Positions 1-49,531 of a stretch of 49,531 nucleotides of DNA are shown here, piece by piece (position 1 is the stretch's first letter; the number at the start of each line of letters is the position of its first letter). The stretch covers positions 1 to 49,531 of the forward strand of contig JALUYG010000246.1 in assembly GCA_027013105.1 (NCBI GenBank), in the 5' to 3' direction. The position numbers and the translations under genes are program-made. The notes below the pieces were generated by a model. The model was not told where the DNA came from. It was given only the letters and a program-made list of their open reading frames with translations, and ran no database searches. The stretch is from Mariprofundus sp. GTDB lineage: Bacteria > Pseudomonadota > Zetaproteobacteria > Mariprofundales > Mariprofundaceae.

Positions 1-352
1 AAATATTGGCAATCAAGGAATAGCGCCGAAGCAATCACCAGACTATCCCACCATGAATATGCATACTGATCCTGAACATTCCAGGCGGATTCAATCAGAT
101 GGGTTGAAATATCCAGCGGTTGCCAAACGGCGAGTGCGCGTAAATCGGCACGCGCCTGATCTTTTGGAAGGCCGGGCTTTAGTTTCTGCGTCACCGTCAC
201 ATAATATTCATTCATCACCTGGGGCTGATTCGACCTGCTTCCTGCTGCCAAAGCTGTGTCAGCCACTGCTTGGCCATGCGCTGTTATTCGGGCTCCGTAC
301 TATCCCGCGAATAGACAAGGATATTTGTATCAACGAAACAGTTACCGCTCAT
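1..352 (-). pseudogene. PIN-domain (VapC-like) toxin, decayed, truncated by window edge
   Basis: Reverse strand: MSGNCFVDTNILVYSRDSTEPE*QRMAKQWLTQLWQQEAGRISP then, after a 1-nt shift at the C4 run (221-224), QVMNEYYVTVTQKLKPGLPKDQARADLRALAVWQPLDISTHLIESAWNVQDQYAYSWWDSLVIASALFLDCQY. PIN motifs DTNILVY and WDSLVIASA are present; in-frame TAA at 284-286. Confidence 0.75.
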
Positions 353-470
353 GCAACTGATCACGTGAAGGATAATCAGATGAGCCTTTCAAGGCCTGAG
401 GCTCTGCTGAAAGAAACTGCTGCATGGCCTGAGCATATCCTGTTTTCTCTTTTTTAGATTCTTCACCCAT
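342..470 (-). CDS. Short (42 aa) putative antitoxin-like protein upstream of a PIN toxin remnant
   Basis: Reverse-strand reading gives MGEESKKEKTGYAQAMQQFLSAEPQALKGSSDYPSRDQLHER*; its stop overlaps the start of the PIN ORF by 11 nt, a TA-like layout. Not in the supplied ORF track. Confidence 0.45.
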   Translation of the reverse strand: MGEESKKEKTGYAQAMQQFLSAEPQALKGSSDYPSRDQLHER

Positions 471-587
471 GATACACCACCCGGCAAACCTCGAAAAACA
501 TACCCATAGCCGTTACTTCTTTGGAGTGGCAGTGATTTGCATCGATTCTGCTTCAAGACAAACTACATTCCACCAGAAAACAACTGC

Positions 588-3347
588 TCAATCCAGCAGC
601 AACTCCACGCGTGGTTCGGCTTTAACCTTTGCTTTATCAATCGCGGGGCTGCAATTGAACAGGCGATTGGCAGCGATGCCCCGCTCATGCAGTGCGGCCA
701 CCACCAGATCGGAACGGGCCTGCGCCAGCGCCAGCAGTTGCGCATCGTTGAGCGCCGGTAGTGCGACCGACGCATGGGTCGCGACCTGCTGCCCGGAACT
801 GGCAACGGCCGGCTGCATCACCACTTCCCCCTCGATGCGGGTGGCGACGCCGCACACCTGCAGACGAAAATCCTTCTTCTGCATCAGCGCTGCGATTTTG
901 CCAATATAGGCTTGCATCGCTGCGGAGAGTGTCTTTTGACGTTCATTAAAGCGGATCGGCGTCAATGTCGGTTTGGCTGCATTTTTGATCAACCCGCCAG
1001 CCACATCGGCGAGCAGAATGATGCTGCCATACGGCTGCAGCGCCAGCGCCGCATAGGTCATGGCGCCGGTTTTTAGCGAGACCAGCAGCGCCTTGTTAAT
1101 GATGTGATCCAGATTGATATCCGGATCATCCAGCGGGCCGTTGACCGGTACATCCAGGGCAATGTCGCCCCGATCATCCTGCAACATGCCCAGCGCCATA
1201 TCAATCGACATGCCACCGGCCAGATCGGGGTGTTGGTTGACATTTTCCGGATGCGTTGGCGCATCGAGTTGCAATTTGCGGATCAACAGCTTGTTTTTTG
1301 ATTGTAGCTTGTTGCGCCCAATGCTGATATCGCTGTCCACATTCAGTTGCCCTGTTTTGATCGATCGGCCCAGGTCATTTTCGACATAGCCGGAGAGTCG
1401 CGGCAGACCGATGTTGTGCAGTGAAACATGCAGATCAGCGCGCAACCGATCCCCCGCTGCAGGGGTCAATGTGCCACTCGCTCGCAACGATCCGGATTGG
1501 TCCATCTTCGCCTTCAGCTCCAGCTTGCCATCTTGCCTGCCTGCGCTGTCCAGCGGCGCAAAACGAAATTGTTCAAGCTGCAACGTTGTCGTCAGCGTCG
1601 GCATCACCGATTCATCACGCAGCGCCATGCGACTGCCAGCGCCAATCACCACCTCATCAATCACCACCCTCCCTTTCGTCACCTTTTTGGCGGAACTGCG
1701 GTTGCTGGCCTGCGAACTTGTTTCCTGATCCCCTGAAGCGCCCGCTTTTGCCGTCGTTTTTTGCACCGGTTTTTTCACCGGTTTCTTCAGCACAGTATCG
1801 TTCGCGCGCATCTCCGGCGGCATCAGCCAGCCGTTTTTCCGTTTGATCATCTGCGCCTGCACCCGGTCCAGCTGCAACTGTTTGACATGGTACGTCCCGT
1901 CTTTAGCCAATCGGGCTTGACTGGCCCGGATGCGTCCAACCGAGCCCAGCGATTTATCGCCGGCTTCGGGCAGCTGGACTCCTGCCAGTTGAAACGATTC
2001 AAAGCCACCCGAACCGGCGCCGCCGATCATGAACTGCTTCAGCTCAGCCTGATCAAATGCGCCCAGCAATCGACCGGGCGATGATGCCGTCGGTCTTTCC
2101 TGAACATATAAATCGCCTTTGCTAAGACTCATGGATTTCAGTAGCAGCTGTTTACCGCTCTGCAACGACAGTCCGGAGAGTTTGCCGGAAGCCAGTTGTA
2201 AAGTGCGCCGGGGGGCGTTCGCATCTGTCGCCTTCAACTGTTGCAACGTCGCTTTCGCCACACTCACCCTGCCGTCAATGCCGGCCTTCAGCCCGGTCAG
2301 CTTCATGGTCGCCAATCGCAGTGACTGGCGGCGACCATCCACGCCTCTGGCGAGAACCCCTTTCAACGCCAGACTGGCCACGCTAAACGCTCCTTTGCGT
2401 TGATCACCGGGCCGGACATCCACGCCGCTGATGGCTGCACGGTCGAGCTTCACATCACCTTGTCCGTTCAGCGCATGTATAATGCGGATATGATCCAGCC
2501 CCACCGATGCAATATGAAGATGGCCCTTTCCACCGACTGCAATGCCATCGAATGTTAATGCCGCTGCACTGATCCGTCGTTTGTCATGCGCGCTGCGAAT
2601 TTTCACGCCCTGCAAAGCGACCGCCAGCTTATCGCTCCTGACAGAAGCCGGAATATCGTCCGATAACAGCGACAGCATCACCTCGCCGGAGATTTTTCCG
2701 CCGCTCACCTCTGCACTGTAACCAAAACCGGAAAATGACGTTTCACCGATCTCGATACTGTTAGACAGCCGCTGTTGCTGCTGTTGCACTTGTTGCAGAA
2801 GGGGAGAGAGCGATACACGCAAGGATTTCAGCAACACAGATGAGCGGAACGCGTCGGTTTTCACCTGCAACTTCACATCTTTCAGCAGCAGATCATCCAC
2901 CACCAGTCGCCACAGCGCACCCTGTTGATCCTCTACAGGGCTCTTGTCGGATGGCCCTGTGGCCGTGATGCCAGCCACCTGCCAGATGCCCTGCTGCTGC
3001 AGCAGATGCAGACTGGACGCATTGAGCGTCAGGGTGCGGACATGCACGATATGACGCCACAGCGGCAACCAGTCAAAATCGAGACTGAAATGATCGATCC
3101 TCAGCCCGTCGCCGGATTTCAACCCCTCCAGCGTCGCCTCGCCGCTGAACAGGTTCAGATCGATGTTGTCGATACGGGCATCTTCAACGCCGTGTTGCTG
3201 CAGCCATGCCACTGCGCCGCGTTCGATCGCGTAGGGCAGCAGCGACAGCACGATTCCCGCCGCCGCACAGACCGCCACCGCAACAAACAGCAAGCGGCGC
3301 CAGCCCCTTGGGCGACTCACGGCTACGTTTTTCTCATCTGACTGCAT
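588..3347 (-). CDS. DUF748/AsmA-like large periplasmic protein with N-terminal TM anchor
   Basis: 919 aa ORF; N-terminal hydrophobic anchor, repetitive AsmA/DUF748-like beta-rich sequence (GDIALDVPVNGPLDDPDINLD..., OmpA-like tail). Confidence 0.75.
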   Translation of the reverse strand: MQSDEKNVAVSRPRGWRRLLFVAVAVCAAAGIVLSLLPYAIERGAVAWLQQHGVEDARIDNIDLNLFSGEATLEGLKSGDGLRIDHFSLDFDWLPLWRHIVHVRTLTLNASSLHLLQQQGIWQVAGITATGPSDKSPVEDQQGALWRLVVDDLLLKDVKLQVKTDAFRSSVLLKSLRVSLSPLLQQVQQQQQRLSNSIEIGETSFSGFGYSAEVSGGKISGEVMLSLLSDDIPASVRSDKLAVALQGVKIRSAHDKRRISAAALTFDGIAVGGKGHLHIASVGLDHIRIIHALNGQGDVKLDRAAISGVDVRPGDQRKGAFSVASLALKGVLARGVDGRRQSLRLATMKLTGLKAGIDGRVSVAKATLQQLKATDANAPRRTLQLASGKLSGLSLQSGKQLLLKSMSLSKGDLYVQERPTASSPGRLLGAFDQAELKQFMIGGAGSGGFESFQLAGVQLPEAGDKSLGSVGRIRASQARLAKDGTYHVKQLQLDRVQAQMIKRKNGWLMPPEMRANDTVLKKPVKKPVQKTTAKAGASGDQETSSQASNRSSAKKVTKGRVVIDEVVIGAGSRMALRDESVMPTLTTTLQLEQFRFAPLDSAGRQDGKLELKAKMDQSGSLRASGTLTPAAGDRLRADLHVSLHNIGLPRLSGYVENDLGRSIKTGQLNVDSDISIGRNKLQSKNKLLIRKLQLDAPTHPENVNQHPDLAGGMSIDMALGMLQDDRGDIALDVPVNGPLDDPDINLDHIINKALLVSLKTGAMTYAALALQPYGSIILLADVAGGLIKNAAKPTLTPIRFNERQKTLSAAMQAYIGKIAALMQKKDFRLQVCGVATRIEGEVVMQPAVASSGQQVATHASVALPALNDAQLLALAQARSDLVVAALHERGIAANRLFNCSPAIDKAKVKAEPRVELLLD

Positions 3348-3356
3348 GAAATCCCG

Positions 3357-4790
3357 TCACAACACCTCAACCGCTTTGGCGGCAAGCCGGGAGCGCTCAC
3401 TGGCTTTCAGGGCGATATGACCGCCATGCTCCCAGCCGGCAAAAGCCGAAACCGCCTGCGTCAGCCCATTGGTGTGGGCGGTCAGATACGGCGTGTCGAT
3501 CTGGGCGTTGTTGCCGAGAATAATCAGCTTGGAGTCCTCGCCCATGCGCGTGACCAGTGTTTTCATCTGGTGCGGCGTCAGATTCTGGGCCTCATCCACG
3601 ATTAGCCAGGTTTTGGTGAAAGTGCGGCCGCGTGCATAGGAGAGCGCCGCAATCTCGATGCGATGCTGGCCCAGAATATCGGAGATATTCTGCGCTTCAT
3701 CGCCCAGCAACAGCGACAGATTATCGGTGATCGCGCCCATCCACGGCTCCAGCTTTTCGCGCTCGGTGCCGGGCAGAAAACCGATATCCTGCCCCATCGG
3801 CACGGTCGCCCGGGTCACCAGAATTTTTTCATACAGGCCCATGTCGAGCGTCTGGTGCAGCCCTGCCGCCAGCGCCAGAAGCGTCTTGCCGGAACCGGCC
3901 AACCCCATCATCGCCACCAGATCCAGATCGGCGTCCATCAGCAGATTCATCGCCATATTCTGTTCCAGGTTACGCGCCTGAATACCCCACACGGCATGGC
4001 GCTCATTCCTGTAGGAGGTGGTATCCTGCAGGTGTACGGTGCGATTTTCCGTATCGATATCACCGCAGCGCATAGCCACTTCACGATCACCCGGCAAAAT
4101 CACAAATGAGTTCATAAACGGCAACGCCATATCCTCGGGCCACGTCACCACAAAATGGTTGCCGTGATCATGTTCCAGCACCGCCATCTCGTTGGCCATC
4201 GCCTCCCAGACGGCGTGATCCAGCCGCACCTTGCCGCTGGGCAGCACCGACAGATCGCTAACGACGCGGTCGGAACGGTAATCCTCCGTTTTCAAGCCCA
4301 GCGCCCGCGCCTTGACGCGCAGATTGATATCTTTGGAAACCAGAATGACATGACGATCGGGATGCTCCTGCTGCACCGCCATCGATACTGCGATAATGCG
4401 ATTATCGCCGCTGCCATTGGCCAGCGCATCGGGCAGAATTTCCAGCGAGCGGTGGTTCAGTTCAAAAAATAGCCTGCCGCCGCCGGGCAACGGGCAGCCT
4501 TTCGACAGATCTTCGCACTCCATGCTCAACTCATCGAGCTGACGCGACGCCTCGCGCACATTGCGCGCCAACTCATCAAAACCTTTTTTGACCTTGTCCA
4601 TCTCCTCCAGCACCACGATGGGCAGAATCACATCGTGTTCATCAAAACGCTGCAGTGAGCTTGGGTCGTGGATAATGACGTTGGTATCAAGAATATAGAT
4701 TTTTCGCTGCTGATCGTCGTTCAAGGCATCCCCCCATGGCGTATGTGCATTTGACAATGCACATTGTGACAGATTCGCCGGAATTGTCAT
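3357..4790 (-). CDS. PIN + PhoH-like ATPase (PhoH2-type)
   Basis: N-terminal PIN (YILDTNVIIHDP) and PhoH ATPase (GLAGSGKTLLALAAG, IVDEAQNLTPHQMKTLVTRMGEDSKLIILGN). Start set at the MTIPANL ATG; a TTG at 4724 after GGGGGGA is an alternative. The longer track ORF runs through tRNA genes. Confidence 0.9.
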   Translation of the reverse strand: MTIPANLSQCALSNAHTPWGDALNDDQQRKIYILDTNVIIHDPSSLQRFDEHDVILPIVVLEEMDKVKKGFDELARNVREASRQLDELSMECEDLSKGCPLPGGGRLFFELNHRSLEILPDALANGSGDNRIIAVSMAVQQEHPDRHVILVSKDINLRVKARALGLKTEDYRSDRVVSDLSVLPSGKVRLDHAVWEAMANEMAVLEHDHGNHFVVTWPEDMALPFMNSFVILPGDREVAMRCGDIDTENRTVHLQDTTSYRNERHAVWGIQARNLEQNMAMNLLMDADLDLVAMMGLAGSGKTLLALAAGLHQTLDMGLYEKILVTRATVPMGQDIGFLPGTEREKLEPWMGAITDNLSLLLGDEAQNISDILGQHRIEIAALSYARGRTFTKTWLIVDEAQNLTPHQMKTLVTRMGEDSKLIILGNNAQIDTPYLTAHTNGLTQAVSAFAGWEHGGHIALKASERSRLAAKAVEVL

Positions 4791-4856
4791 ACCATAAATC
4801 AGAACACGAATGATGCTTGACAGCCCACATTCACTCGGCATTATTCGCCCCGTTCC

Positions 4857-4932
4857 GCGGGTATAGCTCAGTTGGTAGAGCGCGACCTTGCCAAGGTCGA
4901 GGTCACCGGTTCGAGCCCGGTTACCCGCTCCA
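4857..4932 (+). tRNA. tRNA-Gly(GCC)
   Basis: Cloverleaf gcgggta...tacccgc-t-cca, anticodon loop ttgccaa, GGTTCGAGCCC T-arm. Confidence 0.96.
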
Positions 4933-4937
4933 GATAT

Positions 4938-4962
4938 AAAAGGGGTCCTGGCGGCCCCTTTT
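4938..4962 (+). terminator. Rho-independent-type hairpin after tRNA-Gly
   Basis: aaaaggggtcctggcggccccttttatttt stem-loop followed by T-rich tract. Confidence 0.7.
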
Positions 4963-4997
4963 ATTTTCACGTCAGTATGATACAATCGGTTGTAAAC

Positions 4998-5072
4998 GGC
5001 AGGGTGGCTCAGTGGTACGGCGGAGGATTGCAAATCCTTTTTTCGCGAGTTCGATTCTCGCCCCTGCCTCCA
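4998..5072 (+). tRNA. tRNA-Cys(GCA)
   Basis: Cloverleaf ggcaggg...ccctgcc-t-cca, anticodon stem-loop ggattGCAaatcc, T-arm GAGTTCGATTCTC. Confidence 0.96.
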
Positions 5073-5228
5073 ACCGCGCCAGCGCCCATCTCATCTACCC
5101 CCTCTTAACTACCCTTTCTAATCTACATTTCTTCTCCGGTTTATCTTTTGACCATGCCTTCCTAGTGTTGGCAGTTCAATTCCATAGACAACATGGAATA
5201 TTCAATGCTCAAAATGAGAGGTAACAAC

Positions 5229-5636
5229 ATGAAATATTTTCAGGCGGCCATTCTGGTCGGTTCGCTCGCCATGGCTGGTGCAGCATACGCCCATGAAGGC
5301 CACGAACACGGCGTGTCATTTGAAACACCCGAAGATGGCGCCACTGTCGGCAAAAATTTCAAGGTAAAAATGGAAGTTGAAGGCATGAAAGTCCACAAAG
5401 CCGGCGCGCCGGTAGAAGGCACGGGGCATTTTCATATCATCATTGATGGCGCTTGCGTCAAGCAGGGCGAAGCGGTGGCCAAAGACGCCACCCATATCCA
5501 CTTCGGCAAAGGCCAGGAGGAAACCTACATCGCGCTGAAACCCGGCGTCCACAGCCTGAGTCTGCAGTTCGCCGATGGACGCCACATCTCCTACGGCAAG
5601 GATTGGTGCAAAACAATCCACGTGACCGTGAAGTAA
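5229..5636 (+). CDS. DUF4399-domain secreted protein
   Basis: Signal peptide MKYFQAAILVGSLAMAGAAYAHEG; GTGHFHIIIDG...GQEETYIALKPGVHSLSLQFADG pattern of DUF4399; SD gagaggt upstream. Confidence 0.85.
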   Translation: MKYFQAAILVGSLAMAGAAYAHEGHEHGVSFETPEDGATVGKNFKVKMEVEGMKVHKAGAPVEGTGHFHIIIDGACVKQGEAVAKDATHIHFGKGQEETYIALKPGVHSLSLQFADGRHISYGKDWCKTIHVTVK

Positions 5637-5657
5637 GCACTCCATTCTGTTCCGGCC

Positions 5658-5685
5658 GGCGCTGCAGGCTCAACCCTGCAGCGCC
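5658..5685. terminator. Hairpin between convergent genes
   Basis: ggcgctgcagg-ctcaac-cctgcagcgcc perfect stem between convergent stops. Confidence 0.5.
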
Positions 5686-5691
5686 GCCAAC

Positions 5692-6414
5692 TTACCCGCT
5701 ACCGAACCGACGCCAGTAAGCGGCCAGCAGTGCACCCGAGACATTGTGCCACAGGCTGAACAACGCCCCTGCCAGCGCCGCTTGCGGTGAAAACCAGCTC
5801 ATCGCCAGCGCAACCGCCAGACCGGAATTCTGCATCCCCACTTCGATGGCCACAGTGCGGCTGCGCTGACGCGGTTGCCCGAGCAGGGCGGCAATACCCC
5901 CGCCCATCAACAAACCGATCACATTCAGCAACACCACGGCCACAACCAGCGGTGCAACCATCGCCGCCATGCCGCCCACATTCAGGCCAACCACCACGCC
6001 GACAATCCAGGCGATCGCCAGCATCGCGATCAGCGGCAACACGCCATCCATCAACCATTCCGGCGGCCGCCAGAACCGCCGGATCAGAACGCCAAGGCCC
6101 ACTGGCAACAACACTATCTGCGCCACGCTGCCAAACAGGGCGACAGGATCGACAGGCAGCCATGCCGTAAGCGGCATAATCATATATTGCAGGAAAACAC
6201 CGAGCAGCACCGGCGCGCCAGCATGTTTCAGCGCCGATACATCCTCCGGGCGCAGCGTCAGCCCCATGCCTAGCATGATCAGCATCAGCGCTTCGGTGAT
6301 CCACGCTTTGCCGGCAGCGGCCTGGCCGGGAAACCACCAGCCCCACAACGCCCCAAGCACCACCCACAGCACAAATCCGGCCTGTAGCATACTCAGTAGC
6401 TGTAGTCGTTTCAT
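5692..6414 (-). CDS. Bile acid:sodium symporter (BASS/ArsB-like) family transporter
   Basis: MKRLQLLSMLQAGFVLWVV... GMQNSGLAVALAMSWFSPQAALAGALFSLWHNVSGALLA typical of the BASS family. Confidence 0.8.
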   Translation of the reverse strand: MKRLQLLSMLQAGFVLWVVLGALWGWWFPGQAAAGKAWITEALMLIMLGMGLTLRPEDVSALKHAGAPVLLGVFLQYMIMPLTAWLPVDPVALFGSVAQIVLLPVGLGVLIRRFWRPPEWLMDGVLPLIAMLAIAWIVGVVVGLNVGGMAAMVAPLVVAVVLLNVIGLLMGGGIAALLGQPRQRSRTVAIEVGMQNSGLAVALAMSWFSPQAALAGALFSLWHNVSGALLAAYWRRFGSG

Positions 6415-6436
6415 GGCAAAATGGTTGTCTTTTTGA

Positions 6437-8140
6437 TTACTTGCCGACCAGCAGTTCCAATTCGTCCTGCTCACCCTCGGTCACCGGCATTAGTGCAGCA
6501 TCGGTATAATCAAACGCCTCGGGGTCGGCTTTAATGCGGCGGCGCACACCGGCGAATTTTAATAGCATAGCGGCAATACCGACATGCACGCGCACCACTT
6601 CCCACACACGTCGCGGATAAAACAGCAATACATTCTCAACCGGCAATCCCGGCCTGCGATCACGGCGATACTTGTGCCGGAAATAGCCGCCTTCCAGTGG
6701 ATGCAGCCCTTCGAACTTATGGCAGCCATAAAACCACAGCATCAGAAACATCATCTTGCCGACGCTCATGCCCGAAGCGCGCGCCCGTTTGAGCACCGTC
6801 TCAATATGCTCCGGCGTGTAATAAGTATCCCAGGCCTGCTGATAGACATCTTCCCACTGTTCCCTGCTCATGATCGGATGGCCAGTGGTGACATGATTCA
6901 GATCGTATTTATTCATATCCGGATCCATCCAGACGTTCTGGCGATGCAAATCCTGATGATCGGCGGAGCCGGGCAGCGGCGTCAGGAAAAAGAACTCCAG
7001 CAGGTCCACCGGCAATTCGCGCTTGATGACTTCAATGTCGTTGAGAATACGCTTCGGCGTATCGTCGGGAAACCCCAGAATATAACCGGCGCAGGTCATC
7101 ACGCCGACGCTGCGCCACGCCTGCATCAGCTTACGATATTCGCTGATCTTGTTCTGTTTCTTGCCGGCCGCCTTGAGATTGTCCGGGTTGATATTTTCCA
7201 GCCCGATAAAAGCGCGCCGCACCCCGGCCTTGCCCGCCTTCTCGATAAAGCGTGGAATCTTGTGACTCATGGTGTCCACCTGGATGGTCATACGCACCGA
7301 GATACCGTCACGCTCCTGCATCTGAATCAGACGATCAAATATCGCTTCCCAGTCGCGATTTCTCGCGAAATTGTCGTCGGTAATGAAAAACCGCGTCACC
7401 CCCTGCGCAGCATTGCTACGCACGATTTTCTCCACATCATCGGCTGAACGGCGACGCGATTTGCGCCCCTGCACATTGATGATGGTGCAGAAGCTGCAGA
7501 CGAACGGGCACCCGCGACCGGCGTCAAAACTGGTCAGGGTTCCCATGGAGCGTTTCAGCATATCGGCTGGCAAAAACGGCGTCGGCTGGTTTTCAACGCC
7601 GGGCAGATCGCTAAGATAATTGTATAGCGGCTTCATAGCGCCGGCATAAGCATCCCTATACACCTCTTCAAGCCGCCCCTCCGCCTCGCCGGCAAACAGG
7701 GAGATGCCCAAATCCTGCGCCTCGCGAATATCATCGGGCAGTTCAGGCAACATCGACAGACAACCGCTGACATGAAAGCCGCCAATACAGACCTGAACAC
7801 CTGCCGCCCGGAACACCCTGGCCATGTCCATGGTGCGAGGAAACTGGTTGGACTGCACGCCGGCGAAACCGACCAGACCGCAACCGGCTGTTTGAATCTG
7901 ACGAATGATTTTTTTTAGCGGAATCCGACAATTGGTTTCGTCATAGGCATCGACAATAATCTCAACATCGTCGCCGAGCGCCCGGCGCGCAATCAGATCC
8001 TGCGTCAGCCCATACATGGCCGCCAGCGTATTCGATGGCACCGCCGAGCGATGCCACTGGATCACATAACCGTCGTCGTCATAGTGCGATGGTTTTATCA
8101 GCACCACGCGAAACTGTTTCGGCGTGTGAAGTTCACTCAT
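6437..8140 (-). CDS. B12-binding-domain radical SAM protein
   Basis: CPFVCSFCTI (CxxxCxxC), GIGLENI-like and GYILGFPDDT motifs plus N-terminal B12-binding-like region. Confidence 0.9.
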   Translation of the reverse strand: MSELHTPKQFRVVLIKPSHYDDDGYVIQWHRSAVPSNTLAAMYGLTQDLIARRALGDDVEIIVDAYDETNCRIPLKKIIRQIQTAGCGLVGFAGVQSNQFPRTMDMARVFRAAGVQVCIGGFHVSGCLSMLPELPDDIREAQDLGISLFAGEAEGRLEEVYRDAYAGAMKPLYNYLSDLPGVENQPTPFLPADMLKRSMGTLTSFDAGRGCPFVCSFCTIINVQGRKSRRRSADDVEKIVRSNAAQGVTRFFITDDNFARNRDWEAIFDRLIQMQERDGISVRMTIQVDTMSHKIPRFIEKAGKAGVRRAFIGLENINPDNLKAAGKKQNKISEYRKLMQAWRSVGVMTCAGYILGFPDDTPKRILNDIEVIKRELPVDLLEFFFLTPLPGSADHQDLHRQNVWMDPDMNKYDLNHVTTGHPIMSREQWEDVYQQAWDTYYTPEHIETVLKRARASGMSVGKMMFLMLWFYGCHKFEGLHPLEGGYFRHKYRRDRRPGLPVENVLLFYPRRVWEVVRVHVGIAAMLLKFAGVRRRIKADPEAFDYTDAALMPVTEGEQDELELLVGK

Positions 8141-8198
8141 TGTTCACAGGCTACAGATTACGGCGAACATAGCCAGCAATGGCGAATATCGCGAACCT

Positions 8199-9326
8199 TT
8201 ACAAATCCAGCGTCAGGCTTGCCGGGAACTCCAGCGCCTCTTTCACCGCCACCAGAAAACGTACCGCGTCGGCGCCGTCAATCAGACGATGATCATAGGA
8301 GAGCGCCAGATACATCATCGGCCGAATCACTATCGTATCGTCGATCACAACCGGGCGTTTCTGAATATTGTGCATGCCGAGAATGCCGCTCTGCGGCGGA
8401 TTGAGAATCGGCGTCGATAGCATCGAACCGAACACGCCGCCATTGGTGATCGAGAATGTGCCGCCCTTCAGGTCGTCCGGCGTCAAACCGCCATGACGCG
8501 CCTGATCCGCCAGCGTGGCAATGCCCAGTTCTATACCGGCCAGATCCAGCAACTGCGCATTGCGCAGCACCGGCACCACCAGCCCCTTGTCGGAACTCAC
8601 CGCAATACCGACATCCACATAATTGTGATAAACAATATCATCGCCGTCGATATAGGCGTTCAGGACCGGATAACGGGAGGCAGCCTGACAGACCGCACGC
8701 ACGAAAAACGACATCAAGCCCAGCTTCACGCCGTGCTTCTCCTGAAATGCGCCGCCGAAACGCTTGCGCAGATCCATCACCGCCTGCAGATCCACCTCAT
8801 TGAAGGTGGTCAGCATCGCAGCTGTGTTCTGGGCGCTTTTCAACCGCTCGGCGATGCGGCGGCGTAGCCGACTCATTGGAACCCGTTCCTCTTTGCGTTC
8901 AGCCGTAACCTGCGGCGCCGGGCGGGCAGGAAGCTCGGCAACTGCTTCAGGTTCGCCAGCGGGTGCTTCTGAAGGAGCTTCTACGGCTCTATCCCTGTCC
9001 GGAGTCGCTTCAGCCTCCACGGCAGGTTCGTTGGACGCCGCTTCCTGCTGCGCAGCCGGCGCAGCCGTTTCAACCTCCGGTTGCACGCTGTCGTCAATCA
9101 AGCCGATCACTTCGCCCGGCTCAACCGTGGCATCGGCCTGCTTCAATATACTTTTCAGCACGCCGGCATCCAGCGCCGTGATCTCCATGGTAATTTTATC
9201 GCTCTCGATTTCCGCCAGCACATCATCAACGGCGACAAAATCCCCCTCGTTTTTCAGCCACGCCACCAGCGTCGCTTCGGTTTCCGATTCGCCCAGACTG
9301 GGCACCCTGATTTCAATTTCCGCCAT
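8199..9326 (-). CDS. sucB: Dihydrolipoyllysine-residue succinyltransferase (2-oxoglutarate dehydrogenase E2)
   Basis: Lipoyl domain ([11 protein letters not shown]), E3-binding region, catalytic [15 protein letters not shown]. Confidence 0.95.
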
Positions 9327-12162
9327 GTGACTGCTCCCTCTCCAGTGGCTTGTCCGATAATGCCGCATCGACCAGCGCCGCCTGTTCCTCTTTGTGGCGC
9401 TTGGCTGAGCCCACTGCCGGCGCGGCTGCGGATGGTCGCGTCACCGCAAAAATCTTCTGATGCGCCAGCAGCACCCGCCGAATCGGACTGTTCAGCGGAA
9501 TCCACGCGCCCTGATTCTTGGGCTCTTCCTGTACCCATGCAACCTCTTCTACTGCCGCATAGGCAGCCATATGCTCACGCACTTCCGCATACGGAAACGG
9601 ATATAGCCGTTCGATACGAAGGATGGCGATATCGGCGATCCCCCGGTTGCGGCGTTCCGCCAACAGATCGTAATAGACCTTGCCGCTGCACAGAATCAGC
9701 CGCCGCACCTGCGACGGATCGATTTCAGCATCACTTTCCGGCAACACCGGCTGAAACCGGCCGGCGGTAAAATCATCCAGACGCGAGAATGACAACTTGT
9801 TTCGGAGCATGCTTTTCGGCCCCATCATGATCAGCGGCTTGCGTACCCGGCTCATCTGTTGTCGGCGCAGCAGATGGAACAACTGCGCCGGCGTCGTCGG
9901 ATAGACCACCTGCATGTTCTTTTCCGCGCAGAGTTGCAGATAGCGCTCCAGCCGGGCCGATGAATGCTCCGCCCCCTGCCCTTCATAGCCGTGCGGCAGC
10001 CACAGCACCAGCCCGGACATGCGATTCCATTTGGTTTCGCCGGCGGCAATGAACTGATCGATCACCACCTGCGCCATATTGGCAAAATCGCCGTATTGCG
10101 CCTCCCAGATCACCAGCGCACGCGGCTCGGCCACCGAATAGCCATACTCGTAGCCGAGCACTGCCATCTCCGAGAGCATGCTGTCGATGACAATAAAGTG
10201 GGACAGATCGCCGTTTTCTACCTGCCTGAGCGGCATCATCGATTTGCCGGTTTTCTGATCGTAAACCACGGCATGGCGATGGAAAAAGGTGCCGCGTCCG
10301 GAATCTTCGCCGGAGAGACGCACCCAGCCGCCGGCGTTCACCAGCGTGGCATAGGCCATGGTTTCGGCGCAACCCCAGTCCACCGGCTGATTGCCGACCA
10401 TCATCTGCATGCGGCCTTCATAAATTTTCTCAATACGCGGATGCAGATCAAAGCCGGGCGGCAACAGGTGCACCCGGTGCGCCAACTCGCTTAAAATGAC
10501 TGCCGGCACGGCAGTGTCGGGCTCATCATCGCTATCGTGCAGATAGCCTTCCCAGCGTCCCTGCAGGCTGTTGACCTGGCTTGGCGAGCGCTCTCCGGAA
10601 CGACGCATCTGCTCCAGACAGTTGCGGTAGGTTTTGACCATGCTCTCGCTGTCAGACTGACTGAGCACGCCGTCTGCAATCAGACGATCGCGATAGACCG
10701 ACTCCACCGTCGGGTGCTCGGCGATGCGGCGGTACATCACCGGCTGCGTCACTTCCGGCGAGTCCGCTTCATTATGGCCATGGCGGCGATAGCAGATCAG
10801 ATCGATGACGATATCTTCATGAAAGGTGTTGCGATATTCCACCGCAATCTCGGTGGCCAGGCAGCAGGCTTCGGGATCATCGCCGTTGACATGCAAAATC
10901 GGCGCATGCACCACCTTGGCGATATCGGTGCAGTAGGTGGTGGAGCGCGCATCATGCGGATTGACCGTGAAACCGATCTGATTGTTGACGACAATATGAA
11001 CTGTGCCGCCAATGCGAAAACCGCGCAGCTTGGAAAGCTCCATCGATTCGGCCACCACGCCCTGTCCGGCAAAGGCGGCGTCGCCATGCACCAGCACATT
11101 CATCACTTCCACACGAGCCTTATCCTGACGCCGGCACTGGCGCGCCCGCACGCTGCCCATCGCCACCGGCGTAATAATCTCCAGATGCGAAGGGTTAAAG
11201 CCCAGCGACAGATGCACCACGCCGCCCGGCGTACGCACATCGGTTGAAAATCCCAGATGATATTTGACATCGCCCTGACCATGGGCCGCCTCTTCGAGTT
11301 GCGCCCCCTCAAATTCGGAGAAAATTTCCGACAGCGATTTACCCATAATATTGGCCAGCACATTCAACCGTCCACGATGCGCCATGCCGAGAATAATCTC
11401 CCGCGTGCCGTGCCCGCCGGCCCGCTGAATAAGCATATCCAGCATCGGAATCAGACTTTCGCCGCCCTCCAGCGAAAACCGCTTCTGGCCGACATAGCGG
11501 GTATGCAAAAAACGCTCGAACTCTTCGGCATGCAGGATGCGGCCGAAAATATGTTTGCGCATTTTGGTATCATAGGATGGCGTCGAACGCACCTGCTCCA
11601 GTCTGTTCTGAATCCAGTGTTTGCGGGCCGAATCGGTGATATGCATAAATTCCGGGCCGATATGGCCGCAGTAGGTTGCCTGCAACAGATCGAGAATATC
11701 GCGCAGACGCATCTGCTTGCCGCCGACCAGGTCGCCGCAGGGAAACAGGTGATCCAGATCGTTGCGGGAGAGGCCGTAGTAGCCCAGTTCCAGTTCCGGA
11801 CTCGGCGGCCTCGGGTCCAGATGCAACGGATCCAGATCGGCATGCAGATGACCGTGAATACGGTAGCCGTGAATCAGATAGAAAGCGCGCGACGGGTATT
11901 CGATATCGTAGTGCGACGCCGTTTCAGCCGAGCGGCCTGCAACCGGCGCCATGCGCGCCAGCATTTCGGCATGCGTCGAAGACGGCTCTGATCCTTCCGT
12001 ATCAGCCAGCCCATCAAAATAGTCGGCCCAGGCAGCCGGCAGCGAATCCGGATTTTGCCGATAGCGGGCGTACATCTGCTCCAGATACGCCCCGCCGGCG
12101 CTGAAAAGTTCGTCAATATCTGACATTTGATCGCCCGATTGCCACCGTTTCGACTGACTCAC
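9313..12162 (-). CDS. sucA: 2-oxoglutarate dehydrogenase E1
   Basis: 949 aa; [44 protein letters not shown] motifs; overlaps the sucB start by 14 nt. Confidence 0.97.
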
Positions 12163-12225
12163 GCTGTTTCCACCCCCTGTGCATGATGGATGCTCTGAAG
12201 AAGCATGTGCATGGCCTTCATAAGA

Positions 12226-12372
12226 TCAATCATTAAAGGGATCGTCTTCATCATCCATTATATAGTGATATGGTGCAGTGATCACATCCATCGTTGTCAC
12301 CATCGCTGAACGAAGAGCGGCGCAGGATGACAACATAAACAGTGATAAAATCAGAACGATTGGCAAACGCAT
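12226..12372 (-). CDS. Small putative lipoprotein (48 aa)
   Basis: MRLPIVLILSLFMLSSCAALRSAMVTTMDVITAPYHYIMDDEDDPFND with lipobox LSSC; SD aggggt upstream. Confidence 0.6.
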   Translation of the reverse strand: MRLPIVLILSLFMLSSCAALRSAMVTTMDVITAPYHYIMDDEDDPFND

Positions 12373-12386
12373 AACTAAAACCCCTG

Positions 12387-12477
12387 TTAACATGAAACAA
12401 ACAACGCGCCTGCATGATTTTTCCACCCTGTGATAATGTTTCATATCACGGGATGGAAAAAAATCCATGCGCGTTAA
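12387..12477. repeat. Dispersed palindromic repeat, copy A
   Basis: ttaacatgaaacaaacaacgcgcctgcatgatttttccaccctgtgataatgtttcatatcacgggatggaaaaaaatccatgcgcgttaa; internal inverted arms; near-identical to 28618-28712. Confidence 0.85.
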
Positions 12478-12542
12478 GTAGTGTCCCGCCTTACTATAAC
12501 CCGCCAGACTGCGAAAGCACGTAAAATGCGCAGCTGGCGATT

Positions 12543-12971
12543 TTAAACCAGCTTCACCAGCCCCTTGAGCACCATATCGGTATGGCTGATAATGCCGATC
12601 ACCTTGCCATTTTCCACCACCGGCGCACGCGACAACCCGAGTCGGGCGAACAGTGAACTGGCGTAGCGGATATCCATATATGGATGCACCGTCACCGCCG
12701 GCTTGGTCATCACCTCGTAAATACTGACCCGATCAGGGGATCGATTGGCCGCCAGCACATGGCGGGCAATATCGGCGATCACCACGATGCCATATTCATC
12801 TTGTTCATGCCGCTTATCGACAATCAGGCATTTGGTCTCGACATGCTGCATCACGGCCAGCGCCTGGCGCACTGAAGCCACGCCATCCACCATATCATAC
12901 TCTGTTTTCATCACATCCCGGACCGTGATGACATTCGCTCCATCAGGGCTGGAATTAAAATCGCCATTCAT
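12543..12971 (-). CDS. CBS-domain protein
   Basis: Two CBS-type repeats: VRDVMKTEYDMVDGVASVRQALAVM and IYEVMTKPAVTVHPYMDIRYASSLFARLGLSRAPVVENGKVIGIISHTDMV. Confidence 0.85.
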   Translation of the reverse strand: MNGDFNSSPDGANVITVRDVMKTEYDMVDGVASVRQALAVMQHVETKCLIVDKRHEQDEYGIVVIADIARHVLAANRSPDRVSIYEVMTKPAVTVHPYMDIRYASSLFARLGLSRAPVVENGKVIGIISHTDMVLKGLVKLV

Positions 12972-13321
12972 AGCTTCTCCTCCACTTCATCCATCAGGCA
13001 CATAATCTGCCCGCCCAGGCCAACCGCATCTTCAACATCGATCTGAAACGCCACGCCTGAGCCGGGATGCTCCTCAAAACCGGCTTCCGCCGCGATGCGT
13101 TCGAGGATATTTCGGCTCAAATGCTCCTCGACCAGAAACAGCACCATGTCGCGCTGCGCCTCCAGCGCCAGCCCGAAGAATGTTTTCTTTGGGTTTAACC
13201 CTTCGCCGCGGGCGTCGCCCACCACAGTGGCGCCGGTCGCCCCGGCCTCACGCGCGGCGGCCATAATCTGATCCGTTTTGGTATCCGCCACCAGTGCAAT
13301 CAATAGTTTAAAGCGCATCAT
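12968..13321 (-). CDS. PII-like (nitrogen regulatory P-II fold) protein
   Basis: FKLLIALVADTKTDQIMAAAREAGATGATVVGDARGEG...VEDAVGLGGQ; ATGA overlaps with neighbours. Confidence 0.7.
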   Translation of the reverse strand: MMRFKLLIALVADTKTDQIMAAAREAGATGATVVGDARGEGLNPKKTFFGLALEAQRDMVLFLVEEHLSRNILERIAAEAGFEEHPGSGVAFQIDVEDAVGLGGQIMCLMDEVEEKL

Positions 13322-14118
13322 CCACCCCCCTGCTTCTCTTGTTGTTTCCTTTCCCGCTGCAGCATCAGCCAGTGACTCGCCTGCGCATACGCCATCACGC
13401 TCATGATGGGGAATACGCTGGCGAATGCAATCAGACCGAAACCGTCGATCAACGGACTTCTTCCCGGAATAGCCTCTGCCAGACCAAGCCCGAGCGCCGC
13501 CAGCAGCGGCACTGTCACCGTCGACGTGGTCACCCCGCCCGAATCATAGGCCAGCGGAATAATCATCGGCGGCGCCCGCATGGTCTGCACAATCACAATC
13601 GAATAAGCCGCCATGATATAGAGCCACAACTGCGTGCCGGTGACAATACGGTAGCAACCGATCGAGACGCCGAGCGCCACGCCGAGCGACACCGCCAGCC
13701 GCAATCCCCAGGCTGAAACCGCGCCGCCGGAGACCTGCTCGGCCTTCATGCCGACCGCGATCAGAGCCGGTTCCGCCAGCGTCGTCGCAAGCCCGATGGC
13801 AAAGGCGAACCCATAGACCCAGCCGAAATGCTGCCACTGCACAGTGGTGACTTCGGCAGCTTCAGTCCCATATAAAAACAGCGGATCGGTCAGCTGCGCC
13901 GCCATCACTTCACCGAGCGGAAAAATGGCTTTCTCCAGCCCCATCAGAAACAGCGATAGCCCGAGCAACACATAGATAAAGCCGCGCACCACCCGCCAGG
14001 CGTTGGCGATCGGCTGACGCAGCACGAGAAACTGGAACCCGAGCAGAAAAAGCCCCAGCGGCAGCACATCGCCCAGCGTGGACTGCAAGGTGTCGAAAAA
14101 CGATTCAATCAGATGCAT
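13318..14118 (-). CDS. DUF1538 integral membrane protein (copy 1)
   Basis: [57 protein letters not shown]. Confidence 0.85.
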   Translation of the reverse strand: MHLIESFFDTLQSTLGDVLPLGLFLLGFQFLVLRQPIANAWRVVRGFIYVLLGLSLFLMGLEKAIFPLGEVMAAQLTDPLFLYGTEAAEVTTVQWQHFGWVYGFAFAIGLATTLAEPALIAVGMKAEQVSGGAVSAWGLRLAVSLGVALGVSIGCYRIVTGTQLWLYIMAAYSIVIVQTMRAPPMIIPLAYDSGGVTTSTVTVPLLAALGLGLAEAIPGRSPLIDGFGLIAFASVFPIMSVMAYAQASHWLMLQRERKQQEKQGGG

Positions 14119-14121
14119 GGT

Positions 14122-14961
14122 TCATAAAATCAGCATGCCGTATGCCATCACAAATATCATCGGCAGCAGCGAAGCAAATGCAATCAGACCAAACCCGTCC
14201 AGCAGCGGGTTGCGGCCGCGGATCGAGGTAGCCAGACCGATACCCAGGGCGGTCACCAGCGGCACGGTAATCGTCGAGGTGGTGACGCCGCCGGAGTCAT
14301 ATGCAATGCCGATAATCTCTTTGGGCGCAAACATGGTCAACGCCACCACCACCGCATAACCGGCCATAATGCAGAAATGCACCGGCCAGCCGGAGAGAAT
14401 TCGCAAGACGCCCAGCACAATCGCCGTCCCGACCGAAATGGCGACAGTCAGCCGCAGTCCATTGGCATAACCATCCATGGCCGCCTGCGTATCGCCAATC
14501 ATGCCGCTGTCGGCGGCGATCCGGGCGGCCTTGCCGGCCACGGCAATCAGCGCCGGCTCAGCCACCGTGGTGCCGAAACCGAGCAGAAAAGCAAACGCCA
14601 GCAACCAGTAGATATTGCCTTTTTTGGCAAAGGCGCGCGCCATCGATTCACCGAGCGGAAACATGCCGATATCCAGCCCGCGCACAAACAGCGCCAGACC
14701 GGTCAACACCAGCGCCAGACCGACCAGCATCTCCTCCAGATTGGGAATTGACTGTCTGAGCACCAGCACCTGAAAGAACAGAATAACCAGCACAATCGGC
14801 GTCAAATCGCGCGCAGCTTCGAATAGCGGACGCATCGCATCCGCCAACGCCTTCAGCACCACCAGTCTCACGCCTTTCAATCGCCCTCCCTGCCTGAAAC
14901 GCCAAGCCGTTTCAGAATGTAGCTGAATCCTTCGCATTCGGCAATCGCAATAACGCGTCAC
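14122..14961 (-). CDS. DUF1538 integral membrane protein (copy 2)
   Basis: [58 protein letters not shown]; the true start may be internal. Confidence 0.85.
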
Positions 14962-15115
14962 GTCCGGCCATAGATACGCTGGCGACTTCCTGCACAGCCA
15001 TCAATTTTGGGTGTTGGCCAATCTGTGGTTTTCGCCCCCTGCATGGAAGAGTACTGTTCGAGCGACTGTTTGCCGTACAAATAATAAAGGGAGAGTGGTC
15101 GATCCTGCCTGTTCG

Positions 15116-16552
15116 ATGAATATTAAAACAATTACCTGGATCATGGGCAATTTGTGCGCCCTGTTCGGCATCGCCATGCTGACAACGGGGCTGGTGTCAC
15201 TATTCTACCACACCGCCCACTCGCCGCACTTTCTGCTCAGCGGCGCTGCAGTGATCGCGCTCGGCCTGTTTCTTAAAGTCTTGTCCGGCCCCTATCCCAC
15301 CACCATCAACCGGCGCGAAGGCTGCCTGATCGTCGCCCTGTCGTGGTTCTTCCTGTCGGTAATCGGCGCTATTCCGTTCATGGTGACCGGCGTATGCCAC
15401 TCATTTATCAACGCTTTTTTTGAAACAGCATCCGGACTCACCACCACAGGGGCGACAATTCTGAATCATCTGGATCAGCAGCCGCCTTCCATTCTGTTCT
15501 GGCGTTCCATGCTGCAGTGGTTTGGCGGCATGGGTATTATTGTGCTGGCCATCGCCATTATGCCGTTTCTCGGAATTGGCGGCATGCAGATGTTCAAGGC
15601 GGAAGTGCCGGGACCGGTAAAAGACAAACTGACCGCCCGCATCAGCCAGACCGGCAAGGCGCTGTGGCTGATCTATTGCACGCTGACCATAGCATGCGCT
15701 GCAGCCTATTGGGCCGACGGCATGAACCTCTTCGATGCGGTCAATCACGCTATGTGCACCCTCTCCACCGGCGGCTTTTCGACCCATGACGCCAGTTTCG
15801 GCTTTTACGACAAGCCATCGCTGAACTGGATCGCCACGCTGTTTATGTTTCTGGGCGGCGTGAATTTTGCACTGCACTACGCCGCCCTGCGCGGCGGCCT
15901 GTATCGCAGCTATATCTGCGATGGTGAATTTCTCACCTATCTCTGTTGGCTGCTGGCGCTGATCGCAGCGCTCTGGCTGGTCGGCGTGACATCGCATGTG
16001 CGGTGGGATCAGATGGCATTCACACTGCTGTCCATTGCCACCTCAACCGGCTTTATCAACGCCGATTACAGCTTCTGGCCGCCTGCTGCGCTACTGCTGC
16101 TGGCTGTCGCCATGTTTGTCGGAGCCTCGGCGGGCTCCACGGCCGGCGGTCTGAAAATTATTCGCATGATGCTGCTCAGCCGGCAGAGCCTTGTGGAACT
16201 CAAACGGTTCCTCCACCCCGCCGCCATCCTGCATGTCAAAGTGAACCACCGCACCGTTCCCGACAACATCATTCAGTCGCTATGGGCGTTCGCCGTCCTC
16301 TATATTTGCGTCATCTTCGCATTGTCCATCCTGGTTTCGCTGACCGGCGTGGATATCCTCACTTCGATTTCGGCCTCCCTCACCTGTATTTCCAATACAG
16401 GCCCGGGCTTCGGGCCCACCATCGGTCCGGCCTCGAACTATCTCACCCTGCCGGCCATGGCCAAGATATTGCTGGTCGTCGGCATGATCGCCGGCCGCCT
16501 CGAAATTTTCACATTGTTGCTGATTTTCTCACCTTTCTTCTGGCGCAGGTAA
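15116..16552 (+). CDS. trkH: TrkH family potassium uptake protein
   Basis: ETASGLTTTGATIL, STGGFSTHDASFG, SAGSTAGGLKIIRM, ISNTGPGFG filter-loop motifs. Confidence 0.93.
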   Translation: MNIKTITWIMGNLCALFGIAMLTTGLVSLFYHTAHSPHFLLSGAAVIALGLFLKVLSGPYPTTINRREGCLIVALSWFFLSVIGAIPFMVTGVCHSFINAFFETASGLTTTGATILNHLDQQPPSILFWRSMLQWFGGMGIIVLAIAIMPFLGIGGMQMFKAEVPGPVKDKLTARISQTGKALWLIYCTLTIACAAAYWADGMNLFDAVNHAMCTLSTGGFSTHDASFGFYDKPSLNWIATLFMFLGGVNFALHYAALRGGLYRSYICDGEFLTYLCWLLALIAALWLVGVTSHVRWDQMAFTLLSIATSTGFINADYSFWPPAALLLLAVAMFVGASAGSTAGGLKIIRMMLLSRQSLVELKRFLHPAAILHVKVNHRTVPDNIIQSLWAFAVLYICVIFALSILVSLTGVDILTSISASLTCISNTGPGFGPTIGPASNYLTLPAMAKILLVVGMIAGRLEIFTLLLIFSPFFWRR

Positions 16553-16730
16553 TGCTGGACAAGTCGCCAGAAATCCATTCATCTCTTTTACATTTTACCG
16601 ACGCCTTTCAAAGCCATCAACCATGGAAAAACACTCCCGCACCCTGATCCGGTGATGCATGCAACACCCAACAGGGCTTGGATGATCCCCCGTGAAATAT
16701 TCATCCCGATGAGATCGACTCATTATCTGG

Positions 16731-16867
16731 TTAACATGGAACAAACCACCCGCCTGCACGGTTTTTTCCACCCCGTGAATTGTGAATGCACTATCGCACC
16801 GGATCAGGCAACACCCATTGCTTCACCGGTTTGCTTATCACAGGGAGGAAAAAGCCCATGCGCGTTA
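16731..16867. repeat. Dispersed palindromic repeat, diverged copy B with enlarged loop
   Basis: ttaacatggaacaaaccacccgcctgcacggttttttccaccccgtga ... tatcacagggaggaaaaagcccatgcgcgttag. Confidence 0.75.
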
Positions 16868-16903
16868 GAAGGTATAAGGTCGAATGAGTGATGTAATCTC
16901 GGA

Positions 16904-18475
16904 TTGGACGGTATGATGGACTGGTGGCGAATTGCCGTGGTGTATTGCCTGCTGATATTAACTGCAGGATGCACCCACCCGTTATCAAGAGAAGATAAAA
17001 AAACATTTGCCAAAATGGCGCAGGTGGGCATCACCATGGCATTTATTGGCGCCGGAGGCGGAGGAGGCGCCGCCGCCAGCATGGATGAAGGCGGAGTTGG
17101 CACTGTGGCATTCGGTGTCGGTTCCCGTATAATATTGAAACATCAAGTCGTCATCTCTCTGGATAAACGTCAACATGAACTGCAGCAGTCCCGGTCAGCG
17201 GCTCGGGATTTCCTGATCATCGAACGCCCCTCCCCCACCCGACTCCACCTCTACACCACCGATAAGGCCGGATTCTCACCCGGATCAGATCAACTCACTC
17301 CAAAAAGCCGGATGGTGCTGGATGATATTGCCACTGCAATGAAGCGCTATACCGATGCAAATATTCTCATCAGCGATGCTTCAGCCGACCGTGCAACCAC
17401 CAGGTCGGTACCCCATCTTACCGCGCGCCGAGCCCATGCAGCCGCCCGTTACCTGCAACAGCAGGGCGTAGAAGCGTGGCGCATTGCAACAGGCCATGCG
17501 GATGACAAACCCGATACGACAAGTAATCATGCCGTCATCACCCGCCATCCGCTGGATCTCAGCATGAGCAGCCAGTTACTCGAACTGAAAAAAGACATGA
17601 ACCTGCTGGAGCAGAGCGTTCGCGCCTTCCCGTCCACCCGGCAGCATGATCTGATCGTCAGACGATCAGGCCAGGATCAGCTCAAGTTAACTCTGGCGCA
17701 TCAGGCCGCCTTTCCACACAGCTCCAGACAACTGACGGCACAGGCTGATGCTGTCATGGCTGATTTGGCCGCCATGCTAAAACGGCACCCCTATGCCAGC
17801 GTTGAAATTACCGGCCATGCCGATGATCACAACAGCGCTGAAACAAACAAAAAACTGTCACAGCAACGCGCTCAAACCATCGCCGACTACCTGCAACAGC
17901 GCGGCATGAGTCCACTGCGTATTCACAGCGGTGGAACAGGCAGAGCGGCCTATCACATAGCCGGCCGCCATCCACAGGCTGATGCCTACCGCAGAGTGGA
18001 AATCACCATATCCGACCGGCTGTTGAACCTTGCCAAATATACCGGCCTGCAGGAAGAGGAGGCGGTACGATTCAAATCGGCCGCACAGGAAAACCTGATC
18101 GTTTATCGCCCCGCGCTGAACAGACTGAATCTGATACTGGCGCATCAGGCCAGTTTCGCACCCGGTTCCGCGCAACTGCGACCACAGGCGCATGCCGCAC
18201 TCCAGGAGACCGTCGCCATGCTCAAACGCTATCGCAGTTCAGTTATCCATGTGATCGGGCATGCCAAAGAAAACAGCAGCGCTTCAGCAGATATGGCGTT
18301 ATCCGCCAGGCGCGCCGGCGTTGTGGCCGGTTTTCTGCAACAACAGGGCATCGCCGATGTGCGCCTGGATAGTAAAGGAACCGGGCGATCGCTCTATGCC
18401 GCCACAGCCAACGCCGCCGGTGCGGATCTCTTCCGCAGAGTGGAAATCATGATTGAAGCGCGCCACGCCATCTGA
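16904..18475 (+). CDS. Lipoprotein with three tandem OmpA-C-like (peptidoglycan-binding) domains
   Basis: Signal with LTAGC lipobox; three repeated units around LxLxxxxxAxFxPGSxQL...GHA...ARRAxxxAxYLQQQG...GTGR...FRRVEI. Confidence 0.8.
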   Translation: MDGMMDWWRIAVVYCLLILTAGCTHPLSREDKKTFAKMAQVGITMAFIGAGGGGGAAASMDEGGVGTVAFGVGSRIILKHQVVISLDKRQHELQQSRSAARDFLIIERPSPTRLHLYTTDKAGFSPGSDQLTPKSRMVLDDIATAMKRYTDANILISDASADRATTRSVPHLTARRAHAAARYLQQQGVEAWRIATGHADDKPDTTSNHAVITRHPLDLSMSSQLLELKKDMNLLEQSVRAFPSTRQHDLIVRRSGQDQLKLTLAHQAAFPHSSRQLTAQADAVMADLAAMLKRHPYASVEITGHADDHNSAETNKKLSQQRAQTIADYLQQRGMSPLRIHSGGTGRAAYHIAGRHPQADAYRRVEITISDRLLNLAKYTGLQEEEAVRFKSAAQENLIVYRPALNRLNLILAHQASFAPGSAQLRPQAHAALQETVAMLKRYRSSVIHVIGHAKENSSASADMALSARRAGVVAGFLQQQGIADVRLDSKGTGRSLYAATANAAGADLFRRVEIMIEARHAI

Positions 18476-18476
18476 T

Positions 18477-20006
18477 TCACGCCAGCTTGTCGTCGGCAAT
18501 ATGGTAGGTGGGATCTTCCTTGATATTGACTTCAACCAGATCGGCGGCGGTGCTCAGCAACTGCCGGCATTCGGGACTCAGATGTTTCAGGTGCAGATGT
18601 TTCCCGGCCTGTTTATAGCGTTCGGCCAGATTGTCGATCGCCTCGATGGCGGAATGGTCGGCAATGCGCGACATGGCGCAATCGATGTACACATTGTCGG
18701 GATCGTTGTCGGGATCAAACAGCTCATTGAAGCGGTGCGCCGATGCAAAGAACAGCGGCCCGTGCACCCGATAGACGCGCGAACCGTCGTCGCGATCCTC
18801 GGTGATGACATAGATGTGACGCGCCTGCTTCCAGGCGAACACCAGCGCCGAGGCGATCACGCCGATAATCACGGCGGTCGCCAGATTGGTGAACACAGTC
18901 ACCACGGCCACCAGAATGCCGACAAACGAATCTTCGCGCGGAATCTTTTTCAGCAGGTTGAAGCTGCCCCACTCAAAGGTGCCAATCACCACCATGAACA
19001 TCAACCCGACCAGCGCCGCCACCGGCACCATGGCAATCAGCCCGGAGGCGAACATGATGAATATCAGCAGAAACAGCGCCGCAGCGATGCCGGAAAGATT
19101 ACGCAGACCGCCGGATGTGACATTGATCATGGTCTGCCCGATCATGGCGCAGCCGCCCATGCCGCCGAAAAAGCCATTCACCGTATTGGCCAGCCCCTGC
19201 CCGATGGAGACGCGATTACCCTGACCGCGCGTGCCGGTCATCTCATCGACCACGCTCATTGTCAGCAGCGATTCGATCAAGCCGACGCCGGCCAGAATGA
19301 AAGCGTAGGGCAGGATAATCTGCAGCGTTTCCAGATTGAACGGCACCGACGGCAGATGAAAAGCCGGAAAGCCGCCGCTGATATCGGCAATATCGCCGAC
19401 GGTTTTGGTGTCCAGCCCGCCGAAAATCACGATCAGGCTGATGGTGATAATCGCGGCCAGACCGGCCGGAATAGCGCGGGTGATTTTGGGCAGGAGATAC
19501 ATGATCGCCATGGTCAACGCCACCAGCCCCAGCATGATCAACAGCGGCGAGCCGGAGAGCCAGTGCAGCGACCCGTCTGCGGCGCGGCTTTTGAACTGCT
19601 CCATCTGGGCCAGAAAGATAACGATAGCCAGGCCGTTCACAAAACCGAGCATCACCGGGTACGGCACCATACGGATGTATTTACCGAAACGGGCCGCGCC
19701 GAACATCATCTGCAGCAACCCGGTCAGCACCATGGTGGCAAAGAGATATTCGACGCCGTGCTGCGACACCAGCGCCACCATCACCACAGCCATCGAACCG
19801 GTTGCACCGGAAATCATGCCGGGGCGACCGCCGACCAGCGAAGTCACCAGCCCCATCAGAAATGCGCCGTAGAGCCCTACCAGTGGATTCACGCCGGCGA
19901 CAAAAGCGAAGGCGACAGCCTCGGGCACCAGCGCAAAGGCCACGGTCAGGCCGGAGAGAATATCGTCTTTGGCTCTGGCGGCGTGGTCGTAATATATCTG
20001 AAACAT
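18477..20006 (-). CDS. SulP family anion transporter with C-terminal STAS domain
   Basis: DILSGLTVAFALVPEAVAFAFVAGVNPLVGLYGAF, GCAMIGQTMINVTSGG, STAS-like C-terminus. Confidence 0.92.
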   Translation of the reverse strand: MFQIYYDHAARAKDDILSGLTVAFALVPEAVAFAFVAGVNPLVGLYGAFLMGLVTSLVGGRPGMISGATGSMAVVMVALVSQHGVEYLFATMVLTGLLQMMFGAARFGKYIRMVPYPVMLGFVNGLAIVIFLAQMEQFKSRAADGSLHWLSGSPLLIMLGLVALTMAIMYLLPKITRAIPAGLAAIITISLIVIFGGLDTKTVGDIADISGGFPAFHLPSVPFNLETLQIILPYAFILAGVGLIESLLTMSVVDEMTGTRGQGNRVSIGQGLANTVNGFFGGMGGCAMIGQTMINVTSGGLRNLSGIAAALFLLIFIMFASGLIAMVPVAALVGLMFMVVIGTFEWGSFNLLKKIPREDSFVGILVAVVTVFTNLATAVIIGVIASALVFAWKQARHIYVITEDRDDGSRVYRVHGPLFFASAHRFNELFDPDNDPDNVYIDCAMSRIADHSAIEAIDNLAERYKQAGKHLHLKHLSPECRQLLSTAADLVEVNIKEDPTYHIADDKLA

Positions 20007-20103
20007 GCAAACTCCTCGGGGCGCGGCACTCTAGGACAGCCCCCCGAGCTTGCAAGGCAAACAGGCGCGCTCACCCACATGGACGTCGTGTTTCAGAATA
20101 CCG

Positions 20104-22347
20104 TTAAGTGGTGGCCGAATGATGCTGCTGGATGGCCCGCTCTACCGCCTGACTCAGCGCAGGAATATGGAATGGTTTCTCCAGAATCTCGCAGTTGCCG
20201 CTGAAAATATCCGTGGCGTGCGGGTAGGTTTGATCATACGCGGTGAAAAACAGAAATGGCGTGCCGGGCTGCAGCTTCTGAATACGCCGATACAATTCAA
20301 CGCCGCCTATTCCCGGCATCACCACATCGGTCAGCACCAACTGAATCACATCCCGGTGCTGACGAAAAATTCGCATCGCCTCTTCGCCGCTATGGGCCGC
20401 CAGCGTGAGATAACCCAACTCCGTCAGCACATCACAACAGGAGTCCAGAAACATCGCCTCGTCATCGATCACCAGCACCGTCTCCTTGTGGCCGTGGGTA
20501 ATCGTATTGTTCTCCCGATCTTCAACCTGCTGCGTTAGCGGCAGATAGAGATGGAAGGCGGCGCCCTCATTTTCACTGCTTTCAACATCGATATAACCGC
20601 CGATCTGGCGTACATAGCCATAAACCATCGGCAGCCCCAGCCCTGTGCCTGCGCCCACCTCGCTGGTGGTGAAGAATGGTTCAAAAATGCGCTGGCGCAC
20701 CTCATCCGACATGCCGCAGCCATTATCCGACACCCGAATATGCACCAGCTTCCTGCCGCCTGCGCCTTTGAAACGGCTGGCAAAATCGGCGCCTGCTTCA
20801 AAACAGGAGAGGCGGATCGCGATCTCCGGATGCGCCGTCTTTGCTGTGGCATTGATGGCGTTCTCAATCAACTGCATGAGCGCCTCCTGCAGTTTGGTCA
20901 CATCGGCATGCACGGTGCAGTTTGCAGGCTCGGCAGCGTCCTCATCGATCGTCAGGCTAAAGGCCCGACCGCCACCCAGCATCGGCAACACATGGCTCCG
21001 AAACTGATGCAGAAAATCTGTCATCACCACCGGACCCGGCGTCAGGTTGCTCTGCAGCGCAAAGGCCAGCATCTGTTCAATCATTGTGGCGGCATGATCG
21101 ATCAGTTTCTCAATCCGCTCAATCCGCTCAGTGGTCATCGGATCATCCGGCCGGGCCTTAACCAGAAACAGGTTGCCATTCATACCGGCCAGCGCATTGT
21201 TGAATTCATGCGCAATGCCGCCCACCAGCGTGGCTGTCGCTTTCATGCGCTGCGCCAGTTCCAGCTTCTCGGCCTGCTGCTTCTGACGCTCCTTGCGACT
21301 GCTGATATCATTGATGATGCCATACACTGCCGCCAGCTCGCCTGCGCTGTTATAGGAGAGCGTAACTGTTTCACCGAACCAGCGGAGCTGGTCGCCCGAC
21401 ATCGCCTGATAGGCGAAATCGATGCCCGGCTCTCTTTTATTGACTGCCGCCTGCAGGCGCTGGCGGTTAATACGCGCCTGCGCCGGCGATTGCAGCCACG
21501 ACCATAACCGCGCCGAGGTTAAACCCTCAACACTGCTCGACAGCAGGCTCTCGGCCTTATCGGAGACCCCCGTATAGCACGCGGCATCCTCAGACCACCA
21601 GAAACAGCCCGGCAACGCCTCCATCAGATTCAGAAACTGCATCTTCATCACATCATGACGCTGCTGAAGCTGTTCATACACCGCCATCGCCCGGGCAATT
21701 TCCTGTGGCATACTGGCGGCGAAATCATCCGGCGGCCGATTCTCCATGGCGCTGCTCAGACTATCCACCGGGCTGACGAGCCGCCGTCCAAGCACAAAAT
21801 GCAACGCTTTGATGGAGATCAGCAGCAGCACCATCATCAACACCAGAGTGAACTCTGTCGTCATTGTCAGCGACGCCGTCGTTGATGAGCTATCCATCAC
21901 CATGACCAGCGTATCGGGGCGGCCATACAATTTGCGGCTATAGAGATAGAGCGCCGGATCAGCTTCGACGCTCCTTCTGAGCCGCTCATAATCATGCAAC
22001 CCTGCAGCGCCGGCAAGCCCCGGCAGTTGATCTCCCACGGCGATATAGCGAATACCGTTCGCATCGATCAGCGCCACCGCCGCCACAGATGCATCGTGGG
22101 TATAGGCTTTCAGTTCCGCCTTGACCGGCGCATCGATGGGCGCAGCCCGCCCGCGCTCCAGCAACTGACTCAGTTCAGACGCAGCCGATGCCATTTTCTG
22201 ATCGGCGTCCCGATTGATCAGAAATGTTTCGATATCATGGAAGAAAACGTAAATCCCCAGCCCCAGCAACAGAAAGAAGCAGATCCCCCAGAGCGCAACC
22301 GTCTCGGTCAGCTGATTTTTCAGCGTACTGCTTTTCGTAAAGATCAC
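20104..22347 (-). CDS. Membrane hybrid sensor histidine kinase with PAS and C-terminal receiver
   Basis: GGIAHEFNNALAGMNGNL (H-box), VSDNGCGM, GAGTGLGLPMVYGYV, receiver VLVIDDEAMFLD...LVLTDVVMPGIGG. Confidence 0.93.
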   Translation of the reverse strand: MIFTKSSTLKNQLTETVALWGICFFLLLGLGIYVFFHDIETFLINRDADQKMASAASELSQLLERGRAAPIDAPVKAELKAYTHDASVAAVALIDANGIRYIAVGDQLPGLAGAAGLHDYERLRRSVEADPALYLYSRKLYGRPDTLVMVMDSSSTTASLTMTTEFTLVLMMVLLLISIKALHFVLGRRLVSPVDSLSSAMENRPPDDFAASMPQEIARAMAVYEQLQQRHDVMKMQFLNLMEALPGCFWWSEDAACYTGVSDKAESLLSSSVEGLTSARLWSWLQSPAQARINRQRLQAAVNKREPGIDFAYQAMSGDQLRWFGETVTLSYNSAGELAAVYGIINDISSRKERQKQQAEKLELAQRMKATATLVGGIAHEFNNALAGMNGNLFLVKARPDDPMTTERIERIEKLIDHAATMIEQMLAFALQSNLTPGPVVMTDFLHQFRSHVLPMLGGGRAFSLTIDEDAAEPANCTVHADVTKLQEALMQLIENAINATAKTAHPEIAIRLSCFEAGADFASRFKGAGGRKLVHIRVSDNGCGMSDEVRQRIFEPFFTTSEVGAGTGLGLPMVYGYVRQIGGYIDVESSENEGAAFHLYLPLTQQVEDRENNTITHGHKETVLVIDDEAMFLDSCCDVLTELGYLTLAAHSGEEAMRIFRQHRDVIQLVLTDVVMPGIGGVELYRRIQKLQPGTPFLFFTAYDQTYPHATDIFSGNCEILEKPFHIPALSQAVERAIQQHHSATT

Positions 22348-22483
22348 GCATCCCCTCCAAGTAGAAAACGAGTCAAACTATGGAACCGGCCCGAACTGTC
22401 AACCACAACTGCGGCATAAGAATTTAGAAGATGCATTTGGGGAAAACACAGGAACTTCCATGAACTCACTTTTAAAATTGCAT

Positions 22484-23683
22484 TTACAGCATAAACTGTA
22501 AAGTTTTATTTCGTTGTCTTATCAGGCCGATGAGTGCAAATAAAGGCAAAAGAAGCATAACCGGATCAAAAGGAGAGGATGAATTGATAGAACAACCGCC
22601 TCCGCCGACTGCAGATGCAGCGACTACAGGTGCCGTTACCGTTACATTAATCGTTACTACGCCAGATTTTTGTGGCGTGCCGTTGTCTGTCACTGTTACC
22701 ACAAAGCTGTCTGTACCTGTATAACCTGTATTTGGCGTGTAGCCAGTCACTCCCACAGCATTGACAGATGCTGTTCCATGCATTGCCGTTGTAGAGATAA
22801 TATAGGTGTGAGTGTCCCTTGCATTAGGGTCATTGGCTATAATCTGGCTTGTGCCTGACCTGTTTGAAGGTGTTGTGATAGCCTGCGCTGTTGGAACGGG
22901 AGGGCGATTGATACTATTCACTGGTATATAACTCACCTGATCCACCTGAACCTGTAGCGGTGCATTATAGGTAAAGGCGCCACTCCAGAGGTTAACGCCT
23001 GTTGCCGCCCACAAATTCATAAAAATATGCTGGGCATAACTGGGTAATGTAACACCACCCCCTGCCAACACGCTATGCTTTAATATGCCGTCAATGTACC
23101 AATTAATCGCATTGGGCAACCATTCAATCATATAGTCATGAAAAGCCAGGGAAGCATCAAAGCCCAGAGGGAGCAATACTTCGTGACCCCCTACACCTGC
23201 AGTGAAATAATTAATTTGTACTTTTGTGGTGTCTTTACCTAAAAACTCGAAATCGATTTCATCATGAGGTTGCCCATCGCTTGGACCTGTGTATAAGAAC
23301 AGGCTGGTGATTATGCCACTGGCTTTGACCGCCTTTGCACGGAAACTCACTTGCCCATGCGAGACAAAGTCTACACTACGATATTCACCGGATGCGTAAG
23401 GTTGATTCGAGCACGTAGTGGAAATCAAGCTACAACCCGGTTGGTTGTCCAACTGTAAAGTCAGTCGCCCGTTTACAAATGAAATGTGATCAGAGCGCCA
23501 CCCCACCTGAAAGGGCGCACCATTGCTCCAGCCATTGGACTGTTGCCATAAGAGAGGATCATGGGCAGCCATCGGAGCCGTAAATGATCTATTTATCACA
23601 GCAGCATATGCCGGACTCATCCATACTATGAATATACTAATGGATATGATGCGAATCACCTCTTTCTCCTTTTTGAAAACCAT
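22484..23683 (-). CDS. Glycoside hydrolase family 16-like protein with cadherin/VCBS-like region and C-terminal sorting-type tail
   Basis: Catalytic-type HDEIDFEFLGKD, DYMIEWLPNAINWYIDG; C-terminal GGGGCSINSSSPFDPVMLLLPLFALIGLIRQR. Confidence 0.85.
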   Translation of the reverse strand: MVFKKEKEVIRIISISIFIVWMSPAYAAVINRSFTAPMAAHDPLLWQQSNGWSNGAPFQVGWRSDHISFVNGRLTLQLDNQPGCSLISTTCSNQPYASGEYRSVDFVSHGQVSFRAKAVKASGIITSLFLYTGPSDGQPHDEIDFEFLGKDTTKVQINYFTAGVGGHEVLLPLGFDASLAFHDYMIEWLPNAINWYIDGILKHSVLAGGGVTLPSYAQHIFMNLWAATGVNLWSGAFTYNAPLQVQVDQVSYIPVNSINRPPVPTAQAITTPSNRSGTSQIIANDPNARDTHTYIISTTAMHGTASVNAVGVTGYTPNTGYTGTDSFVVTVTDNGTPQKSGVVTINVTVTAPVVAASAVGGGGCSINSSSPFDPVMLLLPLFALIGLIRQRNKTLQFML

Positions 23684-23861
23684 TATGATCGGGGAAAACT
23701 GAAACAGAATAGTGCCGGGCTAGGGGAGGTACATGTATTTAAAGCCATGCAGCATTTCAACTCTGTGCAGAAGCAACATACAACTGTCATCTGTTCTTCC
23801 GGCTGTTTTTACGCAAAATTTTTACAAAGTTCAAGTCAACTATTTGGCCAGCATTCGGCAA

Positions 23862-23895
23862 CCAAAAAGGCAGAGGATAACCCCTGCCTTTTTGG
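23862..23895. terminator. Terminator hairpin downstream of trxA
   Basis: ccaaaaaggcagaggataacccctgcctttttgg, long stem flanked by A/T tracts. Confidence 0.75.
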
Positions 23896-23927
23896 TGTGA
23901 ATGAAAGAATCAGCCCGGTACGGGTGA

Positions 23928-24260
23928 TTAATCCAGATGTTCGTCGATAAATTCGATCAGCTTGGCTTTGTTGACCGCGCCGACTTTCGTGCCCTGCACA
24001 TTGCCACCGGAAAACAGCATCAGGGTGGGAATGCCGCGCACGCCGTATTTGCCCGGCGTATTGGGATTGTCGTCGATATTGATTTTGGCGATGGTGACCT
24101 GACCTTGCTTCTCGCTGGCCACTTCGTCCAGAATCGGCGCGATTTGTTTGCACGGGCCGCACCATGGCGCCCAGAAATCAACAACGACAGGGCCGGACGC
24201 TTTCAACACATCGGCATCAAAGCTTTCGTCGCTAACATGAATAATTAAATCTGAAGACAT
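23928..24260 (-). CDS. trxA: Thioredoxin
   Basis: [24 protein letters not shown], active site WCGPC. Confidence 0.97.
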
Positions 24261-24322
24261 ATCGTTTCCTCGTTTATGATGGAATGAACGAAACGTAGTC
24301 CGGGGGGATAACAGCGTCAACC

Positions 24323-25462
24323 ATGGCCAGACAACGCGCTTTATACGACATCATCCGACAACGGCTGCAGCAGGCCGGCGGTTTTCTGCCGTTCGATCAA
24401 TTTATGCAGGCGGCGCTCTACGAACCGGAGCTGGGTTATTATGAAACAAAAACGGTCTTCGGCGAACAGGGAGATTTTGTCACCGCCTCCGAACTCGGCC
24501 CGTGGTCGACGCTGGCCATGGCCGATCTGGTGTTTGACGCATGGCGACAGATGGACGAACCGGAGTGCTGGACATTGATCGAACAGGGTTCCGGCTCCGG
24601 CCGGCAGCTGGCTTCCCTGCTCGATCTGCTCAGCCAGTTTACTATGCAGCAGCCCGATACCGTAATTTCAGTCGAGCGCTGCGCGCAGCTCAGAGCGCGG
24701 CAAAGCCAGCTGTTTGAGGAGAAACAGTTATCCGTCCAGATCGAATCGGCGCTGGAGAATGTGGGCGGCATGAAGCATGTGGTCTACTTCAGTAATGAGT
24801 TACCCGACGCCTTTCCGGTGCGCTGTTTTCATTATCATAACGGCGCTTTTTTTGAGCGCGGCGTGGGCTTGAATGGTAATGCCTTTGGCTGGCGCGATGC
24901 ACTCGAGCCGATGCAGGATGCTCCCGATATCGCGCCAGAACTGATCGCTGCATGGCCGGATGATTATATCTCCGAGTGGAATCCGGCCCTCTCCGCATGG
25001 CAGCAACAGCTCAGCCGCATCATCGTTAGCGGTTTCGTGTTCACGGTCGATTACGGCTATTCGCAGCGGGAGTATTATCGACAGGCGCGCGTCGAAGGCA
25101 CGCTGTTGGCGCATGTCGGGCAAACCGCCTGCGAAGATGTGTTATCCGCGCCGGGTAGCCGCGATATCACCGCCCATGTCGATTTCACCGCCCTGGTTCA
25201 GGCTGGCCGCCGTGCCGGACTGGAGCCGCTGTTATGGATGAGCCAGGGCGGCTGGCTGGGCCAATCGCCATCGGTGCAATCGCTGATTCAATCTTTATCC
25301 ACGCAAAATGACAACGTCAGCATGCACCTGATGGCCCACCTGAAACGCATGCTGATGCCGTTCGGCATGGGCGAAGTGTTCAAACTGCTGGTGCAAGCCA
25401 AAGGCGTCCAGGCCGCCAGACCGGCCCATCTGACGCAGTTCGATCACCTGGATGCACTATAA
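24323..25462 (+). CDS. MidA/NDUFAF7-like SAM-dependent methyltransferase
   Basis: [64 protein letters not shown]. Confidence 0.85.
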
Positions 25463-25635
25463 AGTGAGCCGCCTGCGAAAAAGACCAAAAACAGTTCGTC
25501 GCATAGCATTTGCTCGGATGGCCTGCTACTTGCTACTCTTGCAGTAATCACAATAGAGCCATCATACTTTGCAGATAACTCATTATTCTGCTGTAATTGC
25601 ATGTATGAAGGAATAGCTGACGCAGGGAGGCAAGC

Positions 25636-26133
25636 ATGAAATATCTGACAGGGCTGATTGCGGGACTATGCATGACTGTGACGTCGCTGCTGGCTGCGCC
25701 GGCGCCGGCCACTGTTCAAGCGGACATCCCCGACGCCATGCAGCACATGGTCAAGGCGCCGGAGATCGATTTCGCCAACCTTCGCGACCCCTTCGCCTCC
25801 TATCTTGCCCGCGTGGCTCCGCAGGGGCGCACCACCCTGCACGAAAACCGCATGCGCCTGAACAATCACAAACGCGAAAAGCTGGAGGATTACGATCTCG
25901 ATGCGCTCAAACTGGTGGCCATTTTCAGCATGGGCGGCGAACGTGTCGCCATGATCGAAGATGCGCAGCACAAGGGCTATATCGTCCGTCGCGGCAGCTA
26001 TCTGGGCAAGCATAACGGCAAAATCGAAAAAATTGATGCCGACACCCTCTTTCTCGTCGAACAGGTGCTCAACCCGGCCGGCGACATCATCGACCGGCAG
26101 GTCACCCTGACCATGAAAGAAGTGAACGAATAA
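25636..26133 (+). CDS. pilP: Type IV pilus assembly protein PilP
   Basis: NLRDPFASYL..., EKLEDYDLDALKLVAIF, RRGSYLGKHNGKIEKID: PilP family pattern. Confidence 0.8.
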   Translation: MKYLTGLIAGLCMTVTSLLAAPAPATVQADIPDAMQHMVKAPEIDFANLRDPFASYLARVAPQGRTTLHENRMRLNNHKREKLEDYDLDALKLVAIFSMGGERVAMIEDAQHKGYIVRRGSYLGKHNGKIEKIDADTLFLVEQVLNPAGDIIDRQVTLTMKEVNE

Positions 26134-26136
26134 ACC

Positions 26137-26790
26137 TTGCCCGCCACCATGACAGCCGCCGAAGTCCGGCGCTTTTTTGAACAGCTGCGAGCCGCCGACC
26201 CGGAGCCGGTCACCGAACTGAACTACAGCAATGAATTCGAACTACTGGCGGCGGTGATGCTCTCGGCCCAGTCCACCGATGTCGGTGTCAATAAGGCGAC
26301 AGCCAAACTCTACCCCGTCGCCAACACACCGCAGGCGATCCTCGATCTCGGTGAGGAGAAGCTGAAAGGCTACATCTCCTCGCTGGGCCTCTACAACAGC
26401 AAGGCGAAACACCTGATTGGCACCTGCGAAATGCTGGTAACAAGGCATGACGGCAACGTGCCGCGCACCCGCAAGGAACTGGAAGCGCTGCCCGGCGTTG
26501 GCCGTAAAACCGCCAATGTGGTGCTCAACGTGCTGTTCGGCGAACCGACCATGGCCGTGGACACCCATATTTTCCGCGTCGGCAACCGCACCGGACTCGC
26601 CCCCGGAAAAACCCCGCTGGATGTCGAAAAAGGGCTACTCAAAGCCATCCCGAAAGAGTTCATGCAGCACGCCCACCACTGGCTGATTCTGCATGGCCGC
26701 TACACCTGCACAGCGCGCAAACCGAAATGCCCGGAGTGCCCTGTCGCCACCGAATGCCACTGGCCGGAAAAATCCACCCCCCTGCAATAA
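26137..26790 (+). CDS. nth: Endonuclease III
   Basis: LLAAVMLSAQSTDVGVNKAT, LPGVGRKTANVVLN, VDTHIFRV, Fe-S C-X6-C-X2-C-X5-C. Confidence 0.96.
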   Translation: MPATMTAAEVRRFFEQLRAADPEPVTELNYSNEFELLAAVMLSAQSTDVGVNKATAKLYPVANTPQAILDLGEEKLKGYISSLGLYNSKAKHLIGTCEMLVTRHDGNVPRTRKELEALPGVGRKTANVVLNVLFGEPTMAVDTHIFRVGNRTGLAPGKTPLDVEKGLLKAIPKEFMQHAHHWLILHGRYTCTARKPKCPECPVATECHWPEKSTPLQ

Positions 26791-26800
26791 CCCGCCGCCC

Positions 26801-26841
26801 AAAAAGGTGTCAGGCCCAAAAAGGTGTCAGGAACCTTTTTT
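26801..26841. repeat. REP-like repeat, left flank of RAYT (one partial plus one full unit)
   Basis: aaaaaggtgtcagg-ccc-aaaaaggtgtcaggaacctttttt. Confidence 0.85.
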
Positions 26842-27531
26842 GTTTCTTGGCCTTCCCCTCGACCTGATGGTGGATTGTAAACCAAGCGTGGCTGATGTGT
26901 GTTCAACCCAGGAGTCGCTGCCAAACGGGCGACCACGATTCACGCAACTGCGAATTTGTGTCAGGGCGCTATCCGTATCATGCCGTTCATCGAAGCCGTT
27001 CACCAGAGACAACCAGTGATCGGGCCGCGCTACCGGCCATTGGGCCAATCTGCCTTGAGATATTTCGGAAACCCTCAACCACAGACTGCTCCACCGCCAC
27101 GCTTCTGCTTGCTCCACCAGCCCGGCTCTCAAAGGATTTCTTTCAACATATCGGCACAGCGAAAGAAAGTATGCATTGGACTCCACAACAAACGATTTAA
27201 AACGCCCCTGATACAGGTGTCCGGAACCAATACTCTTTCTGTATGCCCTCCAGCGTTGTGTATGCGTCAGCGTAAGCCAGCCCATAAACCTGGATAGTTC
27301 GCCATCCTTTAATGGTTGCAGCACCAAATGCCAGTGGTTCGGCATAATGCAATAAGACAACACATTCACCTCAAAGCGATCTGCCGCCTGCCACAACACC
27401 CGCTCAAATGCTTTGTAATCGCCTTCCGAGAAAAAAATCTGCTTTCGCTCATTCGAACGATTGATCACATGGTAGATATACCCACCCAAAGCAATTCTCT
27501 TCGGTCGTCCCATAGATCCAGCATAGCACAT
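26827..27531 (-). mobile_element. REP-associated tyrosine transposase (RAYT, IS200/Y1-like)
   Basis: YHVINRSNERKQIFF, YCIMPNHWHLVLQP (HxH), GHLYQGRFKSFVVESNAYFLSLCRYVERNPLRAGLV. Confidence 0.93.
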
Positions 27532-27541
27532 TATTCAGAAT

Positions 27542-27567
27542 AAAAAAGGTTCCTGACACCTTTTTTG
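27542..27567. repeat. REP-like repeat, right flank of RAYT (inverted)
   Basis: aaaaaaggttcctgacaccttttttg; reverse complement of 26818-26841. Confidence 0.85.
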
Positions 27568-27613
27568 GTCTCCGGGCAGTGATGGATGCGGGCAAACGCG
27601 CTAGAGTTGGCCG

Positions 27614-28552
27614 ATGCGTATTTTTCACTCCTGGCAGGAAGCTGCCGACACAGCGGATTTTAAGGGCGGCGCCATCACCATCGGTAATTTTGACGGCGTA
27701 CATATGGGCCATGAACAAGTGCTGGCGGAAACACGCGGCCATGCCGAAGCGGCGGGCGGGCCGACGATTGTGGTGACCTTCGAGCCGCATCCGCGCGCCG
27801 TGCTGTTCCCGGAAGAGTCGCCGCGCCGGCTCTGCCATGTGCATGAAAAAATGCACTATCTTGAAGAAGCAGGCGTCGATGCCGTGCTGCTGCTGGAATT
27901 CAATATGGAACTGGCCGGTTGGTCTGCCGGCAAGTTTTCCAAACAGTTGCATGACACCTTCCAGTTTAAACATATCCATGTCGGCTACGATTTCGCCTTC
28001 GGCCATGATCGCCAGGGGCATGTGGATGATCTGCGCAGGCTCGGCGATGCCAGCGGCTTCACCGTGACGGAAGCCGCCGCATTCGAGATGCTGGGGGCAG
28101 TGGTCTCATCTTCCCGCATCCGTTCGGCGGTCGAAGCGGGCGATTTCGAGCTGGCGCATACGCTGCTCGGGCGCGACTACTCGATTGCCGGCACAGTGTT
28201 GCATGGCGACAAGCGGGGGCGGCAGATGAATTTTCCAACCGCCAATATCGATGTTGCCGACCTGGCCCACCCGCCGGTTGGCATCTATGCCGTGCATGCC
28301 GAAAGCGCAGACCAACAGTGGCATGGTGCAGCCTATCTAGGCTACCGCCCCACCTTCAACGGACGTACGCTGCTGCTGGAGACGCACCTGCTCGACGCCG
28401 ATGTGGATCTCTACGATCAATGGCTGAATGTCTCGTTTGTGAAACGTATCCGGGAAGATCGCACCTTCACCGGCCACGACGACCTCGCCGCCCAGATCGC
28501 CAAAGACTGCAAAGCAGCAAAGAATATTTTGACACAGATGAACGCTGATTGA
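27614..28552 (+). CDS. ribF: Bifunctional riboflavin kinase/FAD synthetase
   Basis: AITIGNFDGVHMGHEQVL, VGYDFAFGHDRQG, SSSRIRSAV, PTANIDV, GYRPTFNG. Confidence 0.95.
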   Translation: MRIFHSWQEAADTADFKGGAITIGNFDGVHMGHEQVLAETRGHAEAAGGPTIVVTFEPHPRAVLFPEESPRRLCHVHEKMHYLEEAGVDAVLLLEFNMELAGWSAGKFSKQLHDTFQFKHIHVGYDFAFGHDRQGHVDDLRRLGDASGFTVTEAAAFEMLGAVVSSSRIRSAVEAGDFELAHTLLGRDYSIAGTVLHGDKRGRQMNFPTANIDVADLAHPPVGIYAVHAESADQQWHGAAYLGYRPTFNGRTLLLETHLLDADVDLYDQWLNVSFVKRIREDRTFTGHDDLAAQIAKDCKAAKNILTQMNAD

Positions 28553-28563
28553 CGCTGATAAAG
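28531..28563. repeat. CAGATGAACGC repeat, unit 1 (overlaps ribF stop)
   Basis: gacacagatgaacgctgattgacgctgataaag. Confidence 0.75.
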
Positions 28564-28617
28564 GCAAAGAACAGAGGAAATTGATGTTCAGACATGAGGT
28601 AAGTATAAGTTTCAGAC

Positions 28618-28712
28618 TTAACATGAAACAAACAACGCGCTTGCATGGACTTTTTCCACCCTGTGATAATGTTTCTTCATATCACGGGGTGGAAAAAGTC
28701 CATGCGCGTTAA
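28618..28712. repeat. Dispersed palindromic repeat, copy C
   Basis: ttaacatgaaacaaacaacgcgcttgcatggactttttccaccctgtgataatgtttcttcatatcacggggtggaaaaagtccatgcgcgttaa; near-perfect stem of about 25-30 bp. Confidence 0.9.
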
Positions 28713-28720
28713 CTGAATGA

Positions 28721-28951
28721 TTGATACGTAATGGTTTTCTATCTGCGAACATCTGCGTTGGCGAATATTTCGCCGATTTGATTGTGGATGATCAAGTCAT
28801 ACTGGAATTGAAAGCCGTATCGCATATCCTGCCGGCTCACGAAGTTCAACTGGTCAACTACCTCAAAGCCACAGGCATCGAGGTTGGCCTGTTAGTAAAC
28901 TTTGCCGGAGAACGTGTAGAAATCCGGCGCAAGATCCAAAGCAGGGGTTAA
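28721..28951 (+). pseudogene. N-terminally truncated GxxExxY protein
   Basis: GEYFADLIVDDQVILELKAVSHILPAHEVQLVNYLKATGIEVGLLVNF matches the C-terminal half of the GxxExxY family; the N-terminal half is missing, and the residues before it (NGFLSANICV) are read from the repeat. Only a TTG start is available. Confidence 0.75.
28738..28761. repeat. CAGATGAACGC repeat, unit 2 (inverted)
   Basis: tctatctgcgaacatctgcgttgg. Confidence 0.7.
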
Positions 28952-28958
28952 AATATTT

Positions 28959-28992
28959 GGACGCAGATGTACGCAGATCGACGCAGATAAAT
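28959..28992. repeat. CAGATGAACGC repeat, unit 3
   Basis: ggacgcagatgtacgcagatcgacgcagataaat. Confidence 0.8.
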
Positions 28993-29027
28993 ACGAATGT
29001 AAGAGGCGCACTTGTTAATATGTTTTT

Positions 29028-29059
29028 CCATCTGCGAATATCTGCGTTCATCCGCGTCT
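29028..29059. repeat. CAGATGAACGC repeat, unit 4 (inverted)
   Basis: ccatctgcgaatatctgcgttcatccgcgtct. Confidence 0.8.
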
Positions 29060-29078
29060 AAAAAAATGAGGTTTTATT

Positions 29079-31859
29079 TTGACTGAAAAATTTGATTACC
29101 GACCAACTGTATTCCTGCCGAAAACGGATTTTCCGATGCGCGGCAACCTGCCGACCAACGAGCCGAAGCGCTTGCAGCAGTGGGAAGATGCAAAGTTGTA
29201 TCAACAGCTGCGCGCGGCGCGCAAGGATGCGCCGAAGTTTATCCTGCATGATGGCCCGCCCTATGCCAACGGCAGCATTCATATCGGTCACGCCGTCAAC
29301 AAGGTGCTCAAGGATATCGTGGTGCGCTCGCGCTCGATGCTCGGTTTCGATGCCCCCTATGTGCCGGGCTGGGATTGCCACGGCCTGCCGATCGAACTGA
29401 AGGTGGAAGAAAAATTCAAAAAGAAGAAGCGGAAGAAAGAGGATATCTCCGACTCCGAATTCCGTACCGCCTGTCGTGAATATGCGAGCGGACAGATCGA
29501 TGTGCAGCGCGAGGAGTTCAAACGTCTCGGCGTCATCGGCGACTGGGCCAACCCATATATCACCATGGACTACCATTTCGAGGCCAATACGGTACGCGAA
29601 ATCGGCAAGTTTCTCGCAGGTGGCGGCCTCTACAAAGGCGCCAAGCCGGTGCACTGGTGCGTCTCCTGCGCCACCGCGCTGGCCGAGGCCGAGGTGGAGT
29701 ATGAGGATCACACCTCCCACTCGATCTATGTAAAATTCGCTGCCGGCGAGGATCTGACCGATATCGCGCCGGAACTGAACGGCGACATCTCGATTGTTAT
29801 CTGGACCACGACGCCGTGGACGATCCCGGCCAATCTGGCTGTGTCGGTCGGCCCCGATTTCGAATATTCAGCCGTGAAAATCACCGATACCGGCGATAAT
29901 GACAACCTCAAAACCGGTGAAATCCTGATTCTGGCCGAGGAGTTGCGCGAAGGCGTGATGCGCGAGATTGGTGCAACCGGCACAGTCATCACCCGTTTCA
30001 GGGGCAACACACTCGACAAGCGCCGTTTCCGCCACCCCTATCTCGATCAAAATGCCCCCATCCTGGTCGGCGACCATGTAACGCTCGAAGCTGGCACCGG
30101 ATCGGTGCATACCGCCCCCGGCCATGGCCAGGAGGATTACGAGATCGGCATGAAATACGGCCTCAAAGCCTTTAATCCGGTTGGCGATACCGGCGTATTT
30201 GTCGAGGGCACCCCCATCGTCGAAGGCCGGCATGTCTATCAGGCCAATGCCATCATGGTCGAGCACCTGCAAAACTGCGGTGCGCTGCTGCAGACCAGCC
30301 AGATCAGCCACTCCTACCCGCACTGCTGGCGCTGCCACAAGCCGCTAATCTTCCGCGCCACGCCGCAGTGGTTTATCTCGATGGATCATAACGATCTGCG
30401 CAGCAAGGCGCTGGCAGCAATCAAAAAGACCGCATGGACGCCGGAATGGGGTGAGAATCGGATCAATGCCATGGTTGAGCAACGTCCCGACTGGTGCGTA
30501 TCCCGCCAGCGCAACTGGGGCGTGCCGATCACCGCTATCCGCTGCACTGCATGCGAATCGCACGCTGTAACCACGCCGGCGGTAGTGGAAAGCATCGCCA
30601 AACAGGTGGAGCAGGCCGGCGCCGATGTCTGGTTCGCCAAAGATGTGGCGGACTTTCTGCCTGAAGGAGCCACCTGCCCGGATTGCGGCGGTTCCGATTT
30701 CGACAAAGAGACCGACATCCTCGATGTCTGGTTCGATTCCGGCTCCACCCACGCCTGCGTACTGGAGCAACGCGCCGATTTGCGCAGCCCTGCCGATCTC
30801 TATCTGGAGGGCTCCGATCAGCATCGCGGCTGGTTCCAGTCATCCTTGCTGGAGAGCATCGGCACGCGCGGCGCGGCGCCGTTCAAGGGCGTTTTGACGC
30901 ACGGTTTCGTGGTCGATAAAAACGGCAACAAAATGAGCAAATCGCGCGGCAATGTGATTGCGCCACAGAAGGTTATCCAGCAGATGGGCGCCGATATTCT
31001 GCGTCTCTGGATTGCCGCCTCCGACTACTCGGCAGACATCCGAATCTCCGATGAAATCCTCAAGCAACTGGCCGAAGCCTATCGCCGCATTCGCAATACG
31101 ATCCGCTTTCTGCTCGGCAATCTGAACGGTTTTGATCCCAAGCACGATGGGGTTGCACTGGCCGATCGCGTGCCGCTGGATCAGTGGGCCATGCATCGAC
31201 TGTCGCGACTGGAACGCCATGTGCATCGCTGCAATGAAACCTACCAGTTTCACCGTATCCACCAGGAAATTCACAATTTCTGCGCCGTCGACCTGGGCGG
31301 CTTCTACCTCGATATCATCAAGGATCGCCTCTATTGCGATGCGGCCGATTCCACCCGCCGCGCTTCGGCCCGCGCCACGCTCTATGATCTGGCCGACACA
31401 CTGATCCGCCTGATCGCGCCGATCCTTCCATTTACAGCGGAGGAGGCGTGGGAATATCTGCCCGGCTCGGATGCAGGCAGCATCCACCTGCAAACCTTCC
31501 GCCCGGTCGCCGATATCGAGATTGATGAGCCGGCATGGGAAGCCTTCTTCGCCATTCGTGAACAGGTTAATGCCGCTTTCGATGAGGCCAAAAAGGAGAA
31601 GGTGGTCGGCTCCTCCATCGCCGCCGCCATCACCGTACCGGGGCTGGATGAGAGCTTCGCCGAATCCATTGGCGAAAGCTGGGAACAGCTGTTCATCGCC
31701 GCCAGCGTCACGCATGGCGACGCCATCACCATCAAGGCTGCGGAAGGGGTCAAATGCCCTCGCTGCTGGAATTTCGGCCCAGCTGCGCACCCCGATCACG
31801 CTGTGCATAACGAACTCTGCCCGCGCTGCTTTGATGTGGTTACCTCTGTTCATGACTGA
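29079..31859 (+). CDS. ileS: Isoleucyl-tRNA synthetase
   Basis: [18 protein letters not shown] (HIGH), [11 protein letters not shown] (KMSKS), C-terminal Zn motif CPRCWN...CPRC; TTG start with GAGG 7 nt upstream. Confidence 0.97.
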
Positions 31860-33342
31860 AACCATGCAGCCGAGCCATCAAGCTATTATTCAGGCTTTAA
31901 GCTTCCCCGATGATAGCTTGCCGGAGGACGCATTGCACAATGCCATCAAACATTATGACGACATTAAACCCGCATTGCACGCCGCCCTGAAACTCAGCAT
32001 CAATGAAATCAAAAATATAGAAGAACCTGCTGAAAAAGCTTACAAGCTGAAGTTTTACGCCATGTATCTGGCGGCGGAAACACGTGATATCGATGCCTTC
32101 CCTCTCATCCGTGATTATTTTTCCACGCAGGGAGAACAAGCGTGGGACTGCCTTGGCAATATATCCACCAGAGATATGGGACGAATTTTGGCCTCGGTGT
32201 GCAATGGCGATGCCTGCGCATTGAAGTCTTTTGCCGAGTTAGATGGCATGGACAGCTTTGCACGCATGTCCTGTTTAGATGCGATGGGCATTCTGATGTG
32301 CCAAAATGATTTTCCGCGTCAGAAACTGGTCGAATGGTTTCGTACATGGCTACGCAGCGATATGCTCAATCAACAGGAATATGGTTATCTGGCCAATATT
32401 TGTATGCTGCTTGCATTGAAGGAACTCAAGGAAGATTTGCTCGCCGCCCTGAAATCCGGACACCTTGATGCTGAAGCCATCACGATTGAAGATATTGAAG
32501 ATGAACTGCCGCATGCAGAAATTTCGGATTTTACCCGGCGATTGTTTGCTCCGGTGCATGATGTCGTCAATTTAATTGCTGAATGTAGCGCGCGGAGTTA
32601 TTTAACCGTCCTGTTTACCATGTTTGAGCGCGATGATTTTGATACGCTTATGCCCTTGTTTCAAAAGAACAGGGAAACCAAGGAAGTGGGTAAGTTTATA
32701 CCTGAATTTCTACATGGTTTCATGTTTGGCATTGTCATCACCCCCGCGCTGATATTGCCCAGCGAATGGTATCCAATCCTGTTTAACAATGGCATGCCAG
32801 AGTTTCAATCCGAGAAGGAGGACGAGGTTGCGCAACAAGGCTTACTACGCTTCTACAACCGATTGAATAATGATCGTCTTGATGGGTTCATTCAGAGCCC
32901 GTTCGATACGGCGAATAGTGTGGACAAAGAATTGACACCTGTGGCAAGAGAGTGGTGCCGGGGATTTGCGCGTGCCATTGCACTACGTCCGCAATACTGG
33001 CTGACGCAAGAAGATCCCCATTCCATCTCCGTTTTCACGGAGTCCATCACAACCATCATGGTACTGTCTGATCAACATAAGGCTGATGATCTTCTGATCA
33101 TGTCGGGTAAAAAAGTTACACCTGTAGAGCAGGAAAAACTACTGACAGGAAGCCTCGAAAATCTTCCATTTGCCATTAATACCTTGATCAATCATGCCTT
33201 CGACAGTGGTGCGGAATACCATCCCGCTGCAATGCATAAGCCGGTTCGCAGCACCAAGGTTGGTCGCAATGAACCCTGTCCCTGCGGCTCGGGCAAGAAA
33301 TTCAAAAAATGCTGTGGTGCTGCTGGTCGATCTGTGCATTAG
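31852..33342 (+). CDS. DUF1186 + UPF0149/YecA-like + SEC-C metal-binding motif protein
   Basis: MTETMQPSH... N-terminal DUF1186-like; [26 protein letters not shown]...[11 protein letters not shown] (UPF0149-like); C-terminal [19 protein letters not shown] (SEC-C). Overlaps the ileS stop by 8 nt. Confidence 0.8.
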
Positions 33343-33353
33343 CAGGAGAAACA

Positions 33354-34031
33354 ATGTCGTCATTTAATTATTCATCCCATGTGAAGGATTATCATCAATG
33401 CAAGAAACGCCTTGCTGACCAAATGGCCTCGCAAATGCTGGATTCCATGTCGCGGAAGGAAATGATGCGAGCTGCCAAAAAACTGCATATGGCACATAAG
33501 AACATTGTGGTGTGCGATAGCAGTGAAGAGTCTAATGCGCTGACTGAATTTGCGTTATTTTCACACCTTCACCCCTTTGGCAGCATAGCCTTGCGATGGT
33601 GCAACAGACAGCCGGCCCCCTCCAACGCCCTGGATCAATGTATCTTTACAGGGGTGCGGGAATCGTTCTATTCGATATTTAAAGTCCTGGAAGTCTTTCC
33701 TCGAAAAGGTGTGTTGATACAGGATTTGTACACGCAAAATACATTCCCAATTATGGATATCGGCATGAGTTTATCAGCAGTCGTAAATCTGGGGGTAGCG
33801 AGCAGAATCATCCCCATTAGCGATTGGGGTGTATTCACCGGTGCGGTTATCCCTCTGGCTAATCAAACATATCAGGCATTACTTCCGTATTTGCAAAAGA
33901 ACATCCACGAGAAATTGATAGGGCAGAACCGTCCTTTTTCTTCAAAAAAAGAGATGCTCTTCCAATCTACCATTATCCGTGCGGCCATGGATAATGGAGG
34001 ATTTAAAAATGTTGCTTATCAAGATATTTAA
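33354..34031 (+). CDS. Hypothetical protein (225 aa)
   Basis: ORF starting MSSFNYSSHVKDYHQ, 11 nt after the upstream stop; no family recognised. Confidence 0.6.
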   Translation: MSSFNYSSHVKDYHQCKKRLADQMASQMLDSMSRKEMMRAAKKLHMAHKNIVVCDSSEESNALTEFALFSHLHPFGSIALRWCNRQPAPSNALDQCIFTGVRESFYSIFKVLEVFPRKGVLIQDLYTQNTFPIMDIGMSLSAVVNLGVASRIIPISDWGVFTGAVIPLANQTYQALLPYLQKNIHEKLIGQNRPFSSKKEMLFQSTIIRAAMDNGGFKNVAYQDI

Positions 34032-34052
34032 CACGTCAAACATACATTAATC

Positions 34053-35974
34053 ATGTCCATCAGACATACACTAAAGCACTATTTCGGCTTTGATGATTTT
34101 CGTGAAGGTCAGGCCGAAGTGGTTGAAGCAATCGTTGAAGGCAAGTCAGCGGCAGCTATTTTTCCGACTGGTTCGGGAAAATCATTGTGCTATCAACTGC
34201 CTGCACTGCATTTACCACATTTGACACTGGTCGTGTCACCACTATTGGCACTGATTCAGGATCAACTGGAATTCTTGCAAGCCCAAAACATCCCCGCTGC
34301 CAGTATTGACAGCACCCAGAGCCGCGAGCAATCCAGTGCGGTGATGCAGCAGGTCAGGCAGGGACAGATCAAAATCCTGATGATTTCGGTTGAGCGGCTG
34401 AAAAACGAGCATTTCCGCAACTTCATCGCCCGTGTTCCCGTATCCCTGCTGGTGATTGACGAAGCGCACTGCATCTCCGAATGGGGGCATAATTTTCGTC
34501 CCGATTATCTGAAACTGCCGCACTACCAGCAGGCACTAAACATCCCGCAAGTGCTTCTGCTTACTGCCACCGCCACGCCCGCTGTCATCAGGGATATGCG
34601 CCAGAAATTCGCCATTGAACCGGCCAACGTCATCACCACCGGCTTTTATCGCGCCAATCTGCATTTGCATGTTCACGCCTTGCCCGAAGCGGACAAAGAC
34701 CGTTATCTGATTGAATGGTTACAGGCGCATCGTGGTCAGTCCGCCATTGTTTATGTCACCCTGCAACACAGTGCGGAAGATGTGGCGGCCAGATTAATCC
34801 AGTCGGGCATCAGTGCGCACGCCTATCATGCCGGCATGGGGCATGATCTGCGTCAGTCCATTCAACAGCAATTTATGCGCGGGGAATGTGACTGCATCGT
34901 CGCCACCATTGCCTTTGGCATGGGCATCGACAAAAACGATATTCGCCATGTGATTCACTACGATTTGCCGAAATCGATTGAGAATTACAGTCAGGAAATT
35001 GGCCGCGCCGGTCGCGACGGCTTAGCTGCTGACTGCCTGATGCTGGCCAATCGCAACGGCGTGCATGTGCTGGAAAATTTCGTCTATGGCGATACGCCGG
35101 AACTGGCTGGCATTCGCAGCGTCTTGCTGGAAATCAGCCAGGCCGGCTCGAAGTGGGAAGTGATGGTCAACACGCTCTCCCGCCTTTCCAATATTCGCCC
35201 CTTGCCGTTAAAAACATTGCTCGTCTATCTTGAAATGCGCCACATTATCAAACCCTTGTACAGCTATTATGCCGATTATCGTTACAAGTTACTGATTTCC
35301 GAACAGGATTTACTGGCGCATTTTCAGGGCGAGCGGCGAAGCTTTGTACAAGCGATTCTGGATGGTTCAGAGCAGGCGCGGGTTTGGGCTACTGTGGATA
35401 TTGATGCCATCGCCAGCAGCTATCGGGGTGATCGCGCCCGCGTGGTGACGGCTCTGGAGTATTTCAGCGACAAGCAATATATCGAACTGCAAAGCAAACA
35501 GATGACCGATGTATTTGAAGTAATCGGTACGGATTTTAATATTGAGAAACTCGCCGATGAACTGTTTGCTTCGTTCAAGCAGAAGGAATCCAACGAAATC
35601 GACCGCATCAGCCAGATGATTGCATTTTTCGAGAGCAGCGACTGTCTCAGCCTCAAACTGGCACACTATTTTGGCGACCAGCGTCAAACAAAGCATTGCG
35701 GCCACTGCTCTGTTTGTAAGGGGGGTCGCGCATCTGCAACACTCCCCAGCGACTTGCATCTCTCCACACTCACCGACTTCAACCCGCATGAACTATGCCG
35801 GGCGGTTCGAGCAGCAAGCGATGAACCATTATCCAACGATATGCTGACCCGTTTTTATGCGGCATCAGCAACCCGCTATTCACCCGCCTCAAAGCACGCA
35901 GCTTGCCAGACTTTGGGCGTTTGGAGCAATATCGCTATCAGGATGTAAAATCCTGGCTTGCGTCAGCGATCTGA
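34053..35974 (+). CDS. RecQ family ATP-dependent helicase; C-terminus frameshifted in this sequence
   Basis: FPTGSGKSLCYQLPAL, VIDEAHCISEWGHNFRPDY, LLTATATP, IATFAFGMGIDK-type motif, IGRAGRDG, CGHCSVC. Frame 0 ends at 35948; a -1 shift at T5 (35852-35856) restores RFLCGISNPLFTRLKARSLPDFGRLEQYRYQDVKSWLASAI* ending at 35974. Confidence 0.92.
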
Positions 35975-35977
35975 ACA

Positions 35978-36259
35978 ATGGGACAACATGGCAAAGGTAA
36001 GAAATACTCTGCTGCACAAAAGCGTGCCCGAAAAAAAGCCAAGGCAGAGCGACAGAAAAAGTATAAGTGGGTTTTTATGCACGGAAAGAAGGTCAGGATC
36101 AAAATACAAAGACCGCCAACAATAGAAGGAATGGATGTCGATGAATTTATTCGACGCAATGCTGATCCCATCTGGTTGCATCAGAATGAACTGTGGCACC
36201 TTATGGATATAAATAATGAGGAAGAGCTTGAACTGGATGCTATTGATGATCCATATTGA
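35978..36259 (+). CDS. Small hypothetical protein (93 aa), basic N-half and acidic C-tail
   Basis: MGQHGKGKKYSAAQKRARKKAKAERQKKYKW...NNEEELELDAIDDPY; starts 3 nt after the restored recQ stop. Confidence 0.55.
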   Translation: MGQHGKGKKYSAAQKRARKKAKAERQKKYKWVFMHGKKVRIKIQRPPTIEGMDVDEFIRRNADPIWLHQNELWHLMDINNEEELELDAIDDPY

Positions 36260-36292
36260 TATGTTCAAGAGCAAGCAAGGGAGTCTGGGGTA

Positions 36293-38581
36293 ATGCTGAA
36301 AAGTCTGGAGCAATGGCGGGCAGAATGCAGCCAGCAACAACTGACGGGGTTTGATCATAAATTGCACCTTCAATGCGGCAGCAGCGTGATCAGCCAGGCC
36401 AACCTGAAGGCGCGCTACCATGGCAGTTACCACCGCGCCCTGATCAACAGCAAAGTGTTGCATGACGCGGTCAAAACGCGGGACTATATCCGGGGCAGTT
36501 CGTTGTGGGGCAGTGATATTGATGCAGGCAAGGAATTCTGCACTGAGCTGGCTGATCAGGATGGGAGTATGCCGGTCAATCAAGCGCACCAGCAGTATGC
36601 CAAATCCATTCCCTTGTTGCAGGAGCGCGGCATTGTATTTGAATGCGATGGCCGCTATCACCTGCCTGCCGAGATCGTCGTTGAATTTCGCAGCAAGGCC
36701 GAGGGCGATAGCTGGATTACGCTGACAGCCAAAACATCGCTGCCCATGCTGCATCAACTGGTGCCGCAAGATGCGCAAAACAGCATGCTCAAACCCAGGC
36801 CAATTCGCAATGAACTGGCCACATGGCTGGTGCTGCACGGCCAGCAGGCGCGATCCGCCAATCTGGTCGCCCAACTGGATGATTCGGACTGGGCGATTTT
36901 GCTAAGCCTGCAGCAGGGCGACCTGAATGATTTCGAAACCCTGCAACAACATTATTCTGATTTGCCGCCGGTTGAGGTTACCCGGCACTATTATTACAAT
37001 CATCAAACAGAATACAGCCTGCGCAAGTCGCTGGAGCAACATATACCGGAACAGTTGTGCAAACTCTGTCGCCTTGGCCTGATCGGGATTATCACCCACA
37101 ATGGTGATAATCAATCGGCAACATTAACCCTCTGTAAAGAAGCGAGAGCAGCCTTGAAACCGCACTGGGCAGGCGTGAAAAAACGCATTGCTGCGCAACT
37201 GGAACAGCACTGGCAGGCAAAACCATGCGACATCGAATACCCTGCTGCATGGTCAATGGATCAACAGATCTGGCGTGTATGGATCGTGCTGCATTTTCTG
37301 CCGCTGGGGATCACCCAACAGGGGAAGATGCGAAAAAATGATCTGAAAAAAATACTCTCCGTGTTAAAAGAGGAGGATCTTGGCCGCATTGAATTTCTGA
37401 TCATCTGCATGTTAAAGGGAGAGCTCCTTAAACAGGATGGTGACAAGTTATTACCATTGCCGATCAACTGGCCAGCATGGCGCAAAGCAACCCTGGCCAA
37501 CATTACCGAAGCTATTCGCGGCTGGGAAAACTGGAGCAAACAGGATGAGCAACAGGCGTTAACCCTATTATCCAAACTGCCCGTGGAATGCTGGTTGAAA
37601 GTAGATGAAGTAATGGAGTGGTTGCGAGCGCAATCGGGCAGAAGAATTGTTATGGCCGATTGGAACCGCTTGTTTTCCGGCTATCAGAGCATTCTACTGC
37701 ATCACCTGAATGCGCGTCAGCGCTGCATCTACCTGTTGCCGGAGTTTCGAGCCTTGCTGAAGAATCAAGTGGTTAATTTTACCGCACCCGGCTGGCATGG
37801 CGCCGACAAGAAGGCCAAAATCCACGGCTTTATTTCCGCCTCCGGCGAGATCCAGCTACCGCCAGATTGCAATCACCGCATTCTGGACAAGCTTGCTGCA
37901 TTCTGTTCCATCTCTGCTGTGGAACAGATGATTACCCTGCAACTGGATCAGAAGGCCCTGCAGCGCATGGGCAGCAACAAAGCCAAACTGAAAAAAACGC
38001 GGGCGGCGCTGGAATCGCTGCAATCTCCCCTGCCCCAGGCCGTGAGCTATGTGTTTGATAAGCAACAGTCGCAAAAGCCGGTCGCCGACGTTGCCGCTGC
38101 CAGCTTGGTTTTTGTACTCCATGATATTTCCGCCATGCATAAGTTGCGTAAAACCGGTTTCGCGTTTTCTCAACCCTTCAAGGATAGGCCGGAAATTGTC
38201 CTGCTCGATGCATCGGCTGATGCTCACGCCTTGCTCAAAGCATGTGCGGATGATGGCATTATGCTCAACACGCTGATCAAACCGGTTGAATGGATTAGCG
38301 GCACGGCTTCGATCAATGCATGGATGCAATATGATGTGGACAGAGAAAATGAATGGCTCGAAATCGCCTACCAGAAAACACGCAGCAGCAAACCCAAACA
38401 GCTATTCGCCCGCATCGAAAATGACTATTACGGCTCCATCCGCATTCAGGGCGCACGCAAAACCAAACAGGGTTATGTCATGCTGAAAAGCACAGTACAG
38501 CTACAACCCAAACATATCTTGCGCTTAAGAGAGCTGGATGATGCCGAAATCGGCGAATTAGATCTGGATTTACTGCCATGA
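36293..38581 (+). CDS. Helicase-associated protein with Helicase_C_3 (XPB/Ssl2 N-terminal-like) domain
   Basis: C-terminal half ISASGEIQLPPDCNHRILDKLAAFCSI...LQSPLPQAVSYVFDKQ resembles Helicase_C_3; ATGA overlap with the XPB gene. Confidence 0.6.
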   Translation: MLKSLEQWRAECSQQQLTGFDHKLHLQCGSSVISQANLKARYHGSYHRALINSKVLHDAVKTRDYIRGSSLWGSDIDAGKEFCTELADQDGSMPVNQAHQQYAKSIPLLQERGIVFECDGRYHLPAEIVVEFRSKAEGDSWITLTAKTSLPMLHQLVPQDAQNSMLKPRPIRNELATWLVLHGQQARSANLVAQLDDSDWAILLSLQQGDLNDFETLQQHYSDLPPVEVTRHYYYNHQTEYSLRKSLEQHIPEQLCKLCRLGLIGIITHNGDNQSATLTLCKEARAALKPHWAGVKKRIAAQLEQHWQAKPCDIEYPAAWSMDQQIWRVWIVLHFLPLGITQQGKMRKNDLKKILSVLKEEDLGRIEFLIICMLKGELLKQDGDKLLPLPINWPAWRKATLANITEAIRGWENWSKQDEQQALTLLSKLPVECWLKVDEVMEWLRAQSGRRIVMADWNRLFSGYQSILLHHLNARQRCIYLLPEFRALLKNQVVNFTAPGWHGADKKAKIHGFISASGEIQLPPDCNHRILDKLAAFCSISAVEQMITLQLDQKALQRMGSNKAKLKKTRAALESLQSPLPQAVSYVFDKQQSQKPVADVAAASLVFVLHDISAMHKLRKTGFAFSQPFKDRPEIVLLDASADAHALLKACADDGIMLNTLIKPVEWISGTASINAWMQYDVDRENEWLEIAYQKTRSSKPKQLFARIENDYYGSIRIQGARKTKQGYVMLKSTVQLQPKHILRLRELDDAEIGELDLDLLP

Positions 38582-40236
38582 CCTACCATCCCGAACGTCC
38601 TCTCATTGTGCAAGGCGATCATTCGCTACTGCTGGAAACGCATAATCCGCAATTTAATGCCGCACGCGATGCCATCTCCCCGTTTGCCGAACTGGAAAAA
38701 TCGCCCGAACATATTCACAGCTATCGTCTCAATCCGTTAAGCCTGTGGAATGCCGCTGCTGCCGGGCATAGCCTGGAAGAGGCCGAAGCGGCGCTGCACG
38801 ACTACAGCAAATACGCCATTCCGGACAATGTACTGGAGGAGATGCGGCGCACCTTTGCCCGTTACGGGCAACTCATTCTCACCAAAGATGATGAACAGAC
38901 CCTGCGATTAACCATCTCTGATCCGTTCATTGCCGCACAGGTCGCCAAAGAAAAAAGCCTGGCCGATAAAATCCGCCAGCAAATTGCCGACGATACTTTC
39001 CTGATTGATCCGGCCCAGCGCGGCGTGCTCAAACATGCACTGATTAAACTGGGCTTTCCTGTTGATGATCAGGCCGGATTCAAAGATGCGGGTCAGTTTG
39101 AGCTCAGCCTGCGCAACTATACGTTATCCGATAAAAACCCATTTGAGCTGCGCGAATATCAGCATAAGGCGGTGGAATCCTTTGTCGCATCCGGTTCACA
39201 TGGTGTGATTGTGCTGGCCTGCGGGGCAGGGAAAACAGTAGTCGGCATGGCCACCATGGCGCGTATCGGCATGACCACGCTGATCATCACCCCAAATACC
39301 GCAGCCGCCCACCAGTGGCATGCCGAACTGCGCGATAAAACCCACATTGATACCGCTGACCTGGGCGAATTCACCAGTTCCCGCAAAGACATTCTGCCGG
39401 TCACCATCGCCACCTATCAAATGCTCACCTACCGTTCGCAAAAAGATGGCGACATGCCCAATATGGATCTGATTACCAAACATGATTGGGGACTGATAAT
39501 TTTCGATGAGGTGCATGTGCTGCCGGCCCCGGTATTTCGCGCTGTATCCGAGATTCAGGCGCGCCGCAGATTGGGGCTGACTGCTACCCTGATCCGCGAA
39601 GATGGCTTAGAGAAAGATGTATTCTCCCTGATCGGCCCCAAACGCTACGATCTGCCCTGGCGCGAACTGGAGCAATCAGGTCATATTGCTGAAGCGCACT
39701 GTGTTGAGATCCGCGTACCGATGTCCAAAGACGATCACATGGCCCACGCCGTCGCTGAAGATAGACGCAAAGCCTACCGCATTGCGGCTGAAAACAGGGT
39801 CAAAGATACGGTGGCACAATCCCTGATCGAAAAACACGATGGCGAAGGCATTCTGGTCATCGGCCAATATATCAAACAACTCGAACGTATCGCTGCCACA
39901 CTTGGCGCGCCGGTCATCACCGGACGCATGAGCAGCAAGGAGCGCGAACGCCTGTACGCTGCCTTCCGGGCCGGCGATATCCGCCTGCTGGTGGTATCCA
40001 AAGTCGCCAATTACGCCATTGACCTGCCCGATGCTTCGATTGCCATCCAGATTTCCGGCAGCTTTGGTTCACGGCAAGAAGAAGCCCAGCGGCTCGGTCG
40101 AATTTTAAGACCCAAAGGCGGCCCGGCCTATTTTTACACGCTGGTATCTGACGATAGCGAAGAACTAAAATTCGCCATCAATCGTCAACGTTTTCTGGCT
40201 GAACAGGGTTACGATTACCTGATTGAAGACTGGTAA
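38578..40236 (+). CDS. XPB/Ssl2-type SF2 DNA helicase
   Basis: ELREYQHKAVESF, VLACGAGKTVVGMATMA, IIFDEVHVLPAPVFR, LGLTATLIREDG, DLPDASIAIQISGSFGSRQEEAQRLGRILRPK. Confidence 0.92.
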   Translation: MTYHPERPLIVQGDHSLLLETHNPQFNAARDAISPFAELEKSPEHIHSYRLNPLSLWNAAAAGHSLEEAEAALHDYSKYAIPDNVLEEMRRTFARYGQLILTKDDEQTLRLTISDPFIAAQVAKEKSLADKIRQQIADDTFLIDPAQRGVLKHALIKLGFPVDDQAGFKDAGQFELSLRNYTLSDKNPFELREYQHKAVESFVASGSHGVIVLACGAGKTVVGMATMARIGMTTLIITPNTAAAHQWHAELRDKTHIDTADLGEFTSSRKDILPVTIATYQMLTYRSQKDGDMPNMDLITKHDWGLIIFDEVHVLPAPVFRAVSEIQARRRLGLTATLIREDGLEKDVFSLIGPKRYDLPWRELEQSGHIAEAHCVEIRVPMSKDDHMAHAVAEDRRKAYRIAAENRVKDTVAQSLIEKHDGEGILVIGQYIKQLERIAATLGAPVITGRMSSKERERLYAAFRAGDIRLLVVSKVANYAIDLPDASIAIQISGSFGSRQEEAQRLGRILRPKGGPAYFYTLVSDDSEELKFAINRQRFLAEQGYDYLIEDW

Positions 40237-40237
40237 T

Positions 40238-41443
40238 ATGGGGTTAAATATGGATAACCACATCTGGCGCGACACGCCCGCATTGGTGGAGGAAACTTTG
40301 GCCACCTATGGCATGTGGGATGCCGTATCATTTTTACTACTCAGCCACCGCCTGCGTCAGAGTAATTATGAAGCCTGGCGCATGGGCGATGCGGCTTGCC
40401 TGCAGGATGTGATTTCCGGCAGCAAACAGGATGCGCTGGAGATGCTGGAAGCAGCATTGCTGCATACCAGAAGTTTGGACCTGGCCAGCGCAGCGTTTAC
40501 CTGGAGCGGATGGGGAAAACAGTCCGGCAAAACACTGCAACTGTTTTACGATCATCAGCTAAATGCCCGGTTTCAGCGATGCTTTTCACCCAGAAGCAAC
40601 AGACCGCAGCTTGATCTGTTTATGGATGCCCCGCATACCATTTTACGCAACCGGCTGCGCCAGGCACTGCTGGATCGAAGCGATGAATACGATGCGCTCT
40701 TGCATCGGGCCCAACATGAAATCGCTGAAGAACCGGCGCTGGCTCGGCTCAACATCATCCGAAACGCACTCTTATCACCGCGCATCGAAGATCCCGTCGC
40801 ATGGTTCATCCATTTGAATGAAACCGTTGCGCCAGCAGCCCATGAAGAGTTTTCGCATCGTGCCATCGATATCATGGCGCCCCTGTGGCGCGCCCTCGCC
40901 AACGCCATGCGTGATACCCCATTCAACCCTGCCCATCCAGAACAGCATGCCAGCCACGCCTTGTTACTGGCGCATGACTGGGAGGATTGCCAGGCTCAGG
41001 TGCTGCAAATCCCCAACTGGCACGCGTACCCCTGCCTGCATGAACGACGCATTGCAGCACTCGCATCCATGCGCGAACACGATATGGAAATCGCAGGATG
41101 GATGGTATATTGCTGGTGCCACCCTGATTCAGCCAGCCAGTCACTGGATCAAGCTGACCTGCACGGCTGCGGACTGCATCGTTTATGGCAACAATTTTCG
41201 CAGCTGGAGACTGCGCCCGGCGTTGAATACTTTCCCGCCCTGATTGCACTTCGGTGCGGTGCGAATACACCGCAATCAACCATCTTCGAACATGCCGCCC
41301 ACACATCAGGATGGCGGAGCTATCAACAGCTCACCGAATTACTGGCCCGTGAACAGGGTAACGGAATTGATATTTCAGGACGCAGCGCCCTGCAAAAAAG
41401 AAGCCCATGGCTTTTTCAGGCATTTATGGCGACCCGCCGTTGA
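40238..41443 (+). CDS. Hypothetical protein (about 400 aa) in helicase cluster
   Basis: ORF directly after the XPB stop, start MGLNMDNHIWRDTP; overlaps the next ORF; no family recognised. Confidence 0.6.
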   Translation: MGLNMDNHIWRDTPALVEETLATYGMWDAVSFLLLSHRLRQSNYEAWRMGDAACLQDVISGSKQDALEMLEAALLHTRSLDLASAAFTWSGWGKQSGKTLQLFYDHQLNARFQRCFSPRSNRPQLDLFMDAPHTILRNRLRQALLDRSDEYDALLHRAQHEIAEEPALARLNIIRNALLSPRIEDPVAWFIHLNETVAPAAHEEFSHRAIDIMAPLWRALANAMRDTPFNPAHPEQHASHALLLAHDWEDCQAQVLQIPNWHAYPCLHERRIAALASMREHDMEIAGWMVYCWCHPDSASQSLDQADLHGCGLHRLWQQFSQLETAPGVEYFPALIALRCGANTPQSTIFEHAAHTSGWRSYQQLTELLAREQGNGIDISGRSALQKRSPWLFQAFMATRR

Positions 41444-44400
41444 GCCATTATCTCAATCCGGAGGATGCGGTGCATAAGGTTGCCGTTTTTGTCGATCTGG
41501 AGATTCACCCGGAAACACAGAAACTGCTCAAAATCGGCGCCTGGCGTGCGCATGATGACGCGTCGTTTCGCCGTCAGGGCAAGTTTAATCAAACGGCCGC
41601 ATTGCACGAACTGTTGGCCTTTATCGGCAAGTCCCGCTTTATCATCGGCCACAATATTGCGCAGCATGACTGGCCATATTTATGTGGGAAAGATGCCGCC
41701 TTTGGAAAGCTTTCTCTCTGTCTGATTGATACGCTGGTGCTCAATCCGCTGGCTTTTCCGGCCAACCCCTACCACCGGCTGGTGAAGGATTACAAACTGC
41801 AACGCGAATCGGTCAATGACCCGGTTGAAGATTGCAAGCAGACCGCCATTCTGTTTACCGACCAATGCGCCACATTCAGGCAACAAGCCGATTTCAGCGC
41901 TGTCTTCGCGCTGTTGCTGCTCAACAGCGGAGCCGCCTACCCAACCCTGTTCAATATGCTGCTGAATGCCCCTGTGACAGCCTCGGTCGCCAAACAATGC
42001 ATTGATGCCTGCCTGAATGAAGATGCCGTTTGCGCACAGTCGCGCCACCTGATTATCGATGAAATTCGCAGCAACGATGCCACACGCCAGCGCGCCATGG
42101 CTTATGCGCTGGCATGGCTGAATACGGCGGGCGCAAATTCGGTGTTGCCTGCCTGGGTGCGCCATCAGCACCCCGAACTGTCCGATATGCTGGATCGCTT
42201 GCGCAATCAGGCATGCGGCGAATCCAATTGCCGTTATTGCCATGCCCACCACAATCTGGAAGCCAGCCTGACGCAGTTCTTCGGTTATGAACAGTTTCGC
42301 CATTTCGGCGCCTCCGATACAGATGGGGGTGCCAAAGAACCCTTACAACGGCGCATTGTCGCCGCCGTTGCCAGCGCCACGCCGACGCTGGCTATCCTGC
42401 CCACCGGTGGCGGCAAATCGCTCTGCTATCAACTGCCGGCCATGATGATGGCGCGCAATCGTGGCCTGCTGAGCATTATTATTTCACCGCTGCAATCGTT
42501 GATGAATGATCAGGTGGGGCAATTGCAGCAACGCGGTTATCAATATGCGGCGGCGCTGAACAGCAGTTTAACCATGCCGGAGCGTCATCGCGTGCTCGAA
42601 GGCATCCGCATGGGTGATATCCACCTGCTCTACATCGCGCCGGAACAACTGCGCAACCGTTCTTTTATCAGTGCAATTGAAAGCCGGGAAATCGGTCAGT
42701 GGATTATTGATGAAGCGCATTGTCTGTCGAAATGGGGGCACGATTTCCGGCCGGACTACCTCTATATCGGCAAATTCGTCGCTGCCTTTTCAAAACGCCA
42801 ACAGCAGCGCATACCACCCGTCCACGCCTTTACCGCCACCGCCCGGCTCGATGTGATAGAGGAGATCCTCGATCATCTGGAGCAATCGCTGGATGTTCGT
42901 TTGTCTCTGCTCAGCGGCGGCCACCAACGCAGCAATCTCGACTATCAGGTATTGCACTGCCCGGCGCAGCAGAAACGCGAGCAGGTGTTAAGCCTGCTGC
43001 AAGAGCAGCGGCAATTCACCGGCGATGGCGCTGTCATTATTTTTTGTAACCGCAGAAAATATACTGAGGAAATGGCTGAATTCCTGAGCAATAACGGTAT
43101 CAAAAGCGATTTCTTCCATGCCGGACGCGATCCGCATAGCAAGCGGGCGGTGCAGCAGGCATTTATGGATGGAGACATTGCCGTGATGGCCGCCACCAAC
43201 GCTTTCGGCATGGGGGTGGATAAAGCCGATGTGCGTTTGGTGATTCACGCCCAGATTCCCGATTCGCTGGAGAATTATCTACAGGAAGCCGGACGCGCCG
43301 GACGCGATGGCGAGCCGGCACGCTGTATTTTGTTGTTCGATGAGGCCGATGTGGATAAACAGTTTGAGATGCGGCGCAGCCAGCAGATTGAAATGCGTGA
43401 TTTCGTCGCCCTGTTTGAAGCGATTCGCAAGCAGTGCCGGGCATTCAAGCAACGTGGAGTCAGCGAAAACACCATTCAGGCCAGCAGCGGTGATATTCTG
43501 CGCATCGCGCATAGCTCAGATCATCAGGACGATGCGCCCGGATTCGGCGCCGAAGACTGGCAATACGATACCAAAGTGCGCACCGCCATCGCCTGGCTGG
43601 AAGTAGCGGGCTTGCTGGAGCGGCAGGAAAATCGCACCGGTGTAATTGAAGGCACATTCAAACTCACCGCCATGGATCTGATTCGCAGCCAGTTGAACAA
43701 GCAACAGATCAGCGCCGCCGATACCGAACGATGGTTGCGGGTGGCTCACGCCATCATGCAGCATGAGCAGAGCGATACCATTAACGCCGATCAACTGGCC
43801 GAACAGACCGGCCTTGATCCGAAAGCTGTGTTTCGCGCCATTACAGGACTGCAGCATGCCGGCGTGATGGATCATGATATGTCGCTGGTGGCATGGCTCA
43901 AGGCGCATGTGGCCGGAGATAGTCGCATGATGCTGGCGCAATACGCGGCGCTGGAATCCACCCTGTTCGATTTGATCCGTGATGCAATGCAGGGCGATCA
44001 TGAAAGCCCATTTCAACTGAACATCGTTCAGGCCTGCCATCTGCTGCGCGAGGCGAGCGGTCAGGCCGATATTTCCCCGCCGCTGGTCTTGCAACTGTTA
44101 TCGCTGTGGACACGGCTGGATAAACTGGTGCGCAGCACGCCGGTCGGGCGGGATATGCACCGCTTGACATGGAAACGGGATTTCGAGCAGGCGGCGGAGC
44201 AGATCAAACAGCGGCAGCACTGTTCGGATGTCAGCATCGATCACCTCTATACCCGGATTCCGGACGGCGAGAAAGGCCATTTGCGCATCCCTTTTAAACT
44301 CGGCGCGTTGCAAGATGCGTTGGAAAACAATTTAACCACCCGCCATCTGAGCGGGCTGGACAATCGTTCCGAACAGGCGCTGCTGGCGCTGCAACAGCAT

Positions 44401-46521
44401 CATTTAATCGGGCTGGAGAGCGGCGCGGCGATTTTCCATACGGCCATGACCCTGCATATTCCCAAAGGTGCAAAGCGACCGGGCAAGCGCGCCTTTCAGC
44501 CGCTGGAGAAGCATTACAAGGCGCAGATCAGACAGATTCATGTGATTCGCGAATGGGCCTTGCGCATGGCTGATGGCAAGCAAGCATCGGCAAAAGCCTT
44601 GCTCAATGATTATTTTGATCTGACTGAAAAGAATCTGCTGCAACGCTATTTTGCCCGCCGCAGCAAGCAGAGTCTGGAAATTCCGGCCAGCAGGAAACGC
44701 GTCAACGATATTATTGGCGACGACGCTTTATCTGCCACCCAGCGTGATATTGTCACCCAATCCAGCCAGCAGAATATGCTGGTGCTGGCCGGCCCCGGCG
44801 CCGGCAAAACGCGTTTGATTGTACACCGGGTAGCGTGGCTGTCATGCATCCGGCGACAAGCCCCGGAGAGCATTCTGGTGCTGGCATTCAATCGCGCCAC
44901 GGTCAGCGAATTGCGTACGCGCCTTGGCCGCGATGATATGCTGGGAAAACAGGCATGGCGTTTGCAAATTCACACCTATCACAGTCTGGCCATGCGCCTG
45001 CTGGGCGAATTGCCGCCTGAAGATCATGATGATTTTCAAAACTGGTCGGATGGACTGATGCGAAGAGCAGTGGCGCTGCTCGAATGCCCCCATGCAGATG
45101 ATGAGATGGATGAGGAGCCCGGCGACGATCTGAGGCAGCGTTTGACTGCCGGATTCCGCTTTATTCTGGTGGACGAATATCAGGATATTAACGAGGCTCA
45201 ATACCGTTTCCTCTCCGCACTGGCCGGGCGTACGCTGGAGAACGAGGCCGAACAATTAAGCATCTTTGCCGTCGGCGATGACGATCAAAATATTTATGCA
45301 TGGAACGGTGCAGAAAATCGTTATATTCACCAGTTTGAGCGCGATTACAGCGCCCGCATTGCCTATCTGACGGAGAACTACCGCTCATGCCCGGCGATTA
45401 TTGAGGCCGCCAACCGTTTCATTGCACAACACCCGGATCGCCTGAAGGCCGTCTATCCGGTTACCGCCGCCCATCCCGACCTGCCCGGCAGCGTCAGTGT
45501 ATATCAGGGCGCACTGGCCGCGCTGCATCAAAAAGCGCTGGACTGCTGTGTTGATTTGATGGCGCAACAGACTCCACCGGAGCGCATCGCCATCCTCTGT
45601 CGCCAGCATCAGGATTACGAACCCATCGCAAGATTATTGCGCTCGGCCAAATTACCCATTCAGATCAACCGCAACGACACCCCCTACCGCTGGGATCGTC
45701 TGCGCGAAGTGCATGCCATGACGCGCATATGCGAGGGGCACGGCATGCTCAGCGCAGGCGAGATTCGGGCGGCGTGGCTGGCGCTGCCGGAATCGATTCA
45801 GCTGCACCCGTCCGTGACGCCGTTATGGGACTGGCTGGCGTCGCATACGTCAGAGCGTATCGTACGACCTGCGCAGGAGTGGCGCAGCGAGCTATGGGAA
45901 TTATCCAAAACCGAGGGCGCTAAAACCGGTCATGGTATCTGGCTGGGCACCATGCACAGCGCCAAGGGGCTGGAATTTGACAGCGTTATCGTCTTTGCCG
46001 GAAAACCCGGCCATCAGGATAGTTTCTGTGAAGAACTGCGCCTGCGTTATGTCGCCATGACCCGCGCCGAACGCAATCTGATGCTGATGCAGGATACTGG
46101 AAACTGGTTCACACACCTCGGTATTGAAGCTGAATCACTGCCGCTGGAAGCAAGAGAGTCAGGGCAATCCAGCGATGTATTTTACTGCGGCATGAAAGAT
46201 GTGGATATCGATTTCGCCGGGCGACTGGTCGAGGCGATCAACACCACCGCCCTGCATGAAAATGACAAACTGGAGTTCAACCAAGCCAATGGCACATTGC
46301 ACTGGCAGCAACAGGTAGTTGGCAGGCTCAGCCGCCGCGCCCTGCAACGATTGCAACAAAAAACGAAACAGGGCTGGGGCATCAAAGCGGTCAGGGTGCA
46401 GGCGATTGTGCGCCGCTACCGCAACGATGCCTCGGATGAACAATACATCGCCCTGTGCAGGCAACAGGCATGGTATGTGATCCTGCCCAAGATATTGTTG
46501 GTCTACGGCGGTTATCAATGA
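41407..46521 (+). CDS. Exonuclease-like + RecQ helicase + UvrD/PcrA helicase fusion (1704 aa)
   Basis: N-term FVDLEIHP / FIIGHNIAQHDWPYL / NDPVEDCKQT (DEDD exonuclease-like); RecQ LPTGGGKSLCYQLPA, IDEAHCLSKWGHDFRPDY, GRAGRDGEP; UvrD LAGPGAGKTRLIVHRV, LVDEYQDINEAQY, VGDDDQNIYAWNGA, GTMHSAKGLEFDSVIVF, YVAMTRAERNL. Confidence 0.92.
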   Translation: MAFSGIYGDPPLSHYLNPEDAVHKVAVFVDLEIHPETQKLLKIGAWRAHDDASFRRQGKFNQTAALHELLAFIGKSRFIIGHNIAQHDWPYLCGKDAAFGKLSLCLIDTLVLNPLAFPANPYHRLVKDYKLQRESVNDPVEDCKQTAILFTDQCATFRQQADFSAVFALLLLNSGAAYPTLFNMLLNAPVTASVAKQCIDACLNEDAVCAQSRHLIIDEIRSNDATRQRAMAYALAWLNTAGANSVLPAWVRHQHPELSDMLDRLRNQACGESNCRYCHAHHNLEASLTQFFGYEQFRHFGASDTDGGAKEPLQRRIVAAVASATPTLAILPTGGGKSLCYQLPAMMMARNRGLLSIIISPLQSLMNDQVGQLQQRGYQYAAALNSSLTMPERHRVLEGIRMGDIHLLYIAPEQLRNRSFISAIESREIGQWIIDEAHCLSKWGHDFRPDYLYIGKFVAAFSKRQQQRIPPVHAFTATARLDVIEEILDHLEQSLDVRLSLLSGGHQRSNLDYQVLHCPAQQKREQVLSLLQEQRQFTGDGAVIIFCNRRKYTEEMAEFLSNNGIKSDFFHAGRDPHSKRAVQQAFMDGDIAVMAATNAFGMGVDKADVRLVIHAQIPDSLENYLQEAGRAGRDGEPARCILLFDEADVDKQFEMRRSQQIEMRDFVALFEAIRKQCRAFKQRGVSENTIQASSGDILRIAHSSDHQDDAPGFGAEDWQYDTKVRTAIAWLEVAGLLERQENRTGVIEGTFKLTAMDLIRSQLNKQQISAADTERWLRVAHAIMQHEQSDTINADQLAEQTGLDPKAVFRAITGLQHAGVMDHDMSLVAWLKAHVAGDSRMMLAQYAALESTLFDLIRDAMQGDHESPFQLNIVQACHLLREASGQADISPPLVLQLLSLWTRLDKLVRSTPVGRDMHRLTWKRDFEQAAEQIKQRQHCSDVSIDHLYTRIPDGEKGHLRIPFKLGALQDALENNLTTRHLSGLDNRSEQALLALQQHHLIGLESGAAIFHTAMTLHIPKGAKRPGKRAFQPLEKHYKAQIRQIHVIREWALRMADGKQASAKALLNDYFDLTEKNLLQRYFARRSKQSLEIPASRKRVNDIIGDDALSATQRDIVTQSSQQNMLVLAGPGAGKTRLIVHRVAWLSCIRRQAPESILVLAFNRATVSELRTRLGRDDMLGKQAWRLQIHTYHSLAMRLLGELPPEDHDDFQNWSDGLMRRAVALLECPHADDEMDEEPGDDLRQRLTAGFRFILVDEYQDINEAQYRFLSALAGRTLENEAEQLSIFAVGDDDQNIYAWNGAENRYIHQFERDYSARIAYLTENYRSCPAIIEAANRFIAQHPDRLKAVYPVTAAHPDLPGSVSVYQGALAALHQKALDCCVDLMAQQTPPERIAILCRQHQDYEPIARLLRSAKLPIQINRNDTPYRWDRLREVHAMTRICEGHGMLSAGEIRAAWLALPESIQLHPSVTPLWDWLASHTSERIVRPAQEWRSELWELSKTEGAKTGHGIWLGTMHSAKGLEFDSVIVFAGKPGHQDSFCEELRLRYVAMTRAERNLMLMQDTGNWFTHLGIEAESLPLEARESGQSSDVFYCGMKDVDIDFAGRLVEAINTTALHENDKLEFNQANGTLHWQQQVVGRLSRRALQRLQQKTKQGWGIKAVRVQAIVRRYRNDASDEQYIALCRQQAWYVILPKILLVYGGYQ

Positions 46522-46570
46522 CGTGGAGGCACACGATGAATAAAACATACGGAAACTTGTAATAAGTAAA

Positions 46571-46591
46571 ATCCAAGTATAATATTTGGAT
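46571..46591 (+). promoter_or_regulatory. Palindrome overlapping a TATAAT -10 just upstream of the AAA ATPase start
   Basis: ATCCAA-gTATAATat-TTGGAT; ATG at 46592. Confidence 0.4.
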
Positions 46592-47827
46592 ATGAATGGT
46601 TTGAATCGAGATCAATCGCAGGTTATCAATCAACTACTCAACCTGTTTCCGGTTGTCCTGATTGTGGGAGCACGGCAGGTTGGCAAAACGACGCTGGCGA
46701 AAATGTGTCGTCCTGACTGGCATTACTTCGATCTGGAGCGCGGTAGCGATTTCGATTTTATCACCAACGACTTCGATTTCTTTTTCCGTGAATATCCCGC
46801 GCATGTCATCATTGATGAGGCTCAGGAATTACCACAGCTGTTTCGTGAATTGCGCGGCGTGATTGATGCTGATCGTACACAGAAAAACCGATTCATCCTT
46901 ACCGGTTCCAGCTCACCTGAAATGCTTTCCGGCATTTCCGATTCGCTTGCCGGGCGTGTTGCTATTGTTGAGCTTGGCACATGCAAGCGCAATGAAATTG
47001 CCGGTGAGCCGCTGTCCGGGTTTTATCAGATATTCACCAAGCCCATTGAGGCCAACGACTTGCAAATACTGAAGCACCTCTCCGTAAGCAGTGGCGATTT
47101 GTTATCATCAGTGCTGCGAGGCGGATATCCCGAGCCGGTTCTGGCCGACCATCCCGATGCATTTTTTGCATGGATGGATAACTACTTCAAAACCTATATC
47201 GCCAGTGATGTACGAAGGCTGTTTCCTCGCCTGGATATGGTGAAGTACCGTCGTTTCATCTCAATGCTGGCCAGCCTGTCCGGCACGATTATCAATAAGG
47301 CTCAGCTCGGGCGTGCCATTGACGTATCTGAAGTCACCATCCGTGACTATCTTGATATTGCGCATCAGACATTGATCTGGCGCAATATTCCATCCTATGC
47401 CGGCACAGCCGCCCGCGCAGTTGTAAAAATGCCGAAAGGCATATTGCGCGATTCAGGGCTGCTGAACTACCTGGGCAACATCACCACCCGCGAGCAACTG
47501 GTGCGCTCGCCACTGGTCGGGCAGATATTCGAATCGTTTGTGATTGAAGAAATCCTCAAGGGCATGCATGCCAGCAATATCGCCAAATGGGATTATTCCT
47601 ATTACCGCACCCGCAATGGCGCCGAGATAGACCTGATTCTGGAAGGAAGCTTTGGCCTGATGCCGATTGAAATTAAATTCGGCACATCCACCCGCCTGAA
47701 GCAGCTCATTGCATTGACGCGCTTTGTCCAGGAACAGCAACTGCCCTTTGGCATTGTCATTAACCAATCCACTGAAGTTCGCATGCTCAGCGATTTCATC
47801 ATACAGGTTCCGGCCAGCGCGATTTAA
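46592..47827 (+). CDS. AAA_14/DUF4143 ATP-binding protein
   Basis: LIVGARQVGKTTLAKM, VIIDEAQELPQLFRELRGVID, FILTGSSSPEM; C-terminal YYRTRNGAEIDLILEG (DUF4143). Confidence 0.9.
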   Translation: MNGLNRDQSQVINQLLNLFPVVLIVGARQVGKTTLAKMCRPDWHYFDLERGSDFDFITNDFDFFFREYPAHVIIDEAQELPQLFRELRGVIDADRTQKNRFILTGSSSPEMLSGISDSLAGRVAIVELGTCKRNEIAGEPLSGFYQIFTKPIEANDLQILKHLSVSSGDLLSSVLRGGYPEPVLADHPDAFFAWMDNYFKTYIASDVRRLFPRLDMVKYRRFISMLASLSGTIINKAQLGRAIDVSEVTIRDYLDIAHQTLIWRNIPSYAGTAARAVVKMPKGILRDSGLLNYLGNITTREQLVRSPLVGQIFESFVIEEILKGMHASNIAKWDYSYYRTRNGAEIDLILEGSFGLMPIEIKFGTSTRLKQLIALTRFVQEQQLPFGIVINQSTEVRMLSDFIIQVPASAI

Positions 47828-47878
47828 CACAGGGCCAATCAGCATCCAATGAACAGCCCGCAAATTATAGAACCAGTG

Positions 47879-48616
47879 TTATTGCCTTGTATCCAGATCT
47901 GCCGGCTTACGCGATAATGTTTTGTTGCCGGAGAACATGGCGGAGATCAGCCCGCTGCCTTCACGGCTATCCAGACGAATCACCACAACAACATGCAGCA
48001 CAATCATCACCAGCAAAACAAAGAAGAGGTAGTAATGGATTTCACCGTAGATATGCTTGAAATCCAGCAGTGCCTTGAGTTTTTCGGCATCGACGCCTGT
48101 TTTGTCGTACGGTTTGAGCGTGGCGGGATCAACGCCTTCCGCCGCCACCTGTGCTGCGAACATCGAACCGAAGGGCGGATAATAGACATCCGTGCCGGCG
48201 CGAATCAGCCCGGTGGCCGCTTGCGTCATCAGCAGCAACATCAATACCACCACAGCCAGTCGCCCCATCGGATTGTGGCCGAGAAACTGCTGACGCTCAC
48301 CGCGTTTGATACTGGAGAGATAAGCAGACATCGCCTCACGAAAACCCCTGCCCGGCACAATGGCGCTCCAGCGTGCAAATCGATTGCCGATGAAACCCCA
48401 AACCAATCTGAACAGCAGATTCAACACGAACACATAACCGATCACGACATGCAGTTCTTTAATCGCCACCTTGGCATCCAGACTGACGATACCGAGCTCT
48501 TTTTTATAAAGCATCAGCATCCCCACCAGCGCCAGTAGCACCACGCTGATAAAGTTCACCCAGTGAAACAGCCGTGTCGGCGCATCCCATACTTTATATC
48601 GTTGCAACATTTCCAC
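47879..48616 (-). CDS. Cytochrome b561/b6-type membrane protein
   Basis: VWDAPTRLFHWVNFISVVLLA, HVVIGYVFVLNLLFRLVWGFIGNRFARW, YLFFVLLVMIVLHVVVV. Confidence 0.88.
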   Translation of the reverse strand: MEMLQRYKVWDAPTRLFHWVNFISVVLLALVGMLMLYKKELGIVSLDAKVAIKELHVVIGYVFVLNLLFRLVWGFIGNRFARWSAIVPGRGFREAMSAYLSSIKRGERQQFLGHNPMGRLAVVVLMLLLMTQAATGLIRAGTDVYYPPFGSMFAAQVAAEGVDPATLKPYDKTGVDAEKLKALLDFKHIYGEIHYYLFFVLLVMIVLHVVVVIRLDSREGSGLISAMFSGNKTLSRKPADLDTRQ

Positions 48617-48621
48617 TCCAA

Positions 48622-48661
48622 AAAAGAACCCTCCTCACGTTGTCGCTGTGAGAAGGGTTCC
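48622..48661 (-). terminator. Terminator-like hairpin downstream of FKBP gene
   Basis: gaaccctcctcacgttgtcgctgtgagaagggttc long stem between the two minus-strand genes. Confidence 0.6.
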
Positions 48662-48708
48662 CGGCATTATATCGCCCCACTTAGAGGCATCTACGTCAGA
48701 CCGTTGAT

Positions 48709-49467
48709 TTATTTGCTTGCTTTGGCCTGCGCAGGCTTCTGATCGCCGATGCCCAGCAATTCCACTTCAAACACCAGCACGCTGTTGGGGCCGATCTTCG
48801 GACCGGCGCCACGCGCGCCATAGGCCAATTCGGATGGCAACACAAACCTGTATTTGGAACCGACATTCATCAGCTGCACGCCTTCCGTCCAGCCCTTGAT
48901 CACGCCGTTGAGCGGGAAAGTGACCGGCTGGCCGCGCTTGTAGGATGAATCGAACTCGGTGCCGTCAATCAGCGTGCCGCGATAATTCACCGTTACCTTG
49001 TCCGTCGCCTTGGGCTTGGCGCCATCACCCTGTTTCAGTACTTCATACTGCAGACCGCTCTTGGTGGTTGTGACGCCTTTTTTCTTGCCGTTCTCGGCCA
49101 GGAATTTAGCGCCATCAGCCTTGTTCTTTTCGCCTGCAGCTTTCTGTTTCGCTGCAGCCTGTTCAGCCTGTTTCTTGAAAAATGCCTGTTTGGCTTTGGC
49201 TGCATCGGCTTCGCTCAACTTCAGCTTGGCGCCGTCCAGACGATCGTTGAGTGCGGCCAGCAGCGCCGGACGATCCAGATCGGCGTTGAGTGATTTCAGC
49301 GATGCGCCGATATCCATGCCGATGGCGTAGCTGAGCTTGCTCTTATCACTACTAAGCTGCACGCCGGCCGGAGCGGCTTGTTTGACTTCGGCCTTTTTCT
49401 CTGACGCCTGCTGAGAACAGGCCGCCAGCATTGCCACACATACAGCGGCGATCATTGCTTTTTTCAT
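48709..49467 (-). CDS. FKBP-type peptidyl-prolyl isomerase lipoprotein (FkpA/Mip-like)
   Basis: Lipobox MLAAC; LSYAIGMDIGASL dimerisation domain; VTVNYRGTLIDGTEFDSSYKRGQPVTFPLNGVIKGWTEG. Confidence 0.95.
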   Translation of the reverse strand: MKKAMIAAVCVAMLAACSQQASEKKAEVKQAAPAGVQLSSDKSKLSYAIGMDIGASLKSLNADLDRPALLAALNDRLDGAKLKLSEADAAKAKQAFFKKQAEQAAAKQKAAGEKNKADGAKFLAENGKKKGVTTTKSGLQYEVLKQGDGAKPKATDKVTVNYRGTLIDGTEFDSSYKRGQPVTFPLNGVIKGWTEGVQLMNVGSKYRFVLPSELAYGARGAGPKIGPNSVLVFEVELLGIGDQKPAQAKASK

Positions 49468-49531
49468 ATACTCATCTCCATGTTCATCATTTGAAACGCT
49501 GCGACTATAGCAGCAATTTTCTACGATGCTA

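Follow-up and report, generated by a model that had tools for sequence, protein, structure and literature searches.

The window, meaning the whole stretch of 49,531 nucleotides that was analysed, derives from a Mariprofundus MAG and carries, 3' of ileS, seven co-directional genes in the order SEC-C/UPF0149-like gene, 240-aa ORF, RecQ, 762-aa gene, XPB, 406-aa ORF and, last among them, a gene in which an exonuclease-like domain, a RecQ helicase and a UvrD helicase are fused. This gene is a single uninterrupted frame with an ATG start in the ORF list, and the preliminary description of its product as an exonuclease-RecQ-UvrD fusion was borne out by the ORF itself, by Pfam and NCBIfam matches, and by an alignment of the family. 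The start codon lies within the upstream ORF, and because of this overlap and of the low confidence attached to residues 1-14, the true start may lie slightly downstream of position 41407. The features of the locus, in the order in which they are encoded, are as follows:

36293 to 40236, plus strand: cassette of the 762-aa gene and a bacterial XPB helicase (XPB identified by NF045503, 804.6 bits against a cut-off of 610)
40223 to 41443, plus strand: 406-aa ORF overlapping the start of the fusion gene by 37 nt (ORF list, Pfam)
41407 to 46521, plus strand: exonuclease-like/RecQ/UvrD triple fusion, 1704 aa (ORF, family alignment)
41476 to 41946, plus strand: DnaQ-like exonuclease domain, residues 24-180 (TREX1-like and DinG profile matches, AF2)
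41494 to 41502, plus strand: ExoI motif D30-L31-E32 (D and E in 42/42 homologues)
41668 to 41670, plus strand: ExoII D88, in GHNIAQHD (42/42)
41815 to 41832, plus strand: ExoIII N137-D-P-V-E-D142, with Asn at the DEDDh His position (D142 in 42/42)
42214 to 42240, plus strand: Cys knuckle C270-x4-C275-x2-C278, probably metal binding (the three Cys in 40, 40 and 41 of 42)
42337 to 43386, plus strand: RecQ helicase core, residues 311-660 (Pfam, NCBIfam, PDB sequence searches, alignment)
43387 to 44721, plus strand: conserved inter-helicase region, residues 661-1105 (winged-helix/HTH matches, AF2, Foldseek)
44722 to 46101, plus strand: UvrD/SF1A helicase core, residues 1106-1565 (Pfam, NCBIfam, PDB searches, alignment)
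46102 to 46518, plus strand: conserved C-terminal region, residues 1566-1704 (alignment of 20 members)

Both helicase motif sets, which had been described as complete, are intact across the 42-sequence alignment. The RecQ half displays SF2 motifs I-VI and the aromatic-rich loop (DEAHCxSxWGHDFRPxY) that together identify a RecQ helicase, with Walker A at residue 334, DEAH at 435, the loop reading WGHDFRPDY and motif VI reading QEAGRAGRD; it is matched by the Pfam models DEAD (1.2e-24, residues 312-486) and Helicase_C (6.1e-21, residues 525-635) and by the NCBIfam model recQ_fam TIGR00614 (308 bits against a cut-off of 219.8), and the key residues of GxGK[ST] and DEAH are essentially invariant among the 42 homologues. 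The UvrD half possesses the Walker A, DExQD and GDDDQ sequences and motifs IV, V and VI expected of UvrD/Rep SF1A enzymes (GPGAGKT at 1129, DEYQD at 1256, GDDDQNI at 1290, ENYRS at 1323, HSAKGLEFD at 1517 and YVAMTRA at 1548), is matched by UvrD-helicase (1.7e-39) and UvrD_C (3.9e-17) in Pfam, and is likewise essentially invariant at the key residues of GPGxGKT, DExQD and GDDDQ. The Cys knuckle sits ahead of the RecQ core rather than after it; Pfam returned no RecQ_Zn_bind or HRDC match, and no Cys cluster corresponding to the four-Cys zinc subdomain of RQC is found past residue 660, and a winged-helix part is possible.

What had been described as a long unassigned linker, at about residues 690-1090, does lie between the helicases, but is conserved, strongly so in a D-T-[KR]-V-x-T-A block, and probably consists of tandem winged helices. 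Sequence matches to winged-helix/HTH models within residues 661-1105 are weak and consistent, and the AF2 model of the region is mostly folded, with a mean pLDDT of 75.5. Foldseek returned local winged-helix matches to that model, for example to BlaI (probability 0.99, rmsd 2.5 over 78 columns) and additionally to CtsR, LmrR and RPC62, none of them at E<=0.001. The C-terminal region has neither a Pfam nor a PDB match; a HIRAN-like C-terminus, suspected by eye, was set aside for want of profile support.

The N-terminal domain lies under every Pfam cut-off when searched with the single sequence (DNA_pol_B_exo1, E=0.034). A profile built from 20 homologues, when searched against the PDB, matches the TREX1-like Plex9.1 and a related exonuclease (E=6e-4 to 2e-3) and the DinG exonuclease (E=1.4e-3). 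In the AF2 model the core, made of strands (E26-33, E40-47 and E52-57) and helices, is confident, with pLDDT of about 90-96 in the core strands and low values at residues 116-133; a fold search with this model, which like the others was built from 9-10 sequences and gives weak fold matches, again returned Plex9.1 as the top PDB match (E=0.012, TM 0.48 of target). The domain may thus have the RNase H-like fold that belongs to DEDDh exonucleases of the DnaQ superfamily. The DEDD-like motifs that had been noted in the single protein prove to be conserved in its homologues: the metal-ligand acids D30, E32, D88 and D142 are each present in all 42 full-length homologues, as are G81, H82, N83, D108, K127 and P139. 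The domain is thus nuclease-like in its four acids, but is not a textbook DEDDh enzyme, since at the site five residues ahead of the last Asp, where DEDDh enzymes place their water-activating His, 40 homologues have Asn, two have Ser and none has His. The HxxxxD arrangement is retained in two remote relatives, from Hymenobacter swuensis and Rhodobacter sp. CZR27, and a Deinococcus homologue carries Asn; in a tree whose root is not fixed, the simplest reading would be that the His was lost within the main family.

One consequence that merits serious, if tentative, consideration is that the N-terminal domain may be a dead module that binds 3' ends, leaving a protein that is purely a dual-motor helicase, a proposal compatible with any of the functions discussed below. 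DEDDy enzymes rely on another residue where DEDDh enzymes use the His, and a substitute residue or a water chain is possible in the fusion as well. The water-activating His of the DEDDh class has been defined, and in MrfB a His258Ala substitution strongly lowers activity, with His258 being called required (PMC11194089), which argues for a dead module given the universal replacement of that residue by Asn or Ser. The invariance of the four metal ligands argues against it, as does selection: dN/dS in the exonuclease part is 0.04-0.17 in those close pairs for which it could be estimated, and the domain is therefore not decaying but under purifying selection, with amino-acid change being faster there than in the RecQ core. 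As to cutting by the domain, the metal ligands favour it, whereas the missing His suggests that it may be slow, conditional or absent. The 'processive unwinding with degradation' initially suggested for the protein should not be assumed, because the general-base His is Asn in almost all of the main family.

The 42 aligned full-length members come from Pseudomonadota, Bacteroidota, Bacillota, Cyanobacteriota and Campylobacterota, and the persistence of intact homologues in five phyla rules out a chance fusion or misassembly; with a divergent 1618-aa protein from Deinococcota that displays an identical domain order, the family is patchily distributed over at least six phyla. The RecQ parts of the 42 members form one clade against 28 other RecQ sequences (node support 0.64, which is modest), and a single fusion event followed by horizontal spread is therefore probable. 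The fusion is found in 14/399 Pseudomonadota genomes (a sample that over-represents kin of the window's organism), 13/297 Bacteroidota and 10/250 Bacillota, or about 4% across the three phyla, in 2/23 genomes within Mariprofundus, and in 0/149 Acidobacteriota genomes. Every exonuclease-domain match in Bacteroidota lies inside an open frame of about 1600-1730 aa, and such long frames account for 5/10 of the matches in Bacillota, the rest lying in shorter frames.

A tblastn search against plasmids found the fusion at a coverage of at least 80% in 24 plasmid records, from hosts that include Allochromatium, Thiothrix, Cereibacter, Rhizobium, Croceicoccus, Sulfitobacter, Paracoccus, Nostoc, Scytonema, Bacteroides and Aliarcobacter; these copies are annotated solely as RecQ (or UvrD) helicases, or are unannotated. 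Chromosomal copies exist too, single-contig assemblies among them, and the gene is an accessory and mobile one. Four full-length members and one truncated member were found on IMG/VR contigs. A viral origin was considered and rejected: a phage collection contained no full-length match, and the IMG/VR contigs mix phage and host genes. Two arrangements depart from the single chain. In Hymenobacter swuensis the exonuclease lies within a 1421-aa protein that is followed by a UvrD gene; since the two genes overlap by 17 nt and the break falls within the RecQ core, this two-gene form may have arisen through a frameshift and not be a natural split. In Rhodobacter sp. CZR27 the exonuclease is carried by a separate cold-shock-domain gene that closely precedes a RecQ-UvrD gene, a layout known from one plasmid and found in no further copy among plasmids or 298 genomes.

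Within Zetaproteobacteria, the cassette of XPB and the 762-aa gene adjoins the fusion in two other genomes (G022 and G255) and also occurs without it; a relative of the 406-aa ORF in G022 adjoins the XPB and 762-aa genes, so that this ORF is probably part of the same cassette. The site 3' of ileS in Mariprofundus is variable: among 16 downstream regions, the cassette is present in six, RecQ in one, and the fusion in none. A gene for lspA lies 16-101 nt downstream of the fusion in four zetaproteobacterial relatives; a description of the window as an 'ileS-lspA insertion' was dropped, no lspA having been found beside ileS in Mariprofundus genomes. Among 427 neighbour ORFs outside Zetaproteobacteria there is no conserved partner gene, and a few small recurrent neighbour groups are found in three loci.

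Several members of the family are neighbours of defence genes: LmuA/LmuB of Lamassu adjoin one (L117), PsyrT/PsyrA (PsyrTA) lie directly downstream of another (L171), a type IIG R-M system lies near a third (L118), a type I R-M system adjoins the Allochromatium plasmid copy, and a type I-D CRISPR system lies within 5 kb of the Thiothrix plasmid copy. Around 16 chromosomal members, PADLOC families matched at E<=1e-25 numbered 119 among 128 neighbour proteins versus 35 among 139 controls taken from other stretches of the same genomes, a ratio that is not a test statistic because PADLOC models overlap one another and inflate the counts. The solid part of this context is the set of named systems (Lamassu, PsyrTA, R-M and CRISPR); several other members adjoin ordinary genes. 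Defence genes may be enriched around mobile genes in general, which is an argument against a defence role. As for the fusion being itself a known anti-phage system, known defence model sets, PADLOC among them, gave no full-length match and no partner genes were seen.

The reading that we favour, at a probability of about 0.5, is that the fusion is a mobile, defence-type helicase-nuclease or sensor rather than a repair enzyme. Members of both the RecQ and UvrD families translocate 3'-5' on ssDNA, and the fusion would accordingly comprise two 3'-5' motors, a RecQ-type SF2 and a UvrD-type SF1A, tethered by the winged-helix region; at the N-terminus, a DnaQ-fold domain would bind metal ions at a 3' DNA end. 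The protein might load onto invading or abnormal DNA at its ends, tails or forks, whereupon the motors would open the duplex, strip bound proteins and pass the 3' end on to the exonuclease-fold domain. This domain could either trim that end (slowly or conditionally, with Asn in place of His) or hold and sense it. Being of the same polarity, the motors might act in tandem on one strand or one on each arm of a fork, the exonuclease fold being placed at the 3' end. The earlier suggestion that the protein senses foreign or forked DNA is retained as possible. A bolder version, in which the fusion is an undescribed single-protein immune device whose two-superfamily motors read DNA structure and whose His-to-Asn exonuclease domain senses 3' ends or serves as a gated nuclease in countering foreign DNA, is unlikely.

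Among the other functions that might be proposed, a repair or replication-restart enzyme, remodelling and trimming stalled forks or 3' flaps of host or plasmid DNA in the manner of WRN, DinG or MrfA/MrfB, is rather unlikely, though it fares better than the rest. The proteins nearest to it in function take part in repair: DinG acts at forks, where it degrades recessed 3' ends (PMC12525004), and the helicase MrfA and exonuclease MrfB cooperate in mitomycin repair (PMC11194089). The fusion gene of the window also comes after RecQ and bacterial XPB genes; against this, Mariprofundus has the XPB cassette at sites that lack the fusion, the two were not found side by side outside Zetaproteobacteria, and an occurrence of about 4% together with plasmid carriage is unlike that of core repair genes. 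The preliminary description had allowed that the fusion might prove to be a well-characterised repair enzyme; a search of open-access papers turned up no account of such a fusion (subscription papers and preprints being outside the scope of that search), and the family is provisionally regarded as undescribed.

That the fusion serves the plasmid or integrative element itself, in its replication, its establishment or its overcoming of host nucleases, is suggested by the many plasmid copies, some of them near replication or partition genes (Aliarcobacter), and by the members on IMG/VR contigs; the existence of chromosomal copies and the lack of replication or transfer genes as fixed neighbours make this improbable. 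Finally, a multi-gene helicase system composed of the fusion and the adjacent RecQ, XPB, 762-aa and 406-aa genes, as suggested by the overlapping co-directional genes of the window and by the adjoining cassettes in G022 and G255, is largely refuted by the lack of such neighbours in other phyla and by the six Mariprofundus sites at which the cassette follows ileS without the fusion. An operon shared with XPB, the 762-aa gene and RecQ was itself ruled out, the cassettes being found apart.

Fusions of helicases and nucleases form a basis of genome repair (as in WRN and DinG) and of immunity, and the present family has been concealed by the label 'RecQ family ATP-dependent DNA helicase'. It offers a one-gene test bed for the cooperation of two motors of the same polarity, and a natural test of whether a DEDD active site lacking its His is able to work or to sense.

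Comparison with known systems places the fusion among several partial counterparts. The PADLOC models for GajB (Gabija) and DpdF (Dpd) match its UvrD and RecQ halves respectively; these matches are confined to generic helicase cores, and no GajA or Dpd partner genes were seen. RecBCD and AddAB similarly bring two helicase motors and a nuclease to DNA ends, but their motors differ from those of the fusion, their subunits are separate and their nuclease is of the RecB type. MrfA and MrfB resemble it in that a helicase and a DEDD exonuclease form a working pair, and differ in being two proteins, in the retention of His258 by MrfB and in the helicase family employed. The DinG of Bacillus and Staphylococcus, with its N-terminal exonuclease, is likewise a bacterial chain of DEDD exonuclease and SF2 helicase-like part, but has an XPD-type helicase and one motor. 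WRN (Werner), whose helicase is matched in a PDB sequence search with the fusion, shares the order of an N-terminal DnaQ-fold exonuclease and a RecQ core in one chain; its exonuclease is an active DEDDy enzyme, it has no UvrD motor, and the RQC zinc and HRDC domains considered in that comparison are not seen in the fusion. Because every part of the fusion, and helicase-nuclease fusions as such, were already known, it is not a new kind of protein; what is provisionally new is the joining of SF2 and SF1 motors to a nuclease fold in one family.

The content of the site 3' of ileS differs among Mariprofundus genomes, which carry there either RecQ, or the XPB gene together with the gene for the 762-aa protein, or other content.

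Window 31800-47900: variable site 3' of ileS
Window 31471-33342: ORF region of a DUF1186/UPF0149/SEC-C protein
Window 36293-40236: overlapping genes for the 762-aa protein and a bacterial XPB
Window 46586-47827: AAA_14/DUF4143 ATPase, directly 3' of the fusion

Because the listed start of the DUF1186/UPF0149/SEC-C protein falls within ileS, its true start probably lies further downstream, at about 31850. The 762-aa and XPB pair was found repeatedly at this site in Mariprofundus; the window's 762-aa protein matched nothing in Pfam, NCBIfam or PADLOC, and in the zetaproteobacterial genome G022 (locus L110) its gene is present as three diverged copies (71, 48 and 36% identical) in tandem ahead of XPB.

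Comparison of the fusion gene with its G022 orthologue indicated a dS of about 0.6-0.8 in the 5' part (window 41476-42336; exonuclease and helical region), and of 0.16-0.34 across the remainder; this difference hints at recombination or domain exchange in the 5' part.

Loci elsewhere:

L197:3042-10443, Rhodobacter sp. CZR27 plasmid: cold-shock/exonuclease gene, 134-aa gene, RecQ-UvrD gene
L195:2284-10441, Hymenobacter swuensis: RecQ core split into two ORFs with a 17-nt overlap
L171:14462-17739, a genome of the Bacillota sample: PsyrTA toxin-antitoxin defence pair (RecQ-like PsyrT and PsyrA)

In the plasmid, a canonical HxxxxD DEDD exonuclease is joined to a cold-shock domain in one protein, and the RecQ-UvrD protein, which follows the 134-aa gene, lacks an exonuclease; this arrangement was encountered as a single copy only in a search of plasmids and 298 genomes. 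The Hymenobacter split may represent a frameshift, a sequencing error or recoding. The PsyrTA pair lies 152 nt downstream of a fusion gene in that Bacillota genome. The ATPase that follows the window's fusion matches the PADLOC candidate model PDC-S01 (2.1e-91).
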